Shown in pieces: positions 1 to 40,542 of a stretch of 40,542 nucleotides of DNA. Made by a program: the position numbers and the translations under genes. The stretch spans positions 1-40,542 of the forward strand of contig JALSSR010000209.1 in the NCBI GenBank assembly GCA_026984135.1, written 5' to 3'. Positions within the stretch are counted from its first letter, which is position 1; each line of letters opens with the position of its first letter. Source of the stretch: Bacteroidales bacterium. GTDB taxonomy: Bacteria > Bacteroidota > Bacteroidia > Bacteroidales > JAADJA01. Below the pieces are notes generated by a model, which worked only from the letters and a program-made list of their open reading frames with translations, made no database searches and was not told the DNA's origin.

Positions 1-36
1 TTTGATAATAATATTATAATTTCTTTCGTGCATTAA

Positions 37-111
37 CCGGTTCTAAACAGGTTTGATTGTTTTAAAAAAATTTCAATATCGGGTTAGTCGTTCAAACCTG
101 TCAAGAACCGG
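37..111. repeat. Imperfect inverted repeat, 20-nt arms at 37-56 and 92-111, 35-nt spacer
   Basis: ccggttctaaacaggtttga versus reverse complement of tcaaacctgtcaagaaccgg; 18/20 match. Confidence 0.75.
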
Positions 112-245
112 TAAACATATTATATTGTGGAATCAATTTTTGCCTGTTTTCCGGGCTGGGAATTTTAGTGCCGTTTTTCCTCTCCTTTGATATTGTTCTT
201 TTAACATCCTGCTTTTTAAAATTTGTTTCCGGATGCCTTTGTGGT

Positions 246-316
246 TCTTAGTGTCTTTGAGCCTTAGTGGCAAAATAGCGGAAAATTAGCCACAAAGACA
301 CCAAGGCTCAAAGAAA
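246..316. repeat. Intergenic inverted repeat of the 'tgtctttgagccttagtggc' type
   Basis: gtgtctttgagccttagtggc at about 251-271 and gccacaaagacaccaaggctcaaag at about 289-313 are near-reverse complements in a shifted register. Confidence 0.6.
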
Positions 317-415
317 ACAAATCGAGAAAATACAAACCGGTATTCATCAAATCGGCCGAGAATTATCTGAAATGAATTTAATTTTCAAGGTATAAAACAG
401 CTTTTCCAAGAGACA

Positions 416-919
416 CTATGTAAAAATAATATGGCTGCCTTCTCCGCCGGCTCTTTCGTAAAATTCACCAATTGTTATGATATCTTTTACATGTTCGGAA
501 AAATCCTCTTTCTTAACTTTAAACATATCAACGGCAAGTTTACAGGCATAGAGATTACCGCCACCTGCAACAAACAGTTCGATGAATTCACTTACAGGCG
601 GGATATCAAGCTCTTCCATACCCTTTTTCATCATACCCGAGACCATTGCTTCCATCCCGGGTATCACTCCCATCCAGGAAGGCATCCTTGCTCCGCCCGG
701 TAAGCGTAAAGCCGGATTACCGAGGACAGCGGTGTGGAGTTTATCCATACGCTTTTTCATAATGGCGTCAAGGCCGAAGAAGGTAAAGAAAAGATTGCAT
801 TCAATACCTTCCATTACGGCTCCGTTGCCCATTACCAATGCAGCATAAACATCTTCTATGGCACCTTTGGCGCAGATGATACTGACTTTTTTTACGGGAT
901 ATTCGTTTGTGTCAGACAT
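416..919 (-). CDS. DsrE/DsrF-like (DsrE2-type) family protein
   Basis: 167 aa; KKVSIICAKGAIEDVYAALVMGNGAVMEG and GGNLYACKLAVDMF with a conserved-type Cys; clustered with DsrC/TusE-like and SQR-like genes. Confidence 0.8.
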   Translation of the reverse strand: MSDTNEYPVKKVSIICAKGAIEDVYAALVMGNGAVMEGIECNLFFTFFGLDAIMKKRMDKLHTAVLGNPALRLPGGARMPSWMGVIPGMEAMVSGMMKKGMEELDIPPVSEFIELFVAGGGNLYACKLAVDMFKVKKEDFSEHVKDIITIGEFYERAGGEGSHIIFT

Positions 920-935
920 AATTTTTTGTTTTTAA

Positions 936-1247
936 TTATACACAACTTGCCGGTTTTGGAATTCCGGCTATTTTAGTGGCTTTTTTCATAGGAGCACCCG
1001 GAAACATCTGATAAAATGTTTTCACATCAACCACACCGGATTTATTTATTCCCCTGATTGAAAGAGCATCTCCGCTGTTGAATTTGTTTCTTAGGTACTC
1101 AAGCACCTCAAAATGTTTATCCGTTAATTCCACACCTTCTTCCTTTGCTATTTCCATAGCGATGTCTTTTGTCCATTGTGAAGGATTTGTGAAATAACCC
1201 TCTTCATTTACATCTACTGCTACTCCTGCATACGTTTTTGTTGCCAT
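936..1247 (-). CDS. DsrC/TusE family sulfur relay protein, single C-terminal Cys form
   Basis: 103 aa; VDVNEEGYFTNPSQWTKDIA, LRNKFNSGDALSIRGINKSGV, C-terminus KIAGIPKPASCV. Confidence 0.88.
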   Translation of the reverse strand: MATKTYAGVAVDVNEEGYFTNPSQWTKDIAMEIAKEEGVELTDKHFEVLEYLRNKFNSGDALSIRGINKSGVVDVKTFYQMFPGAPMKKATKIAGIPKPASCV

Positions 1248-1280
1248 AATTTTATTGTTTTTAAATGTTATTAATATTTA

Positions 1281-1967
1281 TTATTTATTTTCTTTCTTTT
1301 TAAGTTGCTGTTCCGTAAGATTTTTCAAAAATGTCATCATAAAGCCCATACCTTTTTTCATTTCAGGGCTGTTCATTTCCCTCATCATTTTCCAAATTGA
1401 ATATTCCGGAATTTCATCCGTTTCAAGATTTTTGTAAACGACAACGGCATTATGAACAGCATCAAGCATATCGGGCTGGGTTATCTCTTTGACGATTTCA
1501 AGTATTGGTACTATTTTATCTGCAAGTTCGCGGATATCGTCCACAGTGAAATGGGTAACGATATTCTCAAATACTTTTCCGAATTCCCTGATAAAATCAA
1601 TATAGCCTTTTTGCTCAAGCTCGTTGAAAAGATTTACCGCATCCAATCCTACCTGATGAGCAATGGGCGATACATCTTTTGCAAAATCGGTAACACTTTC
1701 CAGCATCTCCAGCATCAAATTGATGTTGTCAAGATTATGTAAAAACTTAATACCGATTGACGCAATGGTTTCACCGTCAATTTCAACACCTGCCTTATCA
1801 AGCTGAACAACGGCGTTCTGAAAAGCATCTTTTCCCACTATTGATAAATCGCTCATCAAATCGTTTACCGATTCGCGCGATTGTTTCTGAGCATAAACCT
1901 CCTCAAGCACAAGGTCAAGTTTACGGTTTATCTCATCTATCTGATTTTGAATATTTACTTCCGTCAT
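1281..1967 (-). CDS. DUF1641 domain-containing protein
   Basis: 228 aa, helical, next to an SQR-like gene; pattern resembles DUF1641 proteins. Confidence 0.7.
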   Translation of the reverse strand: MTEVNIQNQIDEINRKLDLVLEEVYAQKQSRESVNDLMSDLSIVGKDAFQNAVVQLDKAGVEIDGETIASIGIKFLHNLDNINLMLEMLESVTDFAKDVSPIAHQVGLDAVNLFNELEQKGYIDFIREFGKVFENIVTHFTVDDIRELADKIVPILEIVKEITQPDMLDAVHNAVVVYKNLETDEIPEYSIWKMMREMNSPEMKKGMGFMMTFLKNLTEQQLKKKENK

Positions 1968-1978
1968 AATCCGAAATT

Positions 1979-3220
1979 TTAAAGTTCCATCTTTTTACCT
2001 GCCATAGTCATTTGAGAATCAATGGGCATCTCTTTTCCTTTAAGAAGTATATGCCAGTAAATCCAGCGGAACATTAACTTCCCGTAGTGGTTCATTCTGG
2101 TCTCTTTCAAAAGTCCGAAAGGACCGATACCGGGAAACGGGAAAGATCCGGGCAAAGGTTCGGTGTCATAATTGAAATCAATCAAAGCACCCTTTCCGTG
2201 TCCCGTTTCGATATAACAGTTTGAGTGTCCGTCGAAACTGGCAGTGAACGGTCTTCCTTCGATATAGCACATAAGATTTTCGTGAAGGATATCGGCCTCA
2301 AAATGGACTACCGAACCTGCTTTGGAGGTTGGGAAATTTCCTGCATCACCAAGCACAAAAATATTCTCAAATTTATCCGATTGAAGAGTGTTTTTATCCG
2401 TGAGTACAAATGCAAAATCATCTCCGAGTCCGCTTCTTTCAACCATTGGGTCTCCCGAATGTAAAGGTATTGAAACCAAACAGTCGAAAGGAACTTCCCT
2501 GCCACCGAAATCCCTGATAACCTTTTTCTCATTATCAACTTCACCCAAAACAAAGTCCGTTACAATGTTGATATTTTTTTCGGAAAGCATATTTCCGAGT
2601 ACTTTTGAGGCACGCGGTTTTGTGAAAGCGCCGCTTAAAGGTGTAACATAGGTTATATTAACTTTGTCTCTAAGCCCTCTGTCAATAAAAAATGCATCGG
2701 CAAAAAATGAGAACTCAAGAGGTGCTACCGGACATTTGATGGGCATATCGGCAATATCTATAACAAGTTCGCCACCTTCCCAGGTTTTGAAAAACCTTGA
2801 CAAAGCCTTGGCTCCTTCAATGGTGTAAAAATCGAACACGTTTTTATGCCATAAATCTCCTTTTAGTCCGGGGGTTTCCTCGGGAACAATTTTTGTCCCT
2901 GTTGCAATTATTAAAATGTCGTATTTCAAAACCTCTCCATCCATCAAAAGAACTTTGTTCTCTTCACCTACAATTTTATCAATCTTTGAAAACACAAGAT
3001 TAACACCAACAGGGATGAAACTGCTTTTCTGTTTTATTACATCAGCTTCTTTATAATATCCAAATGGAATAAATAAAAAACCCGGTTGATAGTAATGGGT
3101 TTTGTATTGGTCAACAATGGTAATATCCCATTCATTCCTGCTAAGCTCTTTCCTCATTTTATTGGCCATTATGGTACCTCCCGTACCTGCCCCGAGAATT
3201 AATAATTTTTTCATATTCAT
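1979..3220 (-). CDS. Sulfide:quinone oxidoreductase-like FAD/NAD(P)-dependent oxidoreductase
   Basis: KKLLILGAGTGGTIMANKM dinucleotide-binding motif, KCPVAPLEFSFF, FVLGDAGNFPTSKAGSVVHF. Track start 3244 is a TTG upstream of the likely transcript start; ATG at 3220 or 3214 is preferred. Confidence 0.85.
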   Translation of the reverse strand: MNMKKLLILGAGTGGTIMANKMRKELSRNEWDITIVDQYKTHYYQPGFLFIPFGYYKEADVIKQKSSFIPVGVNLVFSKIDKIVGEENKVLLMDGEVLKYDILIIATGTKIVPEETPGLKGDLWHKNVFDFYTIEGAKALSRFFKTWEGGELVIDIADMPIKCPVAPLEFSFFADAFFIDRGLRDKVNITYVTPLSGAFTKPRASKVLGNMLSEKNINIVTDFVLGEVDNEKKVIRDFGGREVPFDCLVSIPLHSGDPMVERSGLGDDFAFVLTDKNTLQSDKFENIFVLGDAGNFPTSKAGSVVHFEADILHENLMCYIEGRPFTASFDGHSNCYIETGHGKGALIDFNYDTEPLPGSFPFPGIGPFGLLKETRMNHYGKLMFRWIYWHILLKGKEMPIDSQMTMAGKKMEL

Positions 3221-3241
3221 ATTGTTTTTTAAATAACAATG

Positions 3242-3319
3242 CAAAAATAAACGGTTATATTGATATATTACAATATTTAGATATGATAATTATCATATTC
3301 AAAAATTATTGTATCTTTG
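3242..3319. promoter_or_regulatory. Divergent promoter region: -7 boxes on both strands and an 18-bp perfect palindrome
   Basis: Minus -7 TATTTTTG (3249-3242) with TTG at 3273-3271; plus -7 TATCTTTG (3312-3319); palindrome ATATGATAATTATCATAT at 3281-3298. Confidence 0.6.
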
Positions 3320-3351
3320 AAACCCTGATAAATTTGGCATTAAACAGTGTA

Positions 3352-4047
3352 ATGAAATATATAAATACGGTTTCCGGTTGCAAAAATTGTCCATATAGAG
3401 CGTTGATATTCGGCTCATTAGATAATAAGGAACTTGACTTTTTGGAAAAGACAAGAAAAGAAATTTTCTATAAAAAAGGAGATGTTTTGACCAAAGAAGG
3501 AACTTCAATAAATGAATTTCTTTATTTAAAAACGGGATTACTAAAAGTTTACAAAACAAGAGCGGGCAATAAAACACATATAATAAGAATTGCGGGACCT
3601 TCCGATTTTGTCAGTCTTTTAAGCATGTTTTCAAATGACAAATATAAATATTCCATTGCCGCCATTGAGGATACAACTGTTTGTGTTGTTGATTCGGAGA
3701 GCATCAAATTCCTGGCAAAGTCTAACGGCGAATTTGCTCTTGAATTGATGAAAAGAATGAGTTATACCTATGATGAGATAATTGATTCGACATACCGTAT
3801 AAGACAAAAGCACCTGCGGGGTAGAATAGCATATATACTTCTCTATTTTGCACAAAAGGTTTACAGACAAAACCGTTTTGAACTTCCGATTTCAAGGCGT
3901 GAAATTGGAGAGTTGATAAATATGACAACAGAGAATGTTATACGTATCCTGTCGGAATTCAGAAAAGACCAAATAATTTTCATTGACGGTAAGATTATTG
4001 AAATTAAGGATATTGAAAGACTTGAAAGAATAAAAAAAATCGGATAA
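3352..4047 (+). CDS. Crp/Fnr family transcriptional regulator
   Basis: cNMP-binding-like fold (GDVLTKEGTSINEFLYLKTGLLKVYK) and HTH (PISRREIGELINMTTENVIRILSEFRKDQII). ATG at 3352 chosen over 3283 because the 3283 start lies inside the palindrome and upstream of the -7 box. Confidence 0.9.
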   Translation: MKYINTVSGCKNCPYRALIFGSLDNKELDFLEKTRKEIFYKKGDVLTKEGTSINEFLYLKTGLLKVYKTRAGNKTHIIRIAGPSDFVSLLSMFSNDKYKYSIAAIEDTTVCVVDSESIKFLAKSNGEFALELMKRMSYTYDEIIDSTYRIRQKHLRGRIAYILLYFAQKVYRQNRFELPISRREIGELINMTTENVIRILSEFRKDQIIFIDGKIIEIKDIERLERIKKIG

Positions 4048-4107
4048 ACATAGGATAGCAAAACTTTGTAAAAGCTATGGCACCTTTTTAATTTTTTCTC
4101 TTGATTA

Positions 4108-6198
4108 TCAATTTTTCTTTTGATTTTTGCTTTTTTGTAATAACCTCAACAATATACATCCCTCATTAAGCATTGAAATATTAATTCCGCTATTAATATC
4201 ATTAACAGTTAACACTCTTTGTCCCAATTGATTATAAAATAGTATTTCATTTATAGGCTGCCCTGATACGGTTTGAACGGAGACCTCATTATTCGCCGGA
4301 TTAGGAAAAATTTTGATATCGTTTTCCTTTGACTCATTACTTGGGACAGAGAAAGGTATTCCCGATTCATTAAAGGCAACCATACCACCCGATAGAGTGC
4401 CAAGCCATTTTGTTCCATCATTATCAATTGCTATTGAAAGAATTAGGTTTGCCGATAAACCGGAATTTTCAGTATTATACACATACCATTCACTTCCATT
4501 AAATTTCGCTAATCCATTACCTGAACCGACCCAAATTAAACCGTCTTCATCAATTTCAATAGCATTAACCTCATTTGATGGCAATCCCGAATTTTCGGTA
4601 TTAAAAATTGACCAATCCTCACCGTTAAAAACAGCCATTCCTCCATCATATGTACCAATCCATTTCGTATTATTCTTATCAATTTTTATTGATAGAATAT
4701 GATTATCAGGCAAATTTGAATTTAAAGAATTATAGATGGTCCAATCGGAGCCGTCAAATTCTATTAATCCGCCACCGTTCGTACCAAACCACTTTATTCC
4801 GGTATTATCAATTGCTATTGCAGTAATATTATTTACCGGCAAATCCGAATTAGTAGTATCATAAATAATCCAATATTCTTCATCAAATTGTGCAACTCCT
4901 CCCTTTGATGTTCCAATCCAAATGGTATTATCAAAATCGGTTGCCAAGGATAAAACGGAATTATCCGGTATCCCCGAATTTGATTCAATATATTTTGTCC
5001 AATTGGTTCCGTCAAATTTTAATAAACCGGAAAGTGATGTCCCAAACCATTTAATATTTTCATTATCTATTGTAAGAGATAATACATACCGGGAGGGAAG
5101 TCCCGAATTATTAGGTTTATAAACTGTCCAATTCATATTCTCAATATTTGCCACTCCGTTATAAGAGCAAGTCCACTTTGAGTTATCATTCTCTATAACA
5201 ATATCATAAACCCAATTATCAGGTATTTCCGAATTTGATGTATTAATCAGATTCCAGTTTATATCATCAAACTTAGTAAGCCCTTGACTTGTCCCTATCC
5301 ATTTATTTCCAAATTCATCAACTTTCATTGAATAAATATGATTATTTGGTAACTCCGAATTTGAGGTATTGAACAGGTTCCAGTATGTTCCGTCAAATTT
5401 TGATAATCCGTTACCTGTTCCTATCCATTTATTCCCTTCGACATCAATTTCAATTGAATAAACACTATTGTCAGGCAAACCGGAATTTGAGCTTACATAA
5501 TTTATCCAGTTTGTTCCGTCAAATCTTGCTATACCACCCGAATTTGTTCCTACCCAAATAACTCCGCCGGAGACACAAACAACAGACAAAATACGGGAGT
5601 CCAATAATCCCGAGTTTGAAACATCATATAATGACCAATCCGTTCCGTCGTAACTTGATAATCCGTCATATGCGGTTCCAATCCATTTTTTTCCATTTTC
5701 ATCTATGTCTATCACCTTAATATAATTACCGGATAAGCCCGAATTAGAGCTGTTATATATCGTCCAGTTAATTCCGTCATATTCAGCCAAGCCTCCTGTA
5801 AATGTGCCGATCCATAAAGAGCCGTTATTTTCAAGAGCCATTGAGTTAATTTTGTTACTTGGTAAAGAAGAATTGGTTGTGTTATATACAATCCAGTTTT
5901 CACCATCGAATTTCACCAAGCCTTTTTCCGTTCCAATCCATTTTATCCCGTTTTTATCACAAACTATTGCCCTAATAAAGTTATCCGGCAAACCTGAATT
6001 GGAACGATTATAAAAAACGGGAGTGTTAGTTGTCATATCATATTTTACAAGTCCTCCCGATGTACCAATCCAAATAATTTCATTTTCAATATCCATTGAA
6101 GAAATGTAATCTCCATTTGTAAAATTTATCCATTGTGGATTTTGAGAATTCACATATCCCGAAATGCTAATGATAATGATTGTTAATAATTTTTTCAT
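4108..6198 (-). CDS. Secreted two-component-regulator-propeller (Reg_prop-like) protein with frameshifted T9SS type A C-terminal domain
   Basis: Signal peptide; 14 repeats of the WIGTxxGGLxxFDGxNW / NSGLPDN type; C-terminal IKIFPNPANNEVSV. Frame is lost at about 4160-4162. Confidence 0.88.
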   Translation of the reverse strand: MKKLLTIIIISISGYVNSQNPQWINFTNGDYISSMDIENEIIWIGTSGGLVKYDMTTNTPVFYNRSNSGLPDNFIRAIVCDKNGIKWIGTEKGLVKFDGENWIVYNTTNSSLPSNKINSMALENNGSLWIGTFTGGLAEYDGINWTIYNSSNSGLSGNYIKVIDIDENGKKWIGTAYDGLSSYDGTDWSLYDVSNSGLLDSRILSVVCVSGGVIWVGTNSGGIARFDGTNWINYVSSNSGLPDNSVYSIEIDVEGNKWIGTGNGLSKFDGTYWNLFNTSNSELPNNHIYSMKVDEFGNKWIGTSQGLTKFDDINWNLINTSNSEIPDNWVYDIVIENDNSKWTCSYNGVANIENMNWTVYKPNNSGLPSRYVLSLTIDNENIKWFGTSLSGLLKFDGTNWTKYIESNSGIPDNSVLSLATDFDNTIWIGTSKGGVAQFDEEYWIIYDTTNSDLPVNNITAIAIDNTGIKWFGTNGGGLIEFDGSDWTIYNSLNSNLPDNHILSIKIDKNNTKWIGTYDGGMAVFNGEDWSIFNTENSGLPSNEVNAIEIDEDGLIWVGSGNGLAKFNGSEWYVYNTENSGLSANLILSIAIDNDGTKWLGTLSGGMVAFNESGIPFSVPSNESKENDIKIFPNPANNEVSVQTVSGQPINEILFYNQLGQRVLTVNDINSGINISMLNEGCILLRLLQKSKNQKKN

Positions 6199-6282
6199 AC
6201 AGCTACGTTTTTGTTAATTTGTATCCTTTAGTATTTTTTATCTAAAAACAAAAACTATACCGTAAAAAACTAATGAAAAAGT

Positions 6283-9045
6283 CTATTCCGCCTTATAAAA
6301 ATCCGGTAAAACACATTCATCACCGATACTTTTCAGGTAACTCCGAAAATCGCTGTTTAAACTTTCATGCATAACCTCGGAATCCTCCTCATGACAGGTC
6401 AGGCAGGCTCCGACAGTAAGTATCCGTTGTTGCTCTTCTGTTGTAAAGGGACGGAAATTTTCCCGTGTCGAATGCGAAAAAATGTTGCCGTAAAAATCCG
6501 TATTTGAAAAATCAAAGGGTATCCAGGCATCTTCCGGCAATCCGTCATTTTCATTATTCCGGTATTTCGATATGAAATTCCATTTCCCTCTTCCGTTTGC
6601 AATTTCATAAACCAGTTTACCTTCACCATATCCAATCGCTACGGGATTATTATGGCACGATTTGCAATTTCCGCCCTCTTTCACAATTGTATGGGGTTCG
6701 GCAGGAGCATATAGTCTATGAAAAAGATATCCTTCATCTTTCGAATAACTTCCTTTGTCAATACTCAATATCATCCCCGGAACAGCCGGTTTTACGTTTT
6801 CTCCATTCCTATCTTCAAAAACACCGAGTGTAGGTTGCATTGCAAGAAAGTCGCCGGAATATTCAACCCAGGTTCCCTTTTTCAGTTTGTCGGTAAGCAT
6901 ATCGTACCCATCGGTTTGCTGTTCGTAAACGTTGTGACAACCTATGCAACGCGGTGCCCAGGCTGTATGACAAGCACTACAACTCAGATCCTTATGGCCG
7001 CTCCCTCTTGTACATTTCTCTCCGGGGCCGTTAAGGCTAAAAACTTTCCCCGAATTCTTTCCAACCATAAGTGCAGAATTTCCATCCGCCAAAGTATTTA
7101 TCAAAGCTATTCCCGACTCCTTACCTTTAATATATTTGCTGTTTTTATTATTCCAGCCTTTCAAATCGGCTATCTTTCTCGATTCATAATCCAGTTTATC
7201 GTATGAAACCGTTTCCGGCATTTTTTCAAAATGACAATCTTCACATCTTATTTTCACTTGCTGTTCTTCGTGTGCATACAAGTTTCCGTCACCCATAATT
7301 TCATAAGAATTATGACAATCAATACAATCGAGACCTGCTTTATGATGCACATCTTCCGTCATCTTCACAAACACCCTGTAATCTTCCAAAATCCTGAATT
7401 CCGATGAATCCGGGATATCTTCTTTTGTGATTTCCGTTTCGTGCCACCCTTCGTAATTGGTTGAAATTCTGCCGGAACGACTATGACAACCGAAACAGTG
7501 TTCGTTCGTAATATTGAGTGATAGTGACGAATGAACAACAGGATTCGGCATATCATCACCCTTTCCGTTTTGATATTCCGAATGAGCAAGCAAAGCCTTT
7601 TCATTATAGTTCAAATGGCAGGCGTTGCATCCTCCGCCTCTCGAAAGTTCCGATATAGGACCCGTCTCGGCTTTGGGATTTCCAAGATGGCAAATCACAC
7701 ACAAATTGCGCAGATGCTCGTCGGCAGCAGAATTACCAAGATGATGAACATTGTTAAGGATTGACAGAGAATCCGATTCTCCGAAAACATATCTGTCAAC
7801 CGTTATCATTCCGCTTAAAGTGTTCATCAATGTTTTGTTGACACGTTCCGTAATAACGGGATGACATTTTGTTGTCCCGCAACTTTTGTCGGCATCTGCC
7901 ATATTTCCGGGAATAACTACCATACCTTTATGTGCTCTCTCTTTATTCAAAGAAAACGAATTTCCCCCGTGGCACGATACACAACCGATAGCCTTAGGAT
8001 TATGTGCCGGTGAAAATCCTTCAATGTTTTTGTGACAAATCATACAGCTCTCTTTGCGTCCGTTTATTGAAGGAATATCTTCGCTCCTGATATCCGTAAC
8101 ATCCTCACCGAATAACACCGGTTCCGGATTGAAAACATTCACAATATAATCCGTTCCTTTCCCGTCCCACGGAGTACGGAGTTCCCAATTTTCACCTCTG
8201 AAAAAATATCCGGTTATTGTTAAAACAACATATATATAAAATGTATAAAGAATTATTTTTTTAAAAATTTGAGAATTTTTCTCCCTCATTTGCGGAATCA
8301 GATACAAAAGCAGCAAGAGCCCAAAAACAATTATCAGTGATAATCCGGGATAAGTAAGCCGGTGCAATATCTCCTGAAAGCCGACAAAATACCAGGGACC
8401 TTTCATAACATTTGCGGTTTCTGTTTGCAAAGGTGCTTGAAAGAAAAAACTTAAAACAGATATTAATATTAAGGTATAAATAAATATTAACGTTCTTCCC
8501 CAAATGGTTTTTGAATGCTCAAAAATAATAAAAACCAAAAAAATAGTTGCGGTTGCAATGTGGTGAACATAAATTAATTGAAGATCATCTCCCTTTCCGA
8601 GGAGCGAAAAGGTAAGTAAATCACCCATAAAAGGTATTTTAGACATCAAACTTTTCATTATCAACCTCGCTTGAACCGCGTCACCGTCCCCTTTCAGAAT
8701 AAAGCCGGTTATCATTACAAAAAACACTACCAACACCGATATTGTAAGCCGAAACCATACTCCGGATTTAACTTTCTTTTCCCCCGACTTTTTGAGATGA
8801 TCCCAAATGTGTAAAAGAGTGAAGATTAAAAAAAGTTGGGCACTCCAGTAGTGCATATTGCGAAAGAAAACGGCAAACGGATTCATAATCAATATTGTAC
8901 CTATTGATTCAAACGGAGAGGCAACATCATAGGGAATTGCAAGAAAAATACCGCTCACCACAGTAATAAGAAAAAACGAAACTGCAAACAACCCGTACGT
9001 ATTCCGAATAAAAAAAGATGATATTGATCCTTGTTTGTTTATCAT
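6283..9045 (-). CDS. Cytochrome b (bc-type) fused to a dodecaheme cytochrome c domain
   Basis: N-terminal cytochrome b-like TM region with paired His and KGPWYFVGFQEIL (PEWY-like); 11 CXXCH plus one CX4CH (CGTTKCH). Confidence 0.9.
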   Translation of the reverse strand: MINKQGSISSFFIRNTYGLFAVSFFLITVVSGIFLAIPYDVASPFESIGTILIMNPFAVFFRNMHYWSAQLFLIFTLLHIWDHLKKSGEKKVKSGVWFRLTISVLVVFFVMITGFILKGDGDAVQARLIMKSLMSKIPFMGDLLTFSLLGKGDDLQLIYVHHIATATIFLVFIIFEHSKTIWGRTLIFIYTLILISVLSFFFQAPLQTETANVMKGPWYFVGFQEILHRLTYPGLSLIIVFGLLLLLYLIPQMREKNSQIFKKIILYTFYIYVVLTITGYFFRGENWELRTPWDGKGTDYIVNVFNPEPVLFGEDVTDIRSEDIPSINGRKESCMICHKNIEGFSPAHNPKAIGCVSCHGGNSFSLNKERAHKGMVVIPGNMADADKSCGTTKCHPVITERVNKTLMNTLSGMITVDRYVFGESDSLSILNNVHHLGNSAADEHLRNLCVICHLGNPKAETGPISELSRGGGCNACHLNYNEKALLAHSEYQNGKGDDMPNPVVHSSLSLNITNEHCFGCHSRSGRISTNYEGWHETEITKEDIPDSSEFRILEDYRVFVKMTEDVHHKAGLDCIDCHNSYEIMGDGNLYAHEEQQVKIRCEDCHFEKMPETVSYDKLDYESRKIADLKGWNNKNSKYIKGKESGIALINTLADGNSALMVGKNSGKVFSLNGPGEKCTRGSGHKDLSCSACHTAWAPRCIGCHNVYEQQTDGYDMLTDKLKKGTWVEYSGDFLAMQPTLGVFEDRNGENVKPAVPGMILSIDKGSYSKDEGYLFHRLYAPAEPHTIVKEGGNCKSCHNNPVAIGYGEGKLVYEIANGRGKWNFISKYRNNENDGLPEDAWIPFDFSNTDFYGNIFSHSTRENFRPFTTEEQQRILTVGACLTCHEEDSEVMHESLNSDFRSYLKSIGDECVLPDFYKAE

Positions 9046-9075
9046 TTATTAAACAGCCTTTAATTAAAAATCAAA

Positions 9076-9495
9076 TTATACCTTAATAATAATACTACCG
9101 TTTTGCTTTTTCAATTCCAATTGCTTTAATCTTTTTCGTGCCGGGCCTCTAACGGGCTCTCCGTTTATATCAAATCTCGAACCGTGACAGGGACAAACCG
9201 GTTCACCGTCAATTTCCCGGTTAATTATGCATCCGAGATGAGTGCATTTTGCGGAAAAAGCTTTTTCCTCGTCACTTTTTTTACAGATTATTACCTCATC
9301 GAAAAATGAAACACCTTCGGGAATATCATCTCTAATTTTCATAGGAGGTTTATCCGCCATTTTTTTATATCTTTTAACCGACCGGTACCATATATAAATA
9401 AATGGAAGAGCAATAACGACTCCTATAAACCGAACAAACTCCTTTCTTGATATTTTCTTTTTGTATTGCAATTTGTTTTTTTCAGTGAGCGTCAA
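9076..9495 (-). CDS. Rieske [2Fe-2S] protein
   Basis: CTHLGC ... CPCHGSRFD cluster motifs and an N-terminal TM segment. The track start 9495 is TTG; an alternative TTG gives MQYKKKISRKEF. Confidence 0.9.
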   Translation of the reverse strand: MTLTEKNKLQYKKKISRKEFVRFIGVVIALPFIYIWYRSVKRYKKMADKPPMKIRDDIPEGVSFFDEVIICKKSDEEKAFSAKCTHLGCIINREIDGEPVCPCHGSRFDINGEPVRGPARKRLKQLELKKQNGSIIIKV

Positions 9496-9773
9496 AATTA
9501 CAAATCATTTTGGAATATTGTTATCCCATACCTTTTTGCTCATATAACAGCAACAAAACGAGGGGTTATATGTCAAGAAAACCTAATAAATATCATAAAA
9601 AAATTACAATTTATACGTTGTCTAAATAAAAATTACATCTTTCTGAGCTTCTGTACATTACACAAATTTTCGCGCTCATAAAAACATATTGCAAAACTGC
9701 ATATAATTGTTTATCAGCCTTTTATGCCTATTTAAAAACCGGTCTAAATAGTGCATTTTACAAAAATAATATT

Positions 9774-9781
9774 TAAGTTTG
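9774..9781 (+). promoter_or_regulatory. Candidate Bacteroidota -7 box for the psr-like operon
   Basis: TAAGTTTG matches TAnnTTTG, 49 bp upstream of the ATG at 9831; the -33 match is weak. Confidence 0.4.
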
Positions 9782-9830
9782 CGTTCAGTTATTTACTTAT
9801 GTAGCTTATTTCATATAAAATATATTACAT

Positions 9831-12074
9831 ATGACAAGTAGAAGGCAGTTTATAAAAATATCGGCAGCAGGGGTTGGAGCGGCAACAATTGGAATAAATG
9901 CAGCCAGTGGTTTCAATCTGTTCGGTAGTAAGGACGAAACCGGACCTGCAAGTGACGAAGATTTAACTCCGTACCCTACCTATTGCGAAGTCTGTTTTTG
10001 GAAATGTGCAGGCTGGGCATACGTTGATAAAAAAGGAAACATTCGAAAAATAATAGGGAATAAGAAAGACCCGCATTCAAACGGGAGATTATGCCCGCGG
10101 GGAACAGGCGGTATAGGGATGTATTATGATGAGGACAGATTAAAAACCCCTCTGATCAGGGAAACCGATTCGGAAGGAAATGACTATTTCAGAGAAGCAA
10201 CTTGGGATGAGGCATTAACAAAAGTTGCAGACAAGATGAAGCAAATAGCAAATAAGTATGGGCCTGAAGCTTTCGGATTATTTAATCACGGGAATCCCGG
10301 AGGCCACCTCGAACATCTTATGCGTGCATACGGCTCGGAAACTAATGCTGAACCTGCTTTTGCGCAATGCCGCGGGCCACGTTCAGTAGCATATTATTCT
10401 ACATTCGGAGCTTACATAGGCTCACCTGAAAATACCGATATCAGAGATACCCGATGCCTCGTTCTTATCGGTTCACATATCGGCGAAAATATGCACAACA
10501 GTCAGGTACAAGAAATGTCTCAGGCCATTGAAAACAAAGCAACCATTATTACCGTTGATCCGCGACTTAGTACCGCCGCCGGAAAATCCACTTTCTGGTT
10601 ACCGATTAAACCTGCAACAGACATTGCACTTTTGTTGGCCTGGATCCACGTTTTAATTTATGAAAACCTTTATAATAAAGAATTTATTGATCAATATGCT
10701 TTTGGTTTTGACCTTTTAAAAGAACATGTAAAAACAATGACACCCGAATGGGCATATGGCATTACAACTATTGAGCCTGAGATGATAAGAAGGACAGCAA
10801 GAGAGATGGCAGGAGCCGCACCAAATGTTGTTATACACCCGGGTCGTCATGCTGTTTGGTATGGAGATGATACTCAAAGAGAACGCGCAATGGCAATTTT
10901 AACGGCCTTACTTGGAGCGTGGGGCAAAAGAGGCAGTCTTTACTTTGCTGAGAAAATCAGCTTACCGCATTATCCTCAACCCGAGTATCCCGAACCGAAA
11001 TGGACTTGGCGTGATTTAAACAACGGTAAATACCAACTTGCAACTATGGGTATTACCACGGAATTGTTAAAAGCGTCAATTCCCGAAAACAACCCAAAAC
11101 ATCGGGTTAGAGCTTGGTTGGTTGCCGGAACCAACCTTCCGTTATCAATGCCCGACAAACAATTGTTTAAAAAAGCGGCAGATTCCGTAGAGTTTATAGC
11201 CGTAATGGATACAATGCCTATGGAGATTACAGGCTATGCAGATGTGGTATTACCGGAAGCAACATATTTGGAACGTTATGACTTTTTAAGGGCTTCGCAA
11301 AACAGAATTCCAAATGTTGCGTTGAGAATGCCTGCGGTAGAGCCCAAATATGATTCCAAACCGGGATGGTGGATTTCTAAAAAAATAGGTGAAAAACTGG
11401 GTTTGGATGAGTATTTTAACTATAACGACTACTCAGAAGTAATTGATTGGCAATTAAAACAAATAGGGACATCACTTGAAGAAATGAAAAAAATCGGCGT
11501 CAAGTCTTTCCCGAGAACGGAAGGCCCCCTCTATTTGGCCGACGGAGAAGATTTCGAGTTCAATACCAACTCCGGCAAAATAGAGTTATATTCTACAGAT
11601 TTGGCCGATGCAGGATTCGACCCTATTCCCGTTTATAAAAAGCATCCCGAACCACCACCAAACTTTTACAGGCTGATATATGGCAGAGCACCGATGCATA
11701 CTTTTTCACGTACATCAAACAATCATAATCTTTGGGATTTAATGAATGAAAACAACGTTTGGATAAATCCTAAGATAGCTGATATATGGGAACTTAAAAG
11801 CGGCGATTTTGTTTGGTTAAAAAATCAAGATAATGCCGTTACTACATTTCCGGTTAAAGTTAGGGTTACCGAAAGAATAAGATGGGATTCGGTTTATATG
11901 GTTCACGGTTTCGGTCACTCGGACAAAAAACTTTCCAGAGCTTACGGTAGAGGTGCAAGCGACGAAGAAATGATTACGAACGTTATGATAGACCCCATTA
12001 TGGGCGGCACCGGAATGAGAGGCAATTTTGTGACATTTTTAAAAGAAGATCCAAGGAAGGAGGTTAAAGCATGA
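9831..12074 (+). CDS. Molybdopterin oxidoreductase catalytic subunit, PsrA/PhsA-like (polysulfide/thiosulfate reductase family)
   Basis: Tat motif SRRQFIK; [4Fe-4S] motif CEVCFWKC...CPRG; candidate Mo-ligand Cys in AFAQCRGPRSVAYYSTFG; followed by PsrB- and PsrC-like genes. Confidence 0.88.
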   Translation: MTSRRQFIKISAAGVGAATIGINAASGFNLFGSKDETGPASDEDLTPYPTYCEVCFWKCAGWAYVDKKGNIRKIIGNKKDPHSNGRLCPRGTGGIGMYYDEDRLKTPLIRETDSEGNDYFREATWDEALTKVADKMKQIANKYGPEAFGLFNHGNPGGHLEHLMRAYGSETNAEPAFAQCRGPRSVAYYSTFGAYIGSPENTDIRDTRCLVLIGSHIGENMHNSQVQEMSQAIENKATIITVDPRLSTAAGKSTFWLPIKPATDIALLLAWIHVLIYENLYNKEFIDQYAFGFDLLKEHVKTMTPEWAYGITTIEPEMIRRTAREMAGAAPNVVIHPGRHAVWYGDDTQRERAMAILTALLGAWGKRGSLYFAEKISLPHYPQPEYPEPKWTWRDLNNGKYQLATMGITTELLKASIPENNPKHRVRAWLVAGTNLPLSMPDKQLFKKAADSVEFIAVMDTMPMEITGYADVVLPEATYLERYDFLRASQNRIPNVALRMPAVEPKYDSKPGWWISKKIGEKLGLDEYFNYNDYSEVIDWQLKQIGTSLEEMKKIGVKSFPRTEGPLYLADGEDFEFNTNSGKIELYSTDLADAGFDPIPVYKKHPEPPPNFYRLIYGRAPMHTFSRTSNNHNLWDLMNENNVWINPKIADIWELKSGDFVWLKNQDNAVTTFPVKVRVTERIRWDSVYMVHGFGHSDKKLSRAYGRGASDEEMITNVMIDPIMGGTGMRGNFVTFLKEDPRKEVKA

Positions 12075-12604
12075 GATACGCAATGGCTATTGACACTAAA
12101 AAGTGTGTAGGATGTGGCGACTGTGTTGTCGCCTGCCAAACCGAAAACAATGTACCACATGGTTATTGTCGCGATTGGATTGTTGAAAACGTCAGCGGAA
12201 GTTATCCCAGCGTACAGATAGAACTGCGCTCCGAACGTTGTAATCATTGCGATAACGCTCCCTGTGTAAGATGCTGTCCCACAGGTGCCAGTCATATTGT
12301 GGAAGGAGGAATAGTTCTGGTTACACACGATGAATGTATCGGGTGTGGAGCTTGTATCGAATCCTGCCCTTATGATGCCAGATATCCTCATCCCGAAGGG
12401 TATGTTGATAAATGTACATTTTGCAAACATCGCGTTGATAAGGGGCAAAATCCCGCTTGTGTTGACGTTTGTCCTACACATTGTCTTCATTTTGGCGATT
12501 TGGACGACCCTAACAGTGATGTTTCCAAAGCATTGAAAAACAGAAAATGGAAGGTATTGGCTCCCGAAGCAGGTACCGAACCTCAATTATATTTTCTTAC
12601 ATAA
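12071..12604 (+). CDS. 4Fe-4S ferredoxin subunit, PsrB-like
   Basis: CVGCGDCVVAC, CNHCDNAPCVRCCP, CIGCGACIESCP, CTFCKHRV...CVDVCP; overlaps the end of the upstream gene. Confidence 0.92.
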   Translation: MRYAMAIDTKKCVGCGDCVVACQTENNVPHGYCRDWIVENVSGSYPSVQIELRSERCNHCDNAPCVRCCPTGASHIVEGGIVLVTHDECIGCGACIESCPYDARYPHPEGYVDKCTFCKHRVDKGQNPACVDVCPTHCLHFGDLDDPNSDVSKALKNRKWKVLAPEAGTEPQLYFLT

Positions 12605-12623
12605 TTAGTAAAATGGTAAAAAA

Positions 12624-13565
12624 ATGAAAGAAGAATTATTTGTCAGCGGACGCGATATTCCCAATATTGATCCATATTTACATATTTGGCATTGGCAAAT
12701 TCCCCTCTACCTCTATCTTGGTGGTCTTGCAGCAGGAATTTTATTTTTTGCAACTTATTATGTTATTAAGGGAAAAGAAAAGCAAATGCAAACAACAGTT
12801 AAATGGGCAACAATTATTGCTCCTATCGCATTGGTAATAGGGCTTGGCGCCTTGTTCTGGGATTTAAAACACAAACTCTATTTTTGGCAGCTATATACAA
12901 CAATACGTTTTACTTCACCGATGTCGTGGGGTGCGTGGACATTGATGCTCATAACTCCAATGTCAATTGTTTGGGTGGCAAGTTATATGAAAGAGATGAT
13001 TCCCGGTTGGGATTGGAAATTCGGTTTTCTGAATAAATTTGAAGTCTGGATTATTAAAAATAGAGTACCTTTTGCTTGGATTATGATGATTCTTGCTGTC
13101 ATACTCGGGGTATATACCGGTATATTATTATCTGCATTTAATGCACGTCCTCTATGGAACACTTCGATATTAGGTCCCTTATTTTTAACTTCAGGGCTTT
13201 CGACCGGTCTGGCTGCAATAATGTGGATGTCAAAAGACGAACATGAACGAAAAACATTAAATAGAATAGATTTGATTTTGATTTTGGTGGAATTATTTTT
13301 AATTATCCATCTTTTTATGGGATTTATGGCAGGCTCTGCCGTTAAGACCGAAGCAGCCTCATTGTTTCTCGGGGGTGAGTTCACAGTTTCATTCTGGGTA
13401 TTCGTTATAATACTCGGTCTGGCTTTTCCTGCAACACTTGAAGCACTTGAATTACGCGGATTTCATGTTCCGGCCTGGCTACCTCCTTTTCTAATTTTAT
13501 TCGGTGGTCTTGTTTTTCGTTTTGTAATGGTTGAAGCAGGACAAATAACAAGGTTTTTGTATTAA
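12624..13565 (+). CDS. NrfD/PsrC-like polytopic membrane subunit
   Basis: 313 aa; multiple TM helices; HIWHWQIPLYLYLGGLAAGILF at the N-terminus. Confidence 0.9.
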   Translation: MKEELFVSGRDIPNIDPYLHIWHWQIPLYLYLGGLAAGILFFATYYVIKGKEKQMQTTVKWATIIAPIALVIGLGALFWDLKHKLYFWQLYTTIRFTSPMSWGAWTLMLITPMSIVWVASYMKEMIPGWDWKFGFLNKFEVWIIKNRVPFAWIMMILAVILGVYTGILLSAFNARPLWNTSILGPLFLTSGLSTGLAAIMWMSKDEHERKTLNRIDLILILVELFLIIHLFMGFMAGSAVKTEAASLFLGGEFTVSFWVFVIILGLAFPATLEALELRGFHVPAWLPPFLILFGGLVFRFVMVEAGQITRFLY

Positions 13566-13586
13566 CGGAAATAAAAATCATATAAG

Positions 13587-14123
13587 ATGAAAAATATAAA
13601 TTCAAATAAAAACAGACCGCATTATATAAACCCCTATTTCGGGGGAGTACTTTTGGGTCTATTGGTAATTTTAACGGTTTACATAACAGGACGAGGCCTT
13701 GGTGCCAGCGGTGCCGTTAAAAGTGCCGTTGTTACGACAGCCGATGCCATTGTACCCATACATGCTCATACTAACCCATACTATAGCAAATTTATAAGCA
13801 GTGATAAATCTCCAATGTATAATTGGCTTGTATTCGAGTCGCTCGGGATATTTTTCGGTGGTTTGCTATCGGGAGTGATATTTCGAAGAGTAAAAAAAAT
13901 CAGAGTTGAAAGATCTCCGAAAATTACGAACAAAACCCGTTTAACGGCAGCACTCATCGGTGGTATTCTTTTTGGTATAGGCAGCCAGTTCGGCAGAGGG
14001 TGCTCCAGCGGAGCAGCCCTTAGCGGCAGTGCAACTTTTTCATTTGGCGGAGTTATAGTGATGCTTGTTCTTTTCGGTACGGGATATGCTATCGCAGGCT
14101 TATTTAAAAAATTATGGATTTAA
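13587..14123 (+). CDS. YeeE/YedE (sulfur transport) family protein, half 1
   Basis: GLGASGAVKSA and GIGSQFGRGCSSGAALSGSATFSFGG, typical YeeE/YedE Cys motif. Confidence 0.85.
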   Translation: MKNINSNKNRPHYINPYFGGVLLGLLVILTVYITGRGLGASGAVKSAVVTTADAIVPIHAHTNPYYSKFISSDKSPMYNWLVFESLGIFFGGLLSGVIFRRVKKIRVERSPKITNKTRLTAALIGGILFGIGSQFGRGCSSGAALSGSATFSFGGVIVMLVLFGTGYAIAGLFKKLWI

Positions 14124-14142
14124 AAATTAAAAATATTAAGAT

Positions 14143-14745
14143 ATGGGACCATTAATTCCAAACGGAGTAATTACAGGCGATTGGGATTTCGTTATCGCTT
14201 TGCTTATAGGTATTGCTTTCGGCTTTATCCTTGAGGCTTCCGGATTTTCATCCTCGAGAAACATCGCAGGTGTTTTCTATGGCTACAACTTTGTGGTTTT
14301 GCGCGTTTTCTTTACTGCCGTAATAGTTGCAATGACCGGATTGTTGTTTTTTGACTATTTCGGTTGGATTGAACTGGATAAAATATTTATTCTTCCAACC
14401 TATCTGACACCTATGATTGTCGGTTCAATAATTATGGGGTTCGGGTTTCTCCTCGGAGGATTTTGTCCCGGCACAAGTTATACGGCAATAGCTATAGGAA
14501 AACTGGACGGTATTGTGTTCACAATCGGTCTTTTCCTCGGTATTTTTTTATTTTCCGAAACATTTCCTCTTTTTAAGGATTTTTATTATAGCGGCTTTCT
14601 TGGAAATGTTACACTTACTGACGTAACCGGAATTCCGGCAGCTTGGTTTGCATTTGCTTTTACGGTTATTGCACTGGCTTCATTCTGGTTTACAATGATT
14701 ATTGAAAAACATATTAGAAAAAAAATTACGGAATATAAATTCTAA
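14143..14745 (+). CDS. YeeE/YedE (sulfur transport) family protein, half 2
   Basis: GFILEASGFSSSRNIAGVFYG and GGFCPGTSYTAIAIGKLDG. Confidence 0.85.
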   Translation: MGPLIPNGVITGDWDFVIALLIGIAFGFILEASGFSSSRNIAGVFYGYNFVVLRVFFTAVIVAMTGLLFFDYFGWIELDKIFILPTYLTPMIVGSIIMGFGFLLGGFCPGTSYTAIAIGKLDGIVFTIGLFLGIFLFSETFPLFKDFYYSGFLGNVTLTDVTGIPAAWFAFAFTVIALASFWFTMIIEKHIRKKITEYKF

Positions 14746-14749
14746 AACG

Positions 14750-15361
14750 ATGAATAGAAATTATATCTTACTGACAATATTAATGCTGGCTCTTGCAACC
14801 GGAACATTATTTCTTAAGAAAACACCGAATTACAATGAAATAAAACCTCAAAAACTACTTTGGGAAATCATTCAACCGACAAGATATGTTACTACCGACC
14901 AAGTGGCAAAAATGATCATAAACAAAGATCAAACGTTGGAACTTGTTGACGTCAGAGATACAAAATCTTATGAAAAATTTTCGCTTTCAGGAGCAATAAA
15001 CGTACCTTTGGATAGTATTGCCGCTACTTCAAATCAAGATTATTTCGGATTACCGGGCATTAAAGTTGTGTTTTATTCAAACGATGATATTGCTGCCGAC
15101 GAAGCCTGGGTTTTAACACGAAGATTAGGCTATAAAGATACATACGTTATGAAGGGCGGACTCAATTGTTGGATAAGAACCGTTATTCAACCTCAGCAAC
15201 CTTCTGAAGATGCTCCATATACTGAATTTGAAAAATATCATTTCAGAAAAGGTGCCCAAATTTATTTTACAGGAGCTAATATTGAACAAGGTTCTGCCGG
15301 CAAATCCAAAGTTTCTATTCGTAGAAAGAAAAAGAAAGCAGTAGCAGCCGGTGGTTGTTAA
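14750..15361 (+). CDS. Membrane-anchored rhodanese-like protein lacking the active-loop Cys, C-terminal KKKKAVAAGGC tail
   Basis: N-terminal TM; rhodanese pattern ELVDVRDTKSYEKFSLSGAINVPLD...VVFYSNDDIAADEAW...YVMKGGLNCW; tail RRKKKKAVAAGGC. ATG at 14750 chosen over 14702, which overlaps the previous gene. Confidence 0.85.
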   Translation: MNRNYILLTILMLALATGTLFLKKTPNYNEIKPQKLLWEIIQPTRYVTTDQVAKMIINKDQTLELVDVRDTKSYEKFSLSGAINVPLDSIAATSNQDYFGLPGIKVVFYSNDDIAADEAWVLTRRLGYKDTYVMKGGLNCWIRTVIQPQQPSEDAPYTEFEKYHFRKGAQIYFTGANIEQGSAGKSKVSIRRKKKKAVAAGGC

Positions 15362-15398
15362 TTTATAAAATTGGTCGTTATTAATAAAATTATATAAT

Positions 15399-16034
15399 AT
15401 GCACGTACACGATTTAAATCCCAAAAAAGCACTTGCAACAATAATTATCTTCGTTATAATTATTATTTTAGGTTTTGTTACCTTGAAGCGTCCAAAATTT
15501 ATTTATAAAGTAAGTTTGCAGGAAAGCATCGAACTGCTTAAAGATAAAAATGCATATTTTTATCCCTGGCAACTTGTTGATGTAATAAATAAAGTGGATA
15601 ATAATATTGTACTTATTGATATCAGGGATATTTTCAGTTATGGTCAAGGACATATTCCGGGTTCGGAAAATATTTCGGCTTATGATCTAACAAGCAAGAA
15701 ATATATTGAATATCTTAACCGTTTAAATGCCGAGGGCAAAACTGTTGTTCTTTACGGTAATGATCAATTGGAAGCTAATGGCCCTTGGATGTGGTTCAAA
15801 CAGGTAGGTTACGAAAATTTTAAAGTTCTTCTCGGAGGATATAAATATTATTTGGCACATAAAGATAATCTTGAAGAAACAAAAAGTGATAAAAGCTATA
15901 TTTTGGAAGTGCCTGACTTTAATTTTGCCGAAGTAGCCAATAAAGGTGCTTCCATACAAAGCACTACTAAAAATACAAAAGTACCGGTGATTAAAAGAAA
16001 AAAGAAAAAGACAGTAGCTGCCGGTGGCTGCTGA
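15399..16034 (+). CDS. Membrane-anchored rhodanese-like protein lacking the active-loop Cys, C-terminal KKKKTVAAGGC tail
   Basis: N-terminal TM; IVLIDIRDIFSYGQGHIPGSENIS...VVLYGNDQLEANGPW...VLLGGYKYY; the only Cys is the final residue. Confidence 0.85.
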   Translation: MHVHDLNPKKALATIIIFVIIIILGFVTLKRPKFIYKVSLQESIELLKDKNAYFYPWQLVDVINKVDNNIVLIDIRDIFSYGQGHIPGSENISAYDLTSKKYIEYLNRLNAEGKTVVLYGNDQLEANGPWMWFKQVGYENFKVLLGGYKYYLAHKDNLEETKSDKSYILEVPDFNFAEVANKGASIQSTTKNTKVPVIKRKKKKTVAAGGC

Positions 16035-16057
16035 CAATTAAAACTTAAATCTCTTCT

Positions 16058-16089
16058 AAACCGCGTATCCGATAATACGTGGTTTTTTT
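16058..16089 (+). terminator. Rho-independent terminator after the psr/rhodanese operon
   Basis: aaaccgcgtat-ccgata-atacgtggttt stem (one G-T pair) followed by a T run. Confidence 0.8.
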
Positions 16090-16162
16090 ATTCCTACGAA
16101 AACGGATAAACATATCTGAAATCAATAATCGCTGTATTTCTTTATATTACTGGTAACCAGCC

Positions 16163-16190
16163 ACTTATTAACAGGCCAATGTTAATAAGT
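16163..16190. repeat. Perfect inverted repeat, 10-bp arms, 8-nt spacer
   Basis: acttattaac-aggccaat-gttaataagt upstream of the outer-membrane protein genes. Confidence 0.7.
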
Positions 16191-16312
16191 CTGCCCATAA
16201 TTTTTGTTTACCAACAAACTACCTTCATAATGACCTGTTTTACAGATGCTTATAAATTTTGGTATAAACATTGAATAACATCGTTTTGCAAATCAAGGTT
16301 TTTGATATTAAA

Positions 16313-17083
16313 ATGGGAAAAGGAATTATAATATTAGGTAATCGCAACAGGAACAGAAACATATTCCGCTTGCTTTTATTGGTATGCCTGCTTTTTATGA
16401 TTTCTTTTCCCTCTTTCTCGCAATACAGCAAAAGGTTAAAACCAAAGAAATTCGAATGGACAAAGAACTGGGGAGTTAATCTGAATATGGGAGCAACCTC
16501 ATTTTTCGGAGATGTCAGTCTATATGATGACGACTATGCTGACAAACTTAAAAAGGAAAGTGCTGTTGGCTACGGCATAATCTTTTCCAGAAGAATAAAT
16601 TCCCTTTTCAAACTTGAGTTTCAGCTTTTAAAAGGCAAGCTCAAAGGAAAAAACTCCAAATCAAAATTTGAAGCAAATGTCTTGGAATACACTTTTAACG
16701 CAACCTTAAATATTGTAAACCTGTTGCTACCTGAAAACAATGGTCGTTTTTTCTTGTATGTTAAAACGGGATTCGGACAGTTCAGATTTTCATCAAGGCT
16801 TGCATACAAAGATCCTGAGAAAGAAGACAGGGTAGTTAATACCGGTGTTCCCGAGTTTGTCTTTCTTCTGGGTACGGGAGCATATTATTCGATAAGCCCG
16901 TCATTCGATTTCACTGCCGAAGTCAACGGCAGGATGACAAATAATGACCAGATTGACGGAACAAAAAACAAAAAGGATAAGGACTATTACTCCTATATGT
17001 CAATAGGGATTACATATAATATTAACAATGCGAAACAGCATTACAGAAAATTTAAGAAAACACCTTTAATCAGGAAATATTAA
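16313..17083 (+). CDS. Outer-membrane beta-barrel protein (paralogue 1)
   Basis: Signal peptide (FRLLLLVCLLFMISFPSFSQ); alternating beta pattern; paralogous to the next gene. Track start 16271 is TTG; ATG at 16313 preferred. Confidence 0.7.
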   Translation: MGKGIIILGNRNRNRNIFRLLLLVCLLFMISFPSFSQYSKRLKPKKFEWTKNWGVNLNMGATSFFGDVSLYDDDYADKLKKESAVGYGIIFSRRINSLFKLEFQLLKGKLKGKNSKSKFEANVLEYTFNATLNIVNLLLPENNGRFFLYVKTGFGQFRFSSRLAYKDPEKEDRVVNTGVPEFVFLLGTGAYYSISPSFDFTAEVNGRMTNNDQIDGTKNKKDKDYYSYMSIGITYNINNAKQHYRKFKKTPLIRKY

Positions 17084-17124
17084 ATATGAATAAATTTATT
17101 GAATAACAATTAAAACTATATATC

Positions 17125-17886
17125 GTGAAAAAGCAAATCAAATATTTAATCGTAGCAGTTTTGTTTGTCTCAATGGCAATTCCCGAAACAGTAAACAGTC
17201 AAGGTTGGGGCGGACGTTGGAAACCCGGATTCTGGGATAATTGGTCGGTGAACGTAAATGGCGGCTTAACATCATTCTTCGGTGACTTAAGTTTATATGA
17301 TACCGATATTGCCGAGAAACTTTCAAAGGAGAGCGGACCTGCTTTCGGTATGCTTATGTCGAAATATCTTTCGCAAGATAGATTTGCCATTACAGGTCAA
17401 TTGTTATATGGCACCCTCAAGGGGCAAAACTCAACAACAATGTTTAATGCCAGTATCATTGAATATAATCTTCAGGGAAGGGTATATTTTTTAAATCTTT
17501 TCTCACCTGATAACCTGTCAAACTTTGATATTGTCGGATATGCAGGGTTGGGACAATTCAAATTTAAAAGTGAACAGTATAAAATAGAAGATCCGTCAGA
17601 TAAGTCAATTGAAGATACGGGTACTCCGGAATTTGTATATTTCTTCGGATTCGGAATTGAATATAAATTCCTGGACAAATTTGGCATAACCGCCGATATG
17701 GGGATGCGTCAGGCTCAAAATGACAAACTTGATGACCTTGTAAAAAATAAAAACTACGACTATTACAGTTACCTGAGTTTTGGGTTTACATACTATATTG
17801 ACAGTTTTAAGAAATCATCAAGAAGAGGTGGCAGATCATCTTCATTCAGAAGTCACGGAAGAGCTCCAATGAGAAGAAGAAGGTAG
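17125..17886 (+). CDS. Outer-membrane beta-barrel protein (paralogue 2), GTG start
   Basis: Signal peptide; NWSVNVNGGLTSFFGDLSLYD matches paralogue 1 (NWGVNLNMGATSFFGDVSLYD). Confidence 0.7.
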   Translation: MKKQIKYLIVAVLFVSMAIPETVNSQGWGGRWKPGFWDNWSVNVNGGLTSFFGDLSLYDTDIAEKLSKESGPAFGMLMSKYLSQDRFAITGQLLYGTLKGQNSTTMFNASIIEYNLQGRVYFLNLFSPDNLSNFDIVGYAGLGQFKFKSEQYKIEDPSDKSIEDTGTPEFVYFFGFGIEYKFLDKFGITADMGMRQAQNDKLDDLVKNKNYDYYSYLSFGFTYYIDSFKKSSRRGGRSSSFRSHGRAPMRRRR

Positions 17887-19284
17887 TTAAAACTTATACT
17901 TTATTCCCGTAAACCAGCTAATGGAGTACGGGTGATAATCAAACTTACCATCTTTATTTATCGGACTTAAAGCGTATTTGAAAGTAGGTTCAAAACTAAG
18001 AGACAATTTATTTAAGAAACTATATTCCATTCCTAACGACAGCGAACTGTTAAAGAAAACGGAATTAATATTATCCGAATTCTCCACATTATATTTTTGT
18101 GTATCAACTTCCAGATATGCATTATTGTTTGTTACAAAGGCCGGACTTATTCCTCCCATTACGTTTACGGAGAATTTTTTATTAAGAACTTTATAACGAA
18201 GCATCAAAGGAACCTCAAAAATATCAAAATCCTCAACAACCTTAACATTTAATTGATTTATAAGGTCAATGGTATCTTTTGCATCATCTATTTCTTTAAT
18301 ATCCGAAGGCATACTCTCCAATTTATAATCAATTTCACCCAACGATGTTTCTATCGAATAAAGTAAAAACTTTCCGTTATTCTCAACATAAGAGAGTGCG
18401 TCATTATTTATCTGACCTATCTTCGAATAATACATTCCGGTCTGAAAACTAATCCGTTTACTTACGCTATAATTAACATCCACGCCCAGAGCCAAGGAAG
18501 TTATAGACTCTTCACTGTTGTTATACGGTTCTTCATTTTCTATTACTCCGTTTGAATATGAAGTGCTAATATCACGATAGGAATTGACAGGAGCAGCCTG
18601 CGCTCCCACGGTCCATCTGAAAATACCGGATTTTGTATTATTATCGCCAAATCCATATTCCTGCAAGGGTTCGGTTTCGATATTATAATTTTCAATTTTA
18701 TTAATGTCTTGATGTGCTGATATTACAATAAATCCGGCAATCGCTTCATTCTCAATCTCAATATTGTCAATTCCCCTCATTTCAAGTTTATGGATTACCG
18801 TATTTTCACTTTTAACAGATTTTGAATTATCGGTAAATAAATTATTACTTTTATTATGTGCAGTAACAAAGCTTTCCGACCGCTCTGATTCAACAATTAT
18901 TACTTTCCGGGCTTCAGATGACTTATTATTAACACCGCCGGATTGTTTTTCCCGAACCATAACTTGCTTTGTCCTATCGTTATTACCAACAGCAGCTTCA
19001 GGAACCGAAGGTATAACAACAGGTTGCACGGCATTACCGGTTTCGGATAATTGCCCCGGAGAACCGGAATTGATGTTAAAGACAGCATAAAAATATCCTG
19101 CTCCGAATGCAATCAGGATGATAACTGAAGCGGCAATCAACCTGAGATAGAATAATGCTTTGCGCCTGCCAACTTTATCCAGGTCAGCATCAAGCCTGCT
19201 CCAGGCATACACGGGAGGACTTTCTTTATATCCCTTCAGTCCCTGCTCAAAAAGCCTGTCAATATTTTTCTTATCTCTGTTCAT
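17887..19284 (-). CDS. Outer membrane beta-barrel protein with cytoplasmic N-terminus and TM (anti-sigma-like arrangement)
   Basis: MNRDKKNIDRLFEQGLKGYKESPPVYAWSRLDADL followed by a TM; C-terminal barrel ending SWFTGIKYKF; overlaps the ECF sigma gene. Confidence 0.75.
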   Translation of the reverse strand: MNRDKKNIDRLFEQGLKGYKESPPVYAWSRLDADLDKVGRRKALFYLRLIAASVIILIAFGAGYFYAVFNINSGSPGQLSETGNAVQPVVIPSVPEAAVGNNDRTKQVMVREKQSGGVNNKSSEARKVIIVESERSESFVTAHNKSNNLFTDNSKSVKSENTVIHKLEMRGIDNIEIENEAIAGFIVISAHQDINKIENYNIETEPLQEYGFGDNNTKSGIFRWTVGAQAAPVNSYRDISTSYSNGVIENEEPYNNSEESITSLALGVDVNYSVSKRISFQTGMYYSKIGQINNDALSYVENNGKFLLYSIETSLGEIDYKLESMPSDIKEIDDAKDTIDLINQLNVKVVEDFDIFEVPLMLRYKVLNKKFSVNVMGGISPAFVTNNNAYLEVDTQKYNVENSDNINSVFFNSSLSLGMEYSFLNKLSLSFEPTFKYALSPINKDGKFDYHPYSISWFTGIKYKF

Positions 19285-19840
19285 TTGTTTTCAATAGCGG
19301 TGAAGTATAAAAATACTTTTTCACTTTATCCTGTAAAATATATCGTGCCCTTGAAAGATTGGATTTCGAAGTGCCCTCCGAAATTCCCAGCATCTCTCCT
19401 ATCTCCTTATGCGAGTATCCTTCAATGGCATATAAGTTAAAAACAACCCGATACTTAGGTGAAAGCTCCCTAATCAATTTTATGAGATCCTGAGCCGAAA
19501 TATCATCAATCACTTGCGAGAAATCAATATCATCTATAAAGTCAATATCATCATTCAAAGCATAAAGCTTACTTTGTTTGCGATACTTTTCAAGAGCAGT
19601 ATTTATCATAATCCGTCTTATCCAGCCTGCCAAGGAACCCTTATTTCCAAATTGCCCAATATTCTGAAAAACCTTCATAAACCCCTCATGCAAAGTATCT
19701 TCAGCCTCGGTATAATCTTTCGAGTAATACTGGCAAACCCCAAACATCTGCTCCGAAAAAAGATTGTACAACGCTTGCTGTGCCTCTCTTTTCCCGGATA
19801 AGCATCCCTTTACAATATGACTCAAATCATTCTTTGCCAT
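19271..19840 (-). CDS. RNA polymerase sigma-70 factor, ECF subfamily
   Basis: YTEAEDTLHEGFMKVFQNIGQF (region 2) and YKEIGEMLGISEGTSKSNLSRAR-type region 4. Confidence 0.95.
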   Translation of the reverse strand: MAKNDLSHIVKGCLSGKREAQQALYNLFSEQMFGVCQYYSKDYTEAEDTLHEGFMKVFQNIGQFGNKGSLAGWIRRIMINTALEKYRKQSKLYALNDDIDFIDDIDFSQVIDDISAQDLIKLIRELSPKYRVVFNLYAIEGYSHKEIGEMLGISEGTSKSNLSRARYILQDKVKKYFYTSPLLKTNEQR

Positions 19841-20056
19841 CTGGCTTTACCGAATTTACAATACAGTAAAACCACTAAATTATAAAAAATATTGCTTTCG
19901 CAACAAATGATTTATATAATGATGAAAAAAAAATCGTAAGGGTTGCGTTTCAAAATATTGCTGAAAATGTAAAAAAAATAATATTTAAAGCAACCAAACC
20001 GGTAAAATCCTCATCTACTTAGAAACATCGTCGAAATAAACTGATGATTTATTATT

Positions 20057-20203
20057 ATGAAGACAATGAAAGAATATATGCTAAAAAAAATCCGGCCACT
20101 GAAAATTGACCCTAATGTTGTATTATTGTTTCTTGTCATTATGTTTTTTGTTCTGCTCTATGCCACTGAAAATATTGTAAAACTGACCTTACTTCCGCAA
20201 TAA
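20057..20203 (+). CDS. Small single-TM protein (48 aa), not in the ORF track
   Basis: ATG at 20057 to TAA at 20203: MKTMKEYMLKKIRPLKIDPNVVLLFLVIMFFVLLYATENIVKLTLLPQ. Confidence 0.45.
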   Translation: MKTMKEYMLKKIRPLKIDPNVVLLFLVIMFFVLLYATENIVKLTLLPQ

Positions 20204-20275
20204 TTAATGTTTTTCTTCCGATATTGAATTTTCATTTCTCCAATTTCCACTGTATTTCATACTTTTGCGGCACTT

Positions 20276-21259
20276 ATGATATCCGCTAAATCCATATCAG
20301 TAGCAATATTTACTTTTGGGATGTTTATTTTTTCATCCTGCACAAAAGAAAGCATTTCACCTGATTATAAAGTGATTAAAATTAATACCGAAGCAGAAAT
20401 ACATAATATTTTCTTTAATGATTCCCTATCAGGATATGCAGTGGGAGGAATCAAAAATGAATCGGGATATATTTTTAAAACCGATGACGGCGGTGCTTTA
20501 TGGAAAGAAATTTTTCATTCGGATACAAATCTTAATGACATTTACTTTCTGACATCCGAATACGGTTTTGCCTGTGGTGATGATATTTTACTATTGAGAA
20601 CCCTTGACTCGGGAAACAACTGGGAAAAAGTCACTTATGGATGGAATCCTCCGGAAGCATATATTACTCCGTTAAAACGGATTGAGTTTGCGGATGATAA
20701 AAACGGATATCTCACGGGTGGAGCATTTTTTAGCAAAGGACTTGTTTTCAGGACTGAAAACGGTGGTTTTTGGTGGGAACCCGAACATTTTGACAACGAA
20801 ATGTCGGCAAGCTATTTCAGTGAAAAAAAAACCGGATTGTTCGGAGGATACGGCCTCATAACAAAAACAACCGACGGAGCTAAAACCTTTCAGCCTGTTG
20901 ATATTAAAGGCGATTTTTATACATCATTCTGTTTTTTGACCAAAGAAACAGGATTTGCCTGCGGTTATAACGGCGGCATTTACAAAACCACCGACGGAGG
21001 TGATAACTGGAAAACCGTTTTCCAGCCTAATAATTTAAATCTCAACCGAATACATTTAAACGACATTACATTTACAAATACGGAAAAAGGTATTGCAGTA
21101 GGAAATGAAGGGGTTATTTTAATCAGTAATGATAGCGGCGATACGTGGGAAAAGGCGGACAAATTTACTAATAATAAGCTCTTTTCCGTTACAAAACGAT
21201 TTGATGATTATGTTTGGATAACATCCGAAAACGGAAATATCTATCAATTAAATTTATAA
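20276..21259 (+). CDS. YCF48-like / BNR-repeat lipoprotein
   Basis: Lipobox FIFSSC; repeated TDDGG..W and TTDGGDNWK motifs. Confidence 0.75.
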   Translation: MISAKSISVAIFTFGMFIFSSCTKESISPDYKVIKINTEAEIHNIFFNDSLSGYAVGGIKNESGYIFKTDDGGALWKEIFHSDTNLNDIYFLTSEYGFACGDDILLLRTLDSGNNWEKVTYGWNPPEAYITPLKRIEFADDKNGYLTGGAFFSKGLVFRTENGGFWWEPEHFDNEMSASYFSEKKTGLFGGYGLITKTTDGAKTFQPVDIKGDFYTSFCFLTKETGFACGYNGGIYKTTDGGDNWKTVFQPNNLNLNRIHLNDITFTNTEKGIAVGNEGVILISNDSGDTWEKADKFTNNKLFSVTKRFDDYVWITSENGNIYQLNL

Positions 21260-21302
21260 ACCGGCTCTTTATTACTTTTGGTTAATCGGTCGTTTGATCG
21301 CA

Positions 21303-21338
21303 GGGACGATACGGACGATAGGGACGATAGGGACGATA
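21303..21338. repeat. 9-nt tandem repeat (gggacgata x4, one variant)
   Basis: gggacgata cggacgata gggacgata gggacgata. Confidence 0.9.
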
Positions 21339-21416
21339 GAGACGCACGGCCGTGCGTCTCAACATTCCCCGGCCGTGCGTCTCAACATTCCCCGGCCGTG
21401 CGTCTCAACATTCCCC
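21339..21416. repeat. 22-bp perfect palindrome running into three 23-nt direct repeats
   Basis: gagacgcacggccgtgcgtctc (21339-21360); ggccgtgcgtctcaacattcccc at 21348, 21371 and 21394. Confidence 0.95.
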
Positions 21417-21441
21417 CCCAAAAAACAAAAGAAATTTTCAA

Positions 21442-22641
21442 TTAAAAACCGCATCCTACGGAAACCTCCACAAAATCGGCCTGTCCTGCATTACCATTAA
21501 GGTACAACCCGATAAAAGGCTTTAGTTTTATTGTATTAACCTGATTCAAAATGTAGTACTGTGCTCCCAGTTTGCTGGAAAGATACTTTTTCGTAAAATT
21601 TTTAAACCCCGAAGTATTTTCATTAAGTTGCTGCAGATCGTTATAAAAAGGATTATAAACATTTAATCCGAGATGAAGAAGAAATCCGAATCGCCCCATC
21701 AGCATCTCTACTCCCCCGAACACCATTAGCCTTATTGACTTTTGCCGCTGATTGTCAGAATAGAAATTATTTGAGGTGATAAAATCGTAATAACTCACAT
21801 AATAATTAGCTTGCAATCCGAAAACAAGATTTGTAATAATGCTCACCCTCTTGGATAAGTATGCCGAAGCGACATACACCGGATATTTCGGGCCGCCAAC
21901 CGGAATTGTAGGAGAGGCAAATTCATGCAAACCCATTCCCAATCGAAAAATAAACTTTAATCTCCTGTCGAACCTAATTAAACTATCGGGAATATAAAAC
22001 TTATCGGGAATTTCATTCAGGTAATATTTTAATCCGAAATTCACAACCGGAATATTTGCTCCAACATTCGGTATTTGAATATGTCCGTCGGAGTAATGTT
22101 GTGCCCCAAAACCTAAAGTAAGTTCAATCTTTTTCGATACCTCATAGCTTCCGTTAACAAGGAGCATTGTGATATTCGTGATATGTGAGCCGATAATAAT
22201 ATTTTCCGGATTTGATATTCTGTCGTATGGTTTATTGAAATATGAAAAGCCCATTCCAAAAACGATATTAAAAGAAAAATTTCCATTCCGAAACGGTTCA
22301 AAAGAAATGTTCGGGACCACGGAAACATTGCTGCCCAACACACTGCTGTTTCCCAAATAACCGTACAACAGCATAACTCCTGTTTTGGGAAACTTGTAAT
22401 AATTTTCCCACCAGTGTTTCCCCCGAGTTTGCCATCCTACGTTAACACCTCCGAAGAATGAGGCCCCTCTGTCCGGAAAATCGGGATAGATATCAAGTAT
22501 TTTACCTGTTTGGAAAACCGGTTCGACAAAAAAAGAATTTTTCACAACCGGGTCACCTGTCTGCGCATATACCTTTCCCGGGCTTAAACAACAGGCAAAT
22601 ACCATTAAAAACCAAACACTTATTTTAACATTTCTATCCAC
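21442..22641 (-). CDS. Acyloxyacyl hydrolase (PagL-like) outer-membrane protein
   Basis: Signal peptide; GFGAQHYSDGHIQIPNVGANIPVVNFGLKYYL. Confidence 0.7.
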   Translation of the reverse strand: MDRNVKISVWFLMVFACCLSPGKVYAQTGDPVVKNSFFVEPVFQTGKILDIYPDFPDRGASFFGGVNVGWQTRGKHWWENYYKFPKTGVMLLYGYLGNSSVLGSNVSVVPNISFEPFRNGNFSFNIVFGMGFSYFNKPYDRISNPENIIIGSHITNITMLLVNGSYEVSKKIELTLGFGAQHYSDGHIQIPNVGANIPVVNFGLKYYLNEIPDKFYIPDSLIRFDRRLKFIFRLGMGLHEFASPTIPVGGPKYPVYVASAYLSKRVSIITNLVFGLQANYYVSYYDFITSNNFYSDNQRQKSIRLMVFGGVEMLMGRFGFLLHLGLNVYNPFYNDLQQLNENTSGFKNFTKKYLSSKLGAQYYILNQVNTIKLKPFIGLYLNGNAGQADFVEVSVGCGF

Positions 22642-22763
22642 TAAAAGGCAAAAAATATGAGTAAAGAATAAAATTAATTGTCAAAAATCCGAAATAAAAC
22701 CGAAACATTGATAATTTTTGTAAATTTGGGAGCGATTTTTTTACAAACCTATGTTATAAGATA

Positions 22764-23537
22764 ATGGAATATACAATATTAAATTTAGAAGTTACCGATG
22801 GAGTTGCATTGGTTAAAATAAACAGACCCAAAGCATTAAACGCCCTGAATACAAGGTTTTTCCAGGAGATGGATGCTATGATTGAAGATGTTTCGGGTAT
22901 GCAGGATGTAAAAGTAATGGTTATAACCGGTGAAGGCAAGGCATTTGTTGCAGGTGCCGACATAGCCGAGATGGTTAATAAATCGCCGGAAGAAGGAACA
23001 GCTTTTTCCAAAGTCGGGCAGAATACCTTCAACAGTATTGAAAAAATGGATATACCGGTTATTGCAGCCATAAACGGATTTGCTCTTGGCGGCGGACTTG
23101 AGTTGGCTATGAGTTGCGACATCAGGATTGCAAGTTCCAAAGCCAGATTCGGACAGCCGGAGGTTAATCTAGGACTTATTCCCGGTTATGCGGGAACACA
23201 AAGATTACCAAGATTAGCAGGGAAAGGTGATGCCCTTATGTTGCTCTTGACAGGAGATATGATTGGTGCCGGCGAAGCTCTCCGGATGGGTCTTGTTCAA
23301 AAGGTTGTGGAACCCGAACAATTAACGGACGAGGTAATGAATCTTGCCAAGACAATTGCATCCAAAGGACCTCAGGCAGTTAAAAAAGTTAAAAAAGTGG
23401 TTCGTGAAGGACTGCAAACCGACTTTGAATCGGGAAGCAACCTCGAATCAAAGCAGTTCGGTTCTCTGTTTGGAAAAGGAAGTGAAGGAGAAGAAGGGAT
23501 GAAAGCTTTCCTTGAAAAAAGAAAACCCGAATGGTAA
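22764..23537 (+). CDS. Enoyl-CoA hydratase/isomerase (crotonase)
   Basis: INRPKALNALN, GKAFVAGADIAEM, NGFALGGGLELAMSCDIRIAS. Confidence 0.95.
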   Translation: MEYTILNLEVTDGVALVKINRPKALNALNTRFFQEMDAMIEDVSGMQDVKVMVITGEGKAFVAGADIAEMVNKSPEEGTAFSKVGQNTFNSIEKMDIPVIAAINGFALGGGLELAMSCDIRIASSKARFGQPEVNLGLIPGYAGTQRLPRLAGKGDALMLLLTGDMIGAGEALRMGLVQKVVEPEQLTDEVMNLAKTIASKGPQAVKKVKKVVREGLQTDFESGSNLESKQFGSLFGKGSEGEEGMKAFLEKRKPEW

Positions 23538-23558
23538 ACTCATAAATATTTTCTAAAA

Positions 23559-23771
23559 ATGGAATTATTATCAAAGGAAATTGAAAAAGACTTGAAATTG
23601 TTAAATCCTTTTTATCAAAGGGAGGTTTATGATTTCATCAAATTTTTGCAGGCAAAACAAAAAAGGAATAATGACACAGATTATTTGTCAAGTATTCCCG
23701 GAATGATTGATTCGATATTGGAAGAAGGTGAAAAACCAATAAGTGATTACTCTAAAAATTTGGATTGGTAA
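23559..23771 (+). CDS. DUF2281-like putative antitoxin
   Basis: 70 aa; LNPFYQREVYDFIKFLQAKQK; overlaps the RelE-like gene. Confidence 0.6.
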   Translation: MELLSKEIEKDLKLLNPFYQREVYDFIKFLQAKQKRNNDTDYLSSIPGMIDSILEEGEKPISDYSKNLDW

Positions 23772-24034
23772 TGTACACTTTATTTTATTCTCCCCTTGCA
23801 AAGAAGGATTCTAAAAAGATAGAGAAATCGGGATTGAAGCAAAAAGTTATAGAACTTCTTAATATAATTGAAATCAATCCTTATGCTTATCCACCTGAAT
23901 TCGAGTTTTTACAGGGGAAATTAAAAGGTTATATTTCACGAAGAATCAATAAACAACATAGGCTAATATATAAAGTTGATAATAAAAATCATATCATAAA
24001 AATAGTGAGAATGTGGACGCATTATGGAAATTAA
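23765..24034 (+). CDS. RelE/ParE superfamily toxin (Txe/YoeB-like)
   Basis: KLKGYISRRINKQHRLIYKVD...IVRMWTHYGN. Confidence 0.85.
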   Translation: MVMYTLFYSPLAKKDSKKIEKSGLKQKVIELLNIIEINPYAYPPEFEFLQGKLKGYISRRINKQHRLIYKVDNKNHIIKIVRMWTHYGN

Positions 24035-24054
24035 TAACGTTTAAATATTAAAAT

Positions 24055-25395
24055 ATGACATACGACGAAAGACTTCAAAACGTATCGGTTTTGGGTGCTG
24101 CCGGTAAAATGGGCAGCGGAATTTTACTCCTCACTGCCGTTGAAATGGCGGATTTGAGCCTGAAACCCGAAAACAAAGGGAAAACATTTGCCCTTAACGC
24201 AATTGATGTTTCATCCGCCGGTTTGGCCGGTTTAATGAGATATCTTAAATCTCAGGTTCTGAAAATTGCCGAAAAAAAGACTGTTTTATTGCGGCAACTT
24301 TACAAAGAGAGAAAAGATCTGATTGAAAATGAAGATATCATTAACCAATACATCTTCGATGTTATGAATATTGTACGTCCGACAATGAGAGTGGAGGCGG
24401 CTTACGACTCAAATATCATTTTCGAGGCTATAATTGAAAATCAGGATTTGAAGATCAAACTTTTTAAGCAAATTGATGAAAATAATACGGGTAAACCCTG
24501 GTTTTTTACAAATACCTCATCCGTCCCTATTCATCTTCTTGATGAAGGTGCTAATCTTAACGGACGTATTTTGGGATTCCACTTTTACAATCCACCTGCC
24601 GTTCAACGATTGGTTGAGTTAATCACAACGGATAAAACCGTTCCCGAAATGATTGAGTTTGCCAATAGTTATGCAAAAAACCTTAGAAAAATTATCGTTC
24701 CGTCAAACGACAAAGCGGGATTTATCGGAAACGGACATTTTATGCGCGATGCTCTGCACGGAATTAAAGAGGTTGAAAGACTCTCGAAGGATATGCCCTT
24801 TGTAGAAGCATTATATATGATCAATAAAGTGTCGCAGGATTTTCTTGTAAGGCCTATGGGAATATTCCAGTTAATTGATTATGTGGGTATTGATGTTGTG
24901 AAGTTCATCATGGAAGTTATGAATCCTCATCTTCCGGATGAAGACCTGCACAGCGACCTGCTGGATAAAATGATGGATATGGGTGTTAAAGGCGGCCAAA
25001 ATTCCGACGGTTCGCAAAAAGACGGATTCCTGAAATATGAAAGAGGTAAACCTGTTGCCGTTTTCAATCCGGACACAAAAGAGTATGTTGAGATTTCAAC
25101 TTTTCAACAAAAATGCAATGAAAAACTCGGGGCTTTACCGCAAACGTGGAAGCCCTGGAAAGTAGTTAACTTCAGCAGGGGTAAAAAGGAGGCAATGCTT
25201 GAGGCATATTTCAAGGAACTTGCAGGAATGGATACCCTTGGTGCAAAACTGGCTAAAAGCTATAATGCAAAATCCAATGAAATTGGCAACTTTCTTGTTT
25301 CAAGCGGTGTTTCCAATTCTGCAGATGATGTAAATACGGTTATGCTGACAGGTTTTTATCATGCTTACGGACCGATAAACGATTATTTAAAATAG
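24055..25395 (+). CDS. 3-hydroxyacyl-CoA dehydrogenase family protein
   Basis: VSVLGAAGKMGSGI; FFTNTSSVPIHLLDEGANLNGRILGFHFYNPPAVQRLVELI. Confidence 0.9.
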   Translation: MTYDERLQNVSVLGAAGKMGSGILLLTAVEMADLSLKPENKGKTFALNAIDVSSAGLAGLMRYLKSQVLKIAEKKTVLLRQLYKERKDLIENEDIINQYIFDVMNIVRPTMRVEAAYDSNIIFEAIIENQDLKIKLFKQIDENNTGKPWFFTNTSSVPIHLLDEGANLNGRILGFHFYNPPAVQRLVELITTDKTVPEMIEFANSYAKNLRKIIVPSNDKAGFIGNGHFMRDALHGIKEVERLSKDMPFVEALYMINKVSQDFLVRPMGIFQLIDYVGIDVVKFIMEVMNPHLPDEDLHSDLLDKMMDMGVKGGQNSDGSQKDGFLKYERGKPVAVFNPDTKEYVEISTFQQKCNEKLGALPQTWKPWKVVNFSRGKKEAMLEAYFKELAGMDTLGAKLAKSYNAKSNEIGNFLVSSGVSNSADDVNTVMLTGFYHAYGPINDYLK

Positions 25396-25725
25396 ATGAA
25401 AAAATTCAGTTCAAAAGAGAAGGGAATTATACGCGATATAAAAAAATGTATTTTGGATATAAATCCTACTGCAGAGGTTTATTTGTATGGTTCTCGTGCA
25501 AGAGGAGACGCTATAAAAGAATCTGACTGGGATATATTAATATTGTTGAATGATATTAACTTTTCCAGAAGTGATGAAAGGCTGTTTCGTGAAAGTGTTT
25601 TTGACCTTGAACTGAATTATGATGAAATTATTTCAATAATTGCTTTTTCAAAAAATGATTGGTTTACAAAACATTCGGTCACTCCATTTTATGAAAATGT
25701 TATGAAGGAAGGAGTAAAACTTTAA
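25396..25725 (+). CDS. MNT-type nucleotidyltransferase domain protein
   Basis: VYLYGSRARGDAIKESDWDILIL. Confidence 0.88.
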   Translation: MKKFSSKEKGIIRDIKKCILDINPTAEVYLYGSRARGDAIKESDWDILILLNDINFSRSDERLFRESVFDLELNYDEIISIIAFSKNDWFTKHSVTPFYENVMKEGVKL

Positions 25726-25727
25726 CA

Positions 25728-25829
25728 ATGAATAAAAAGCAGGAGTATATCAAATATCGAATTAACAGGAGTTTTGAAACATTTGAAGATGTCAAAATTC
25801 TGTTAAAAGAAAACAGAAGAATTTCTTAA
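25728..25829 (+). pseudogene. Truncated HEPN-like partner, 33 aa
   Basis: MNKKQEYIKYRINRSFETFEDVKILLKENRRIS* resembles the N-terminus of HEPN proteins paired with MNT nucleotidyltransferases, then stops. Confidence 0.6.
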
Positions 25830-25855
25830 AGTAATAAATCAAAAAATTTTAAATT

Positions 25856-27106
25856 ATGAATAAACTAAGACGAAAAGTATATATGGCTGCCGGATACAAC
25901 ACGGTTTCTCTCGGTACCGGTCGCAAAGAGTTTAATCCGAAGAAGCCCCGTCCCGGAATTGAACATTACATTAAAGAGGCCGGACAGGGAACATTAAAAC
26001 AAATAGGTGGTGCCGGAAATGTTGATGAAGGCGTTATAGGAAACTTTATGGCAGGACGTTTTAACAAACAGGGGCATCTTGCAGGTTTTATTCCGATGAT
26101 TGATGAAGGTCTGCAATATAAACCCTCAACAAGAGTTGAAGGCGCATGTGCTTCGGGAGCGCTGGCTCTTGCAACAGGAATAAAATCTGTTCTTGCCGAT
26201 TCTGCCGATGTGGTTCTTACCGTAGGTGTTGAAGTTCAGAATACAATGAAAGCTATTTACGGTGCCGACGTGCTTGCAGGTGCCGGGTGGTTTCAGAAAA
26301 GAAAAGAGGGACACGCATATTTTTTCCCGGGTCAGTTTAGCGACAGAGCGGGAGCTTATTATGAAAAGTACGGTATGGAATATGCACGTAAAGGAATGAA
26401 GCAATGGTTTATCAATGCCATTGAAAATGCACGCCTTTGTCCCACGGCACAGGAGTATGAGAATAAGGTTGACGACCTGGGTGCCCTGTATGACAAAATG
26501 AAACCCAATGGAAAATCATTTGTTGACAATCTGAATGTTCTGGACTGCTCCAAAGTCTCGGATGCTGCCTCCGGGATTGCAATTATGTCGGAAGAAGGTC
26601 TTAAAAGATGCGGAATACCCAAGTCACAGGCTGTTGAGGTCATCGGCATTGCACAGGTTGAAAGGAACATCACCAATGATCCCCCTGATCTGACAGAGCT
26701 TACTGCAATTAAAAAGGCTGCTGCTCAAGCACTTGAAAATGCGGGAATAACTATAAATGATCTGGCTACTCTCGAACTTCACGACTGTTTTTCAATTGCC
26801 GGGGTACTCACTATGGAAGCTCTCGGCTTTGCCAAACCGGGTGAGGGTGCTCAGTTTATTGCCGACAGAAACACAGCACGAGATGGTAAAATACCGACAA
26901 ACACAACTGGCGGACTTATCGGTTGGGGGCATCCCACAGGCGGTACGGGAGTCCATCAGGCCGTTACCATCTGGGAACAGCTGACAGGTAATGCCGGCGA
27001 CGCCCAGATAGAAATTTCCAAGGATAAACCTTACGGAATGACCATTAATATGGGTGGTGATGATGTTACCGTAGTTGCAATTATTTATAAAAGGGCTGAT
27101 TGGTAA
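25856..27106 (+). CDS. Acetyl-CoA acetyltransferase / thiolase
   Basis: VEGACASGALALATGIKSV active site; LELHDCFSIAGVL; TGGLIGWGHPTGGTGVHQ. Confidence 0.92.
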   Translation: MNKLRRKVYMAAGYNTVSLGTGRKEFNPKKPRPGIEHYIKEAGQGTLKQIGGAGNVDEGVIGNFMAGRFNKQGHLAGFIPMIDEGLQYKPSTRVEGACASGALALATGIKSVLADSADVVLTVGVEVQNTMKAIYGADVLAGAGWFQKRKEGHAYFFPGQFSDRAGAYYEKYGMEYARKGMKQWFINAIENARLCPTAQEYENKVDDLGALYDKMKPNGKSFVDNLNVLDCSKVSDAASGIAIMSEEGLKRCGIPKSQAVEVIGIAQVERNITNDPPDLTELTAIKKAAAQALENAGITINDLATLELHDCFSIAGVLTMEALGFAKPGEGAQFIADRNTARDGKIPTNTTGGLIGWGHPTGGTGVHQAVTIWEQLTGNAGDAQIEISKDKPYGMTINMGGDDVTVVAIIYKRADW

Positions 27107-27146
27107 AAAATAAAAGCTCCATCCTGCAGGATGGAGCTTTTATTTT
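27107..27146. terminator. Bidirectional terminator, 40-bp perfect palindrome
   Basis: aaaataaaagctccatcctgcaggatggagcttttatttt between convergent thiolase and dnaG. Confidence 0.92.
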
Positions 27147-27176
27147 CACCGCAGGAGTTTCCGGTGAATGCCCGAC

Positions 27177-29129
27177 CTACTTTGTAACAACCCGACCAAG
27201 CTCTTTGTTGATAATCCGGCTTATCCGTTTCAAACTCTGTTGCTCTTTAAGCAGAAGCATTATATCCTCTTCGCTACCGGCCTCTTTCAGTTTCTGCTGA
27301 TTTTCGAATATCCGTTTTTCAATCATTTTGGCCTTAAACGACAATACGGAATTGACAACCGCCTTTTTCAGTTTTTGAGATTCCGTTACAACATCAATCC
27401 TTGCCAGCTTCTCCCAGTTCTCACTCAACTCATAAGGCGAAAGGAGCAGGTTTACGGATAACGTTGAAATCTCAGAATCCTCATGGTTTTTAAAATGGTT
27501 CTCATCAGGAATTTCATCTCTCTCAATAAAGGTGATATATTCCTGAAATATCTTTTTAAAAACCGGATCATTAAACTCAAGAGAGTCCCTCCTGATATCG
27601 TTAATAATAAACTTTGCAACCTCAACAGGAATTTCAAGAGGATATCCGTTTTCATCCTTACCCTCAAAAATTATTTCCTGCTGACCATAATTCAATAAAA
27701 TCCTCACAATATCCCTTTCCTGATATTCGGTTTCGAAAACATCAAGTTCGATCTGTTTCTCTTTTTGATATTCCTGAATTTCAGGTGTTTCGGGTTTGGA
27801 AGGAGAAAACCGGTTTTTATTTTTATACTTCTCCCGCAACCTCTTATTAAGCTCATTCATAAGGGTTTGCTCTGCCATATCAAGCAGCGAAGAACACTCT
27901 TTGACATATAAGGAACGTGTTATCCCGTCGGGGATAATTGAAATTGTACGAACTATTTCTTTTATCAGTCCCGCTTTCTTTATAGGATCATTTTGCGTTT
28001 CCTCGAGCAAAACACTTGTTTTAAATCTGATAAAATCTTTTGCTTTTTTTGAGATATATTCTTCAACCTCGGCGGTACGATGTGACCGTGCAAAGGAATC
28101 GGGGTCTTCACCTTCTGGAAAAAGAACTACTTTCACATTCATTCCCTGCTCAAGAATCATATCTATACCCCGGAAAGAAGCCTTCAGACCGGCAGCATCA
28201 CCGTCATACAAAATTGTAATATTGGGAGTATATCTTTTTATGAGTCTTATCTGATCCGTTGTAAGAGATGTTCCGGAAGAAGAAACCACATTTTTTATTC
28301 CCGCCTGATGGAGAGAGATGACATCGGTATATCCTTCCACCAGAAAACAATTGTCTTTTTTAATAATCTCATTCTTAGCAAAGTATATCCCGTATAATAC
28401 CTTACTTTTATTGTATATGTCCGATTCCGGTGAATTTACATATTTGGCTTTCTTCTCATCCTTTTTGAGTATCCGCCCGCCAAATCCTACAACTCTGCCG
28501 GTCAGATTATGAATCGGGAATATAACTCTTGCACGAAACCTGTCGAAATGCTTCCCATCCTTGTTTATTGTCAACCCTGATTTAATAAGGAATTCAGCCT
28601 GATAACCGTTTTCTTTAGCTGCTTTTGTAAAGGCATCCCAACGGTCGGGGCTATATCCGAGTTGAAAATCTTCGATGGTTTTTTCAGTAAAATCCCTCTC
28701 TTTAAAATAGGAAAGGCCTATTGCTTTCCCTTCCTCCGTGTTTAAAAGTTGTTCTGCAAAAAACTTTGCAGCAAATCCGGTGACGGCAAACAGACTTTCG
28801 CGCTCGTTAAGTTGCTTTATCTGTTCGGGAGTCTGTTCTTCTTCTTCAATTTCGATATTATACTTTTTTGCAAGAAATTTCAAAGCTTCAGGATAGGTGT
28901 AATGTTCATGCTCCATTACAAAATTCACCGAATTACCTGCTTTGCCGCATCCGAAGCACTTGTATATTCCCTTTACGGGAGATACCACGAAAGAAGGCGT
29001 TTTTTCATTATGAAAAGGACACAAACCGATATAATTAACACCTCTTTTGCGAAGATGGACAAATTCGCCGACCACCTCCTCAACACGGGCGGTCTCAATT
29101 ATTGTTTGTATGGTCTCCTTCGGTATCAT
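27177..29129 (-). CDS. dnaG: DNA primase
   Basis: CPFHNEKTPSFVVSPVKGIYKCFGCGKAGN zinc finger; VEGYTDVISLHQAG and YDGDAAG TOPRIM motifs. Confidence 0.98.
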   Translation of the reverse strand: MIPKETIQTIIETARVEEVVGEFVHLRKRGVNYIGLCPFHNEKTPSFVVSPVKGIYKCFGCGKAGNSVNFVMEHEHYTYPEALKFLAKKYNIEIEEEEQTPEQIKQLNERESLFAVTGFAAKFFAEQLLNTEEGKAIGLSYFKERDFTEKTIEDFQLGYSPDRWDAFTKAAKENGYQAEFLIKSGLTINKDGKHFDRFRARVIFPIHNLTGRVVGFGGRILKKDEKKAKYVNSPESDIYNKSKVLYGIYFAKNEIIKKDNCFLVEGYTDVISLHQAGIKNVVSSSGTSLTTDQIRLIKRYTPNITILYDGDAAGLKASFRGIDMILEQGMNVKVVLFPEGEDPDSFARSHRTAEVEEYISKKAKDFIRFKTSVLLEETQNDPIKKAGLIKEIVRTISIIPDGITRSLYVKECSSLLDMAEQTLMNELNKRLREKYKNKNRFSPSKPETPEIQEYQKEKQIELDVFETEYQERDIVRILLNYGQQEIIFEGKDENGYPLEIPVEVAKFIINDIRRDSLEFNDPVFKKIFQEYITFIERDEIPDENHFKNHEDSEISTLSVNLLLSPYELSENWEKLARIDVVTESQKLKKAVVNSVLSFKAKMIEKRIFENQQKLKEAGSEEDIMLLLKEQQSLKRISRIINKELGRVVTK

Positions 29130-29356
29130 CGTATCGTATGAAAATGCAAAGATATAAGAATTAAGGAAAGGTTATTGCGAACTTTTGCCGAAAAATGCCC
29201 GAATATCATAGAGTAAGATTTATTATAATCCACTACTTTCTATAGCTACAGCTCTTCCCTCTTCTCGCAGGAGAGGGTCGGGGGGAGGTGTTTTTGAAAA
29301 TATGAATAGATAATTGCTATCAACCATAATTTTAAAAATGAAATTATCCTGATTTA

Positions 29357-29378
29357 TCCGGGATTTCCAAATCCCGGA
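29357..29378. repeat. Perfect hairpin, 10-bp arms
   Basis: tccgggattt-cc-aaatcccgga. Confidence 0.8.
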
Positions 29379-29404
29379 ATTAATAAGATTAGGCCGGCCG
29401 GTTT

Positions 29405-29440
29405 GAAAAAAGGATGACACCAAAGGCATCATCCTCAAAT
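29405..29440 (-). terminator. Terminator hairpin of the T9SS protein gene at 29460
   Basis: Plus strand: aggatga-caccaaaggca-tcatcct preceded by an A run (T run on the minus strand). Confidence 0.75.
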
Positions 29441-29459
29441 TCAAAAGTTTACTAACAGC

Positions 29460-31349
29460 TTATTCAACAATCATTCTTTTTATTACCGAACTGTTGCCGG
29501 CTTTAACGATATAGAAATATATTCCGGATTTGAAGGAGGAAACATCAATTTTGAAATCATACATTCCTCTGTTAACCTCTCCTTTATCAATAAATGTTAT
29601 TTGTTGCCCTAAAATATTTACAACCTCAAGACTTAATTTGCTCGACTCACTTACCTTAACTTTTATCACTGTTGTTCGATTTGCAGGATTAGGAACATTT
29701 TGCGCTACATCAAAAAATTCAGTATTCTTTTCAATGCCGGTGCCGGGAATAACTTCGGAATAATGATAAATGGTGTAGTCATCAGGGTCATTTTGCGTTG
29801 GATTATTAAGAAAATAAAGTCCCGGGAATCCATCCGTAAAATAGATAAGATGAAATTCTTTGCCCTCTGAAGTATAATTAATATCTCCTGCAAGGACGGG
29901 ATAAATACACTCGTGGAGCCAATGCGTGATTTCCGTATCAATATCAAATATACTGCTCCAGGAGCCGGCAACTCCGTTATTACTCGAATAGCGACGAAAA
30001 ATATGCCTGAAATTGGTTTGACCGTTATCATAACCGGGAGCCAGTGCCGACCAGGCAATATAAACCGTATTATCATCCGAACCGACCATAATGGAAGGCA
30101 TTGTACATATTCCAAGTTCCGGATAGGTAACAAAATCGGGAAGTAGCTGTGTACCGGTATCAACAACATATCCTATTAAAGTTTCATCTTCCACAAGGTT
30201 TTCATAGGCAAGGGCGCGATGTTGGTTTTCGGCTGTAAAAGGAGGCATAGTTTCATTCCAGTAAACTATTCCGTCGGTAAAAGGCCAGACAGTGAAACTC
30301 GTTCCCGGCTCGGTATGAGCAACGCGGGTAAGACCGCAAACGGCGTGCACCATACCGTCGCTGCCAATGGCAATATCCGCCGAATAATCGGGTGCCCAAA
30401 TGGTATCCGTTGTAATGGTATTATCCCAATCCCACATAGGATAAGGATGTTCCCATATAATAATCTTCTGCCACGTATCACCGTTATCCGTTGATTTCAT
30501 AACTATCCAGTCGTGCCACGGGCTTGAAACGGTAAAAGCTATTGTGCTGCCTCTTGATTCGGCCCACACATAATCATCTGCGTGAAATCCCGAATAATAA
30601 TCCGAATTGATCTGCTCGAGGATTGTCCAGTCGGTCCAGGTTTCTCCTCCATCATCGGATTTTATGTAAAACAACGGTACATCTTGATTTGCATAAGCAT
30701 CGGCAGCGGGTACAATGATATGAATAATCTCATGGTTTTCACCCGATGTAGTCATTCTCGGCCAGGTAATAGCAGTACCGCCCATAGCCTCCGGTCCCGG
30801 AATGTAGGATTGAATCCATTCACCCGTACCTTTTTGGGGACGGATATTCATAATAAGACCTCCGTCGGGAAAGCTCCCGTCGGCAATATGGGAAACAACT
30901 ATTTCGCCGTTCTCACCGAAAGCCGCATAGGATGGCCAGCCGCAGCGATATCCGGTTTCTATTCTCTCCGTTGGTATGGTTCCCCAGTTCATGCCGTCAT
31001 AGTAGTTGTATCCCGTTCCCCGGTTAGGCATTGAAATGTTATTATCAAGACCCATTGTCCAGACCGCTCCTGCGGTACCATCATCATAAAGCCAAAAACG
31101 GTTTGCAAGAAGTGAATTCGATTGCACATCATAAATCGTTCCCCCTGCAATAAGCTCATCTTTAGCAGTGCCGGGTAAAGAGGAATTTGGTATTACGGGT
31201 ATCTGATATACCTCGCCACCAGTTACCGGCTTTTGTAAAGTAACGGTTACCGATTTATTAGTCTGCTCTTTGGTAAAGTCAGCACGCTTTTGTGAATACC
31301 CGGACATAGCGATGCTAAGAATAACCGTAAAAAGTAATTTTTTTTTCAT
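29460..31349 (-). CDS. Secreted BNR/sialidase-like protein with T9SS type A sorting domain (paralogue 1)
   Basis: Signal peptide; YIKSDDGGETWTDW, STDNGDTWQKI; C-terminal NVPNPANRTTVIKV...GIYFYIVKAGNSSVIKRMIVE. Confidence 0.9.
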   Translation of the reverse strand: MKKKLLFTVILSIAMSGYSQKRADFTKEQTNKSVTVTLQKPVTGGEVYQIPVIPNSSLPGTAKDELIAGGTIYDVQSNSLLANRFWLYDDGTAGAVWTMGLDNNISMPNRGTGYNYYDGMNWGTIPTERIETGYRCGWPSYAAFGENGEIVVSHIADGSFPDGGLIMNIRPQKGTGEWIQSYIPGPEAMGGTAITWPRMTTSGENHEIIHIIVPAADAYANQDVPLFYIKSDDGGETWTDWTILEQINSDYYSGFHADDYVWAESRGSTIAFTVSSPWHDWIVMKSTDNGDTWQKIIIWEHPYPMWDWDNTITTDTIWAPDYSADIAIGSDGMVHAVCGLTRVAHTEPGTSFTVWPFTDGIVYWNETMPPFTAENQHRALAYENLVEDETLIGYVVDTGTQLLPDFVTYPELGICTMPSIMVGSDDNTVYIAWSALAPGYDNGQTNFRHIFRRYSSNNGVAGSWSSIFDIDTEITHWLHECIYPVLAGDINYTSEGKEFHLIYFTDGFPGLYFLNNPTQNDPDDYTIYHYSEVIPGTGIEKNTEFFDVAQNVPNPANRTTVIKVKVSESSKLSLEVVNILGQQITFIDKGEVNRGMYDFKIDVSSFKSGIYFYIVKAGNSSVIKRMIVE

Positions 31350-31404
31350 GATATTACATTTTGTTAAACAATACGTGATTTAATTCCGGAATAAATAGTA
31401 TCAA

Positions 31405-31475
31405 CAAAGATAATGATCTAAATTTCAAATGTCAAGGAGAAAAAAGTTAACGGTAGTAAAAAAAAAGTTAACGGT
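31405..31475 (-). promoter_or_regulatory. Promoter plus LytTR-like direct repeats upstream of paralogue 1
   Basis: -7 TATCTTTG (31412-31405), TTG (31435-31433), ACCGTTAAC at 31475-31467 and 31454-31446 separated by 12 nt. Confidence 0.6.
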
Positions 31476-31606
31476 ATTCTTAAAATTAATCGGTATGTAT
31501 TACAAGGGTGGGCAACTGGAACATTGTGTATGTTATGGACACAGTGGACACCCAGGCGTGGACGCTTGGGCAGACAACCCGCCGAAGCTTTAGCGAAGGT
31601 GGGTAA

Positions 31607-31641
31607 TAAAAAAGGGTGACACCATTGGCATCACCCTTTAT
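31607..31641 (-). terminator. Terminator hairpin of the T9SS protein gene at 31661
   Basis: Plus strand: aaagggtga-caccattggca-tcaccctttt-like stem with a flanking A run. Confidence 0.8.
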
Positions 31642-31660
31642 AAACCATAATTGTTATTGT

Positions 31661-33532
31661 TTATTCAATAACCATTTTCTTTGTTACCGAGCTATCACCG
31701 GCTTTAACAGTGTAGAAATATACACCCGAACCAATGTTGGAAGCATCAAATGTAAATGTATGCATTCCCGAAGCAACAGCACCTTTGTCGGCTGTGTAAA
31801 CAACCTGACCCATAAGGTTTGTAACCTCAAAGCTAAGATTTGCAGCTTCCGGTAATGTTACGTTAACTACCGTGCTACCGCTTGCAGGGTTAGGATAGTT
31901 TTGTGAAACATTGGCATCGGAAATAAGCTGACTGTTTTCAATACCAACCGGCATATAATTCAATACATACTCGGTATTAACCTGATAGTCGTGGTCTCCG
32001 TCTAATGCTGTTCCCGGAGTTGCATCTGCATTGTAAATAAAGAATGCATTATCATTTGCATCAAAACTACCTGCAAGAACAGGATAGATACATTCGTCGA
32101 GCCAGTGAGCAATATCCGTATCCATATCTTTCATTTCACCCCATGTATTAGCCATTCCATGATCATATGAACGACGTGTCCAGATGTGTCTGAAGTTAAA
32201 CTGTCCATTGTCATATCCCGGTGTTACTGAAGACCAAACAACTACAACCTGTCCGTTATCACAAGTAATATTTGGAAATGAACTCATTCCCTGCTCACGG
32301 TAAGTATGTAACTCTTCCATCAAAGGAGTTCCATTATCAACAACCCAACCTATATAATTTACATCTTCAGTCAGATTCTCATAAGCCAAAGCTCTGTGCT
32401 GATTTGTTGCTGTAAACGGAGGCATTGTCTCATCCCAATAGATAATACCATCGGTATAGGGCCAGTAAGAATAAGAAGTACCAACTTCCGTATGAGCAAC
32501 ACGTGTAAGAGCACAAACAGCATGTACCATACCGTTTTCGTCAATGGCAATATCGGCAGAACCTGCAGGAGCCCAGATTGTGTCAGTTGTAATTGTTGTG
32601 TTCCAATCGAACATTGGATAAGGATGTTCCCAGGGAATAATTTTCTCCCAGTTTTCACCGTTATCCGTTGATTTCATAATGATCCAATCGTGCCATGAAC
32701 TTGCAATTGTAAAGGCAATTGTACTTCCCCTTGACTCAGCCCAGGTATAATCATCGGCACTAAATCCCATATAGTAATCCGAGTTGATATCTTCCAGGAT
32801 TGTCCAGTCTGTCCAGGTTTCACCACCGTCATTTGACCTGATGTAAAACAATGGAACATCCTGATCGGCATAAGTATCAGCAGCAGGAACAATAATATGG
32901 ATATATTCATGGTTTTCACCGGAAGTCATAACACGCGGCCAAGTGATGCCTGTTCCGCCCATATCGGCAGGGCCCGGAATATAAATCTCTGTCCAGTCAC
33001 CAACACCTTTTTCTTCTCTTTTGTTTAACATCAGACCACCGTCAGTATAAATTGACTGACCTGCAAGATGCGAAACAGCAACCTCACCGTTTTCGCCCCA
33101 GGCAGCATAAGAAGGCCAACCACATCTGTCGTCCTCAATACGGGCTGTAGGAGCAGGACCCCAGGCAGTACCGTCAAAATAGTTATAACCTGTTCCTCTT
33201 CCGGGGAAACCGGTATCGTCGCCGAGACCCATAGTCCATACGGCACCGGCAGTACCGTCGTCGTATAGCCATACTCTGTTACCGAGTAAAGAGTTTGACT
33301 GTAAGTCGTACTTTGTTGTACCTGCTTGTAATTCATCCTTAGATGCAAGCGGAGCTGTTGAGTTGGGATTAACCGGCATTTGGATTACTTCTGCACCCGT
33401 TAAAGGTGCCTGAACTGTTGCTTTTACGGCAACATTAACTTTCTCTTTTGGAAAGTTTGAATGTTTTTGCGCAAATCCGAGCGTTACAAAACTCAGAATC
33501 AATGCTGAAAGTAAAATCTTCTTCATGATCAT
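31661..33532 (-). CDS. Secreted BNR/sialidase-like protein with T9SS type A sorting domain (paralogue 2)
   Basis: Extensive similarity to the 29460-31349 protein; C-terminal NYPNPASGSTVVNV...GVYFYTVKAGDSSVTKKMVIE. Confidence 0.9.
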   Translation of the reverse strand: MIMKKILLSALILSFVTLGFAQKHSNFPKEKVNVAVKATVQAPLTGAEVIQMPVNPNSTAPLASKDELQAGTTKYDLQSNSLLGNRVWLYDDGTAGAVWTMGLGDDTGFPGRGTGYNYFDGTAWGPAPTARIEDDRCGWPSYAAWGENGEVAVSHLAGQSIYTDGGLMLNKREEKGVGDWTEIYIPGPADMGGTGITWPRVMTSGENHEYIHIIVPAADTYADQDVPLFYIRSNDGGETWTDWTILEDINSDYYMGFSADDYTWAESRGSTIAFTIASSWHDWIIMKSTDNGENWEKIIPWEHPYPMFDWNTTITTDTIWAPAGSADIAIDENGMVHAVCALTRVAHTEVGTSYSYWPYTDGIIYWDETMPPFTATNQHRALAYENLTEDVNYIGWVVDNGTPLMEELHTYREQGMSSFPNITCDNGQVVVVWSSVTPGYDNGQFNFRHIWTRRSYDHGMANTWGEMKDMDTDIAHWLDECIYPVLAGSFDANDNAFFIYNADATPGTALDGDHDYQVNTEYVLNYMPVGIENSQLISDANVSQNYPNPASGSTVVNVTLPEAANLSFEVTNLMGQVVYTADKGAVASGMHTFTFDASNIGSGVYFYTVKAGDSSVTKKMVIE

Positions 33533-33600
33533 TTTTTTTTGTTAGACAATAAATTTATTTAAAAGTTCTTAATAAATTCTTATTTCATTAAAACAGCCTG

Positions 33601-33669
33601 CAAAATTAAATAATATTTTTTTCAAAATCAAGAATAATAAGTTAAAGGTCGAAAAAAAAAGTTAACGGT
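33601..33669 (-). promoter_or_regulatory. Promoter plus LytTR-like direct repeats upstream of paralogue 2
   Basis: -7 TAATTTTG (33608-33601), TTG (33631-33629), ACCGTTAAC (33669-33661) and ACCTTTAAC (33649-33641) separated by 11 nt. Confidence 0.6.
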
Positions 33670-33736
33670 CATTCTTCGACTTCGCCCGGAATGACATTCG
33701 ACTTTTGCTTAGAGTAACTTTTGACAACATAAAACG

Positions 33737-34312
33737 TCAAAGATTCGCTCTCTTTCTACCTTCATCAAATGCTTTCAGATTGAGTTCAACGATTTTATCA
33801 CCTTTGGAACCAAATAGTTTTTTAATTGCATTTTTTAGCTTTTCTTCCGAAACGCCGAGAAAAGGAGATGCAGCACCGAGGATAACCATATTGGCGGACC
33901 TGTGCGAGCCGAGAGCCTTTGCTATTTTATCGGCATCAATGGCCACATGATTCGGAATGGATTCTATCTCCTTCATAACATCAGCCATATCGGGATAATT
34001 ATCAATATTTACATAAGGAGTTGTATTGGTAACCAGCCAGCCCTCATCGTCAAGCATATCCACATATCGTAATGATTCCATAGGTTCCACTGCAATTATC
34101 AAATCGCATTGTCCTTCGGGTATCAAATCGGAAGCTATTTCCTTGTCGGAAATTCTCATATCGGAATGGACATCACCACCCCGCTGGCTCATTCCGTGAA
34201 CCTCGGCTTGCTTTATAAACAATCCGGCTTCTATTGAAGCCAGGCCGATAACATTCGCAATTGTCAGAATTCCCTGACCACCTACTCCGGCAAGAATTAT
34301 ATCTCTTTTCAT
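33737..34312 (-). CDS. iorB: Indolepyruvate oxidoreductase subunit beta
   Basis: DIILAGVGGQGILTIANVIG; HGMSQRGGDVHSDMRIS; next to iorA. Confidence 0.92.
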   Translation of the reverse strand: MKRDIILAGVGGQGILTIANVIGLASIEAGLFIKQAEVHGMSQRGGDVHSDMRISDKEIASDLIPEGQCDLIIAVEPMESLRYVDMLDDEGWLVTNTTPYVNIDNYPDMADVMKEIESIPNHVAIDADKIAKALGSHRSANMVILGAASPFLGVSEEKLKNAIKKLFGSKGDKIVELNLKAFDEGRKRANL

Positions 34313-34515
34313 TTTTACTATATTATTATATATTCAAAAACCGCCTCCTTCTTTCCTTTATCCGTCGAAACTTGTGTCAAGGACAGGAAAAAGGGAATTG
34401 CATCTTAAACCTTTCCTGTTTACAAATAGTGATCAGGTTGTATATTTTTGTCTTTCCCTCTCCGGAAGAGGATTAAAGTGAGGGTATTAATATAAGATAA
34501 AACCAATATTAACCT

Positions 34516-36156
34516 TCACACCCCAACCGTTTCTTTCTGCTTAATTTTTTTCAGTTCACGTAATCTTTTCGATGCGGTAACAATACATTCTCTTCTTGGA
34601 ATAATTACCGAAACTCCTTCATATTCAATCTCTTCCTTAAATATTTTCATATTTTTTTCGTGTTCCTTAGGCATTGGTTCCACAACCCGGATATGCTCTT
34701 TTTCAACACCAAGCGCTTCACAAATTCTTTCGATTTTCCCGGTTGCCTGCGACTTCTGTCCGCCGGTCATAGCAGTAGTACCGTTGTCAAGGATAAAAAC
34801 CGTGATAGGAGAATTGTCATTAACGGCATCCAGCAACCCCGTCATTCCCGAGTGTGTAAACGTCGAATCCCCGATAACTGCAACAGAAGGTACAAGTCCG
34901 GAGTCGGCAGCACCTTTTGCCATTGTTATGGAAGCACCCATATCCACACAACTGTTGATAGCATCAAAAGGCTCAAGAGCACCAAGAGTATAACAACCGA
35001 TGTCGGCAAAAACCCTTCCCTTTGACAATCCGGCAAGTGCCTCATTTAAAGCACGATAAGAATAGATATGGGGGCATCCCTTGCACAATTGCGGTGGACG
35101 CGGAGCCACAACGGAAGGAATATCCCTCTTGTGCGAAACTTCCATACCGAGAGCAACAGCTACTCTTACGGGATTTAATTCTCCATCCCTCGGCACAGTA
35201 CCGTCAAGTCTGCCTTTAACTTTTTTCCCAAGATCAAAATAACTTTTAATTAGCTCTTCCACAAAGGGGTATCCATCTTCAAGAACCAATATTTCGTCAC
35301 ATTCATTATATAATTTATTAAGATGGTTTTCGGGCAAAGGATATTGTCCTATTTTTAAAACCGGGTGCAAAATATCTCTTTCCGGAAAGTTCTCCATTAA
35401 ATAATTATATGCAATTCCGCAAGCTATAATTCCAAGGCTTTTATCCTTTCCGTCAAAATACCGGTTATATTGTGAAGTCTCCGACTCAACAATAAAAGCA
35501 CCCTGATTACCAAGCAGATGTTTATATCTTTTCCGTGCAATAGCAGGCAGGAGAATAAACTGTTTCGGGTCGGAAGGCAAACGTAGCGGATTTTGCTCCT
35601 TTTTTTCCTTCACCACAACTCCCGACCTTGAATGTGCAAGCCTTGTGGTTATCCTCAGCAAAACGGGTACTCTGAATTTTTCAGAAAGGTCAAACCCATA
35701 CCCTACCATATCATAGGCTTCCTGCTGGTTTGAGGGTTCAAGGATGGGAATCATAGCAAATTTACCGTAAAACCTTGAATCCTGCTCATTTTGTGACGAG
35801 TGCATAGAAGGGTCATCTGCCGAGACAACCACCAGTCCGCCGTTGGCACCGGTGATAGCCGAGTTTATAAATGCATCGGCAGCAACATTCAGCCCGACAT
35901 GTTTCATGGTTACTATTGTACGTTTACCGGAATATGACATCCCGAGGGCAGCCTCCATAGCCGTTTTTTCATTTGATGCCCATCCTGTACGAATTTTACC
36001 TTCCTTAGCCTCTTTGGTTCGCATTATATGCTCCATAATCTCGGTCGAAGGTGTACCCGGATAAGCATATATCCCTGACAACCCGGCATCAACAGCTCCC
36101 TGAGCTATCGCCTCGTCACCCAATACCATTATTTTTCCCATATTTCTATCTTTCAA
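34516..36156 (-). CDS. iorA: Indolepyruvate ferredoxin oxidoreductase subunit alpha (no C-terminal ferredoxin domain)
   Basis: GIYAYPGTPSTEIMEHI; CKGCPHIYSYRALNEAL; TPP-binding GDSTFTHSGMTGLLDAVNDN. Confidence 0.92.
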   Translation of the reverse strand: MKDRNMGKIMVLGDEAIAQGAVDAGLSGIYAYPGTPSTEIMEHIMRTKEAKEGKIRTGWASNEKTAMEAALGMSYSGKRTIVTMKHVGLNVAADAFINSAITGANGGLVVVSADDPSMHSSQNEQDSRFYGKFAMIPILEPSNQQEAYDMVGYGFDLSEKFRVPVLLRITTRLAHSRSGVVVKEKKEQNPLRLPSDPKQFILLPAIARKRYKHLLGNQGAFIVESETSQYNRYFDGKDKSLGIIACGIAYNYLMENFPERDILHPVLKIGQYPLPENHLNKLYNECDEILVLEDGYPFVEELIKSYFDLGKKVKGRLDGTVPRDGELNPVRVAVALGMEVSHKRDIPSVVAPRPPQLCKGCPHIYSYRALNEALAGLSKGRVFADIGCYTLGALEPFDAINSCVDMGASITMAKGAADSGLVPSVAVIGDSTFTHSGMTGLLDAVNDNSPITVFILDNGTTAMTGGQKSQATGKIERICEALGVEKEHIRVVEPMPKEHEKNMKIFKEEIEYEGVSVIIPRRECIVTASKRLRELKKIKQKETVGV

Positions 36157-36272
36157 CTTTGTTTTTAAAAATATGGAAGCAAAAGTATATAATTAATGGT
36201 ACTTATAAAAGAAATATAAATATTATTTTATCTCAATTTACCTATTTTTGTGACCTGTAATTATATTAATGT

Positions 36273-36863
36273 ATGAACTTTCTGGCACACGTATATCTTT
36301 CAGGTGAAAATGAAGAGACAATTATAGGTAATTTTATTGCCGATCATGTTAAAGGAAACAGGATAAACAGGTATTCTCCCGGGATTATTGCAGGAATACA
36401 ATTGCACCGTGAGATTGATACTTTCACCGACAGTCATCCGATTTTTCTTGCAAGTAAAGCCAGACTACAAAAGAAGTATAAAAAATATTCGGGCGTAATA
36501 GTTGACATGTTTTACGACCATTTTCTATCGGCAAACTGGCCGGATTATTCAGAGGAGGATATTACAAGTTTCACAAACAGGATATACAGGATTGCTATTA
36601 AACGATATTTCATACTTCCCCCAAAAACAAAAAGACTGCTGCCTTTTATGGCACGATCCAACTGGCTTGCAGGTTACGGCACTCTTGAAGGAATTGACAG
36701 GGCATTGACAGGCATGTCGGGACGAACACCTTTCAAGTCGGGAATGGAAAATGCTGCCGGGGATCTGAAAAGGGATTATAGCCTGTACAAAACCGAGTTT
36801 CAGCAATTCTTTCCCGAAGTAATACGTTTTTCAGATGAAAGGCGACGGGATACGGGGATATGA
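36273..36863 (+). CDS. ACP phosphodiesterase-like (AcpH/DUF479) protein
   Basis: MNFLAHVYLSGENEETIIGNFIADHVKG; GIQLHREIDTFTDSHP; VDMFYDHFLSANW. Confidence 0.9.
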   Translation: MNFLAHVYLSGENEETIIGNFIADHVKGNRINRYSPGIIAGIQLHREIDTFTDSHPIFLASKARLQKKYKKYSGVIVDMFYDHFLSANWPDYSEEDITSFTNRIYRIAIKRYFILPPKTKRLLPFMARSNWLAGYGTLEGIDRALTGMSGRTPFKSGMENAAGDLKRDYSLYKTEFQQFFPEVIRFSDERRRDTGI

Positions 36864-36886
36864 GAGGTTGATCCGAAACGTGCCGG

Positions 36887-37273
36887 CTATTCATTCTCTC
36901 CTTCCAGGTCTTCCTGTTTTTTATCTTTTCTGTTTTTAATAATGCTTTCAATAAGGTCGGGTACTTTTTCAAATACCGACTGCAATCCCTTTGAGCGTGC
37001 AACGCTAACCATTGATATCTCATCACCTCTCGAAACCAGAAATCCTATTGGTTCCATACCGATTCCGGCACCGGCGCCGCCAGCTTTTTTCCCTTTTTCG
37101 TCGGCTTTTGACGACCCGCCACCTGCACTGCCGAATCCAACTCCGATTTTTATTACCGGTACACACGTAAATTCACCAAGTTGAAAAGGGTCGCCGATAA
37201 CAGTTTTAGTCTTTGCAACCGAATCCATCTGCTCCATAACCTTATTGAGCACATCTTCCATTTTAAAGTCCAT
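36887..37273 (-). CDS. GerW/YtfJ-family spore protein homologue
   Basis: VIGDPFQLGEFTCVPVIKIGVGFGSAGGGS; GMEPIGFLVSRGDEISMVSV. Confidence 0.88.
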   Translation of the reverse strand: MDFKMEDVLNKVMEQMDSVAKTKTVIGDPFQLGEFTCVPVIKIGVGFGSAGGGSSKADEKGKKAGGAGAGIGMEPIGFLVSRGDEISMVSVARSKGLQSVFEKVPDLIESIIKNRKDKKQEDLEGENE

Positions 37274-37275
37274 AA

Positions 37276-37878
37276 TTATATATTTTTAAGTTCTTTTCTG
37301 TTTCTATAAATAAATTTCACCAAAATTAATAAAATTCTGAAAACACTATGTTCTAACAATGCTATAACGCTAACGCTTCCCTGATAGTTCACTCTCAGAT
37401 TTATTCTGTTCGTATTAAACTGAACGAATACCGGAATGAGCCGGGCGTTATTAATCACATCACCGGTATCAATGTCAACATCCAGTTTTTTTAATCGTAG
37501 TGCCTTAAACACTTTCCATCCTAATTTTGAAAAAAGTTTTAGTTTTTTAACCTCCTTTTTATTTATCCGCCGTACAATTCTTTTTTTCTTTTTCACCGGC
37601 TCCTTCCGGTTTCTTTTTTCTTTTTCTTTCGACTCTTCCTTCTCAATCTCTTCGACTATCAATTTTCTTATAGGATAGATATTAAAGTGATAAAACGGTA
37701 TTTTAACTTTAATAAAAAAAATTTCCAGCTCATCAGGAATAAAATCTACCTTAAAAAGCCCAAGCCATTCAAAAAAATACCGATTTACAGTTGTATCAAT
37801 ATAAAATTTAAAAGGCACAAATAATATCCAGGAGATAAAAAGTAAAACACTGACAGTTATTATTACCAAAACTATCAT
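37276..37878 (-). CDS. DUF2953-like (YtfI-like) membrane protein
   Basis: N-terminal TM, basic middle, LDVDIDTGDVINNARLIPVF; directly upstream of the ytfJ homologue. Confidence 0.65.
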   Translation of the reverse strand: MIVLVIITVSVLLFISWILFVPFKFYIDTTVNRYFFEWLGLFKVDFIPDELEIFFIKVKIPFYHFNIYPIRKLIVEEIEKEESKEKEKRNRKEPVKKKKRIVRRINKKEVKKLKLFSKLGWKVFKALRLKKLDVDIDTGDVINNARLIPVFVQFNTNRINLRVNYQGSVSVIALLEHSVFRILLILVKFIYRNRKELKNI

Positions 37879-37886
37879 AAAGTCGT

Positions 37887-38801
37887 TTATTTGATATTGT
37901 TATATTTTTCGGTAATTTTTTTTATGGTCTCCTTTTGTTCGTTAATCTTATTAAGAAGTTCTTCTTTTTGTTTGTTATTTTCTTCAATTTTTCGTTTGAG
38001 TTCAATATTATCCATTCGATATTCAACAATGTTATCTTTCAGTTTTTCAATCTCCTTTTCAATTTTCTTCCTTTGTTTTTCCAAACTCTTCAGACTCTTT
38101 TTTGCTTGATCCAGCAATTCTTTATCACCACCTATTGAAGCCATTGATTCCTTTTTATTATCTATTTCGCCCTGCTTTCTATTCTTATCAGCTTCCAAAG
38201 AGTTTATTTGAGTTTCAGCATTTATAGAATCGTTTTCATTATGCTTTACTTTTTTATTGAATGACTCGGTTTGCTTCAAAAGCTTATCCAATTCGGAGTT
38301 TAGATTTTTCAATTCTTTATTTTCCTGTTCAAGCTCCTGCTCAACAGCTTTCTTATACTCTTCAACAGCAAAATCGTACAGAAAATGTTTTATCCCCTGA
38401 TATGTCTTTTCATTATCCACATTCCGCTTGTTTCCGTCAAATGAAAAAAAAGAGCTGTCAATTTCAAAAAGAGCTACCAGTTTTACGGCAGAGTCCACCC
38501 CATACACAGCACTGTAAATATTTATAAGGCTGTCGCTTATTCTATTTATCCGGGTATTAAGAATAACAATCTCATCATTATTTTCGGATACTTTCGACTT
38601 TGTATTTTGCCTAATAAGTTTCTTCCATGGTTTTATAACATCTTCAGCATTCGCCTGCGGTATCTTCACAATGAATGCAGGTTGTTCACCTTTCGACATC
38701 GTAACGGTTTTTTCGGTAATCTCTATTGGAAATTGTGCCGAAGTTGTAAATACAAGGGTAAACAGAATCAGAACGGTCAGAGTAAATTTAATTATTTTCA
38801 T
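37887..38801 (-). CDS. Hypothetical exported coiled-coil protein
   Basis: Signal peptide (FTLTVLILFTLVFTTSAQ); long K/E-rich heptad region. Confidence 0.7.
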   Translation of the reverse strand: MKIIKFTLTVLILFTLVFTTSAQFPIEITEKTVTMSKGEQPAFIVKIPQANAEDVIKPWKKLIRQNTKSKVSENNDEIVILNTRINRISDSLINIYSAVYGVDSAVKLVALFEIDSSFFSFDGNKRNVDNEKTYQGIKHFLYDFAVEEYKKAVEQELEQENKELKNLNSELDKLLKQTESFNKKVKHNENDSINAETQINSLEADKNRKQGEIDNKKESMASIGGDKELLDQAKKSLKSLEKQRKKIEKEIEKLKDNIVEYRMDNIELKRKIEENNKQKEELLNKINEQKETIKKITEKYNNIK

Positions 38802-38882
38802 ACTATTTGTTTTTGGATTGTCAATTAATTGTTAATTTACTATGTTTAAAACATTCTGCTAAAATAATATATTTTTTATAAA

Positions 38883-39293
38883 TCAGGAAACTATCGTCAT
38901 CACTATTCTTCTTTTTCCACCATAATTCCGAAACTCACAAAGATAAACACCCTGCCAGGTACCGAGATTCAGCCTGTGGTTTGAGATCGGAATAGTGACT
39001 GACTGACCGACGAGGGATGATTTTATATGAGCCGGCATATCGTCAAGGCCTTCAAAGGTATGAATATAATTTGATGCGCTTTCGGGGACTAATCGGTTAA
39101 AAACCGTTTCAAAATCGGTTCTTACTGTCGGGTCGGCATTTTCGTTCAGGGTGAGACCGGCGGAAGTATGTTGTATGAAAATATGCACAATGCCTTTCTC
39201 GGGCAGGGCCGGAAGATTATCCTCAATGATATGAGTAATCAAGTGAAAACCCCGTGGAAATTGCGGCAGTACAATAGTAACCTGTTCAACCAT
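38883..39293 (-). CDS. YjbQ/UPF0047 family protein
   Basis: GIVHIFIQHTSAGLTLNENADPTVRTD; LNLGTWQGVYLCEFR. Confidence 0.92.
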   Translation of the reverse strand: MVEQVTIVLPQFPRGFHLITHIIEDNLPALPEKGIVHIFIQHTSAGLTLNENADPTVRTDFETVFNRLVPESASNYIHTFEGLDDMPAHIKSSLVGQSVTIPISNHRLNLGTWQGVYLCEFRNYGGKRRIVMTIVS

Positions 39294-39311
39294 AATGTTC
39301 CGAATTAAAAT

Positions 39312-39362
39312 ACAAAAAAAGGCTGTCTCAATAAAAGGTAAACCCTAAATCAAAACAGCCCT
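39312..39362 (-). terminator. Terminator-like hairpin downstream of citrate synthase
   Basis: Minus strand GGGCTGT...GAGACAGCC followed by a T run. Confidence 0.6.
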
Positions 39363-39379
39363 ATATTAATTTCCAATAA

Positions 39380-40542
39380 CTACTCTTTACCCTTTTGTTC
39401 GGCAACTTTAGCTTTTGCCATAGCTTCAAGCATATCGGTTGTCAATGATTTGGGTCTTTCCAGCGGATATCCGAGAGCTCTGTCCCAGATAATATTGGCA
39501 CTGATACCCAAAGCTCTTCCTACACCGAAAAGAACGGTATAAAAATCATATTCTCTGACGCCGTAATGCCATTGAATAACACCGGACTGTGCATCAACGT
39601 TGGGCCAGGGATTCTTAGCTTTTCCCTGCTCTTTCAAAATAGGCGGGACAACCCTGTAAAGCATATCAACATATTTAAAAACGTTGTCGTCTTTAAGATG
39701 CTTAAGGCTGAATTCCCTTTGAAGAGTATAACGCGGGTCTGTTTTACGAAGAACGGCATGTCCGAAACCCGGCACAACCTGACCCGAGTTCAAGGTATCC
39801 CAAACATATTGTCTTATCTCATCTTCCGAAGGTTCACGATCTTCACCGCCGACCCTTTCAATCAGGTCGTGTATCCACATCAGAACATTTTGTGCAGCAA
39901 GTCCGTGTAACGGGCCTGCAAGACCGTTGATCATTGCAGAAATTGCAAGATAAATATCGGATAATGAGCTGGCAACAAGGTGTCCCGTATGAGCACTAAC
40001 ATTACCGCTTTCGTGGTCACTGTGAATGATAAAGTGCAATCTTGCAACATCATCATACGGTTTGGGAATACCCATCATATGGGCAAAGTTACCTCCGAAA
40101 TCAAGATTCGGGTTCGATTGGATACGCTCACCTCCGCGGTATAACTTGGCATAAATATAGGAAGCTATCTCCGGAAGCTTGGCAAGAAGGTTCAGGGAAT
40201 CTTCATACATCGGGTCCCAGTAATCTTTTTTAGAAATACCGGCGTTGTATTTCTTCGCGAAAAACGATTCGCGGTGCATCGCAACAATGGCTGCCGAGAA
40301 GACAGTCATAGGATGACTGCAGCACGGCATCGAATCAATCAGGTCGTAAACGTAGCGCGGTACAATTCTTCTTTTACTGAATTCATCAACAACTTCCGCA
40401 ACTTCATTTTCAGAAGGTATATCCCCTGTCAGAAGCAAATAAAATAAACCTTCGACATAAGGCATTTCGGCACCTTCGGGTTTCGGAAGTTTCTTAACCA
40501 CATCCATAAGCGGATAACCTCTGTACCTGATACCTTCATTGG
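39380..40542 (-). CDS. gltA: Citrate synthase (5' end outside the window)
   Basis: GHLVASSLSDIYLAISAMINGLAGPLHGLAAQNVLMW; GFGHAVLRKTDPRY. The frame stays open upstream of 40507 as NEGIRYRGYPLMDVV. Confidence 0.95.
   Translation of the reverse strand, partial: NEGIRYRGYPLMDVVKKLPKPEGAEMPYVEGLFYLLLTGDIPSENEVAEVVDEFSKRRIVPRYVYDLIDSMPCCSHPMTVFSAAIVAMHRESFFAKKYNAGISKKDYWDPMYEDSLNLLAKLPEIASYIYAKLYRGGERIQSNPNLDFGGNFAHMMGIPKPYDDVARLHFIIHSDHESGNVSAHTGHLVASSLSDIYLAISAMINGLAGPLHGLAAQNVLMWIHDLIERVGGEDREPSEDEIRQYVWDTLNSGQVVPGFGHAVLRKTDPRYTLQREFSLKHLKDDNVFKYVDMLYRVVPPILKEQGKAKNPWPNVDAQSGVIQWHYGVREYDFYTVLFGVGRALGISANIIWDRALGYPLERPKSLTTDMLEAMAKAKVAEQKGKE

Follow-up and report, generated by a model that had tools for sequence, protein, structure and literature searches.

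Rhodanese-like proteins with a conserved C-terminal cysteine arm as candidate sulfur carriers for a split YeeE transporter in Bacteroidota

How importers of the YeeE family obtain their cargo outside the cell is an open question; for the YeeE-like SoxT, feeding by periplasmic, persulfidated SoxYZ has only been proposed, in sulfur oxidisers (PMC11582611). The 40,542-bp contig JALSSR010000209.1 of a Bacteroidales bacterium (assembly GCA_026984135.1), referred to below as the window, contains a split transporter of this family followed by two adjacent genes for rhodanese-like proteins, here called P1 and P2. Both proteins lack the cysteine of the catalytic loop and both end with a cysteine in the same basic tail. 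The question raised by the locus is what this terminal thiol does, and for which partner. The two genes and their tails are:

14750..15361, plus strand: P1 (203 aa, ATG start), assigned by Pfam match, alignment and AlphaFold2; transmembrane anchor helix 3–20, rhodanese domain approximately 45–150 without loop Cys, conserved helix 157–174, linker 176–190 predicted to be disordered, then a basic stretch and the terminal GGC (C203)
15326..15361, plus strand: P1 tail, KKKKAVAAGGC and the stop codon; terminal Cys codon 15356–15358
15399..16034, plus strand: P2 (211 aa), assigned by Pfam match, alignment and AlphaFold2; transmembrane anchor helix 8–28, rhodanese domain with Gly in the loop, linker, basic stretch, terminal GGC (C211)
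15999..16034, plus strand: P2 tail, KKKKTVAAGGC and the stop codon; terminal Cys codon 16029–16031

Architecture of P1 and P2

Rhodanese (PF00581) is the sole Pfam domain above the cut-off in both proteins (53.9 bits each, E~1e-14, with the cut-off of 22.2 bits). Membership in the rhodanese family thus follows from the profile for both proteins and from the fold for P1, whose model matched solved rhodanese domains with the Foldseek probability of 1.00. No model in Pfam or NCBIfam sets the P1/P2 type apart from the general rhodanese. AlphaFold2, run on input alignments of 36 and 24 sequences, gave the same picture for P1 and P2: an N-terminal helix, a high-confidence rhodanese fold and a tail whose pLDDT stays under 50, that is, an arm predicted to be disordered. 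The C-terminus reads IRRKKKKAVAAGGC in P1 and IKRKKKKTVAAGGC in P2, the tails being RRKKKKAVAAGGC and KRKKKKTVAAGGC, respectively. A TTG-started frame, which overlaps yeeE2, opens at 14702. Downstream of P2, two similar neighbouring proteins resembling outer-membrane beta-barrels are encoded on the plus strand (16271–17083 and 17125–17886 of the window).

The catalytic loop is VVFYSNDD in P1 and VVLYGNDQ in P2, with Ser110 and Gly120, respectively, at the first loop position, where a catalytically active rhodanese carries cysteine. The final residue of P2, C211, is the only cysteine in the protein; P1 has one further cysteine, C140 in GGLNCW, common to just 32 of 80 homologues. The original prediction had described both proteins as an anchor, a rhodanese domain with a cysteine-less loop, a long linker and a polybasic stretch before the final AAGGC, with the terminal residue of P2 as its only cysteine, and this description was borne out in full.

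Distribution of the tail and selection acting on it

P1 homologues were found in 98 of 246 searched genomes from the order of the source organism. A scan of named genomes yielded 80 loci; it was seeded with the pattern [YF][VI]MKGGLN, so that conservation of this pattern within the named set is biased by the selection. The set includes Draconibacterium, Maribellus, Prolixibacteraceae, Lentimicrobiaceae and many uncultured Bacteroidales and Bacteroidetes, and a few loci are filed, by the database label, under other phyla (Chlorobiota, Neomarinimicrobiota). Wherever the C-terminus of P1 is complete (79 homologues), it finishes in GGC, either alone or with one more residue behind it; the 80th homologue is cut by the contig end and left out of the count. 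The terminal GGC is also present in 73 of 76 P2 homologues, a count that leaves out locus L069, where the P2 frame stops short of the tail. The three tail-less P2 proteins are lipoproteins; they share the conserved end FDE[ED]CPDLN (L103:10554–11195, L108:9983–10612 and L114:10644–11276).

In the phylum-wide sample, homologues occur in 60 of 396 genomes. All 30 resolved rhodanese ORFs, which come from 28 of the 29 inspected loci chosen without regard to the tail, finish in basic residues followed by [G/E]GC. In Chondrinema litorale the cluster is plasmid-borne; P1 (WP_284687217.1) ends in KKKKKVQGGCS, and P2 is short and lacks the tail. Gemmatirosa (Gemmatimonadota) has the arrangement YeeE1-YeeE2-P1 with the loop LYSEGG and the tail RLRRRGC, adjoined by a gene for a thiosulfate-sulfurtransferase-like (TST-like) protein. 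In one lineage (L232, L233, L234) AGGLC plus one residue stands in place of GGC, which suggests that the cysteine, rather than the exact GGC, is the element kept. Tails of the types KKKxVAAGGC and EEEEGGC both occur among the genomes. The tail appears dispensable for some copies, given the tail-less P2 lipoproteins and the short P2 of Chondrinema.

At the loop position, 73 of the 80 P1 homologues have Ser, three have Ala and three have Cys. The wider set gives Ser 21, Gly 14, Ala 6 and Cys 3; these are 44 rows in which some loci are counted twice, and one of the three Cys rows is a P3-type protein (see below). Loop cysteine and tail occur together in three P1 homologues of the named set and in two of the wider set. 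The rhodanese part of the wider Bacteroidota homologues usually contains no other cysteine, the loop residue being Ser, Gly or Ala.

When the source genome (G000) and a closed genome (G380) were scanned for ORFs of at least 60 aa finishing exactly in GGC, only the P1/P2 gene pair was returned. Together with the 79 of 79 complete P1 proteins and the 30 of 30 ORFs of the phylum sample, this places the terminal GGC beyond chance. A general C-terminal sorting signal is not supported, as no other such ORF exists in either genome. A locally degenerate pair, which the original prediction had named as a reading that would refute it, is ruled out by homologues with the same tail in the order, the named set and the phylum: the tail is conserved and the loop cysteine is rare. 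The absent loop cysteine and the fixed terminal cysteine on a flexible basic arm are, as judged from these alignments, an architecture conserved phylum-wide.

The mean column conservation in P1 equals 0.65 for the rhodanese domain, 0.33 for the linker, 0.64 for the basic stretch and 1.00 for GGC; the alignment was GGC-filtered, yet every complete P1 in the 80 loci has GGC. The linker, with 33–35% mean column conservation, thus lies between a conserved domain and an invariant end. Between the last conserved helix and the cysteine, the arm spans 29–39 residues in P1 and 38–45 in P2, and the median net charge of the final 16 residues is +4.

Comparison of P1 with P2 over the nine residues preceding GGC gave 74% identity inside one genome and 42% across genomes, a difference matched by no shuffle. 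For the rhodanese domains the respective values are 24.4% and 23.5%. The effect was retained among 13 representatives with less than 60% domain identity (tails 54% vs 29%, 0 of 5000 shuffles; domains 26.0% vs 24.3%). Where P1 and P2 have the same tail residue, the codon differs in 58% of cases, compared with 52% expected under random codon choice, which speaks against recent gene conversion of the tails. In the tree built without tails, the split between P1 and P2 appears to predate the sampled lineages, and therefore independent evolution of the tails would give no within-genome excess. Tails that match within genomes, alongside domains without such a match and randomised codons, mean that the tail is under selection. 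The original prediction had derived selection from the similarity of the two tails; this similarity alone is no proof, and the claim is sustained by the codon analysis together with the contrast between tails and domains. The tails of P1 and P2 thus give every sign of co-evolving, and most simply both would track one shared docking partner.

Gene neighbourhood, membrane side and related tailed proteins

The genes preceding P1 in the window are:

9831..12074, plus strand: PsrA/PhsA-like molybdopterin oxidoreductase with a Tat signal and the conserved FAQC180RGPRS
12071..12604, plus strand: PsrB-like 4Fe-4S subunit (profile matches)
12624..13565, plus strand: PsrC/NrfD-like membrane subunit (profile matches)
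13587..14123, plus strand: YeeE1, C-terminal half of a YeeE/YedE transporter (PmpA-like), Pfam Sulf_transp positions 177–308
14143..14745, plus strand: YeeE2, N-terminal half of a YeeE/YedE transporter (PmpB-like), Pfam Sulf_transp positions 3–152

The best family match of the PsrA-like protein is PhsA (NF012032, 444 bits, below the equivalog cut-off of 694), and we refer to it as PhsA/PsrA-like. YeeE1 and YeeE2 have the makeup of a split YedE1E2/PmpAB transporter, with two half-length PF04143 proteins and one conserved cysteine per half (C139 of YeeE1 in 77 of 77 sequences; C108 of YeeE2, in GGFCPGTS, in 78 of 79). Being half-length, they score 36.7 and 21 bits with the TsuA/YeeE model NF052577, under its cut-off of 400.

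The gene order in the named loci is psrA-psrB-psrC-yeeE1-yeeE2-P1-P2, and psrA, yeeE1 and yeeE2 are all found in each of the 58 named loci with more than 6 kb of upstream sequence. Of the 246 genomes in the order-level sample, 96 contain YeeE1 as well as P1, and 144 contain neither of the two. Four genomes seemingly having YeeE1 only contain a fused rhodanese ending in GGCS or GGLC[GS], and one of the two seemingly having P1 only (L235) has YeeE1 after all. A search of the source genome for SoxY, run without a positive control, gave no match; no TusA gene lies within the operon, TusA genes being located elsewhere in the genome.

Divergently from psrA, the minus strand of the window encodes a fusion protein made up of a cytochrome b and a large multihaem cytochrome c part (6283–9045), followed by a Rieske protein (9076–9495). 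This pair recurs by the psr cluster in about a quarter of the named loci and probably serves as its partner in electron transfer.

The transporter is tied to the rhodanese more closely than the enzyme is. In 14 fetched loci a P1-type rhodanese is fused to YeeE2; one of them (L218) lies by psrABC and 13 lie by octahaem cytochrome genes (L214, L215, L219, L221, L223, L224, L227, L231–L234, L236, L238). The latter represent a conserved Bacteroidota gene group consisting of an octahaem cytochrome, YeeE1 and the YeeE2-rhodanese fusion, in most cases together with a b561-type cytochrome; the octahaem gene is upstream of the fusion, and psrABC is absent. The four loci scored against the octahaem tetrathionate reductase family (TIGR04315) gave 548–590 bits, with the cut-off of 375. 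In the tail-free tree the fusions fall inside or beside the P1 group in at least two separate places. In L235 and L237, which have YeeE1-YeeE2-rhodanese, no psrABC or octahaem match was found within 15–16 kb.

Because YeeE2-rhodanese fusions lie beside octahaem genes elsewhere, gene context indicates that the constant partner of the tailed rhodanese is the split YedE1E2-type importer and not PsrABC. The conserved module, so read, consists of split YeeE and the tailed rhodanese and is joined to two unrelated enzymes; a dedicated PsrABC subunit is ruled out as the general rule by the octahaem loci, which have the module without psrABC. The partners named by the original prediction, a PsrABC-like enzyme and a YeeE/YedE-like transporter, are therefore retained in part: the location outside the cytoplasm and the tie to the transporter stand, and PsrABC is not obligate, as the 13 octahaem fusion loci demonstrate.

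The same comparison bears on the suggestion that the arm feeds the periplasmic reductase, the tail cysteine inserting polysulfide or S-thiosulfonate into PsrA or the octahaem cytochrome while YeeE1E2 handles an ion. One of these two unrelated sulfur oxidoreductases adjoins the module in nearly all examined loci, an extended arm of 30–40 residues would reach the enzyme, and its positive charge suits an anionic cargo. However, the enzyme is exchangeable and YeeE1/YeeE2 are constant, it is YeeE2 that fuses to the rhodanese, L235 and L237 have neither enzyme nearby, and the module of Gemmatirosa stands beside the TST-like gene. As the reductase is interchangeable and the transporter is not, this reading is weaker than delivery to the transporter, and we consider it unlikely.

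Several observations concern the side of the membrane. In L103, L108 and L114 the lipobox of P2 replaces the transmembrane helix at the same operon position; P2 of L014 is a lipoprotein (GSCSS near the N-terminus) that retains the tail, and the P3 proteins described below are lipoprotein-like and carry the same tail. In the YeeE2-rhodanese fusions, a basic stretch precedes the transmembrane helix leading into the rhodanese domain, as fits an inside-to-outside passage of the sequence. Given the lipoprotein orthologues of P2 and P3, both P1 and P2 are assigned from their sequences to the extracytoplasmic side.

P3 is a double-rhodanese lipoprotein encoded directly after P2, with the tail in 12 of the 18 copies assigned to it and the loop cysteine of the second domain usually intact (examples are L094:11314–12462, L095:3455–4582 and L101:6285–7442). 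TST-like two-domain proteins with a signal-type N-terminus, a loop cysteine and the GGC tail are encoded approximately 6–8 kb upstream of P1 (L056:1904–2860, L057:3663–4613, L071:2096–3031), three of four such proteins having the tail. The presence of the same tail on P3 and TST-like proteins makes it a transferable element. Most of these proteins retain the loop cysteine along with the tail, and hence the tail may supplement that cysteine instead of taking its place. The original claim that the thiol had moved from the loop to the arm accordingly needs rewording: in P1 and P2 the loop cysteine is lost and the terminal one is fixed throughout the phylum, but the same tail is found where the loop cysteine is present.

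Matched tails could also belong to an assembly element carrying no sulfur, in which the terminal cysteines of P1, P2 and P3 form disulfides or the basic GGC end is a docking or lipid-attachment signal. A basic stretch preceding a C-terminal cysteine resembles membrane-attachment signals elsewhere, and tails of P1, P2 and P3 that match per genome are what one docking site or mutual partners would produce. Against this, in many genomes the locus encodes just one tailed protein or one YeeE2 fusion and offers it no pairing partner, the fusions are already held in the membrane by the transporter half, and the restriction of GGC ends to the P1/P2 pair in G000 and G380 disagrees with a general sorting signal. 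Lipidation of a C-terminal periplasmic cysteine is, to our knowledge, not known from bacteria. We regard an assembly role as quite improbable.

Proposed mechanism and comparison with known systems

The reading we lean towards, with some reserve, is that P1 and P2 are swinging-arm sulfur carriers for the split YeeE importer, the cargo being sulfane sulfur or thiosulfate, in analogy to SoxYZ with SoxT. The proteins would be tethered to the membrane outside the cytoplasm and dedicated to the importer of the YedE1E2/PmpAB type. The rhodanese body, having lost the sulfurtransferase chemistry of the loop, would dock partners or bind a sulfur oxyanion, and the reactive group would be the lone cysteine at the tip of the positively charged, disordered arm of some 30–40 residues. 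Sulfane sulfur would be bound by this cysteine in the form of a persulfide or an S-thiosulfonate. The source or user of the sulfur would be the adjacent periplasmic enzyme, which is PsrABC-like here and the octahaem cytochrome with cytochrome b561 elsewhere; alternatively, the arm might be loaded by a catalytic rhodanese such as P3, which we infer to be a natural loader of P1 and P2. The arm would then swing to the outer mouth of YeeE1-YeeE2, whose two conserved cysteines would relay the sulfur inward. In this scheme we infer that the thiol becomes loaded, what it carries, which way the sulfur moves and that YeeE receives it.

A conserved lone thiol on a mobile tail beside a transporter might instead belong to a redox or sulfur sensor regulating this transporter, or to a donor of metal (e.g. 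copper) or haem that inserts a cofactor. Inactive rhodanese domains elsewhere serve regulation or binding. Among the chosen queries, however, no regulator or cofactor gene is conserved with the module, and the recognised partners are all sulfur-handling enzymes, so that we hold a sensor or donor to be very improbable.

If P1 and P2 are carriers, they may constitute a new class, in which a catalytically silent rhodanese body with a disordered, basic single-cysteine arm loads a two-subunit YeeE from outside by protein-to-protein transfer (group translocation), with two or three carriers having similar tails in a genome, with two unrelated respiratory sulfur enzymes and with a range from Bacteroidota into Gemmatimonadota. 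For this complete formulation we would claim slightly less than an even chance. The parts are known (the rhodanese fold, YedE1E2, the Psr and octahaem enzymes, C-terminal cysteine arms), and we found no description of their combination: the open-access papers searched contain none of a system joining a rhodanese with a terminal cysteine and a YeeE pair. It looks like a so far undescribed way of handing sulfur to a split transporter. Candidate donor and transporter cannot be separated genetically and are at times fused, and the donor carries a single invariant thiol, which makes the mechanism addressable by one point mutation. More generally, "inactive" rhodaneses, annotated merely as rhodanese-like, can retain a thiol where annotation does not look, and the tail is a marker for a sulfur-handling module without a name in the searched databases.

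GlpE and YgaP belong to the same domain family and fold as P1 and P2, in which the loop cysteine is changed to Ser, Gly or Ala and the conserved thiol is on the disordered C-terminal arm. The closest likeness in the arm is to SoxYZ, which carries sulfur on a Gly-flanked C-terminal cysteine, the GGCGG swinging arm (as summarised in PMC6067878, citing Sauve 2007). Both are extracytoplasmic, P1 and P2 by their sequences, with the Gly-flanked cysteine on a C-terminal arm. Unlike SoxYZ, P1 and P2 have a rhodanese body, are anchored in the membrane, end with the cysteine in the last or next-to-last position after a basic stretch, and have a partner of the split YedE1E2 type. Neither of them matches SoxY (PF13501) in Pfam, and GGC followed by zero or one residue is similar to GGCGG but not the same.

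PsrABC/PhsABC and the octahaem cytochromes of TIGR04315 are neighbours and presumed partners of the module, either one of which occurs, and not homologues of P1 and P2. YeeD/TsuB, like P1 and P2, is a small sulfur partner with one key cysteine that can be fused to the transporter YeeE/TsuA, and it has been placed as an additional cysteine at the inner face of YeeE (PMC11073785). YeeD is a cytoplasmic protein of the TusA type, whereas P1 and P2 have the rhodanese fold and are assigned outside the cytoplasm; their cysteine would be the outer-face equivalent of that of YeeD. For the importer itself, the two-half organisation is known from PmpAB and YedE1E2 (PMC11582611, PMC10812762). YedE1E2, studied on proteobacterial proteins only, imports zero-valent sulfur and needs one cysteine in each half, and its halves have been found almost only in Proteobacteria (PMC10812762). 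YeeE1 and YeeE2 are like YedE1E2 and PmpAB in being adjacent half-transporter genes with one conserved cysteine each. In contrast to these, every examined copy of the Bacteroidota split YeeE has a rhodanese-like protein with a terminal cysteine as its companion or fusion partner.
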